This document shows positions 1 to 36,235 of a stretch of 36,235 bases of DNA, piece by piece; position 1 is the first letter of the stretch; the number at the start of each line of letters is the position of its first letter. The stretch comes from Fidelibacterota bacterium. Its GTDB lineage: Bacteria; Fidelibacterota; Marinisomatia; SCGC-AAA003-L08; D37C17. Position numbers and translations under genes: made by a program. The stretch covers positions 1 through 36,235 of the forward strand of contig JASLLI010000008.1 in the NCBI GenBank assembly GCA_030747125.1. Direction: 5' to 3'. Below the pieces are notes generated by a model. The model was not told the origin of the DNA. It saw only the letters and a program-made list of their open reading frames with translations, and searched no databases.

Positions 1-632
1 CCTAATACTAGAACCCAGTTTTCGAACTTGGAGGTTGCCAAATTATCTAAAGATTTTCCACGATGATCTCCCCCAATGACTGCTGTTGAAGTGCCGGAAA
101 GATTTTTTAACTTTTCTTCCCCCTGAGTTGCATCCAAAATAGAAAAATAAAAATGAGCACCCATTGCAGAGCGAATTACCTTTGAATTGAAGGGGTCAAC
201 TGAATCGGGGGAAATATACACTGCCTGAACTCCAAACCAGGCAGCCGTTCGCAGAAGCGTACCCAAATTCCCCGGATCAGAAATACCATCCAGATACAAA
301 GCTTGCGAGGGGGTTTTGGTAAGACTTTCATATTGCGGTATGGCTGCCAAAGCGATAATACCCTGGTCATTTTTACTGTCGCTTACCTGCCGAATCAATG
401 GGTCAGTGGCTTTGGAAAAGGGAATGCTTTTGGTTTGCAGCAATGATTGTAGTTGTTTTCCTGGCTCCGACTTACCCGCCCTGGTACTCATCCAAACCTC
501 TTCAACTTTTCCTTCAGCTTGCAAGGCTTGTTCAATCAGACGAAATCCCTCTAACAGGACTTTTTTTTCTCTCCTTCGGTATTTTTTCTGATGGAGAGAC
601 TTTAAGTATTTTACTTTAGATAGGGACAGCAA
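1..632 (-). CDS. SpoU/TrmH-family RNA 2'-O-ribose methyltransferase (3' end beyond window)
   Basis: Probable SAM-dependent rRNA or tRNA 2'-O-methyltransferase of the SPOUT class. The 210 visible codons show an N-terminal substrate-binding domain (residues about 15-100; KKVLLEGFRLIEQA resembles the SpoU substrate-binding start). The SpoU catalytic domain follows, with motif 1 as YLDGISDPGNLGTLLRTA near residues 108-125. The window ends inside motif 2 at WVLVLG, where family members continue with NE and the SAM-binding knot. The start is TTG at 632: an in-frame TAA lies at 647-645 and no ATG or GTG falls between. It begins 4 bases after the xth stop, so it is the distal gene of the thiI-xth run. 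The frame is open and continuous from 632 to 1. The exact target nucleotide cannot be read from sequence; rlmB-like and tsnR-like proteins are both possible. Confidence 0.9.
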   Translation of the reverse strand, partial: MLSLSKVKYLKSLHQKKYRRREKKVLLEGFRLIEQALQAEGKVEEVWMSTRAGKSEPGKQLQSLLQTKSIPFSKATDPLIRQVSDSKNDQGIIALAAIPQYESLTKTPSQALYLDGISDPGNLGTLLRTAAWFGVQAVYISPDSVDPFNSKVIRSAMGAHFYFSILDATQGEEKLKNLSGTSTAVIGGDHRGKSLDNLATSKFENWVLVL

Positions 633-636
633 GCTA

Positions 637-1416
637 TTAGTGGTTTAACTCCAAAACTACAGGAGCATGATCAGAACCCATGACTTCAGGAAGTATGTAT
701 GCCGAATTCATTTGAGGTTTTAATTGGGAAGAAATACAGAAATAGTCAATTCTCCAGCCTATATTCCGCTCCCGCGCATTGGCTCGGTAACTCCACCAAG
801 TATAATGACCGTTACCCTTATGGAATTCTCTGAAAGTATCAATGAATCCCCCATTCACAATATTGTCAAAACCACTTCGCTCTTCATTGGTAAATCCTGC
901 ATTCCCCGGTTTGGTTTTGGTGGTTTTATTTGATTGAGGGTTGGCAAGATCAAGTTCAGTATGAGCCACATTCAAATCTCCACAAAAGATAACCGGCTTG
1001 GTTTTTTCAAGAGATTTTATGAACTCCAGAAAATCAGGATCCCATTCATTTTGGCGATAGGGTAGTCGGGATAAATCCCGTTTAGCATTTGGCGTATAGA
1101 CGGTTACCAGAAAATAAGATTCAAATTCTAAAGTGATTACTCTTCCCTCTGTGTCATGCTTGGCAATATCCATCCCTGTTGCTGTATCAAGGGGTTTGAG
1201 TTTCGAGAATACAGCAGTGCCTGAGTACCCCTTTTTTTCTGCGCTGTCCCAATACTGGTAGGAATATTCCGGCAAGTTTAATTCCACTTGCTCAGGCCTT
1301 GCCTTTGTTTCCTGAAGACAGAGGATATCAGGATTATGCACCTTAACAAAATCCAAAAATCCCTTTTTCATACAGGCTCTGATGCCATTCACATTCCAGG
1401 AAATAAATTTAATCAT
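637..1416 (-). CDS. xth: Exodeoxyribonuclease III / AP endonuclease
   Basis: ExoA/Xth-type DNA repair nuclease that cleaves the backbone 5' of abasic sites and trims 3' blocked ends; cytoplasmic. The 259 aa match the usual 250-270. The endonuclease/exonuclease/phosphatase fold motifs are all present: ISWNVNG with metal-side Asn8, LQETKA with Glu36, GDLNVAH with Asp147 and Asn149, the WWSYR and IDYF motifs of the DNA-binding face, and a terminal SDHAPV with Asp249 and His250. Its start overlaps the thiI stop by 8 bases, which indicates translational coupling in the hisS-thiI-xth run. The family is unambiguous and no key residue is missing. Confidence 0.95.
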   Translation of the reverse strand: MIKFISWNVNGIRACMKKGFLDFVKVHNPDILCLQETKARPEQVELNLPEYSYQYWDSAEKKGYSGTAVFSKLKPLDTATGMDIAKHDTEGRVITLEFESYFLVTVYTPNAKRDLSRLPYRQNEWDPDFLEFIKSLEKTKPVIFCGDLNVAHTELDLANPQSNKTTKTKPGNAGFTNEERSGFDNIVNGGFIDTFREFHKGNGHYTWWSYRANARERNIGWRIDYFCISSQLKPQMNSAYILPEVMGSDHAPVVLELNH

Positions 1417-2626
1417 GTACCGCTTCCGTCATATTTGTTTTTTTCAGTTTATAATCACCACAATCAATACTTTCAAACTCTGTATTTTCCAGAGCATTTT
1501 GAAAGAGATTACCAAATTCAATGCCTGCTTCTGTTTTTCTCACTCTGTCCAAATCAGCTTTGGTTTCAGGGTGCATGGGAATAAAAAATGAACAGCAGTC
1601 ATCATAAGGCTCAATAGAAATTTCATAACTTCCGATTTTTTCCGCCTTTTCCACTATTTCATCTTTATTCATCCCTGACAAGGGTCTCAGAATGGGTCTG
1701 TCACCTGCATCTGAAGTAGCCCTGATATTTGACAATGTCTGGGATGCCACCTGGCCAACAGACTCCCCTGAAACCAGAGCCGGTATATCCTCTTTATCCG
1801 CCAGCATACAGGCTAATTTTACCATTGCCCTGCGGAACAAGATCACCCATAATTTATTGGGAGCATCTGCCATGATTTTTTGTTGAATCTCAAGCAATGG
1901 CACTAGATGCAGCTTGCAGCGAATCTGATAAGTTGCCATTACTTTAAGGATTCCTTTTACATTTCTTATGGACTGCCTGTTGGTAGCCGGTGCACTGTGA
2001 AAATGTACATAGGTTAAATCCACACCCCGCTTCAGCATCTCAAAAGATGCCACCGGAGAATCAATTCCCGAAGAAATCATGGAGATTGCCTTTTCACTGC
2101 AGCCAACCGGTAAGCCGCCATAACCATAAATTCTATCGCATCCCACATAAGCCATTCCTTTGATAAGCTGTATCATCACATCAATGTCAGCATGTTTCAG
2201 ATTGACTTTTTTATTATAAGTGGATATTACGGCAGTTCCAATTGCTTCATTAATCTCTTGTGAAGTGAGTGGAAATTCTTTGTATTGCCGGCGGGCTGAA
2301 ATGCGAAAACTGTCAAATGCTCTTCCTTCGAGCTGTTTCAGAACTTCATCTTTTATACAGTCCATTTCAGCCGAAACTTGTGACATGAGGGTAGCATGCT
2401 TGATGCCCATAACCCGTTTCAATCTGCTGCCGTATGCTTTCCATTGCATTTTTTCCACACCAAAACAAAAGATGCGGGAAGCATTATGTTGGACACTGGA
2501 ATACGGCAGTCCCCCCAGCTGTGTTCTGATATTTTTTAATAGGCGTTTTTCAAACCAACGGCGGTTTTTCCCTTTTAAAGAAATTTCATGGTAATGAATC
2601 AGGATGCAATAAGGGGTGACTGCCAC
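1409..2626 (-). CDS. thiI: tRNA 4-thiouridine synthetase ThiI (no rhodanese domain)
   Basis: Adenylates uridine 8 of tRNA and inserts sulfur to give s4U, a near-UV sensor base; in some bacteria it also serves thiazole synthesis. The 405 aa comprise an N-terminal ferredoxin-like domain, a THUMP domain (about residues 60-165) and a PP-loop pyrophosphatase domain with SSGIDS at 185-190 (the usual first motif is SGG(F/I)DS). The protein ends after the PP-loop domain, so the C-terminal rhodanese domain of the 482-aa E. coli enzyme is absent, as in the short Bacillus-type ThiI. A Cys pair at 344-345 (DDCCSFF) coincides with the Cys344 position important in E. coli. Sulfur must come from a separate persulfide donor; SufS is encoded in this window. 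Its ATG directly abuts the hisS stop. Confidence 0.95.
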   Translation of the reverse strand: MAVTPYCILIHYHEISLKGKNRRWFEKRLLKNIRTQLGGLPYSSVQHNASRIFCFGVEKMQWKAYGSRLKRVMGIKHATLMSQVSAEMDCIKDEVLKQLEGRAFDSFRISARRQYKEFPLTSQEINEAIGTAVISTYNKKVNLKHADIDVMIQLIKGMAYVGCDRIYGYGGLPVGCSEKAISMISSGIDSPVASFEMLKRGVDLTYVHFHSAPATNRQSIRNVKGILKVMATYQIRCKLHLVPLLEIQQKIMADAPNKLWVILFRRAMVKLACMLADKEDIPALVSGESVGQVASQTLSNIRATSDAGDRPILRPLSGMNKDEIVEKAEKIGSYEISIEPYDDCCSFFIPMHPETKADLDRVRKTEAGIEFGNLFQNALENTEFESIDCGDYKLKKTNMTEAVHD

Positions 2627-3883
2627 TTATTTATCTGAGAACCAGGAAGAGAGCTCAGAAAAGGGGACTTCTTCCTGCTCACCGGATTCCATATCTTTGA
2701 CCACCACACATTGGGAGTTTAATTCATTCTCTCCTATGATGGTACAATATCTGGCATTACAACGCCCTGCCTCACGCATCTGTGCTTTCATGCTGCGTCT
2801 TAAGGTTTCCATAACGATGGATTCGCCTGTGGAGCTGCGTAATTCCTGCACCAATGCCGTTGCTTTCTGTATGGCCCCTTCACCTAAAACCACCATATAT
2901 ACCAAAGGAAATGCTTCAGCTGTATCGTTTTCATCCATAGCAAGCAGTAAGCGTTCTACACCGGCAGCGAAACCAACCGCAGGAACCGGTTTTCCTCCCA
3001 ACTGTTCAATGAGCTCATCATATCTACCGCCACCGCAAAGTGCATCCTGACTCCCTAAAGACTGAGAAGTGATTTCAAATGTTGTATGGCTATAATAATC
3101 CAATCCCCTCACCAGTTTTTTATCATGCTCAAAAGGAATATCATTAGATGTGAGTATATCAATAACTGTATCAAAATGTTTTTTGTCATCATCGGAAATA
3201 GAGTGAAATATCAGGGGAGCATGTGAATCCAGAGTTTCCTGACAAGATGGATTTTTACAGTCGAAAATTCTCAAAGCATTGTTTTCTAAACGAGTCTGGC
3301 AGGTTTGACAAAGTTCCTGTTTTTTAGATTGCAGTGTGTCCCTCAAATGAGTGAGATAGGCAGGTCTAATTTCAGCAGAACCAATGCTGTTTAGTTTTAC
3401 TGTCATATCCTGAATATTGAAAGACTTATAAATTGTGTAAGCAAGAGTTATAATTTCAGCATCTTGTTCGGGGTGAGGGGATCCTATTGCTTCAGCCCCA
3501 AACTGATAGAACTGACGCTGTCTCCCTTTTTGAGGACGCTCCCTGCGAAAAAGGGCATCATAATACCCCAACCGTTGCAAGGGGTGTTGATTCCCCAACT
3601 GATGTTGAATATATGCGCGGGCTACCGGAGCAGTGAGCTCAGGTTTTAAGGTAAGTGCATTACCACCCTGATCTTCCCAAGAATACATTTCCTTCGTAAC
3701 GATATCTGTTTCTGAGCCAATACCCCGTAAAAATAAATCTGTACTTTCAAAGACGGGAGTGCGAATTTCGTGGTATCCAAACTGTTTCATGATACCAAGA
3801 CATCTGCTTTCTACTTCCCTCCATTTTTCCATCTGCTCCGGAAGAAGATCGTGGGTTCCTTTTATGGTTTTATAGCTTGGCAT
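2627..3883 (-). CDS. hisS: Histidyl-tRNA synthetase
   Basis: Class II synthetase charging tRNA-His. The 418 aa are typical in length. Motifs in order: KGTHDLLP at the N-terminus; motif 1 around RTPVFESTDLF; motif 2 around LKPELTAPVARAY with FRRERPQKGRQRQF; the histidine A signature LVRGLDYYSHT; histidine B as CGGGRYD; and motif 3 with GFAAGVERLL. The C-terminal anticodon-binding domain follows from about residue 320. The insertion domain holds CQTC and a CKNPSC pair, common in bacterial HisRS. The ATG shares one base with the upstream gene's TAA (TAATG), so translation is coupled to the EIIA-like gene. No oddities seen. Confidence 0.97.
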   Translation of the reverse strand: MPSYKTIKGTHDLLPEQMEKWREVESRCLGIMKQFGYHEIRTPVFESTDLFLRGIGSETDIVTKEMYSWEDQGGNALTLKPELTAPVARAYIQHQLGNQHPLQRLGYYDALFRRERPQKGRQRQFYQFGAEAIGSPHPEQDAEIITLAYTIYKSFNIQDMTVKLNSIGSAEIRPAYLTHLRDTLQSKKQELCQTCQTRLENNALRIFDCKNPSCQETLDSHAPLIFHSISDDDKKHFDTVIDILTSNDIPFEHDKKLVRGLDYYSHTTFEITSQSLGSQDALCGGGRYDELIEQLGGKPVPAVGFAAGVERLLLAMDENDTAEAFPLVYMVVLGEGAIQKATALVQELRSSTGESIVMETLRRSMKAQMREAGRCNARYCTIIGENELNSQCVVVKDMESGEQEEVPFSELSSWFSDK

Positions 3884-4365
3884 TAATCTAATTCAATGGG
3901 ATCAGATTCAGAATCTTCCCAGTCTGATATGATATTGAGAACCTCTCCCGAATTACCTGATTCTGTCAACATGGCTCTTACCTGCGGGTCTTCAACCATC
4001 GTTCTGAATCGGGTAATAAATTTACGGTGTTCCGAGGGAGCTTCTTCGGGGCTCAGGGTCAATAATATGACATGACACAGCTGACCATCCGGTGACTTAA
4101 AATCAATACCATTGCTGCTAATACCCAAAACACTGACACAATTTTCTATCTCAGTGGAGGTAGAATGAGGATAGGCAATCCCTCTGCCTGCTGCAGAAGT
4201 AAAGGAAGCCTCTTGTTCCCTGATACAGGAAAATAACTTATGTGTTGCTGAAAGAATCTGAAGCGACTTGAGGTGGTTGAGCAATTCCTGTATGGCATCA
4301 ACACAGGTTGCTGCTTCCATGGGTACAAGGATGGTATCCTCCGACAATTTATCCCGTAAATTCAT
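3883..4365 (-). CDS. PTS EIIA domain protein, nitrogen-type (PtsN-like)
   Basis: A 160-aa single-domain EIIA of the mannitol/fructose/Ntr type. In PtsN proteins this domain takes a phosphate on a conserved histidine and acts as a regulatory relay for nitrogen, potassium or envelope responses, not for sugar uptake. The phosphorylation site is visible as GIAYPHS with His67, matching the family pattern G-x-A-x-PH. No EIIB or EIIC partner, HPr or EI lies in the window, so a regulatory role is the likelier reading. It sits 51 bases downstream of lptD and overlaps hisS by one base, unlike the rpoN-hpf-ptsN neighbourhood of proteobacteria. The acidic C-terminal tail (residues about 148-160) is not typical of the domain core. 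The symbol ptsN is plausible, but orthology is not proven. Confidence 0.82.
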   Translation of the reverse strand: MNLRDKLSEDTILVPMEAATCVDAIQELLNHLKSLQILSATHKLFSCIREQEASFTSAAGRGIAYPHSTSTEIENCVSVLGISSNGIDFKSPDGQLCHVILLTLSPEEAPSEHRKFITRFRTMVEDPQVRAMLTESGNSGEVLNIISDWEDSESDPIELD

Positions 4366-4416
4366 GGGGGGGAAATTTCTTTCTTATAGATATTGCGGTC
4401 AAAGAATTATTCTACC

Positions 4417-7400
4417 TTAAAAGCCTCCGAATCCTCTACGGCCATCTTTTGAAGTAATTTTAATATCCTGTAAGTCTGGATTCTTTACATTGATTCTGAG
4501 AGAAAATCCTGAACTGTTGCCTCGGGGCCAGTAGTTAAAGCTGAACTCCCAGCAATGCAGAGGCCGGTAAATTCTGAAACTGTGATAGGTTAAACTTCGT
4601 TCTTTAATATTGAAATCAGCTATGTACGACAGAGCCCAGTTTTTTGACAGTTTTATGGAATTGACTGTCTTCAGTGAAAATTTATAATCCCATTCTTCGT
4701 CTGTGTGTTTCCAGTTTGCCTTATACTTGAATTGCAGTTTGGTTTCCCAATTTTTTCCGTCTTTATCTGATTTGGTTTTACGCTCAGAGGAATAAAACTC
4801 ATCTTCAATATCTGCTGTAGTATCAAGTTCAGCGGATTGTTTTGTAATGGTGCCCAGGGGGGTTCCGCTGAGGGTAAATTTCATATCTGTAGATACATCC
4901 ATACGGGTGAGCCGCGGCCATTCTCCACTGCCAATATCTACCAGTGAATTGATTGGCTCTTTGTTCTCGCCCAACTTATAAAAATTATGATACATCCGAA
5001 TTCTGAACAATTCGTTCCCGCTTAAATTTTTCACTCTGATATTAGAAGTTAACTCTGACAATTTAAGTGAATCTTTCAAAGTGTTATAAGAGAAGGAAGA
5101 ATTCCAGGTAAGAAAATTAATTTTACTATATTCCCCATCCCTTTTGCGTACTTTTGCCTGAAACACATTATCCACAGAAAAACTATAGGATTTCTTTTCA
5201 GTTTGAGAAGTGGCACCTACATAAGAGTTTTTAAAGTAATCAAATCTGTCCTCCTCAGATTCACTGTTTTGAAAATAGGAATCTCCACCAAAACGGGCAT
5301 CAGAAAAGTCAGGTTGATAATGATAGGTGAGTGAAGGAGTCAAGGAGTGCCGGATTGCCGTCAATCTGCCAACAGGAATGGGAAACAAACCATAAATTTT
5401 CGTTTTCGCAGACAGTGATGAATTCCAGGTGAGCCTGCGTTTAAATCCTTCCACCTCTATTTCTTCACCATTTTCATCCAATTGTTTATAGTGAAGAATC
5501 CAATCCTCCCGCAGAGAGAGATTTGGATTTACGGTTAGCCAATTGAAAAAGGTCTGTGGAGCATTCAATCGTGCTGAATGTTTAATGCCTCCATAGCTGA
5601 CTTTCATTGTATCAAAACCTGCCCAGGCAGCATCGTTTTCTTTAATAAGCCAATGGTCTCTGCGCCCCGTACTTGCTTTCAATGAATAGGATAGATTTAA
5701 ACTGTTGTACCAGCGGTCTCCCATGCCAAAAATTTTACGATTCCCCAGTCTGAAATTCAATAAGGGACCATTTTCATATTTGTATGATTTATATCGGTTT
5801 TCAATGAGATAGCCTACAGATTCCGGTGATTTATTTTCGATAGATAAATCTCTAAACTGGTTGTAACCCAGAGAAATGGAGGAAGTTTGCCAGTTTTTAC
5901 TGTAATTGAAAGATGAGGACAGATTTTGTTTTAACCGATTCTGCAGGTTCACTTCCGAGTCATTTTGATATGCATCCTTATTAGATATATATTCATATTC
6001 AATTGCCATTCGTTGAGTCGGGTCAAATTCCTGTTGATGGGTCCAATTCAGTCTCTGTTCTTCCTTCACAAGATCATTATCGAAAAGGTCCATGATTTCA
6101 GAAGTGGTTATCCGGCGCTTCCAGGTTCCGTTTATATAACCGTTAAATTTAAAATTATACCATCTGTCCCCATGTCTTTTTTTATATTTGAATCTGGAGT
6201 TTACATGAATTCCTTCTTTATCAAAAAAGTTGAAGAGGAGTTTTTCATCCATGTAGTCATTAGGTGCCCAGTAGTATCCGAAATTTCTAAACCCCGTACC
6301 AATACCGTCATAATAATCGAATGAAGGCATGATCCATCCGCTGTGCCGCCTGCCTCCCTTATTCGGAAAAACTGCAAGGGGAAATCCAAAAATGGGAATG
6401 TCATACACATGGAGCCATAAAGGTTTGGCTATGACTCTGTCTCCGGGCAGCATTTTCATTTTTCGGCTGCCAAGATAAAAATGCGGATTGTCCAGATCGC
6501 AGGAAGTGTATTTGGATCTGTCCACATGAAACACATTAGGGTCGTCTCTGAAGACTTCTGTCCCATGATAATAACTCTGATTGAAAGCGGTTCTTCCTTT
6601 GTCTATTCTACCATGTTTGGCTATGAGATCAAAAACCATGGAATTGCCGCTCATAGGTTCTTCTCCTATAGTCTGCACTGTTGGATAGTTGTCTTCAACA
6701 CGGGCAGCATCTAAAATATTTGTTTCCCAATCCACACGGATATTTCCTGCACTGAGTCTGGTATTTTCATATTCTACAAAGGCATTGTCAGCCAGATAGG
6801 TCAACTCTTTGTCAATATGGTAATCAATATAATTACCACCGTAGAAGATAGTGGTGTCAATGCGTGTGTTGTTGCCTTCAGGACGGAACTCTCCCAATGC
6901 GCCTCCCATTACCTGAATACGGTTCATTTCCCCCTCTTTAAACTGAACGGTAATGGTGTCACCATTTGCTTCATTTTCTCCAACTAAAAGGCTGTCTTCA
7001 ATCACATTATATTTGGTACTTGCCATAGTGGAAAGGTCAAACCTGCTGATTTCATCATTCTCAAAATAGACTACCATTTCTTTTCCGGACATTTCATCCC
7101 GCTGCTTTTGATAGGGTCCGTTTTCTCTTATCCTCACCTTTAAATCGTTATAGGCAAAGGCATGGTTCAATACCTCTATTTTTTCCAGTAAGGAGTCTGC
7201 ATAGGTAAGGATGATTTCATCTCCAAAAATACCCCGACTTGGATCTTCAACAGAGGCGTTTTCCTTTAAAAGCATGGTTTGAGAATCATCGTCATATTGA
7301 ATTCTGTTAGCAATAATAAGCTGGTCGTTTTCCTCCACGCGGGAATAGCCCTCAGCGATAAAAGAGGAGCCACGGAATCCCTCAGTCTGCCAGTAATGAA

Positions 7401-7749
7401 AAACGGGTGTAGTGAGTCTGCGGTTATTTTCCTTCTGGGTGAAGGTCACATTTCCCATGGCATAGCCTGAATCCAGCTTAGAATAATAGACCATGGAATC
7501 GCACCTCAGCGTGTCCGGCCCATTAATCATGAGGGTGTTTCCGTTCAGGTGCAATACATCTTTCTGAATATCCTGAATGGCATGATCAGTATTCAGAATT
7601 TTATCGGATTTTACAAATTGTACATTTTCTGTAAGCCGCCTTACAGACCTCCCCTCAATTTTGATTTGATCCATCCCCTCTGCAGAGTATGTCCATTTTT
7701 CCTGCGGAAGGATTATACAAAAACAAATTATTGGGATGAAAAACTTCAT
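4417..7749 (-). CDS. lptD: LPS-assembly outer-membrane protein LptD (OstA)
   Basis: Outer-membrane translocon that inserts lipopolysaccharide into the outer leaflet, working with LptE. The 1110 aa exceed E. coli LptD (784). A signal peptide spans residues 1-23. OstA/LptA-like beta-jellyroll repeats occupy about 30-400, and the barrel follows. The junction holds the LptD hallmark: Cys417 in TSCD, then LPGDRVIAKPLWLHV, IPIFGFPL and the GW-x-MPSF stretch to about residue 477. Other cysteines in the mature chain are Cys83 in the jellyroll and Cys1066 in an HCWEF strand near the C-terminus, possible partners for an N-to-C disulfide as in LptD. The chain ends FGGF, an aromatic terminus usual for barrels. 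The start ATG overlaps the rarA stop (ATGA). LPS is therefore expected in this organism. Confidence 0.93.
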   Translation of the reverse strand: MKFFIPIICFCIILPQEKWTYSAEGMDQIKIEGRSVRRLTENVQFVKSDKILNTDHAIQDIQKDVLHLNGNTLMINGPDTLRCDSMVYYSKLDSGYAMGNVTFTQKENNRRLTTPVFHYWQTEGFRGSSFIAEGYSRVEENDQLIIANRIQYDDDSQTMLLKENASVEDPSRGIFGDEIILTYADSLLEKIEVLNHAFAYNDLKVRIRENGPYQKQRDEMSGKEMVVYFENDEISRFDLSTMASTKYNVIEDSLLVGENEANGDTITVQFKEGEMNRIQVMGGALGEFRPEGNNTRIDTTIFYGGNYIDYHIDKELTYLADNAFVEYENTRLSAGNIRVDWETNILDAARVEDNYPTVQTIGEEPMSGNSMVFDLIAKHGRIDKGRTAFNQSYYHGTEVFRDDPNVFHVDRSKYTSCDLDNPHFYLGSRKMKMLPGDRVIAKPLWLHVYDIPIFGFPLAVFPNKGGRRHSGWIMPSFDYYDGIGTGFRNFGYYWAPNDYMDEKLLFNFFDKEGIHVNSRFKYKKRHGDRWYNFKFNGYINGTWKRRITTSEIMDLFDNDLVKEEQRLNWTHQQEFDPTQRMAIEYEYISNKDAYQNDSEVNLQNRLKQNLSSSFNYSKNWQTSSISLGYNQFRDLSIENKSPESVGYLIENRYKSYKYENGPLLNFRLGNRKIFGMGDRWYNSLNLSYSLKASTGRRDHWLIKENDAAWAGFDTMKVSYGGIKHSARLNAPQTFFNWLTVNPNLSLREDWILHYKQLDENGEEIEVEGFKRRLTWNSSLSAKTKIYGLFPIPVGRLTAIRHSLTPSLTYHYQPDFSDARFGGDSYFQNSESEEDRFDYFKNSYVGATSQTEKKSYSFSVDNVFQAKVRKRDGEYSKINFLTWNSSFSYNTLKDSLKLSELTSNIRVKNLSGNELFRIRMYHNFYKLGENKEPINSLVDIGSGEWPRLTRMDVSTDMKFTLSGTPLGTITKQSAELDTTADIEDEFYSSERKTKSDKDGKNWETKLQFKYKANWKHTDEEWDYKFSLKTVNSIKLSKNWALSYIADFNIKERSLTYHSFRIYRPLHCWEFSFNYWPRGNSSGFSLRINVKNPDLQDIKITSKDGRRGFGGF

Positions 7750-9053
7750 TTTGTATATCGTTCAGGCCAAAGCTTTTCCAGGCGTTCTTTTAAAAATTTC
7801 TCTCTGCCTTCATTTTCAGGAGAGTAAAACAACGGCGAATTTGAAAATGTTTCAGGAAAATAATGCTGCTCAACAAAATGATTCTCATAAGAATGGGGAT
7901 ATTTATAGGTTTTTCCATACCCTTCTGATTTCATTAATTCTGTTGCTGCATTTCGAAGATGGAGCGGCACATTTCCTGCACCTTCTTTGCGTACCTTCTC
8001 CACTGCTTTATCAATGGCTTGATAAGCTGCATTGCTTTTAGGCACTGCTGCCAGATAAGTAGTAATTTGAGATAGAATTATTCTTGCTTCAGGCATCCCA
8101 ATCCGGTGGACAGCATCAAAGGCAGCTGTAGCTAATTGGAGAGCATAAGGCTCTGCATTTCCTATATCTTCAGCTGCCAAAATGATTAATCTTCGGGCAA
8201 TGAACTCCGGTTTTTCACCTCCTTCTAACATAACTGCCAACCAATAAACAGCAGCATCCGGGTCTGACCCCCGCACCGATTTTATAAATGCAGAAATACA
8301 ATCATAATGGTAATCATCTGCTTTATCATAGAGAATGTTTTTCTGTTGGAGCGCTTCACGAATATCTTCTGTACTAATCTCCATATCACTTGTTTGATGG
8401 AGTGAAATTGCCAGCTCTAAAGTATTCAGCAATTTTCGTGCATCTCCTCCTGAAGAATCAACCAAAAACTGTGCAACTTCCTTATTGAGGATGATATTTC
8501 TTTGACTGAGCAAAACATCCCCCTTCAATGCTCTGTGCAGGATGGTTTCCAAATCTCCCGATTGAAGAGGATGTAATCGCAACACCCGACATCGGGAAAG
8601 CAGAGGAGATATGATTTCAAATGAAGGATTTTCTGTAGTAGCACCGATCAAAATGACACTGCCGTCTTCAACAGCATGGAGGAGTGCATCCTGCTGGGAT
8701 TTGCTAAACCGGTGAATTTCATCAATAAACAGAATTGACCGCTGGCCTGACTCAAAGGCTGCCTTTCCTTTTGACAGGACTTCCCGAACATTTTTCACTC
8801 CGCTGGATATGGCAGAAAGTTCGAAATATGCTGTGTTAAACTCGCCGGATAAAATGCGTGCCAAGGTGGTTTTTCCTGTTCCGGGAGGACCCCACAGAAT
8901 ACAGGAGAAGGGTTGGTTGGATTCAATCGCCTTGATAAGCAGACTGTGATCCTTTACAAGGGCGTGCTGACCCGTAAATTCAGCCATCACCTGCGGGCGG
9001 ACTCTTTCTGCTAATGGGGGTAAGTTATGTGAAAAGAGAGAGGGAGAACCCAT
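7746..9053 (-). CDS. rarA: Replication-associated recombination protein A (RarA/MgsA AAA+ ATPase)
   Basis: AAA+ ATPase related to clamp loaders that acts at stalled replication forks. The 435 aa are normal for the family. Walker A is GPPGTGKT at 55-62, Walker B FIDEIHRF at 109-116, sensor 1 GATTENPSF near 137-145, and an SRC arginine-finger motif lies at about 153. The tetramerisation domain follows, with the AAEDIGNAEP signature; near the C-terminus are Y-K-Y-P-H-x-Y-x-x-H-F-V-x-Q-x-Y-x-P residues that are highly conserved in RarA/WRNIP1. The ATG at 9053 has no evident Shine-Dalgarno sequence. It is the first gene of the minus-strand run and is coupled to lptD by a 4-base overlap, an uncommon pairing for lptD. 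Confidence 0.95.
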   Translation of the reverse strand: MGSPSLFSHNLPPLAERVRPQVMAEFTGQHALVKDHSLLIKAIESNQPFSCILWGPPGTGKTTLARILSGEFNTAYFELSAISSGVKNVREVLSKGKAAFESGQRSILFIDEIHRFSKSQQDALLHAVEDGSVILIGATTENPSFEIISPLLSRCRVLRLHPLQSGDLETILHRALKGDVLLSQRNIILNKEVAQFLVDSSGGDARKLLNTLELAISLHQTSDMEISTEDIREALQQKNILYDKADDYHYDCISAFIKSVRGSDPDAAVYWLAVMLEGGEKPEFIARRLIILAAEDIGNAEPYALQLATAAFDAVHRIGMPEARIILSQITTYLAAVPKSNAAYQAIDKAVEKVRKEGAGNVPLHLRNAATELMKSEGYGKTYKYPHSYENHFVEQHYFPETFSNSPLFYSPENEGREKFLKERLEKLWPERYTK

Positions 9054-9323
9054 TGGGGAAAATTACATCCAATAATAACTCCTTGAATAATGAATATTGA
9101 ATTACGAATTTCGAATAATGAATTACGAATTATGAATATGGATGTGCATCCTGAAATAGAATGACGCTTAGTTGCTCTGCTTCATTATCACTTAGTAACG
9201 CAATGTGTATTTTCCTGAAGTAAGAAAACTATTTAAATTCCACATTATTAGCCAATGACTAACAGTAATTATCTATACAATTTCCTGAAAGTATAAAATT
9301 GATAATTGATAATTTACAATTAA
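9054..9323. other. Intergenic spacer between gdhA and rarA, repeat-rich
   Basis: A 270-base spacer downstream of gdhA and upstream of rarA. It holds two heptad arrays, listed separately, with AT-rich sequence between them. Short related phrases containing CCTGAA recur at 9150, 9214 and 9284; the last two are part of TTTCCTGAAGTA (9211) and TTTCCTGAAAGTA (9281). No ORF, tRNA or convincing terminator was seen. The rarA promoter should lie at the left end of the spacer but cannot be assigned. Confidence 0.6.
9086..9141. repeat. Tandem heptad array, 8 units of 7 bp
   Basis: Eight consecutive 7-bp units in perfect register over 56 bases. Every unit begins AAT and ends G; AATTACG and AATAATG occur twice each. 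The internal positions vary among A, T and C, and no unit has an insertion or deletion. It lies between rarA (start 9053) and the gdhA 3' end. This is the clearest member of a family seen at several spacers in this window. Confidence 0.85.

Positions 9324-9324
<1 letters not shown>
9297..9324. repeat. Tandem heptad array, 4 units, abutting the gdhA stop codon
   Basis: Four 7-bp units all beginning AAT; the first two are identical (AATTGAT), followed by AATTTAC and AATTAAT. The array runs into the gdhA stop codon (TAA on the minus strand, 9326-9324), so it would sit in the immediate 3' untranslated region of gdhA. Confidence 0.7.
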
Positions 9325-10664
<1,340 letters not shown>

Positions 10665-10713
10665 TTAACTCTCCAAAAATTGAATGAACAAAAAAATCTA
10701 CCCTGTTGGCAGA

Positions 10714-10742
10714 GGGCAAAATTTAGGGTTTATATCAACTAT
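10714..10742. repeat. Left flanking copy of imperfect direct repeat
   Basis: Starts GGGCA and ends TATCAACTAT (10733-10742), with an AT-rich centre. The same order of blocks recurs at 10890-10914. Together the copies bracket the hairpin element between them. Confidence 0.5.
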
Positions 10743-10782
10743 GCAAATACTAAAATTCCTTGTAAAACCATGGTTGAATCTT

Positions 10783-10856
10783 CTGAACTCACCCCCGCCC
10801 CCTTTCTTTCAAAGAGAGGGGTGCCCTGAGCTTGGCGAGGGGCGGAGTGAGTTCAG
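10783..10856. repeat. GC-rich multi-arm inverted repeat (hairpin element)
   Basis: The outer arms are 10783-10801 (CTGAACTCAC then CCCCGCCCC) and 10839-10856 (GGGGCGGAGTGAGTTCAG), complementary over about 18 bp with one bulge. Inside, CCCTTTCTTT and AAAGAGAGGG (about 10799-10820) pair with one mismatch, and GCCC/GGGC can form a second short arm. Base composition is strikingly unlike the AT-rich surroundings. It looks like an interspersed palindromic element, not a terminator, because no T-run follows on either strand. Confidence 0.7.
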
Positions 10857-10889
10857 GTTTTGATATCTTTCCATTGGGCAGCACCAAAA

Positions 10890-10914
10890 GGGCATAAAAA
10901 TTTTTATCAACTAT
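10890..10914. repeat. Right flanking copy of imperfect direct repeat
   Basis: GGGCA at 10890-10894 and TATCAACTAT at 10905-10914, matching the block order of 10714-10742 with length differences in the AT-rich centre. Confidence 0.5.
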
Positions 10915-10948
10915 TTCTTTTTCTTAATCGTCATAATGCCTTAAATTA

Positions 10949-10974
10949 GAAACGCTAAATACGGATATCGTTTC
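10949..10974. promoter_or_regulatory. Candidate TetR-family operator upstream of tetR
   Basis: Inverted repeat GAAACG (10949-10954) and CGTTTC (10969-10974) separated by 14 bases, ending 5 bases before the TTG start of the TetR gene. TetR-family proteins often repress their own operon from palindromes at this position. The arms are short, so the assignment is tentative. Confidence 0.35.
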
Positions 10975-10979
10975 CAACG

Positions 10980-11588
10980 TTGAAAGAACATCAAACTAAA
11001 ACAGCTATTTTATCTCAGGGAGAATCCGCTCTGGTGCAGGACGGCGTCCGCAACTTCACTGTAGAAGACATCGCCAAAACCCTCTTCATCAGTAAGAAAA
11101 CCATTTACAAATTTTTCCCTACCAAAGATAACCTTATTGAGTCCATTGTGGACTTCATAATCAGCCATGTGGAAAATCATTTTAAATCCACACTGAAAAA
11201 AGACATTTCCCCCGTTGCAAAATTTCATGAACTCATAAACTATGCCCTTAATCAGTTAGGCAGATTTCAACTGCAGCGCATGGCAGATATGAAAGCCCGC
11301 TACCCCAACATCTGGCTGAAAATTGAAGCCTTCCGCGAACAATGTCAAAAAGATATTATCACTGTATTTTTAGAAGCCAAGTCTCAAGATCTGGTACATG
11401 CAGACCTTGATCTGCAGGCAGCATCTCCCATTCTGCTGAAAATGATCAACGCAATATTTCAACCAGAATTTTTAATTCATAACAACCTCACTCCGCCTCA
11501 GGCAGTGGAAACCTATTATCACATGATATCTTCAGGAATATTTACTGCTAAGGGGCAGAAAGAATTAGATAAATTAAGAAAATCATAA
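10980..11588 (+). CDS. TetR/AcrR-family transcriptional regulator
   Basis: A 202-aa one-component repressor. The N-terminal HTH is typical: VEDIAKTLFISKKTIYKFF at about residues 24-42, followed by the KDNLIESIVD helix. The C-terminal ligand/dimer domain (about 55-202) is helical and not recognisable at family level. The start is TTG at 10980; the HTH lies only 20 residues in and no ATG precedes it, so a non-ATG start is needed. It ends 7 bases before the RND gene and is the first gene of the tetR-RND-LolA-like-barrel run, so it most likely controls that operon in response to the transported lipid or a toxic amphiphile. The ligand is unknown. Confidence 0.88.
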   Translation: MKEHQTKTAILSQGESALVQDGVRNFTVEDIAKTLFISKKTIYKFFPTKDNLIESIVDFIISHVENHFKSTLKKDISPVAKFHELINYALNQLGRFQLQRMADMKARYPNIWLKIEAFREQCQKDIITVFLEAKSQDLVHADLDLQAASPILLKMINAIFQPEFLIHNNLTPPQAVETYYHMISSGIFTAKGQKELDKLRKS

Positions 11589-11595
11589 AATAATC

Positions 11596-13893
11596 TTGAG
11601 TACTAAACTAAAATCATTTGCTCTCCATCAGGCGTTAAACCATTCCCTGAGAACGGTCATTTTGTCGCTTCTTCTCACCTTTATCATCGGATCAGGCGCT
11701 CGATTTATTTTCATTGATGACAATGTAATGAATATGCTTCCTGAGGATGTTGAATCCCGTCGTGTTTGGAACGAAGTCTCCGAAGAGTTTGGTTACTCCG
11801 ATTTTCTTTTTGTGGCATTCGGGCACCCAGGGGAAGATGCATTAACTCCTGAAAACCTTGCCCTCACCTGGGATTTAACCGAAGCGTTTGAAAGAATTGC
11901 CCAGGTGGATGAAGTAATATCAATTGCCACCATGAATAAAATGGAAGGTGACGAAGGGTTTCTGGAAGTAGATGAACTCATGGATTCCAGAAATGTGGAC
12001 AGTTTGGAAACTGGGGAAATTGCCCGATACCTGAAGGATAATAATAATCTCAGTTCCAGAGTATTGGGGAAAAATAAGGACTATATTAACATTATCATCC
12101 GCCCAACCCCCCATTCCTATCCTCCTCCATTGGTGGATGCAGTGCTGGAAATTACAGCGAAATATGAAAAAGATTATGATTTCCATTATGGAGGAGAACC
12201 CTATATTGCAGGTACGATTCCTGAACTCATTCAGACGGAGTCTTCCAAACTTATGCTGGTAGGATTACTCCTCATGACTCTGATTTTATTAGCAAATCTG
12301 AGATCTTTTCCAGCTGTGGGAATGGTACTCTCTGTCATCTTTCTCTCTGGATTTGCCATGCTGGGGGTCATGGGCTGGATATTTCATTTTACAGACTCTC
12401 CTAAGTTTTATTTTACTATGGTAAATACATCCATGCCTATCGTACTGCTCACCATTGCCAATTCAGACGGTGTCCATATTCTTTCTCGATTTTTCAGGGA
12501 AGCACGAAAGCATAAGGATGTTAACAAAGCGGTAACGCTTACCATGAATCAACTCATGCTGCCTGTATTTCTCACATCCATAACCACTTCAGCAGCATTT
12601 CTCACCATGGTGACTTCACCAATCACTGCCATGACGGGGTTCGGTGTCACCGTTGGCGCAGGCATCCTATGGGCGTGGATTTTATCGGCTACTTTCCTCC
12701 CTGCCATCATCGCTTTGAAAAAATGGGATTTCTCTCATGCCTCTTTGTCCAAACCAAGTATCTTGGAAACCCTTATTCATAGGTTTGGCAGAAACATTCT
12801 GAAAAGACCCAAATCTGTGCTGGCAGCAGGACTGACAATTGTAGGTTTTGCTCTTATAGGCATTCCTTATATCAATGTAGAAGTGAATGTGGTAAATATG
12901 TTTAAACCAGGCATGCCAATCAGGGAATCGGCGCATTTTTTAGATAGAGAGATGGCAGGTTCTATGAGTCTGCTGATGAAGATAGAAGGAGACATGAAAG
13001 ATCCTGAACTACTGCATGATGTGGTAAAAATTCAGAACTATCTTGAATCCAAACCCACTGTGAATACAACGGTTTCCATTGCAGATGTGATTGAAGAAAT
13101 GCACAAATCCATTATGGATAATAACCCCCAATACGCCGTAATCCCCGACTCCCGGGATAAGGTGAATAATCTTTTCACCATGTATTCCATGTCAGGTGAC
13201 CCGGATGATTTTGAATCCTTAGTGGATTATGACTATGAAAAGGGCTTGATCACTGCTATGATGCATTCCATTTCGACGAAAGAAACGGTGGAGATTTCAA
13301 ATCAAATTGAACATTTTATACAATCAGAATTGGGTGACCGTCAAATTCAAATTTCCGGCCTCATGATGTTCATCAAAGATTTTGTTGATTTAGTAGTACA
13401 GTCCTCCATCACCAGTATTTTTGGCTCCATTGTAGTCATCTTTTTTATTGTTTGGATTTTTTTCCGATCCTGGCGATTCGGCATTCTGGCAATCGTTCCT
13501 CTGTTTTCTGCTGTCATTTTAAACTTTGGACTCATGGCATGGTTTGGAGTAGATCTGAGCCATTTTACCGCCCTGTTAACTTCCATCATCATTGGAGTGG
13601 GTGTGGATTTTGCCATTCACTATATTGCGGAGTTCCGTCATTACTCTGAAAATGGTCTTCAAGATGATGAGATCAGCAGACAGGTGGTGGATGATGTGGG
13701 ATATCCTATTTTATTAGATGTCTTTTCCAATATGGGCTTTGGAGCCCTTGTGGTGTCTTCCCTTATACCTCTGGTCCACATGGGTGGCCTCATGGTCTTT
13801 GCCATGCTTTCAACTTCACTGGGAACTCTTACCATTTTAGCAGCACTTATGGAAATTTTCAGAGAAAAACTCATTTATCAATACAGGAGCTGA
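11596..13893 (+). CDS. RND/MMPL-superfamily inner-membrane exporter (HAE3-like)
   Basis: A 765-aa proton-driven transporter of the predicted RND exporter group related to MMPL and HpnN proteins. Two similar halves are visible. Each has a single N-terminal membrane segment (about 20-40 and 410-430), a periplasmic loop of about 150-175 residues, and a bundle of five membrane helices. Each half has a family D-x-x-x-H motif in its fourth helix: NSDGVHI in half 1 and GVGVDFAIH in half 2, candidates for the proton relay. At this length it has smaller periplasmic domains than AcrB (1049 aa). The start is TTG at 11596. It is followed after one base by a LolA-like periplasmic protein and then an outer-membrane barrel, and no membrane-fusion protein or TolC is encoded nearby. 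Cargo is probably a lipid or other hydrophobe (inference). Confidence 0.88.
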   Translation: MSTKLKSFALHQALNHSLRTVILSLLLTFIIGSGARFIFIDDNVMNMLPEDVESRRVWNEVSEEFGYSDFLFVAFGHPGEDALTPENLALTWDLTEAFERIAQVDEVISIATMNKMEGDEGFLEVDELMDSRNVDSLETGEIARYLKDNNNLSSRVLGKNKDYINIIIRPTPHSYPPPLVDAVLEITAKYEKDYDFHYGGEPYIAGTIPELIQTESSKLMLVGLLLMTLILLANLRSFPAVGMVLSVIFLSGFAMLGVMGWIFHFTDSPKFYFTMVNTSMPIVLLTIANSDGVHILSRFFREARKHKDVNKAVTLTMNQLMLPVFLTSITTSAAFLTMVTSPITAMTGFGVTVGAGILWAWILSATFLPAIIALKKWDFSHASLSKPSILETLIHRFGRNILKRPKSVLAAGLTIVGFALIGIPYINVEVNVVNMFKPGMPIRESAHFLDREMAGSMSLLMKIEGDMKDPELLHDVVKIQNYLESKPTVNTTVSIADVIEEMHKSIMDNNPQYAVIPDSRDKVNNLFTMYSMSGDPDDFESLVDYDYEKGLITAMMHSISTKETVEISNQIEHFIQSELGDRQIQISGLMMFIKDFVDLVVQSSITSIFGSIVVIFFIVWIFFRSWRFGILAIVPLFSAVILNFGLMAWFGVDLSHFTALLTSIIIGVGVDFAIHYIAEFRHYSENGLQDDEISRQVVDDVGYPILLDVFSNMGFGALVVSSLIPLVHMGGLMVFAMLSTSLGTLTILAALMEIFREKLIYQYRS

Positions 13894-13894
13894 T

Positions 13895-14638
13895 ATGAAA
13901 TTAATATCTGTTATTTATCTACTCACCTTTTGTTTTGCTCTTGACGGAACAGAACTTGCCCGCCTCATGGACATCCGCAAAACACCAAAGGACTCCAAGG
14001 CTGACCTAACCATGGTACTCACCAATAAAAAGGGGAAGCAGCGCACTTCCACCATTCGTTCGTTTTCAAAGGATGGTGGAGAAAAGCAAATTACCTGGTT
14101 TTTAGCCCCTGCTGATGATAAGGGAGTAGGCTTTTTGAAAATTGAACATGATTCTAAAGATGATGAAATGCGTATGTGGCTGCCTGCTTTTAAAAAGGTA
14201 CGCAGAATATCAGCCGGTAAAAAATCTGACAGTTTTATGGGCTCTGATATGAGCTATGAAGATATGGCATCCAGACAGATTGATGAATTTGACTTTACGA
14301 TTACAGGGGAACAAGACATCAACGGAGTTCTATGTAAAATTTTAGAATCCAAACCGAAGGAGAGTGTGCAGTCAGAATACAGCCGGCATCTAAGCTGGGT
14401 GCATCCGGAAAAACATATTACTCTACAGGAACACTCCTTTGACAAGTCGGGAAATCTGTTAAAGGAGAAAAAATATGCCTACACCGTCATCAAGGAGTAT
14501 GATATTCTTCAGGAAATCACTGTAACGAATGTGCTGAAAAATCATTCCACCCGCCTCACTTTTTCAAATATGGATTTGGATACCGGAATCCCTGACAGTC
14601 AATTTCATGAGAAATATTTGAAACGCCTGCCAAAGTAA
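13895..14638 (+). CDS. LolA-like periplasmic outer-membrane lipoprotein-sorting family protein
   Basis: A 247-aa secreted protein of the LolA-like (outer membrane lipoprotein-sorting protein) family. An uncleaved stretch MKLISVIYLLTFCFA forms the signal peptide, with probable cleavage before LDGTE. The mature chain alternates beta-strands as in the half-barrel LolA/LppX fold: LTMVLTNKKGKQRTSTIRSF, KQITWFLAP, then MRMWLPAFKKVRRISAGKK and GSDMSYEDMAS, a signature of this subfamily. It starts one base after the RND stop and ends 6 bases before the barrel gene. The position suggests a shuttle carrying a hydrophobic cargo from the RND pump across the periplasm, as LolA does for lipoproteins. True LolA is found with LolCDE, which is not here, so lipoprotein sorting itself is not implied. 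Confidence 0.83.
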   Translation: MKLISVIYLLTFCFALDGTELARLMDIRKTPKDSKADLTMVLTNKKGKQRTSTIRSFSKDGGEKQITWFLAPADDKGVGFLKIEHDSKDDEMRMWLPAFKKVRRISAGKKSDSFMGSDMSYEDMASRQIDEFDFTITGEQDINGVLCKILESKPKESVQSEYSRHLSWVHPEKHITLQEHSFDKSGNLLKEKKYAYTVIKEYDILQEITVTNVLKNHSTRLTFSNMDLDTGIPDSQFHEKYLKRLPK

Positions 14639-14644
14639 AAGCAG

Positions 14645-15922
14645 ATGTGCAATAAACACCGTCGTTTCAAATTGACTATTGTCCTGTGGTTAGGGATTGC
14701 ATCTGCTCAAATCCATTATAGTGGTTCCATCCATCCCACTTTTATGTATAGGTCTGATGGCTTCCGGCAAATCACGCTTCCTTTTCGATTAGCGGAAGTA
14801 CAATGTAGTTATAGCTATTCTGAATTCGATTTCACTTATGCTGCAGCAATTGAGTCACGGTGGAATAATGTAGAGAATTCTTCCATTGACAACCGTGAAT
14901 TGTATGTAGAATGGTATCCCTACTGGGGTGAAGTCAAGCTGGGAAAGCAAATCATTTCCTGGGGTGTGGCAGATGGAAATAACCCCACGGATAATCTGAA
15001 CCCTTACGATTATTATTTCCTTTTTTCACCGGGAGCAGATAGAAAAATCGGAGTTTGGTCTGCCGCTCTTACCTATTACTGGCATGATTGGGCAGTTCAA
15101 TCAGTTCTTATTCCCGAACATACACCAAATCGTCTTCCCTTTGGAGAAACTGAATTCCCCTTCGCACCCCCGGATAAACCATCTGCCTATTATAATATGT
15201 CAAACCCATTGGAGATTGGTGTCAAATTCAGCGGAATGGCGGGAGAAACAGACCTATCCCTGTATGTATTGAATGGGCATGACAGAACTTTCAGTATGAG
15301 CCATATTGAAAAAACCAACGATGATGATGGAGTTTTCAATTCCCCTCGCAATTTTGGATTTGGCAAAACTACAATGGTAGGATTTGACATGGTGCATTAT
15401 TGGGGTAAGTATGGATTCAGAGGGGAAGCTGCCTGGTTTTCTACCCATAATCCCTATAAAGGAGAGCATTACCTTTGGGAACGGAAAGCAGAATATATTC
15501 AATACGCTTTGGAATTTGAATATCCTGCTCCTTACGACATCCATACCATGACCCAAATTATTGGAACCACAGTTCTCTCAGCAGAAGGATACGATGATGA
15601 GAATTCCGAAAACATCCATGACATCAGTGCTACTTTTCAGCCGGGAATGGGCAGCCCATTCGCACAATTATCTGATATGGCTCTAATGTCCACTGCCAGT
15701 ACCAGTTTACTGGATGACCATCTTGAAGTGGATGTATTTACTTTAATTAATTTGGAAGAAACAGGCTATATGCTGGGAGGAAACCTAATCTATTCAGTTT
15801 TGGAAAATATGGAGGCTGAATTGGGAGTATCTCTGTTTCAAGGAGATGATAATCCTTTAAATCAATTTACTCTTCTGGAAGATTTTTCACACTTCCGCAT
15901 TGGATTAAAATATTCCTTTTAG
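14645..15922 (+). CDS. Outer-membrane beta-barrel protein, DUF1302-like
   Basis: A 425-aa protein with a signal peptide (about residues 1-21, ending ASAQ) and a pattern of amphipathic strands through to a terminal FRIGLKYSF; a C-terminal Phe is typical of barrels recognised by BAM. The segment RELYVEWYPYWGEVKLGKQ followed by ISWGVADGNNPTDNLNP (about residues 79-114) resembles the conserved RE-(A/L)-Y-x-D...LGKQ-x-x-WG-x-(A/S)DG...NP core of the DUF1302 outer-membrane family. It is third in the tetR-RND-LolA-like-barrel operon, completing a path from inner to outer membrane. It could be a channel or a lipid-insertion barrel. An alginate-export-type or generic porin label is the main alternative. 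Confidence 0.72.
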   Translation: MCNKHRRFKLTIVLWLGIASAQIHYSGSIHPTFMYRSDGFRQITLPFRLAEVQCSYSYSEFDFTYAAAIESRWNNVENSSIDNRELYVEWYPYWGEVKLGKQIISWGVADGNNPTDNLNPYDYYFLFSPGADRKIGVWSAALTYYWHDWAVQSVLIPEHTPNRLPFGETEFPFAPPDKPSAYYNMSNPLEIGVKFSGMAGETDLSLYVLNGHDRTFSMSHIEKTNDDDGVFNSPRNFGFGKTTMVGFDMVHYWGKYGFRGEAAWFSTHNPYKGEHYLWERKAEYIQYALEFEYPAPYDIHTMTQIIGTTVLSAEGYDDENSENIHDISATFQPGMGSPFAQLSDMALMSTASTSLLDDHLEVDVFTLINLEETGYMLGGNLIYSVLENMEAELGVSLFQGDDNPLNQFTLLEDFSHFRIGLKYSF

Positions 15923-15988
15923 AAGGAATAAGCCTGAAAGAATACCAGCAAACCCCGGTAAATTTTCCCCCTCACCTTTGAGCCGATT

Positions 15989-17350
15989 ATGGAAGTACAA
16001 CCAAAAGAAAGCCGCTTAGAAGAATTTATTGAAAATCCGAAGAAATCCATGTGGAAGCTATCGCTGCCTATGATGTTCGGCATGTCGGTACAGGCAATCT
16101 ACATGCTGGTGGACACTGCCTTCATCGGAAAGTGGGTAGGCGGTACCGCCCTGGCAGGTCTGGGATATGTCTTCCCCTACTTTTTCATTTTGATGGGCAT
16201 TACCTTCGGGTTAGGTTCCGGTGCTACCACTGTCATTGCACAATACATTGGCTCTAAAGATAAGCAGAATGCAGATAACGCAGCGGAACATACGGTGCTC
16301 CTGGGTATCCTCATTGGTGTGACCATTATCATTTTTGGTTTCCTCTACGGTAAAAGGATGATTGGGATGCAGGGAGCTGACGAAGAAACGGTACAGGTTG
16401 CCCTGGATTATTTTTACATCATGACTGGTGGTTCCATTTTTATGGTACTATCTGTATTTTTCAGATCTATATTGTCTGGTGAAGGGGATATGATGTTCCC
16501 AATGAAGGTTTTAGGTGTAGGAACGGTGTTGAATATTATACTTGATCCTATTTTTATTTATTATTACCAAATTGCAGGTGCCGCCATGGCTACGGTGATT
16601 AGTCAGGCATTGGTTACGGTGGTATTCATCTATGCCCTCTTTTTCAAGGAACACAGTTATGTCACCTTTAAACTGAAGGACTTTAAATATAATTTTGGAA
16701 TCATTAAAGAAATTTTCCGTCTGGGTATTCCTGCGTCTTTGAGTATGATTATCATGTCTATGGGGATCCTCCTCTTTAACCGGATTCTTGGCAGCTCAGA
16801 TGCTGTGGCAGCCTATCAGACTGCAGGTCGCATTGAACATCTGTTTTTCCTGCCCATCATTTCTATTGCAACTTCACTGGTAACTTTGGTGGGTATGTTT
16901 TATGGAGCAAAAAGAATTGATCTGGTAAAACTCATGGTAAAATATGGACTCACACGCAGTGTTTCCATTTCCTTCAGTTTCAGCATTCTCTTTTATTTCT
17001 TCAGTGGTTCCCTCATGCCCCTTTTTACCAATTCAGATGAAATTTCACGGTTGGCAGTACTCTATTTTAAAATAATGGCATTTGCCTATCCTTTCATAAC
17101 TATAGGTATGACCAGTACCAGAATCATGCAGGGGCTGGGGTATGCATACCCTATGTTTATACTGACTCTCTTTCGGGTAGTAATCATCGCAGCTTCTCTG
17201 GCGTGGTATTTTGTCATGGTGTTAGGAAAACCCGTACATTATGCCTTTGTGGGGACTTTGATTTCCTGTATTCTCACCTCTTTTGTAAGCATTACCTGGT
17301 TGAGGAGTATTATCAGAAAATCCTTTCAACCTGTTCTTGAAACAGGGTAA
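15989..17350 (+). CDS. MATE-family multidrug/metabolite exporter
   Basis: A 453-aa polytopic protein with about twelve membrane helices in two six-helix halves, typical for MATE/DinF/NorM transporters, which use sodium or proton gradients to export cationic drugs or metabolites. Family features include PMMFGMSVQAIYMLVDTAF in the first helix, GLGSGATTVIAQ in the second, and AMATVISQ near the end of the first half. It starts 66 bases after the barrel gene on the same strand, so it may be a distal gene of the RND operon or be transcribed on its own. There is no clear Shine-Dalgarno sequence before ATG 15989. Substrate unknown. Confidence 0.92.
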   Translation: MEVQPKESRLEEFIENPKKSMWKLSLPMMFGMSVQAIYMLVDTAFIGKWVGGTALAGLGYVFPYFFILMGITFGLGSGATTVIAQYIGSKDKQNADNAAEHTVLLGILIGVTIIIFGFLYGKRMIGMQGADEETVQVALDYFYIMTGGSIFMVLSVFFRSILSGEGDMMFPMKVLGVGTVLNIILDPIFIYYYQIAGAAMATVISQALVTVVFIYALFFKEHSYVTFKLKDFKYNFGIIKEIFRLGIPASLSMIIMSMGILLFNRILGSSDAVAAYQTAGRIEHLFFLPIISIATSLVTLVGMFYGAKRIDLVKLMVKYGLTRSVSISFSFSILFYFFSGSLMPLFTNSDEISRLAVLYFKIMAFAYPFITIGMTSTRIMQGLGYAYPMFILTLFRVVIIAASLAWYFVMVLGKPVHYAFVGTLISCILTSFVSITWLRSIIRKSFQPVLETG

Positions 17351-17415
17351 ACCTCGTTACAAATCATTACAAATATTAAGACAGCAAATACAGGGAGTAC
17401 CGCGTAATTTTAATT

Positions 17416-17472
17416 GGTGGTTGATCTTCAAGTTAACTCCTCCTTACAACCAACTTAATTGACTCAACCACC
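17416..17472. repeat. Imperfect inverted repeat in MATE/SDR convergent spacer
   Basis: GGTGGTTGA (17416-17424) is exactly complementary to TCAACCACC (17464-17472). Inside it, AAGTT and AACTT can pair in the same fold. It lies between convergent genes, upstream of the terminator hairpin. The role is uncertain; it may contribute to transcript 3' ends. Confidence 0.45.
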
Positions 17473-17487
17473 TCCTTTGAAGACATA

Positions 17488-17507
17488 GGGCTCCGGAAAC
17501 GGAGCCC
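17488..17507. terminator. Intrinsic terminator hairpin between convergent MATE and SDR genes
   Basis: Perfect 8-bp stem GGGCTCCG / CGGAGCCC closed by a GAAA tetraloop, followed on the plus strand by a pyrimidine-rich stretch (TTACTCTTTCT). It lies 15 bases past the SDR stop codon and 138 bases past the MATE stop, so it can serve both directions. The T-run is imperfect. Confidence 0.65.
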
Positions 17508-17522
17508 TTACTCTTTCTACCC

Positions 17523-18377
17523 TTATTTTTTCAGCAGCCCTAATTCTTTACCAACTAATTTATCAAACATTCTGTCGGGGAGTACCCCCGGAAGCGTAAA
17601 GTTAATCAATCGCTGAGGAGTAATTACATAGCGAGTTTTAGGAGAGGGATTCTGCAATATGTCTTTCACTCTGTTACCAATCACATCTGCATCTAAACCT
17701 TTCCTGCCCATCTCAATAAAGAATTTATAGAACTTTCGTAAGGATGGTTCATAATCTGTGCCCGTAAATTCATTGTCTTCTAAATCCGGTACTTTATCCC
17801 AAATGGCTGTTTTTATGGGGCCCGGCTCAATGAGCACCACATCCACGCCATATATGAGCAGTTCCCTTCTCAAGGCATCGGAAAATCCTTCAACTGCAAA
17901 TTTTGAGGCGGTATAGGGAGCTACAAATGGGTTTGCCCGTTTACCAGACACTGAACTAATGTTTATAATCTTCCCCTGTGCTTGCGATCCCTTTACTGCT
18001 CCCAATAAAGGCAGAAAAGTTTTCGTTACTTCGATAAGACCAAAAAAATTAACTTCGAACTGTTGCCTGAATACATCGGTATCAATGAGAGTTACAGGGC
18101 CTCCCATTGCAACCCCTGCATTATTTACAAGTCCTGTGAGGACTTCCCCGGGTTTGAGGGTTTTCTCCACTTCTTCTGCACATTTTTTTATGGCAGATGC
18201 ATCCGTAACATCAAAAATGAGGGGAGTGAAATTTTCTCCAAACTTCTCTATTGTTTTTTTGGCATCATCCTCTTTCCGGACGCTGCCGAACACCTGATAC
18301 CCTGCATTGCATAAAATTTGTGCTGCTGAAAATCCGATACCTGTGCTCACTCCTGTTATGACTACTTTTTTCTTCAT
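17523..18377 (-). CDS. Classical short-chain dehydrogenase/reductase (SDR)
   Basis: A 284-aa NAD(P)-dependent oxidoreductase of the classical SDR type. Visible motifs: cofactor loop TGVSTGIG at residues 8-15, an arginine in FGSVRKE after the second strand that suggests NADP(H), DVTD for the adenine pocket, NNAG near 87-90, and catalytic Ser in NISSVSG with the YTASK Tyr/Lys pair. The C-terminal extension (about 200-284), with a VITPQRLINFTLPG segment, resembles SDRs of the retinol/17-beta-hydroxysteroid-like group, often acting on lipids, but the substrate cannot be inferred. It is monocistronic, divergent from the HtrA gene and convergent with the MATE gene. Confidence 0.92.
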   Translation of the reverse strand: MKKKVVITGVSTGIGFSAAQILCNAGYQVFGSVRKEDDAKKTIEKFGENFTPLIFDVTDASAIKKCAEEVEKTLKPGEVLTGLVNNAGVAMGGPVTLIDTDVFRQQFEVNFFGLIEVTKTFLPLLGAVKGSQAQGKIINISSVSGKRANPFVAPYTASKFAVEGFSDALRRELLIYGVDVVLIEPGPIKTAIWDKVPDLEDNEFTGTDYEPSLRKFYKFFIEMGRKGLDADVIGNRVKDILQNPSPKTRYVITPQRLINFTLPGVLPDRMFDKLVGKELGLLKK

Positions 18378-18385
18378 ACTTACTT

Positions 18386-18406
18386 AATTCCTAATGTTTA
18401 ATGGTT
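18386..18406. repeat. Short heptad array, 3 units
   Basis: Three successive 7-bp units beginning AAT (AATTCCT, AATGTTT, AATGGTT), just upstream of the SDR start. It is shorter and more diverged than the array at 9086, but in the same AAT-initial register. Confidence 0.5.
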
Positions 18407-18412
18407 AGGGAA

Positions 18413-18422
18413 AAACCGGTTT
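18413..18422. promoter_or_regulatory. Perfect 10-bp palindrome in SDR/HtrA divergent spacer
   Basis: AAACCGGTTT is fully self-complementary and lies between the divergent SDR (start 18377) and HtrA (start 18539) genes. It could bind a dimeric regulator; no family can be assigned. Confidence 0.3.
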
Positions 18423-18449
18423 ATCCGCTGTGTGATTTTAAGCTAATTT

Positions 18450-18504
18450 GGCTTTCTGTTTAAAGCCCATTAATTGCGGGAACAACTCAATTCACCCCGC
18501 ATTA
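18450..18504 (+). promoter_or_regulatory. Two adjacent hairpins in the HtrA leader region
   Basis: The first hairpin is GGCTTT / AAAGCC (18450-18467) with a 6-base loop. The second is TAATTGCGGG / CCCCGCATTA (18471-18480 and 18495-18504), with one bulge and a 14-base loop. Both precede the ribosome-binding site (AAAGGA near 18520) of the HtrA gene. They might form a structured 5' leader, or the first might be a weak terminator-like element. Confidence 0.4.
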
Positions 18505-18538
18505 GCAAGGGACAAATTAAGAAAGGAAAAACGCATTT

Positions 18539-19906
18539 ATGAAAAAATTTATCCCCTTTTTCATTTTTACAATACTATTTGCATTCCCCTCTAAAAAAGA
18601 TTTCAGCGAAGCATTCATAAGAGTAGCTGAAAAAGGAAACCCGGCAGTGGTGTCCATCACTTCAGAAAAAGTTATCTCCCATAACTATCACCAGTTTTTT
18701 GCCCCATTTGGAGACAGATTTTCGCCGGATGAATTCAGAGGTAAATCATTAGGTTCAGGAGTCATAGTTGATGCTGAAGAAGGCATCATCGTTACTAACA
18801 ATCATGTCATCGAAGGGGCAGAAGAAATTAAAATTCTCCTTTATGATAACCGGGAAATTGAAGCGGAAATTATCGCCACAGACCCTCCCTCTGATTTGGC
18901 AGTACTGCAGGTTGAACCGGATGATTTAACCCATGTAAAACTGGGTAATTCTACTGACCTTTCCGTTGGTGAATGGGTGGTCGCTATTGGGTCTCCATTC
19001 GGTTTGCATTTAAACCATACCGTCACAGCAGGTATTGTGAGCGCCATTGGCCGCTCTGATGTGATTTCTCGAAATAATTTTGAGGATTTCATTCAGCATG
19101 ATGCAGCTATAAATCCGGGAAACTCGGGAGGTGCACTTTTTAATCTTGACGGCGAATTGGTAGGCATCAATACTGCTATAGCAACAGATGGCTATTCCAG
19201 AGCAAACGCAGGGGTAGGATTTGCCATTCCCATCAACATGGTAAAAAGAGTCATGGAAGACCTCATTGCAGATGGAAAGGTAACCCGTGGCTGGCTGGGT
19301 GTACAGATTCAGGATGTTGACGAAGGGATGGCAAAAGCATTGCGGTTGAATAATCATAATGGGGCTATTGTTAGCCAGGTCATTCAGGATAGTCCTGCTG
19401 AAGATGCAGGGATGGAGGAACAGGATGTAATCGTATCTGTTAATGGTAAATCCGTAGATAATTCTTCAAAATTAAAAAATCTTATTTCGTCAGGAAGGCC
19501 TGATGATGAAACCAGACTCACAGTGATTCGCGATGGCAGGGAAAAGGATGTAGTAGTTACCCTGGGTACCCGCCCCGGTGAAAAAGAACTGCGTGAATCC
19601 TACCGCACAGGAGGCACTCTCTACGATCTGTTAGGGCTTAAGGTAGAGCCTTATACTGCAGATGAAGAGGCTTCCTTCAGTTTTGGCTCAGGCGATGGTG
19701 TTTTGGTGGTGGATGTTAAAGGAAATTCCTCAGCGGCAAAAAATGAAATCCGCAGAGGGGATGTCATAACAGAGGTAGGTAAAAATGAAATAACCTCTGT
19801 AAATGATTATAAAGCAGAGGTAAAAAGTTATTCCAAAGGTGATACCATCATGCTGAGGATAGTCAGAAACGGAAGTCCATTATTTATTGCATTTGAAATT
19901 GAGTAG
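18539..19906 (+). CDS. HtrA/Do-family periplasmic serine protease (DegP-like)
   Basis: Envelope quality-control protease and chaperone of the DegP/DegQ group. The 455 aa contain a signal peptide (residues about 1-17), a trypsin-like domain and two PDZ domains. The catalytic triad is complete: His89 in TNNHVIEG, Asp119 in PPSDLAVLQ, and Ser196 in NPGNSGGAL. The oxyanion and specificity region follows as GFAIPINMV. PDZ1 spans about 255-345 (GWLGVQIQDV start) and PDZ2 about 365-450. AAAGGA upstream of ATG 18539 supports the start. The gene stands alone, divergent from the SDR gene and closed by its own terminator. Structured repeats in its leader may regulate it. DegP and DegQ cannot be separated on sequence alone. 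Confidence 0.95.
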   Translation: MKKFIPFFIFTILFAFPSKKDFSEAFIRVAEKGNPAVVSITSEKVISHNYHQFFAPFGDRFSPDEFRGKSLGSGVIVDAEEGIIVTNNHVIEGAEEIKILLYDNREIEAEIIATDPPSDLAVLQVEPDDLTHVKLGNSTDLSVGEWVVAIGSPFGLHLNHTVTAGIVSAIGRSDVISRNNFEDFIQHDAAINPGNSGGALFNLDGELVGINTAIATDGYSRANAGVGFAIPINMVKRVMEDLIADGKVTRGWLGVQIQDVDEGMAKALRLNNHNGAIVSQVIQDSPAEDAGMEEQDVIVSVNGKSVDNSSKLKNLISSGRPDDETRLTVIRDGREKDVVVTLGTRPGEKELRESYRTGGTLYDLLGLKVEPYTADEEASFSFGSGDGVLVVDVKGNSSAAKNEIRRGDVITEVGKNEITSVNDYKAEVKSYSKGDTIMLRIVRNGSPLFIAFEIE

Positions 19907-19933
19907 AATTTTAAAACCTTAATCATATTAATG

Positions 19934-19958
19934 AAAGGCCTTTTATAAGAGGCTTTTT
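19934..19958 (+). terminator. Intrinsic terminator after HtrA gene
   Basis: Stem AAAGGCC-type arm against GGCTTT, with an inner GCC(T)TT / AGAGGC pairing, followed by TTTTT on the plus strand. It begins 28 bases after the HtrA stop and ends one base before the sufS stop codon, so the convergent suf operon may also use it from the other side. Confidence 0.65.
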
Positions 19959-19959
19959 G

Positions 19960-21168
19960 TTATCCCTCAAACATTTCCACAGCTTTCATAATGCCTTCAG
20001 TGAGTCGATCAATTTCTTCTTTGGTATTATATAGGTAAAAGCTGGCACGGTTGGTGGCAGGTACCCCTAATTTCTGCATAATGGGCTGGGCACAGTGATG
20101 TCCCGCTCTGATGGCAATTCCAAAAGTATCTAAGATATGTGCAAGGTCATGGGAATGCACATTGCCTACATTAAAACTTATGACTGCTCCCTTGTCTTCT
20201 CTGTCACCATAAATTTTGAGTCCGGAAATCTCTGCTAATTTTACACGGGCATAGTCGTGCAATTCCTTTTCAATGGCAGACACATTTTCCATTCCTAATT
20301 CTGACAGATAATCAATAGCTGCCCCCAATCCGATTACCTGTGCAATATTTGGAGTGCCGGCTTCAAATTTCCAGGGAATGTCGTTCCATGTGGAGCTTTC
20401 CATTGATACGGTACGAATCATTTCTCCACCTCCCAGAAATGGATCCATCTCCTCTAACAATTCAGGCTTTGCATAGAGTGCTCCCACTCCTGTGGGACCA
20501 AGCATTTTATGTCCGGAAAAGGCAAAGAAATCGCAGTCCAGACGGGTAACATCAACAGCATGATGGGGGGCAATCTGAGCACCATCCACCAAAACTTTAG
20601 CATCACAGTTATGTGCAAGACGCACAATCTCTTCAACGGGATTTACGGTTCCAAATACATTTGACTGATGAATCACACAGACCAATTTAGTTTTATCCGT
20701 GAAATATTTATCTGGCTCTGACAAATCCAATTTGCCGTCTTTGGTAATGGGAATGTATTTCAATGCAGCACCACTTCGCTCACAAAGGAGCTGCCAGGGA
20801 ATAATATTGCTGTGATGCTCCATTTCTGTAATGAGGATTTCATCCCCCGCCTTCAGGTTCTTTCCGCCCCAGCTATATGCAACCAAATTAATTGATTCAG
20901 TGGTTCCCCTTGTAAAAACTATAGAGCGGGAATCTTCTGCATGAATAAACGAGGCTGTTTTATTGCGGGTTGATTCATAGGCTGCAGTGGCTTCTTCAGC
21001 TATTCTGTAAATACCCCGGTGGATATTAGAATTATAATTCTCGTAATATTCTCTTAAAGTATCAATGACAGCCTGTGGCTTCTGGGTGGTTGAGGCATTG
21101 TCCAGAAATATCAATTCAGGATTATGTGTAAAGATGGGAAAGTCATTTCGTATTTGTGTTATGTTCAT
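19960..21168 (-). CDS. sufS: Cysteine desulfurase SufS
   Basis: PLP-dependent type II cysteine desulfurase that supplies persulfide sulfur for iron-sulfur cluster assembly. Counted from the ATG at 21168 it is 402 aa, close to the usual 405-410. A longer reading from GTG 21222 adds 18 residues that lack family similarity, so ATG 21168 (MNITQIRNDFPIF) is chosen. Lys221 in FSGHKMLGP binds PLP; Cys359 in RAGHHCAQP is the persulfide-forming residue; the LDNAST N-terminal motif and the EMEHHSNI histidines are present. It is the last gene of the SUF operon, 146 bases after sufT, so it may have separate expression control. SufU is its usual sulfur acceptor when both are present. Confidence 0.96.
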   Translation of the reverse strand: MNITQIRNDFPIFTHNPELIFLDNASTTQKPQAVIDTLREYYENYNSNIHRGIYRIAEEATAAYESTRNKTASFIHAEDSRSIVFTRGTTESINLVAYSWGGKNLKAGDEILITEMEHHSNIIPWQLLCERSGAALKYIPITKDGKLDLSEPDKYFTDKTKLVCVIHQSNVFGTVNPVEEIVRLAHNCDAKVLVDGAQIAPHHAVDVTRLDCDFFAFSGHKMLGPTGVGALYAKPELLEEMDPFLGGGEMIRTVSMESSTWNDIPWKFEAGTPNIAQVIGLGAAIDYLSELGMENVSAIEKELHDYARVKLAEISGLKIYGDREDKGAVISFNVGNVHSHDLAHILDTFGIAIRAGHHCAQPIMQKLGVPATNRASFYLYNTKEEIDRLTEGIMKAVEMFEG

Positions 21169-21242
21169 AGTAACTATCTTTGATATTTTCTGAAATTGGA
21201 ATCTGTGTTCACTTTCTACCACAATTCCAAGTCTGTTGTTTT

Positions 21243-21263
21243 CCCCTCCTGTCTGAGGAGGGG
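21243..21263. repeat. Perfect hairpin in sufT-sufS spacer
   Basis: CCCCTCCT and AGGAGGGG, 8 bp perfectly paired around a 5-base loop, within the 146-base gap between sufT and sufS. No T-run follows on the minus (coding) strand, so a simple terminator is unlikely. The C-rich/G-rich arm style resembles the inner arm of the 10783-10856 element. Confidence 0.6.
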
Positions 21264-21314
21264 ATTAAGGGGTAGTCTGCAAAGAAAAAAATGAATCAAC
21301 CACGGAAGGAATGT

Positions 21315-21872
21315 TCACATCATCCCCAGCTGTAATTTGGCTTCATCACTCATCATATCCCTTTCCCAAACGGGTTCCCAAACAATTTCCACCACTACTG
21401 ATTTTACACCGGGTACCGTACCCACTTTACTCTCAGCATCCTGAGCAATTACCGGCCCCATACCGCACCCTGGTGCGGTGAGGGTCATTTTGATTCCCAC
21501 ATGACATCCATCTTCTTTTTCTTCTAAATGAAGATCATATATCAACCCCAATTCCACAATATTTACGGGAATTTCAGGGTCATATACGGTTCTCAGTTGC
21601 TCCCAGACCCAATCTTCTTTTACTGCATCGCCAGGCGTATAGTCAATTTCCTTATCTTCCTTCTTAGCAGTGGGTTTAAGACCAATGGCATCTGCATTTT
21701 CCCCGGATATTTTCACCAGATTCCCATTCACATAGAGGGTATAATCCCCGCCTAAAGCCTGGGTAATGCGTACATGTGTTCCCTTCAATAGTTTGATAGG
21801 GTCTCCGGAAGGAATTAATACTGCTTCACAGTCCCGTTCAACGGTTAGGAGTTTAATATTTTGTTCCGACAT
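21315..21872 (-). CDS. sufT: SufT, DUF59/MIP18-family Fe-S assembly factor
   Basis: A 185-aa protein of the SufT type: an N-terminal beta-rich module (residues about 1-75) followed by a DUF59/MIP18 domain (about 85-180). The MIP18 part shows VYDPEIPVNIVELGLIYDL and the LTAPGCGMGP loop, whose Cys sits at the position conserved in the family. SufT helps maturation of Fe-S proteins under high demand, as shown in Staphylococcus. It lies 2 bases after sufU on the same strand and is followed by a long gap before sufS. The N-terminal module separates it from stand-alone 100-aa DUF59 proteins such as PaaD. Confidence 0.92.
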   Translation of the reverse strand: MSEQNIKLLTVERDCEAVLIPSGDPIKLLKGTHVRITQALGGDYTLYVNGNLVKISGENADAIGLKPTAKKEDKEIDYTPGDAVKEDWVWEQLRTVYDPEIPVNIVELGLIYDLHLEEKEDGCHVGIKMTLTAPGCGMGPVIAQDAESKVGTVPGVKSVVVEIVWEPVWERDMMSDEAKLQLGMM

Positions 21873-21874
21873 AC

Positions 21875-22315
21875 TTATTCCGTTTTGATTATTTCGTTGG
21901 TATTATCCAAAGCACCGCGAAAGGTATGCCAGGCAAGGGTAGCACATTTCACTCTGGCAGGATATTTATGCACACCTCCCAGTACTTCCATTTTACCCAA
22001 TTCTGCTCCCCCTTCCCCTGTGGTTGCCAATGTAATAAAATCTTCAAATAACCGGGTTGCTTTACTCACTTCTAACCCTGCTAAGGCACTAGTCATTATG
22101 GAAGCAGACGCTTTGGAAATTGCACATCCTGATCCCGTAAAAGATACTTCCTCCACAATACCATCCTTCTCTTTTACATATACAGACAAATTATCACCAC
22201 AGAGAGGGTTTTGCCCTTCAGCGTGGTGACTGGCATTTTCAAGTTCATGAAAATTTCTAGGATTCTGATTGTGGTCAATAATAAGCTGTTGATATAAATC
22301 CCTGAAGACATCCAT
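21875..22315 (-). CDS. sufU: SufU sulfur-transfer/scaffold protein
   Basis: A 146-aa protein of the IscU/NifU-N superfamily, SufU subtype. Metal/sulfur ligands are Cys39, Asp41 (LCGDNL), Cys64 (GSGCAIS) and Cys124 (RVKCATLAW). The extra segment between the second and third Cys, about 18 residues longer than IscU, and the lack of the IscU LPPVK motif identify SufU, which in Bacillus is a zinc-dependent sulfur acceptor from SufS. It starts 2 bases after sufD and precedes sufT by 2 bases, so translation is tightly coupled. No sufE is present in the window, which fits SufU as the SufS partner. Confidence 0.95.
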   Translation of the reverse strand: MDVFRDLYQQLIIDHNQNPRNFHELENASHHAEGQNPLCGDNLSVYVKEKDGIVEEVSFTGSGCAISKASASIMTSALAGLEVSKATRLFEDFITLATTGEGGAELGKMEVLGGVHKYPARVKCATLAWHTFRGALDNTNEIIKTE

Positions 22316-22317
22316 TT

Positions 22318-23568
22318 TTATAGAAAGCCTCCCAATTTACTTTCTATAGCTTGGGATACGATTTTTGAGAAAGTCTCGTCATTGCATTTTTCCACCACTT
22401 CATTAGCAAACCCCTTTACCATGAGTTGGATACCATCCTTTCGGCTTATCCCGCGGGATTGAAGATAAAATAAACTGTCTTCATCAATTTGTCCTGTGGT
22501 TGATCCATGGCTGCATTTCACATCGTCTTCATAAATTTCCAGTTGGGGGATGGAATTCATTCTGGCATCCGGAGAAATAAGCAGATTCTGATTTGTTTGA
22601 TGTGCGTTGGTTTTTTCAGCCTCCTTATATACATTTGCCAACCCTCTGAAAACACCAGTGGATTTATCAGCAAGGATTCCCTTAACAAGCTGGCGACTGC
22701 TACAATGAGGACTTTCATGGTGCATAACGGTAGAAATGTCAATATGCTGTTTCCCTGAAGGAAGAAATAAGCTGTTGAAGCTGCAGTCTGATCCCGGTGA
22801 ATGGAGATGAATATTGGCATCCCTTCTCAGAAAGCTGCACCCCAATTCAATGCTGCTATAGCTGAGGGCGGCATCTTTTTCAAGGGCTGCATTAAAAGAA
22901 GAAAATTGCCCTGATTTCTCATTTCTCTTTTGCAGGGTATTCCAGGTTAAATGGGCATTCTCATGAATAATACATTCCGTAACGCCATTTACATACCAGG
23001 AATGGCTGTCACCACTGTACTCCGTTTCTCTAATGTGAAGTTGTGATCCGGGTTGGAGATTGAGCAGCAGGCGGGGGAAAATTCTGTTCTCTCCCGTCCC
23101 CAGATTTATCTGAATCAGATGTAAAGGTTGTTCAATTTTTCGCCCTTCCGTCACATTTATCACCGTACACGATTGAAACAGAGCAGTATTCTCTGCAATA
23201 AAAGGAGAAGCGTGAATATCCGCAACTCCTCCCACTTTCTCATTGGTGTGAATTTCCTGAATGTCAGAATGATAATGGATGAGTTTCATTCCTTCAGGAA
23301 GCGTTTCGGGTACTAAGACTTTCCCATTTACAATAAAGACATTGGTGGCATCTGTATGCATTAAAAAGTCAAATTCATCCCGGGAAAAATCTAATTTTTC
23401 TGAAATGACAGGGGCATTTTTTAATAGAAATGGTTCCGGGTTAGAAAAGCGCCAATTTTCATGTGTGGAATTGGGGTATCCCTCCTGTTTGAAGTACTCC
23501 CAGGCCAGAGAAGCTTCTTCGCTTAAAATGGAAGTTCGTATTGAGTCAGTAGTTATGGATTCCATCAT
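22318..23568 (-). CDS. sufD: Fe-S assembly scaffold subunit SufD
   Basis: A 416-aa SufB/SufD-family protein with a right-handed beta-helix core; pairs with SufB and SufC as SufBC2D. The C-terminal SUF signature is present: DDVKCSHGSTTGQIDEDSLFYLQSRGISRKD-type order at about residues 345-375, including the conserved Cys-Ser-His-Gly, and then KGFANEVVEK. The N-terminal helical part (about 1-100), ending in NGKVLVPE, is typical of SufD and shorter than SufB's. The start codon follows the sufC stop directly (TAAATG). Position and length separate it from sufB. Confidence 0.93.
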   Translation of the reverse strand: MMESITTDSIRTSILSEEASLAWEYFKQEGYPNSTHENWRFSNPEPFLLKNAPVISEKLDFSRDEFDFLMHTDATNVFIVNGKVLVPETLPEGMKLIHYHSDIQEIHTNEKVGGVADIHASPFIAENTALFQSCTVINVTEGRKIEQPLHLIQINLGTGENRIFPRLLLNLQPGSQLHIRETEYSGDSHSWYVNGVTECIIHENAHLTWNTLQKRNEKSGQFSSFNAALEKDAALSYSSIELGCSFLRRDANIHLHSPGSDCSFNSLFLPSGKQHIDISTVMHHESPHCSSRQLVKGILADKSTGVFRGLANVYKEAEKTNAHQTNQNLLISPDARMNSIPQLEIYEDDVKCSHGSTTGQIDEDSLFYLQSRGISRKDGIQLMVKGFANEVVEKCNDETFSKIVSQAIESKLGGFL

Positions 23569-24327
23569 TTAGTCCGCTGCTGTTAATTCCTTTTCAATCC
23601 ACGAATACCCTTTTTCTTCCAATTCATTGGCTAATTCCATAGTACCTGATTTCACCAGTTTCCCGTTCATGAGTACATGCACAAAATCTGGCTGCATATA
23701 ATTGAGGATGCGCTGGTAATGGGTGATTAAAATGAACGATCTTTCCGGAGAGCGGTAGTCATTCACTCCCTGCGCGACTATTTTCAATGCATCAATATCC
23801 AGCCCTGAATCTGTTTCATCCAGGATAGAAAGCTGTGGTTCAAGGGTAATCATTTGCAGAATTTCATTCCGCTTCTTTTCACCACCGGAGAATCCGTCAT
23901 TAACCGGGCGGTGAATAAAGCTCTCATCAAGGGCTACCTCTTTCAGTTTTTCCCGAACCATGGCCAGAAAATCAATGGCATCCATTTCGTCTTGACCTCT
24001 GCTTTTGCGAATAGCGTTCACCGCAGCCTTCAGGAAATACATATTATTCACACCGGGAATTGCCACCGGATATTGAAAGGAAAGAAACAATCCCGAACAG
24101 GCTCTGTCCTCCGGGGTTTTATCCAGTAATGACTCATTGTTAAATGTAATATTTCCCTGCGGAACAGTGTATTTATCCCTACCTGCCAACACATTGGCAA
24201 GGGTACTTTTGCCGGTTCCGTTCCTGCCCATGATCACATGCAGTTCTCCAGGCTTCACCTCAAGGTTGATGCCTTTCAGAATTTCCTTCTCTTCTACCTG
24301 TACATGCAAATTTTGAATGCTCAGCAT
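23569..24327 (-). CDS. sufC: Fe-S assembly ATPase SufC
   Basis: A 252-aa ABC-type ATPase that energises the SufBC2D scaffold; soluble, no membrane domain. Walker A is GRNGTGKST near 35-43, Q-loop LSFQYP at about 82-87, signature FSGGEKKRNE, Walker B LSILDETDSGLD (D-loop included), and the H-loop is in ILITHYQRIL. The ETDSGLD form of the Walker B/D-loop and the GEKKRNE signature are specific to SufC. A 79-base spacer carrying heptad-type repeats separates it from sufB; it abuts sufD. Confidence 0.97.
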   Translation of the reverse strand: MLSIQNLHVQVEEKEILKGINLEVKPGELHVIMGRNGTGKSTLANVLAGRDKYTVPQGNITFNNESLLDKTPEDRACSGLFLSFQYPVAIPGVNNMYFLKAAVNAIRKSRGQDEMDAIDFLAMVREKLKEVALDESFIHRPVNDGFSGGEKKRNEILQMITLEPQLSILDETDSGLDIDALKIVAQGVNDYRSPERSFILITHYQRILNYMQPDFVHVLMNGKLVKSGTMELANELEEKGYSWIEKELTAAD

Positions 24328-24350
24328 GTTATTTTATTCTCCCTCTTTTG

Positions 24351-24404
24351 AAACTTGAAATTGGATACTTATTTATTTCAACTCATTCTAAATTCATAAT
24401 CAAC
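24351..24404. repeat. Degenerate heptad repeats in sufB-sufC spacer
   Basis: The 79-base gap between sufB and sufC is largely heptad-like. AAACTTG and AAATTGG are adjacent on the plus strand at 24351-24364. On the minus strand AATTTAG and AATGAGT are adjacent (24384-24397), with a further AAT-initial unit two periods on. The array sits inside the operon and is therefore transcribed. Confidence 0.5.
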
Positions 24405-24406
24405 CT

Positions 24407-25843
24407 TCACCCTACAGCGCCTTCCAGGCTCACTTCCATGAGTTTCTGGGCTTCAACGGCGAACTCCATGGGCAGCTCTTTAAATACTTCCTTGCAGAAA
24501 CCATTTACAATAAGAGATACGGCATCTTCAGTGCTGATCCCCCGTTGATTGCAGTAGAATAATTGATCTTCCCCGATATTGGAGGTGGTTGCTTCATGCT
24601 CCATTTGTGCAGTAGAATTGCGCACATCAATATAAGGGAAAGTATGGGCACCGCATTCATCACCAATCAATATTGAATCACATTGCGAAAAGTTTCTGGA
24701 ATTCTCTGCTGATTTCATAATCTTCACTTCACCGCGATAGGTCTGCTGGCCTTTTCCTGCTGAAATCCCTTTTGAGATGATGGTAGATTTGGTGTTCTTC
24801 CCCAAGTGTATCATCTTCGTCCCTGTGTCCGCCTGCTGGAAATTATTGGTAAGGGCTACGGAGTAAAATTCACCTACTGAGTCATTCCCCTGTAAAATAC
24901 AGGAGGGGTATTTCCAGGTAATGGCAGAGCCTGTCTCTACCTGTGTCCAGGATATTTTTGATTTATCTCCTCTGCATGCTCCCCGCTTGGTGACAAAATT
25001 GTAAATGCCGCCCTTACCTTCTTTATCCCCGGGATACCAGTTTTGCACAGTGGAATATTTAATTTCTGCATTCCCCAGTGCTACCAGTTCAACCACAGCA
25101 GCATGGAGCTGATTTTCATCCCGCATGGGGGCTGTGCAACCCTCAAGATAGCTAACATGGCTGCCTTCATCTGCTACAATGAGAGTGCGTTCAAACTGTC
25201 CTGTGTTGGCAGCATTGATACGAAAATAGGTGGAGAGTTCCATAGGACAACGCACACCTTTAGGAATATAAACGAATGAACCATCACTGAACACTGCAGA
25301 ATTTAGAGTGGCATAGAAATTGTCTGTGTAGGGAACCACCGAGCCTAAGTATTTCTGCACCAATTCGGGATGGTCTTTCACAGCCTCAGAAAAAGAGCAG
25401 AATATAACTCCTGCCTTTTTTAGGGTATCCTTAAAAGTAGTAGCTACGGATACGGAGTCAAAAACAGCGTCAACAGCAACCCCTGCCAACATTTTCTGCT
25501 CGTCTAATGGAATCCCCAATTTATTATAGGTATCCAGAATTTCAGGGTCAACTTCGTCCAGGCTGTTCAGCGTTTTCTTTTTTGGAGCAGAATAATAGCT
25601 GATGGATTGATAATCAATGGGAGGATAATGCACCTTTGCCCAGGTTGGTTCTTTCATATTCAGCCAATGGTGGTAGGCTTTCAGCCGCCATTCTAACAAC
25701 CATTCCGGCTCTCCTTTTATGTCTGACAGGGCACGAATGACCCCTTCATCCAATCCTGGCGGGAAGGTATCCTGAGCAACTTTAGTTTCAAATCCATACT
25801 TATATTCTTCCGCTATGGATTTCTTTATAATTTCATTTTCCAT
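24407..25843 (-). CDS. sufB: Fe-S assembly scaffold subunit SufB
   Basis: A 478-aa core scaffold of the SufBC2D complex, on which the cluster is built. The family landmarks are clear: [48 protein letters not shown], and a C-terminal segment [22 protein letters not shown]-type order with the conserved Cys residues, then [10 protein letters not shown]. Length is normal (E. coli 495). It is the first assembly gene after the Rrf2 regulator (18-base gap), with no obvious Shine-Dalgarno sequence before ATG 25843. Order B-C-D matches other SUF operons. Confidence 0.97.
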
Positions 25844-25861
25844 TTTCAGAATTCAGAGTTT

Positions 25862-26266
25862 TCAGGTTAGCTGGCTGGTAATATCACCTACACGGATATC
25901 ATTAAACATATTTCGGATATTATCATTAATTTTGTTAATTGGCATACGGATATTGCAATTACCAATCTGCACACAGTCAGAATTGATATTGCAGTCCACC
26001 ATACCCAGAGGTCCTTCCAATTCTTCAATAAACTGGGTCATCCTCACTTTTTCCAATCCCTTTCGGATTTTGTACCCTCCCCGGGGACCCTGCACTGCTT
26101 TTATATAATTCAGCTTTACCATCTGCTGCAGGGTTTTTGCCAGCAGTTCCTGGGGAATCATATATGATGCAGCAATTTCTTTTGCTGAGCAAAGACTGTT
26201 CCCACTCTGCCGGATATGGCGCAGGGCAATGAGAGCATACTCTAATTTTCTAGTTAATTTAAGCAT
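25862..26266 (-). CDS. Rrf2-family (IscR/SufR-like) Fe-S-sensing regulator
   Basis: A 134-aa winged-helix regulator expected to sense Fe-S status and control the SUF operon it heads. The DNA-binding part (about 1-70) has the Rrf2 wing motif VQGPRGGYKI. Three cysteines at residues 92, 98 and 104 occupy the same numbers as the [2Fe-2S] ligands of E. coli IscR; residue 107, His in IscR, is Arg here, so the fourth ligand must differ or be labile. The gene is 18 bases upstream of sufB. A palindrome lies about 64 bases upstream of its start, consistent with autoregulation. IscR, SufR and a generic Rrf2 name are all possible; context favours a SUF repressor. Confidence 0.9.
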   Translation of the reverse strand: MLKLTRKLEYALIALRHIRQSGNSLCSAKEIAASYMIPQELLAKTLQQMVKLNYIKAVQGPRGGYKIRKGLEKVRMTQFIEELEGPLGMVDCNINSDCVQIGNCNIRMPINKINDNIRNMFNDIRVGDITSQLT

Positions 26267-26314
26267 GATAAAAAGGAAATAATCCTGTGGGGAAATTTAC
26301 CGGGGTTAAAATTG

Positions 26315-26385
26315 GATGGCAAAGCTTTTAATACGAGTATTTAAGTCGGGTTTAATTTTATACCCACCAAATTAGTTTTGCCATC
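26315..26385. repeat. Long-range inverted repeat enclosing suf promoter region
   Basis: GATGGCAAA (26315-26323) and TTTGCCATC (26377-26385) are exact reverse complements, 53 bases apart. Between them lie the AATAC/GTATT palindrome and a small GGGT/ACCC hairpin. Together they could fold as a three-armed structure, either as DNA or as leader RNA between the floA operon end and rrf2. Confidence 0.55.
26330..26341. promoter_or_regulatory. Candidate Rrf2 operator upstream of the suf operon
   Basis: AATACGAGTATT: perfect 5-bp arms AATAC/GTATT with a 2-base centre; further flanking bases partly extend the symmetry. It lies 64-75 bases upstream of the rrf2 ATG, a usual position for an autoregulatory site. 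The core differs from the long E. coli IscR consensus, so the link to this regulator is inference. Confidence 0.4.
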
Positions 26386-26402
26386 TGTTAGACGGAAATA
26401 GT

Positions 26403-26864
26403 TTAAAACGGTCTCAGAGCCCGAGGGGTATCTAAAATTTCTTTTAGAATAATAGCCTTTTTTAGTTCATCCTTATCCCGGACAACCTGCTGAATCCAGC
26501 TGCTTTCCCCTTGAGCCTTAGAGGTTTGAACGGGGACGACCTCCAAATCTGTTAATTTTTCTTCAGGAAAGGGATACTCTGATTCAGGCTCAATTTCTGT
26601 TACCGGTGCTTCAGGCTCGAACTCCACATATTCCTCTTCCTCTTTATCATCATCCGGTTCTGAGGGGAATATGTCCACTTCACTGGCCAAATGGTCCTGA
26701 AGCTTCCGCAGTCTCTGAAAAATATCTTCCTTTTTCGACTCTACCTGCGGGTTTTCACCGGGTTGGTTGTCTTGTGCTTCCTTCTTCTTTTTTTTAGTGA
26801 GCCAAGATAAAAGTCCCCACAATAATAAAAAGAGAATGCTAGGATTAAAATCAGCCAGATACAT
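26403..26864 (-). CDS. Small acidic membrane-anchored protein, unknown function
   Basis: A 153-aa protein that I do not recognise by family. Residues 8-22 (PSILFLLLWGLLSWL) form one membrane segment, followed by a Lys-rich cluster (TKKKKKE) that would stay in the cytoplasm, then a long, highly acidic, Pro/Glu-rich linker (about 60-110). The C-terminus ends in an amphipathic helix, RDKDELKKAIILKEIL, closed by D-TPRALRPF; a conserved-looking tail of this kind suggests a docking motif. It begins 2 bases after floA and is last in the nfeD-floA run. Bacillus has a small protein, YqfB, at the equivalent place after floA, but sequence similarity is not evident here. A role in flotillin domains is positional inference only. 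Confidence 0.8.
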   Translation of the reverse strand: MYLADFNPSILFLLLWGLLSWLTKKKKKEAQDNQPGENPQVESKKEDIFQRLRKLQDHLASEVDIFPSEPDDDKEEEEYVEFEPEAPVTEIEPESEYPFPEEKLTDLEVVPVQTSKAQGESSWIQQVVRDKDELKKAIILKEILDTPRALRPF

Positions 26865-26866
26865 GT

Positions 26867-27874
26867 TTAACTTTCTTCAGGAGGATTACCCTTATTGTCT
26901 TTGTCTTCAGGGTTTGCTATGGAGTCACGCATTTCTGTATCGGATTGAATATTTTGCATCCTGTAATAGTCCATAATACCCAGATTACCTTCCCGGAATG
27001 CCTGTGCCATAGCTTTGGGAACTTCCGCTTCTGCTTCGATCACTTTAGAGCGCATTTCCTGTACACGGGCTTTCATTTCCTGCTCTGCAGCCACTGCCAT
27101 GGCTCTGCGGGATTCTGCCCTTGCCTGTGCCACTTTTTTATCTGCTTCAGCCTGATCAGCTTCTAAATGTGCCCCCACATTCTTCCCTACATCCACATCT
27201 GCAATATCAATTGATAAAATGGAATAAGCAGTCCCCGTATCCAATCCTTTATTCAACACAGCCCGGGATATTTCATCGGGATTTTCAAGTACGATTTTAT
27301 AATTTTGAGATGATCCAATTGCGCTGACGATACCCTCACCCACTCTGGCGATAATGGTGTCATCAGTTGCACCCCCTACTAACTGTTCAATATTGGTACG
27401 CACCGTCACTCGTGCCTTTGCCATGAGCTGAATACCATCCTTAGCCACTGCAGAGACTTTCCCCTGTACGGGGCAGTCAATGACCTTCGGATAGACTGAA
27501 GTCTGTACGGCTTCCTTCACATCTCTTCCTGCAAGATCAATGGCGGTGGAAGTTTTGAAGTCCAATTCAATATTGGCTTTGTCGGCAGCGATGAGAGCAT
27601 CCACCACATTGGGAACTGTACCTCCTGCAAGGTAATGTGTTTCCAGTTCTTCAGATGTGACAAAGTCCAGACCTGCCCGATGGAGATTTATGATGCCATC
27701 AGTCACCAATTTGGGGGGTATTTTCCGGATGCGCATTATGACCAGCTTGATCATACCTATCTTACCCCAGCCAATTGACACACCGGACTGAATCCACAAT
27801 CCAAGTGGTACGAAATAGAGGAAGAGGACAAGTCCTATTAAGAATATGGGAATGGATACGAATAATCCTTGCAT
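26867..27874 (-). CDS. floA: Flotillin-like protein FloA (YqfA)
   Basis: A 335-aa bacterial flotillin that scaffolds fluid or ordered membrane domains. A hydrophobic N-terminal hairpin (residues about 5-40) anchors it, followed by an SPFH-like region (about 50-230) and an Ala/Glu-rich coiled coil (about 230-290: [20 protein letters not shown] and [13 protein letters not shown]). The segment [20 protein letters not shown] is typical of FloA/YqfA and not of eukaryote-like FloT. AAGGAG 8 bases before ATG 27874 is one of the best ribosome-binding sites in the window. It is encoded 58 bases after the NfeD-type protease, the known partner arrangement (yqeZ-floA). Confidence 0.95.
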
Positions 27875-27897
27875 GAATAACTCCTTAAATTAATTTA

Positions 27898-27925
27898 ATG
27901 TTGAAAATTGAAATTGGAAATTTGG
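27898..27925. repeat. Heptad array, 4 units, between nfeD and floA
   Basis: Four consecutive 7-bp units, each starting AA and ending G (AATGTTG, AAAATTG, AAATTGG, AAATTTG), just upstream of the floA ribosome-binding site and inside the nfeD-floA operon spacer. Confidence 0.65.
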
Positions 27926-27932
27926 GCGTACA

Positions 27933-29285
27933 TTATACTTTTTTTACCAGAAGTTGATTTTCATCCACACCATCAACAATTACTTTTTCCCCTTTTTCAA
28001 TATAGTCTCCGTGACTCATTGCCTGATATACTGTGTTACCAAGTTCAATTTTTCCGGAGGGGCGTAAATCGGTGACGGAAACTCCCGTTTCTCCCTGCAG
28101 TTTATTGTACCCCTTTGAAACAGTAAACCCGGCATCTGATTTCTGAGGGGTAAAGGGAATCAATCTTTTATAGAGTTCTGTATGGGGTAGCGTTCTATAT
28201 AAAATAACAGCAGAAATAAAAGCAGTGAGAATACCAACGGAAAGTCCCATATAAGCATAGCGGTATTCTTCAGGGGAGGGGTAGGAACCCAACAGCATTT
28301 TGTACATGGAAAAGAGTACCAGAGCAATGCCTGACAATCCTGCAACGCCGAAACCGGGAATGACCAGAAGCTCTAACAACAGCAGGATAATACCTGTAAA
28401 AAGAAGAAGCAGTTCTGTCATATCTGCCAGCCCTACCAGTAAATGAGAGCCAAAAAACAGAGCCAGGAAGAGGAGCCCTAAAGCACCAGGCACCCCAAAT
28501 CCGGGAGATTTGATTTCCATAAAAAGCCCCAGCATACCCAGACTCATGAACAAGGGAGCTACCATGGGATTGGTAAGAAACCGTACCAATGCTTCCGACC
28601 AGGATTCAGACTCTTCAATGATATCATGATCATCCATACCCAGATGTTTCAGCAGTTCAGTAAAATCCTTAATTTCTTTATCTGCCATACCCGTTTGCAG
28701 AGCTAAATGGGTGGAAAGCGTTACAAGTTTTCCTTCATAAAACCCATCAACATCCTTTGAGGTGAGGGTATCTCCAGTATGGGAAACAAAAAATGAAATC
28801 TCCAATTCTTCATCCACCATAGCGGAGGCAACCTCTCTGGAGCGGTGGTTTGCTTCGGCTGTGGATGCCATTTCTTCCCGCATATATGAGATTACTTTTT
28901 CTGAGGCTTTTTTCCCTTGCAGATCCACTGCTGTGGCAGCTCCGATGGATGCTCCCGGGGTCATAAAAACAGAATCACAACTGAGAGATATTAAGGCACC
29001 GGCAGAAATGGCTCTTTTATTAATATAGGCCACAGTCATCACTTTGGAGTCCAATATGGCATCTTTGATCTGTGTTGCAGCATCCACTCTGCCGCCGAAG
29101 GTGTCAATATCAAAGATGATAGCATCTGCAGATACTTCTTCCGCATCTTCCACCACTCTTTCAATATAATGGGGTAGCCCCATATCAATGGTACCCTGAA
29201 TGGGAACATGGAAAACCAGGTTTTCTTTGGCAGGTAAAGCAGATACGAATATAAGGAAAACAATATAAAGGCTGAGCCGTTGCAT
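27933..29285 (-). CDS. NfeD-family membrane-bound serine protease (ClpP-like plus NfeD domain)
   Basis: A 450-aa long-form NfeD (NfeD1b/YqeZ type). Order: signal peptide (1-19); ClpP/crotonase-fold protease domain (about 22-220) with DTFGGRVDAA (residues 61-70) and nucleophile Ser94 in RAISAGALIS, plus a lysine around 126-130 that may complete a Ser-Lys dyad; four or five membrane helices (about 240-360); and a C-terminal OB-fold NfeD domain (about 385-450: GETGVSVTDLRPSGKIELGN). Archaeal relatives cleave the C-terminus of stomatin. Its partner here is the downstream floA. The gene reads away from the lpxL-like operon. Confidence 0.93.
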   Translation of the reverse strand: MQRLSLYIVFLIFVSALPAKENLVFHVPIQGTIDMGLPHYIERVVEDAEEVSADAIIFDIDTFGGRVDAATQIKDAILDSKVMTVAYINKRAISAGALISLSCDSVFMTPGASIGAATAVDLQGKKASEKVISYMREEMASTAEANHRSREVASAMVDEELEISFFVSHTGDTLTSKDVDGFYEGKLVTLSTHLALQTGMADKEIKDFTELLKHLGMDDHDIIEESESWSEALVRFLTNPMVAPLFMSLGMLGLFMEIKSPGFGVPGALGLLFLALFFGSHLLVGLADMTELLLLFTGIILLLLELLVIPGFGVAGLSGIALVLFSMYKMLLGSYPSPEEYRYAYMGLSVGILTAFISAVILYRTLPHTELYKRLIPFTPQKSDAGFTVSKGYNKLQGETGVSVTDLRPSGKIELGNTVYQAMSHGDYIEKGEKVIVDGVDENQLLVKKV

Positions 29286-29557
29286 ATAGAAATTTACAGG
29301 GATAGATTCATCGGAACCAAGTTTCCAGTAATTGAATGCTTTTTGCTATTCCTTATGACTACGTTAATAGCACAGACTGCAGGTGAGAAGCTGAAAGTCA
29401 TTCGAAATTTGTCATTCGTCATTTGACATTCGAAACTCGTGAGCCAATCTCTCCTAACTCCTGCCATTTGGTTGCTGAGTTTGGGGAAGCACTCCTTGTT
29501 CCTGTTTCCTGCATTGTTTTAAATTTTCTACGCTGTAATCCGGCTAAATTTCTACCC
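29286..29557. other. Divergent spacer between nfeD and the acyltransferase gene
   Basis: A 272-base region with promoters expected in both directions. It contains the heptad array at 29396-29437. An in-frame extension of the downstream ORF back to TTG 29423 runs through the repeat and is not considered coding. No consensus promoter or RNA gene could be assigned. Confidence 0.55.
29396..29437. repeat. Heptad array, 6 units, inverted orientation
   Basis: Read on the minus strand there are six 7-bp units in register; five begin AAT (for example AATGACG, AATGACA, AATTTCG) and one is AGTTTCG. On the plus strand this appears as CATTCG recurring exactly every 14 bases at 29399, 29413 and 29427. It is the same family as the 9086 array; AATTTCG occurs in both. 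Confidence 0.75.
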
Positions 29558-30430
29558 ATGTATTTCATGCTCACCATTGCCAGTTGGAAATTCCAAATTT
29601 TCCCTCGAAAAATTGGACTATTTTTTGGTCGCCTCCTTGGAGATTTGGTTTATTTTCTCCTCCCCTTCCGTAAATCTTATGCCGGGAAAAATATGGAAAT
29701 TGCCTTTCCTGATTGGACGGCAGCAAAACGAAAAAAAGTCCTTCGAAATTGTTATCAGCATTTTGGTATGGTGTTGGTTGATGTGCTGCGTATGCCAAAG
29801 TTTAAACGGAAAAACGACCAAAAGACGGTACGCATTCCACAGGAAACCATCGATCTCTGCCGCAGCCATAACGGAGGTATCCTCCTTTCAGCCCATATAG
29901 GTAACTGGGAGTTTTTAGGCCCTGCTTTGGGTCTGCATAAAATTAAAATCGCCGGCGTGACCCGTGTACAGCGAAATTCCAAGTCAGACACTTATTTCAA
30001 CGAAATGCGCAGTTCTGAAACAGTGAAAACCATCCCTTTCAACGCAGGGGGAAAAGTGATGGTGAAAGCAATTAAAGAAGGCTACTTTTTAGGGCTTATT
30101 AGCGACCAGAATGCAGGAGGAAAAGGTACCCCGGCAGACTTCTTTACGCAGAAGGTTTCCGTCCCTAAAGGGGCTGCGGTTTTTCATCTTAAAACCAATA
30201 CTCCCATTTTATTAGGGTTTTGTATATTATCTAAGGATTTAAACTATGATCTTTCCTTCCAAGAATTAGATGTGAAAGGATTACCGGACAATCCGGAAGA
30301 GGCAATCATCGAAATCAACAGACGCTACACTGCCATTCTTGAAACCGTTGTGAGGAATCATCCCCAACAATATTTTTGGTTTCACCGCAAATATAATCTT
30401 GGAAATTACAAGGGATTATCCCGCTTCTAA
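29558..30430 (+). CDS. LpxL/HtrB-like lysophospholipid (lipid A) acyltransferase
   Basis: A membrane-associated acyltransferase that probably adds a secondary acyl chain to lipid A or a related glycolipid. From ATG 29558 it is 290 aa, close to family length. A longer reading from TTG 29423 passes through the repeat array with no family resemblance, so the later start is preferred (ATG 29567 also possible). A membrane anchor covers the N-terminus (about 1-35). The catalytic H-x4-E motif is HIGNWE in LLSAHIGNWEFLG; further family blocks are GLISDQNAG, GTPADFF and PQQYFWFHRKY near the end. It leads a plus-strand run with tsaC (5-base gap), an MsbA-like exporter and others, which fits LPS biogenesis. 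The exact acyl acceptor is unknown. Confidence 0.88.
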   Translation: MYFMLTIASWKFQIFPRKIGLFFGRLLGDLVYFLLPFRKSYAGKNMEIAFPDWTAAKRKKVLRNCYQHFGMVLVDVLRMPKFKRKNDQKTVRIPQETIDLCRSHNGGILLSAHIGNWEFLGPALGLHKIKIAGVTRVQRNSKSDTYFNEMRSSETVKTIPFNAGGKVMVKAIKEGYFLGLISDQNAGGKGTPADFFTQKVSVPKGAAVFHLKTNTPILLGFCILSKDLNYDLSFQELDVKGLPDNPEEAIIEINRRYTAILETVVRNHPQQYFWFHRKYNLGNYKGLSRF

Positions 30431-30435
30431 ACATT

Positions 30436-31017
30436 ATGATCTACCCTGCCACCGACCAATATATTGACCTCGCCAAAGCAGCCCTTGACAATGGAGATGT
30501 GATCGTATATCCTACGGATACACTTTACGGCTTTGGTGTAGATGCTACCAATACTGAAGCCATTCAACGCTTAAACCGCTTAAAAGGTCGAAGTCAGCCA
30601 TTGAGTATTGTATTGGAATCCATTGACCACATGCATGACTTTGCTGAAATTGAGGGGAGTATTGAGAAGGAGGTTCAAACATTGTTTCCAGGGAATTATA
30701 CGGTACTTTTGCCTGCAAAAAACTCCGATCTCTCCCCCTTTGTACAAAACGGGTCATCAAAAATTGGCATCCGCATTCCCGACCATTTCTTTCCGGTAAA
30801 TCTGGTAAAGCTATTTGGGAAGCCTATCATTACCACCAGTATCAACCGACATGGAAACGACCCCCTGAACGATGTAACACAGGTTGAAATTGATTTCCCT
30901 AATGTGGATATTTTTGAAGACTCCAAACACAATCCTTCCAAAGGTTCTACCATCATTGATTATACCACCTCTCCGCCAAGTATCGTGCGGGAAGGTGACG
31001 GACCTTACCCTCTGTGA
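30436..31017 (+). CDS. tsaC: Threonylcarbamoyl-AMP synthase (TsaC/YrdC/Sua5 family)
   Basis: Makes threonylcarbamoyl-AMP from threonine, bicarbonate and ATP for the universal t6A37 modification of ANN-decoding tRNAs. The 193 aa correspond to the YrdC-only form without the Sua5 C-terminal domain. Key blocks: VIYPTDTLYGFG (residues 23-34), the Lys-Gly-Arg at 50-52 in LKGRSQPLSIVL that contacts ATP/threonine, and SKIGIRIPDHF. The C-terminal STIIDYTTSPPSIVREGDG is the usual S-T-(I/V)-(I/V)-D and (L/I)-R-x-G ending. It sits 5 bases after the acyltransferase and overlaps the MsbA-like gene by 4 bases, an unexpected housekeeping gene inside an envelope run. Confidence 0.94.
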   Translation: MIYPATDQYIDLAKAALDNGDVIVYPTDTLYGFGVDATNTEAIQRLNRLKGRSQPLSIVLESIDHMHDFAEIEGSIEKEVQTLFPGNYTVLLPAKNSDLSPFVQNGSSKIGIRIPDHFFPVNLVKLFGKPIITTSINRHGNDPLNDVTQVEIDFPNVDIFEDSKHNPSKGSTIIDYTTSPPSIVREGDGPYPL

Positions 31018-32840
31018 ATTTATATCTGAGAGTCCTTAGCTACGTCAAGCCTTATCGTTTGATGGTGGCTCTGTCATTGTTATCTTCCATCCTTTTCGTA
31101 ATGCTAAATGCCTTTTCAATTTGGATGGTAAGCTCCCTCATTTCCACCATAATGAACCCGGAAGGTAGTCACTCTACACCGATTATTAATGCTGAGACTC
31201 TTCATGGCAAACTGGAAAATTTAGCTGTTCAGCTTGTGGGGACAGGTTCTCAATTAGAACAGTTGGGAAACCTATGTATCATCTTGGTAGTTGCTTATAT
31301 TTTAAAAAATATTTTCTTCTATCTGAATAATATTGCCATCTCATTTGTTCAGAACCGAATGATAATGGACATCCGCAATCAACTTTTTAGTCATCTGCAA
31401 AAGCTGCCTATTTCTTTTTTCAATAAGAATAAATCAGGAGAACTTACATCCATTATTATGAATGATGTGTCCAATATGCGAGTGGCATTTACACAGTCCA
31501 TTCAAAGCCTGATAAACGAACCCATCAGCATTTTAGTTCTCCTTGGGATGCTCCTTATTATCAGTACCAAATTAACGCTCTATGCCCTTATAACTGTCCC
31601 TGTGTCTGCATTTATTATAACCAAACTGGGGCAGAGTATCCGCCGGAAGGCGAAGCGCTCAAGTCTCAGTATTGCAGGATTGATGAATATTCTGCAGGAG
31701 ACCATTGGAGGCATCCGAATCGTAAAGGCCTTTGTCATGGAAAAGTTTGAGATTCAGAAATTCTTGAAAGAAAATAAAAAATATTTTTCTCTCACTTTTA
31801 AACAGGAAAACATGAAAAATCTCACTACCCCCATTAATGATTTAATCGGTGTATCTGTTGGTGTTTGGCTGCTGTGGGTCGGAGGTAGAGAAGTATTGGT
31901 ACATGGTACACTCACACCTGATGGATTTATCCGCTTTATCATCTACCTCTTTGCCATGCTGCAACCTGCCCGAAAACTGGGAAATGTGAATGCCCAGATT
32001 CAGGTGGGGCTTGCATCCGCTGCGAGAGTGTTTTCAATTACCGATGTACAGTCGGATATTAGAGAACCTGAAGATCCTATCTCCATCCATAAACTGACAC
32101 AAGGGGTTTCCTTTAAGAAGGTATCCTTTCAATATGAAAATTCCAGCACCCCTTCTGTAAAAGACATCTCCTTGTCCATTGAAAGGGGGGAAGTCCTCGC
32201 ATTGGTGGGTTCCAGCGGAGCAGGAAAAACCACAATTGCCGATCTCATCCCCCGGTATTATGATGTGTCAAAAGGAAGTATTGAGATTGATAGCATTGAT
32301 ATTCGCTCGATATCAACCAACCAATTGCGAAAACTCATGGGGATTGTCTCGCAGGATACCATTTTGTTTAATGACAGTATTGCACATAATATCAATTACG
32401 GGCAACCAGAGGCAGACCTTGATGCTGTTATTAAAGCTGCAGAAGCTGCAAATGCAGCAGAATTCATTGCTGACTTACCTGAAGGGTATGACACCATTAT
32501 TGGAGAAAAGGGAACCCGGTTGTCCGGGGGGCAGCGGCAGCGTATATCCATTGCCCGTGCCATCTTGAAAAATCCGGATATCCTCATTTTAGATGAAGCC
32601 ACCTCCGCCCTGGATACTGAGTCTGAAAGGAAAGTCCAGGAAGCTATTGATAACCTGGTGAAGGATAGAACCGTTATCGTTATTGCTCACCGCTTATCCA
32701 CCATAACCAAAGCAGACCGAATTATTGTTTTGGATAAGGGAAAAATTGTGGAATCAGGTACGCATACAGAATTGTTGGAGAGAAAGGGAAAGTACCATCA
32801 ATTATACCAGATTCAATTTGCAGGAGATGAAGCTCTTTGA
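31014..32840 (+). CDS. ABC exporter, MsbA-like (fused TMD-NBD)
   Basis: A 608-aa homodimer-type half transporter. Six membrane helices occupy about 15-335, with the conserved coupling segment PISFFNKNKSGELTS near 140. The nucleotide-binding domain (about 360-600) has Walker A GSSGAGKTT from residue 399, a Q-loop in GIVSQDT, the signature LSGGQ at 503-507, Walker B ILILDEATSALD and the H-loop in VIAHRLS. The start is GTG at 31014, overlapping the tsaC stop (GTGA). Neighbouring lipid A-type acyltransferase and sulfatase genes favour lipid A/LPS flipping as for MsbA, but multidrug exporters look alike, so the symbol is withheld. Confidence 0.92.
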   Translation: MNLYLRVLSYVKPYRLMVALSLLSSILFVMLNAFSIWMVSSLISTIMNPEGSHSTPIINAETLHGKLENLAVQLVGTGSQLEQLGNLCIILVVAYILKNIFFYLNNIAISFVQNRMIMDIRNQLFSHLQKLPISFFNKNKSGELTSIIMNDVSNMRVAFTQSIQSLINEPISILVLLGMLLIISTKLTLYALITVPVSAFIITKLGQSIRRKAKRSSLSIAGLMNILQETIGGIRIVKAFVMEKFEIQKFLKENKKYFSLTFKQENMKNLTTPINDLIGVSVGVWLLWVGGREVLVHGTLTPDGFIRFIIYLFAMLQPARKLGNVNAQIQVGLASAARVFSITDVQSDIREPEDPISIHKLTQGVSFKKVSFQYENSSTPSVKDISLSIERGEVLALVGSSGAGKTTIADLIPRYYDVSKGSIEIDSIDIRSISTNQLRKLMGIVSQDTILFNDSIAHNINYGQPEADLDAVIKAAEAANAAEFIADLPEGYDTIIGEKGTRLSGGQRQRISIARAILKNPDILILDEATSALDTESERKVQEAIDNLVKDRTVIVIAHRLSTITKADRIIVLDKGKIVESGTHTELLERKGKYHQLYQIQFAGDEAL

Positions 32841-33478
32841 ATTCTGCCATCATCGTTGCTGGAGGAAACAGCACCCGCTTTGGGGGAGAAATTCCAAAAC
32901 AGTTTGTAAAACTGAAGGGAAGAGAAATTCTGTCCTTTTCAGTTGACACTTTTTCTTCCCATCCAGACATTGATGAAGTTGTCATAGTCTGCCATACTGA
33001 ATGGATTGAGCATGTACAGGAAAAATACCCCCGCTGCAAAGTGGTGGAAGGCGGAAAGACCAGACAGGATTCTTCTCTTGCCGGTATAAAGGCAGTCCAA
33101 CCAGGTACAACTGCAGTATTGATTCATGATGCTGCACGGCCTTTAGTAACTGAATCCATCATTAGCAACTGCCTCAATGCTCTCATAGACGGAGATGGCA
33201 GTGCACCTATTTTAGATGCATCCAGCTCTCTCATTAATTTGGAAAATGATCAAGCTTCTTTTGTGGATAGAAATACTATAAAAGAAGTGCAGACTCCACA
33301 ATGTTTTAAAACAAATTTAATTATGGATGCACTTCATTCCGGACTTAGAGGAACTGATGAAATTGGGATTGTTCTGCAATATTATCCACAATCGAAATTA
33401 AATTTTGTTGCAGGTGACACAAGAAACTTTAAGGTGACCACTGAATTTGATTTAAAACTTCTTGCTGCCATTAACTAA
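32837..33478 (+). CDS. ispD: 2-C-methyl-D-erythritol 4-phosphate cytidylyltransferase
   Basis: Third step of the MEP isoprenoid pathway: couples MEP with CTP to CDP-ME. The 213 aa are slightly short (about 230 is usual). The CTP-binding N-terminus is present as IVAGGNSTRFGGEIPKQF, a variant of the AAAGxGxRxG signature with the conserved Arg, and a KQF/L lysine. Further signatures are IHDAARPLV and the EVQTPQCF motif. Start: TTG at 32837, overlapping the ABC gene stop (TTGA). No ispF follows, so the pathway genes are scattered. A related ribitol-phosphate cytidylyltransferase (TarI) is the main alternative, worth noting beside an LtaS-like gene, but IspD is the simpler call. Confidence 0.82.
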   Translation: MNSAIIVAGGNSTRFGGEIPKQFVKLKGREILSFSVDTFSSHPDIDEVVIVCHTEWIEHVQEKYPRCKVVEGGKTRQDSSLAGIKAVQPGTTAVLIHDAARPLVTESIISNCLNALIDGDGSAPILDASSSLINLENDQASFVDRNTIKEVQTPQCFKTNLIMDALHSGLRGTDEIGIVLQYYPQSKLNFVAGDTRNFKVTTEFDLKLLAAIN

Positions 33479-33479
33479 A

Positions 33480-34316
33480 ATGGATCTGAGCATAATTATT
33501 GCACATTATGACCCCGGAAACCATCCGGATTGTGTTCAGTCTTTTCATGAAACCATAAAAAAGATTTTTGAGCAGAAAGAATCCTTTTCCATCGAAATCA
33601 TTATAGCTGACGATGGCTCACCCCCTCATTCCGAAATTTTGCAGAACTATTCTGACACCCGTTCTGAAAGTGGAAAACTGATTTACCATTTAAGAGGGTT
33701 AAAACTGCAGAAGTATTTGGAACAATTAAATCTTCCTGAAGGTTGTATCTCCAATTGGATTTATCTTCCAAAGGAAAAACCCCAAATGGGAAAAGCCCGT
33801 TTGGGAAATGCCGCAATCGAATTAGCAAAGGCTGACAATATTTTATTTTTAGATGACGATAATTACTTCATTTCTGAAAATACCATTTCTGGTATAATGG
33901 AGATATTGATGGAATATCATCTTGTTTTTGGTCAAATAAAAGATTCAAACGGAAGGCTGCGCCCCTTTTCAAGCAATCGCGTTCAGGGAACTACTTTTGC
34001 AGTGAAAAAAATTATCATGAAATCCTGTGGAGGATTTGGAGATTGGACGGAAAAAGTATCCAGTGGTGTGGACTCTGATATCTGGTGGAAACTTTACCAT
34101 TATTTCCAGAAACACCCTGAATTGAAAGCCTGTTACACATCAAAAGTTCAGACATTGGATAGCTGCAGTAAACGATGGAAACCTCATATCAGGCAGTTGC
34201 TGAGACATCGTGCTGTGCGTAGGGAATTTGAAAAAATACACGGCTGTCCAAATTACCGTAGTGCAAGAAAAAACCCCTCCCGTGTTAAAGCTCTTTGGAT
34301 GGAGAATTTATTGTGA
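33480..34316 (+). CDS. Family-2-like glycosyltransferase
   Basis: A 278-aa GT-A-fold glycosyltransferase. N-terminal DLSIIIAHYDPG and EIIIADDGSPP are the nucleotide-sugar-binding strands, and LFLDDDNYF holds the DxD metal motif. The later GGFGDWTEKVSSGVDSDIWW stretch resembles the acceptor-side G-G-F and (E/D)D motif of GT2 enzymes. No membrane helices, so it is cytoplasmic. An upstream TTG at 33462 would overlap ispD; ATG 33480, one base past the ispD stop, is chosen because the conserved strand starts there. It overlaps the next gene by 4 bases (GTGA). It probably modifies the glycolipid handled by its neighbours; donor and acceptor are unknown. Confidence 0.82.
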   Translation: MDLSIIIAHYDPGNHPDCVQSFHETIKKIFEQKESFSIEIIIADDGSPPHSEILQNYSDTRSESGKLIYHLRGLKLQKYLEQLNLPEGCISNWIYLPKEKPQMGKARLGNAAIELAKADNILFLDDDNYFISENTISGIMEILMEYHLVFGQIKDSNGRLRPFSSNRVQGTTFAVKKIIMKSCGGFGDWTEKVSSGVDSDIWWKLYHYFQKHPELKACYTSKVQTLDSCSKRWKPHIRQLLRHRAVRREFEKIHGCPNYRSARKNPSRVKALWMENLL

Positions 34317-36235
34317 AGAATCCTTTAGGATTACTACCAAAACATCTGTTGCAAATGGTTTGGGTTTTTTTTCATTTTATTGCCATACTCTCTCTTTTCC
34401 GTTTGGGATTTTTCCTGTATTTTTATGCAGAAATGGGGGAATTACCCTTAGATCAAATCCTGCGATCTTTTCTCATTGGTTTCCGCTTTGATGCAAGGTT
34501 GACTGCTCTGATAATGCTTCCCTATTTATTGCTCACAGCGGTCCCTCTTTTTCGATCAATCAAATTTTGGAAAGGGTACTGGGTAATGTGCTTTTCCTGC
34601 ATATTAATACTATATTCTGCAGATTTAGCATTTTATGCTTACCTGAATACCAGACTGGATGCCACCATAATCGGACTGGCAAAAAACACAGCCATTTCCT
34701 TAAATATGTTATGGGAATCTTACCCTCTTATTTGGGGAAGTGTTTTTCTCGTTTCCCTTATTTATATTTTTAGGAAATCAATCTATAAATTGTACTATAC
34801 AGTGCCGGACCCAAAATTGTCTGCACGAAGAACCGTTATTTTTCAACTTCTCAGCATCTTCATTATATTGAGTATCGCCTACGGAAAATTTTCACGCTAC
34901 CCGTTTCGCTGGAGTGATGCTTTTTACAGTACCAATCAATCTGCAAATCAATTGGCTATAAATCCAGTCTTGTATTTTCTCAATACCTATACACGGGTTG
35001 ATGAGTCTTTTAATTTGGAAAAAGTCAGAGAATTTTACCCTGTGATGGCAGAATTTTTAGGGGTGAATAATTCTGACAAGGAAGCTCTGAATTTTTCCAG
35101 ACAGTTTTCACCGAATAAAGAGAACAACCTTCAACCCAATATTGTCATCATTATTCTTGAGACCTTTCCTGCTTTTAAATGTGGCCTTTTGGGTAACCCT
35201 GTGAAAGCCACTCCCCACTTTGATACCATTGCCAGGGAATCAATATTTTTCTCTCAATTTTATGTTCCAAAAATGAGTACAGCAGCTACCATATTCAGTA
35301 CGCTAACGGGGCTTCCTGATATGGCTATTATAAATAAAAGTTCTACGCGTGACCCTTTTGCGATAGAACAAGATATGTTCATTAATCAATTAGAGGATTA
35401 CGCAAAGCACTTCTTTATCGGAGGGAGTGCAAATTGGGGAGATCTAAATGGCTTTCTAAAAAATAATATTGAAGATATTGTCATCCATGAGGAAGGAAGC
35501 TACACCATGCCGGAAACCAATGCCTGGGGAATTTCTGATTATCATTTGCTTCAGGAAATGCATGAAACACTTTCAATGGTAGAGCCTCCTTTCACAGCCA
35601 TTGCCCTCACTGCGGGGCACCACCGCCCTTACACTATTCCTCAAGATATCCATGGATTCGATTATGAATCATATTTGCCGGAATTTCAAAATTATGGTTT
35701 TGGTGAGGATGACTATTATGCCTTTACCTTTATGGATTTCGCCGTAGGAGAATATATTAAAGCTGCAAAAACAGCCGATTATTTTGAAAATACTTTGTTT
35801 GTAATTTATGGTGACCATGGTAGTCATGGCAGCCATTTGAATCTTACACATGGTGATTTAAGCCTGCATCCCTATCATGTACCCTTAGCAATGTACGGTC
35901 CAGGTCTGGGGATTCAACCTAAAAGACACAGTAGTATCATGAGTGAAATTGATTTATTTCCCACCCTGCTTTCACTTTTAAATATTTCACACCATAATGC
36001 CTCTTTGGGCAGGGATATTCTGGATCAGGAAATGTCCATATCAACTGCATTCATGTTTAGTGCATCCTCTCAAAATTATGCCCTACTCACCTCTTCAAAA
36101 TACATTGTCAATTCCTCACTGAATCAATTTCAATTATTTGACCCATTAGATATTTCTGCAGAACCGGTTCAGATTCTGCCTGATTATCAAACTCCCTACC
36201 TCCTTTCATTGGCTGAGGGATATTATGAAACTGCA
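34313..36235 (+). CDS. LtaS-like membrane sulfatase/phosphotransferase (3' end beyond window)
   Basis: The frame is open from GTG 34313 to the window edge, 641 codons. Five hydrophobic segments (about 14-38, 62-83, 90-112, 138-153, 175-190) are followed by an extracytoplasmic alkaline-phosphatase-fold domain from about residue 275. Metal/catalytic candidates: Glu283 in IILETF, Thr326 in MSTAAT, and Asp501-His502 in YGDHGSHG. Thr326 to Asp501 spans 175 residues, the spacing between Thr300 and Asp475 in S. aureus LtaS. Family members transfer phosphoglycerol or phosphoethanolamine to glycolipids or glucans. In this Gram-negative context an OpgB- or EptA-like decoration of an envelope glycan is likelier than lipoteichoic acid. 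The start overlaps the glycosyltransferase stop. Confidence 0.85.
   Translation, partial: MKNPLGLLPKHLLQMVWVFFHFIAILSLFRLGFFLYFYAEMGELPLDQILRSFLIGFRFDARLTALIMLPYLLLTAVPLFRSIKFWKGYWVMCFSCILILYSADLAFYAYLNTRLDATIIGLAKNTAISLNMLWESYPLIWGSVFLVSLIYIFRKSIYKLYYTVPDPKLSARRTVIFQLLSIFIILSIAYGKFSRYPFRWSDAFYSTNQSANQLAINPVLYFLNTYTRVDESFNLEKVREFYPVMAEFLGVNNSDKEALNFSRQFSPNKENNLQPNIVIIILETFPAFKCGLLGNPVKATPHFDTIARESIFFSQFYVPKMSTAATIFSTLTGLPDMAIINKSSTRDPFAIEQDMFINQLEDYAKHFFIGGSANWGDLNGFLKNNIEDIVIHEEGSYTMPETNAWGISDYHLLQEMHETLSMVEPPFTAIALTAGHHRPYTIPQDIHGFDYESYLPEFQNYGFGEDDYYAFTFMDFAVGEYIKAAKTADYFENTLFVIYGDHGSHGSHLNLTHGDLSLHPYHVPLAMYGPGLGIQPKRHSSIMSEIDLFPTLLSLLNISHHNASLGRDILDQEMSISTAFMFSASSQNYALLTSSKYIVNSSLNQFQLFDPLDISAEPVQILPDYQTPYLLSLAEGYYETA

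Follow-up and report, generated by a model that had tools for sequence, protein, structure and literature searches.

An operon in the window (the whole stretch of 36,235 nucleotides analysed here, which is contig C96 of a 1.7-Mb genome whose relatives are Candidatus Neomarinimicrobiota) belongs to a known but little-recognised export module. On the + strand between positions 10980 and 15922 it encodes a TetR-family regulator, an MMPL-type RND pump, a LolA-like carrier and a DUF1302 barrel, separated by gaps of 7, 1 and 6 bases. The reading we prefer, with a probability of roughly one half, is that of a proton-driven relay across the envelope, controlled by TetR, whose cargo is an acyl-type amphiphile. 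The pump would draw this cargo from the inner membrane and pass it straight to the LolA-like carrier, which would take the place of a membrane-fusion protein, as suggested by the operon structure and by natural pump-carrier fusions. The carrier would then dock on the DUF1302 barrel, from which the cargo would enter or cross the outer membrane. That the genes form one unit and act in this order seems rather probable, while for a cargo that is endogenous and lipid-like the odds appear slightly less than even. The most likely cargo would be a lipid or lipid-like metabolite derived from fatty acids rather than a lipoprotein. Such a module would bring hydrophobic cargo through the Gram-negative envelope with a carrier instead of the tunnel of a membrane-fusion protein, and cultivable strains have it.

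The domain assignments are based on Pfam models, each scoring above its own cut-off. The regulator (10980-11588, + strand; 202 aa, TTG start) matches TetR_N with 35.4 bits (cut-off 24), and the pump (11596-13893, +; 765 aa, TTG start) matches MMPL with 120.5 bits (cut-off 20.5). They are followed by the LolA-like periplasmic carrier (13895-14638, +; 247 aa), with 180.9 bits for PF17131 (cut-off 30), and by the outer-membrane barrel (14645-15922, +; 425 aa), with 29.2 bits for DUF1302 (PF06980; cut-off 23.2). The open reading frames and Pfam matches of the operon include neither a membrane-fusion protein nor an OEP/TolC-type gene, and the list of open reading frames holds no further gene between 10980 and 15922, such as an AmeC-like fourth periplasmic protein. 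The first-pass annotation had described the gene order, the 1- and 6-base gaps, the TetR gene at the head, the three structural families and a pump without a membrane-fusion protein, all of which agree with the coordinates and Pfam matches. Membership in the tripartite AcrAB-TolC type of efflux systems was rejected because the operon has no membrane-fusion protein and no TolC gene.

The pump is matched by the MMPL domain in two stretches above the Pfam cut-off. In NCBIfam its best family is HAE3 (TIGR00921), followed by actII/MMPL and HpnN; on sequence grounds we file it as HAE3-like only, not as HAE3, because the TIGR00921 score of 187 bits is under the curated cut-off of 351.9. The AlphaFold2 model (pLDDT 85.3) shows two porter loops, each about 160 residues long, and 12 transmembrane (TM) helices; its fold matches are MmpL5/MmpL4, HpnN, MmpL3 and NPC1. 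Among 49 pump homologues D671 (TM10, bases 13606-13608) is present in all and D291 (TM4, bases 12466-12468) in 44. The predicted structure thus supports an MmpL/HpnN-like pump with proton-relay aspartates. Judged by their length, the porter loops do not seem long enough to form docking domains of the AcrB type, and a separate carrier would therefore be expected. The MmpL pumps and HpnN, which have the folds closest to that of the window pump, export lipid or siderophore; they differ from it in having no known DUF1302 barrel partner and share only about 13-16% identity with it in structural alignments.

The carrier has a signal peptide without a canonical lipobox. In addition to PF17131 it matches DUF1329 in part (34.2 vs 23.1 bits), and its solved relatives in the PDB are 9tp6, 4z48 and 3bk5. 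The classical LolA model of Pfam does not match it and LolCDE genes are absent from the operon. Membership in the classical Lol system was rejected, as the protein matches PF17131 and DUF1329 instead of LolA, and an RND pump stands in place of LolCDE. In Persicobacter (L158, L163) the carrier gene follows one ABC ATPase-like gene and two permease-like ones, with no RND pump; because ABC genes replace the pump there, the carrier may be able to work with more than one kind of inner-membrane engine. A parallel ABC-LolA-Omp85 export system has been proposed for Borrelia (PMC13078400).

The barrel model (AlphaFold2, pLDDT 87.7) has about 18 strands and the protein ends in F; all 53 barrel homologues examined have an aromatic C-terminal residue. 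Among solved folds the model comes nearest to the alginate exporter AlgE and then to general porins; the TM-scores are modest (about 0.54). The model therefore supports a genuine outer-membrane-type barrel. A conserved motif, GKQIISWGVADGNNPTDNLNPYDY (14927-15010, +; codons 95-122), contains positions that are invariant or nearly invariant in the homologue alignment, and the barrels of trios in other phyla have a common motif resembling G-[KR]-Q-x3-WG-x-AD-x3-PTD-x3-P-x-DY. It could be argued that the LolA-like protein carries lipoproteins or that the system delivers the barrel itself. Databases do name the carrier family "outer membrane lipoprotein-sorting protein", and delivery of a porin was proposed by the authors who studied the Thalassolituus genes described below (PMC6304351). 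Both versions are nevertheless highly improbable: besides the Pfam profile of the carrier and the missing LolCDE, the pump is MmpL-like, and the barrels, with their ordinary aromatic C-terminus, should be inserted by BAM.

Conservation of the trio beyond close relatives had been set beforehand as a point on which the proposal would stand or fall, and it was found, in several gene orders and with pump-carrier fusions. Breadth outside the phylum was assessed by searching a plasmid collection with the window carrier and from published papers. The trio, permuted or with pump and carrier fused, occurs in Bacteroidota, Fusobacteriota and Proteobacteria. In Prevotella nigrescens (L151) the three genes stand in tandem as in the window (RND-LolA-DUF1302, gaps of 11 and 1), the last being annotated as DUF1302. 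The order is LolA-barrel-RND in Ilyobacter, LolA-RND-putative barrel in Thalassospira, and both RND-LolA-putative barrel and barrel-LolA-RND in Photobacterium. The trio was also found in Halioglobus, and in Sulfitobacter beside a type I polyketide synthase. The barrels of Photobacterium GJ3, Halioglobus and Thalassospira were called only from their position, length and C-terminus. Acinetobacter baumannii encodes a 1216-aa protein made up of an N-terminal polyketide-cyclase/START-like domain, the pump and a LolA-like domain, followed by a DUF1302 barrel. Permuted order together with fusion is stronger evidence of a working unit than synteny alone.

Literature searches yielded few or no papers on exactly this combination of pump, carrier and barrel, and the same parts can be recognised in several described systems, so that the idea is not new in kind. 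In the AmeABCD cassette of Castellaniella defragrans, a DUF1302 outer-membrane protein, a DUF1329 protein of the LolA superfamily and an HAE3 RND pump are encoded together. AmeB, however, is of the longer DUF1329 type (451 aa, against 247 aa for the PF17131 carrier of the window), the gene orders differ, and the cassette has a fourth gene, AmeC (COG4447, PSII-assembly-factor-like), that is absent from the window operon. The latter probably works like an Ame cassette yet is not filed as one, because no AmeC-like gene is present between 10980 and 15922. PG1178-PG1181 of Porphyromonas gingivalis and the related Prevotella operons likewise comprise a TetR regulator, an MMPL pump, a LolA-like "lipoprotein-sorting" protein and a downstream protein. 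They differ in including two ABC ATP-binding genes and in being strongly iron/hemin regulated; in the aligned parts, their identity to the window proteins is 22% for the pump, 29% for the carrier and 28% for the barrel. The Acinetobacter locus (L159), equated with A1S_0116-A1S_0117 by gene order and protein sizes, shares the RND pump, LolA-like domain and DUF1302 barrel, with pump and carrier fused, and lies within the polycistronic operon of the NRPS lipopeptide Ac-505 (PMC5376624); both genes rise in biofilm (PMC3758355). In Thalassolituus oleivorans MMPL and LolA-like domains are fused in one protein and a porin-like gene lies downstream (TOL_3187-TOL_3188), a likeness drawn by description. 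Also by description, PP_0765, PP_0766, PP_2018 and PP_2019 of Pseudomonas putida, for which a transport system was proposed from co-fitness and AlphaFold (PMC10866462), include a DUF1302 barrel, a DUF1329 carrier and an RND-type pump, although unlike the window operon they form two separate loci and include an extra periplasmic protein. The new route implied by the first-pass annotation was thus an overstatement, since AmeABCD, PG1178-PG1181, A1S_0116-0117 and TOL_3187-3188 have the same parts. What the recurrence of the module does offer is to join Gram-negative HAE3/MMPL pumps, PF17131 "lipoprotein-sorting" proteins and DUF1302 barrels, which are mostly unassigned families, and to link separate observations on monoterpene tolerance, the Ac-505 operon, the iron-starvation operons of oral Bacteroidota and growth on Tween and alkanes.

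Some of these observations would suit transport in the opposite direction, in which a hydrophobic nutrient (lipid, alkane or hydrophobic iron carrier) enters through the barrel and is then brought to the inner membrane by the carrier and RND protein in an NPC1-like manner. NPC1 is indeed among the fold matches of the pump. The P. putida homologues are needed for the use of Tween 20 (PMC10866462), TOL_3187/TOL_3188 are induced on the n-C28 alkane (PMC6304351), and PG1175-PG1181 and the Prevotella operons are among the strongest responders to iron or hemin starvation (PMC10434189, PMC10470040). Import is nevertheless very unlikely, given that bacterial RND pumps of known direction export, that Ac-505 was found in spent medium (PMC5376624), that AlgE is an exporter and that efflux better fits local autoregulation of the TetR type.

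Within Neomarinimicrobiota, 80 loci were fetched with the carrier as the query; the scan of named genomes returned almost only this phylum, and most of the data are metagenome-assembled genomes. The pump gene adjoins the carrier gene in 65 of the 67 testable loci and a barrel gene lies within 4 kb downstream in 60 of 70. All three genes are present in 43 of 60 related genomes, 10 are mixed (most of them incomplete assemblies) and seven have none, five of these seven being from one reduced-genome genus, so that relatedness qualifies the count. Several genomes have a second, diverged TetR-RND-LolA-barrel set, and contig C13 of the window genome (L191, 4247-8976) carries a diverged second set of LolA-like, putative barrel and RND genes in another order. 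In five sampled congeners the pump and carrier are kept with no TetR or barrel gene beside them as far as the contigs reach, which suggests that a cis-encoded barrel is sometimes dispensable; three of the five, as well as several genomes of the family that have no cis barrel, encode a longer barrel elsewhere. The operon had been called self-contained, which is an overstatement: in the genus and family it often lacks the barrel, and its conserved surroundings include a MATE gene. In some loci (L036, L041, L043, L077-L080, L083, L084, L088, L093, L096, L101, L131) the carrier and barrel genes are parted by a small cupin gene, which in some cases is accompanied by a ZIP metal transporter; a link to metals would agree with the regulation by iron in Bacteroidota.

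The neighbouring genes bear on the cargo. Five loci (L121, L124, L130, L134, L137) have a FabH gene between those for the RND pump and the LolA-like carrier; where complete, it overlaps the RND gene or is separated from it by a few bases. OleA-type hydrocarbon synthesis was considered for this enzyme and rejected, the enzyme being FabH. A fadB-like gene is found nearby in 18 loci. A separate cassette (L175-L179, L183, L194-L199 and, on contig C72 of the window genome, L190) encodes a long barrel together with an arylsulfotransferase (ASST)-like protein, Sulfotransfer_3, a signal-peptide-bearing START-like protein and often KASIII; Pfam gave no match for the START-like protein, whose putative identity is a reading of its sequence. 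In one genome (G056) the cassette immediately adjoins the pump operon and in another (G043) it is close by; in five more (G027, G009, G019, G010, G012) no more than about 13 kb separate it from pump and/or carrier genes. In the window genome it is unlinked to the operon, contig C72 carrying the sulfotransferase and START genes and ending right after the latter, so that a long barrel may lie beyond the contig end, and it is absent from most other sampled families. The FabH, fadB-like and cassette links favour a fatty-acid-derived cargo, although chance or shared ancestry may explain why the FabH and fad genes lie beside the trio. A more specific and quite doubtful extension is that the operon is the export arm of a Neomarinimicrobiota envelope (sulfo)lipid pathway. 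Here a KASIII/FabH-type enzyme would start the acyl chain and the Sulfotransfer_3 protein would modify it; the secreted START-like and LolA-like proteins would act as carriers, the RND pump would export and a short or long DUF1302 barrel would deliver the product to the surface. Lipid export in mycobacteria pairs a sulfotransferase with MmpL, and the (sulfo)lipid pathway, if true, would be its parallel in a Gram-negative envelope with an outer-membrane barrel of its own.

The regulator and the MATE gene bear on the cargo as well. The MATE-family efflux transporter (15989-17350, +; MatE, 179.8 bits) is probably co-transcribed with the operon, because the gap behind the barrel gene is 66 bases, no terminator-like site was found between the two genes on the + strand, and the position is the same in relatives, about ten of which (L033, L035, L038, L049, L056, L064-L067) have MATE after the barrel gene or, where the barrel is missing, after the LolA-like gene. 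In P. gingivalis, iron starvation induces a MATE gene, PG0827, more strongly than any other gene. Upstream of the regulator an operator had been proposed at 10949-10974, and the inverted repeat is there (10948-10975; AGAAACG-N14-CGTTTCC), with a chance expectation of 0.04 in the window. With one mismatch at most, GGAAACG-N14-CGTTTCC precedes 30 of the 33 TetR orthologues that have enough upstream sequence, whereas 4000 random 170-base stretches drawn from these loci gave 18 hits, which will include some of the operators. A TetR orthologue heads the operon in 35 of the 80 loci, and the perfect operator matches examined in 60 genomes fall at promoters of this TetR family. A FadR-like fatty-acid regulon, brought up by a weak NCBIfam similarity of the TetR protein, was not supported, since an operator apparently confined to these promoters means that the regulon does not reach the fad genes. 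In genus g5 (G009, G015) an orthologous TetR with the same operator instead heads an OEP-HlyD-AcrB, i.e., TolC-MFP-AcrB, operon (L227, 2171-8592; L228, 1-6415); from the sequences, the regulator-operator pair appears to have moved between two kinds of exporter. The confinement of the operator and its use with another exporter point to a local regulator whose ligand is plausibly an exported compound. TetR would repress its own operon from 10948-10975 until the cargo or a related compound accumulates, and the conserved operator opens a direct way to the inducing ligand.

The MATE gene and the TetR swap speak for detoxification, in which TetR would sense a toxic hydrophobe from outside the cell (solvent, terpene or antibiotic-like amphiphile) and the same relay would remove it together with MATE. 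Deletion of AmeABCD, which lowers monoterpene tolerance and raises Nile Red accumulation (PMC6394551), agrees with this, as do the conservation of the MATE neighbour and the regulator and operator shared with the TolC-MFP-AcrB operon. We consider detoxification rather unlikely, as the pump fold is closest to those of lipid and siderophore exporters, FabH and START/KASIII genes are associated with the system, and the trio occurs in lipopeptide and polyketide gene clusters. Of the lipid export from pump to carrier to barrel that was suggested in the first-pass annotation, the unit and the protein families are supported; a lipid cargo is plausible, but detoxification fits the TetR and MATE evidence equally well. 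Further upstream, in the stretch that separates the glutamate dehydrogenase gene from the TetR promoter, positions 10785-10854 contain another inverted repeat, GAACTCAC...GTGAGTTC, which with its G+C-rich arms looks like a dispersed repeat.
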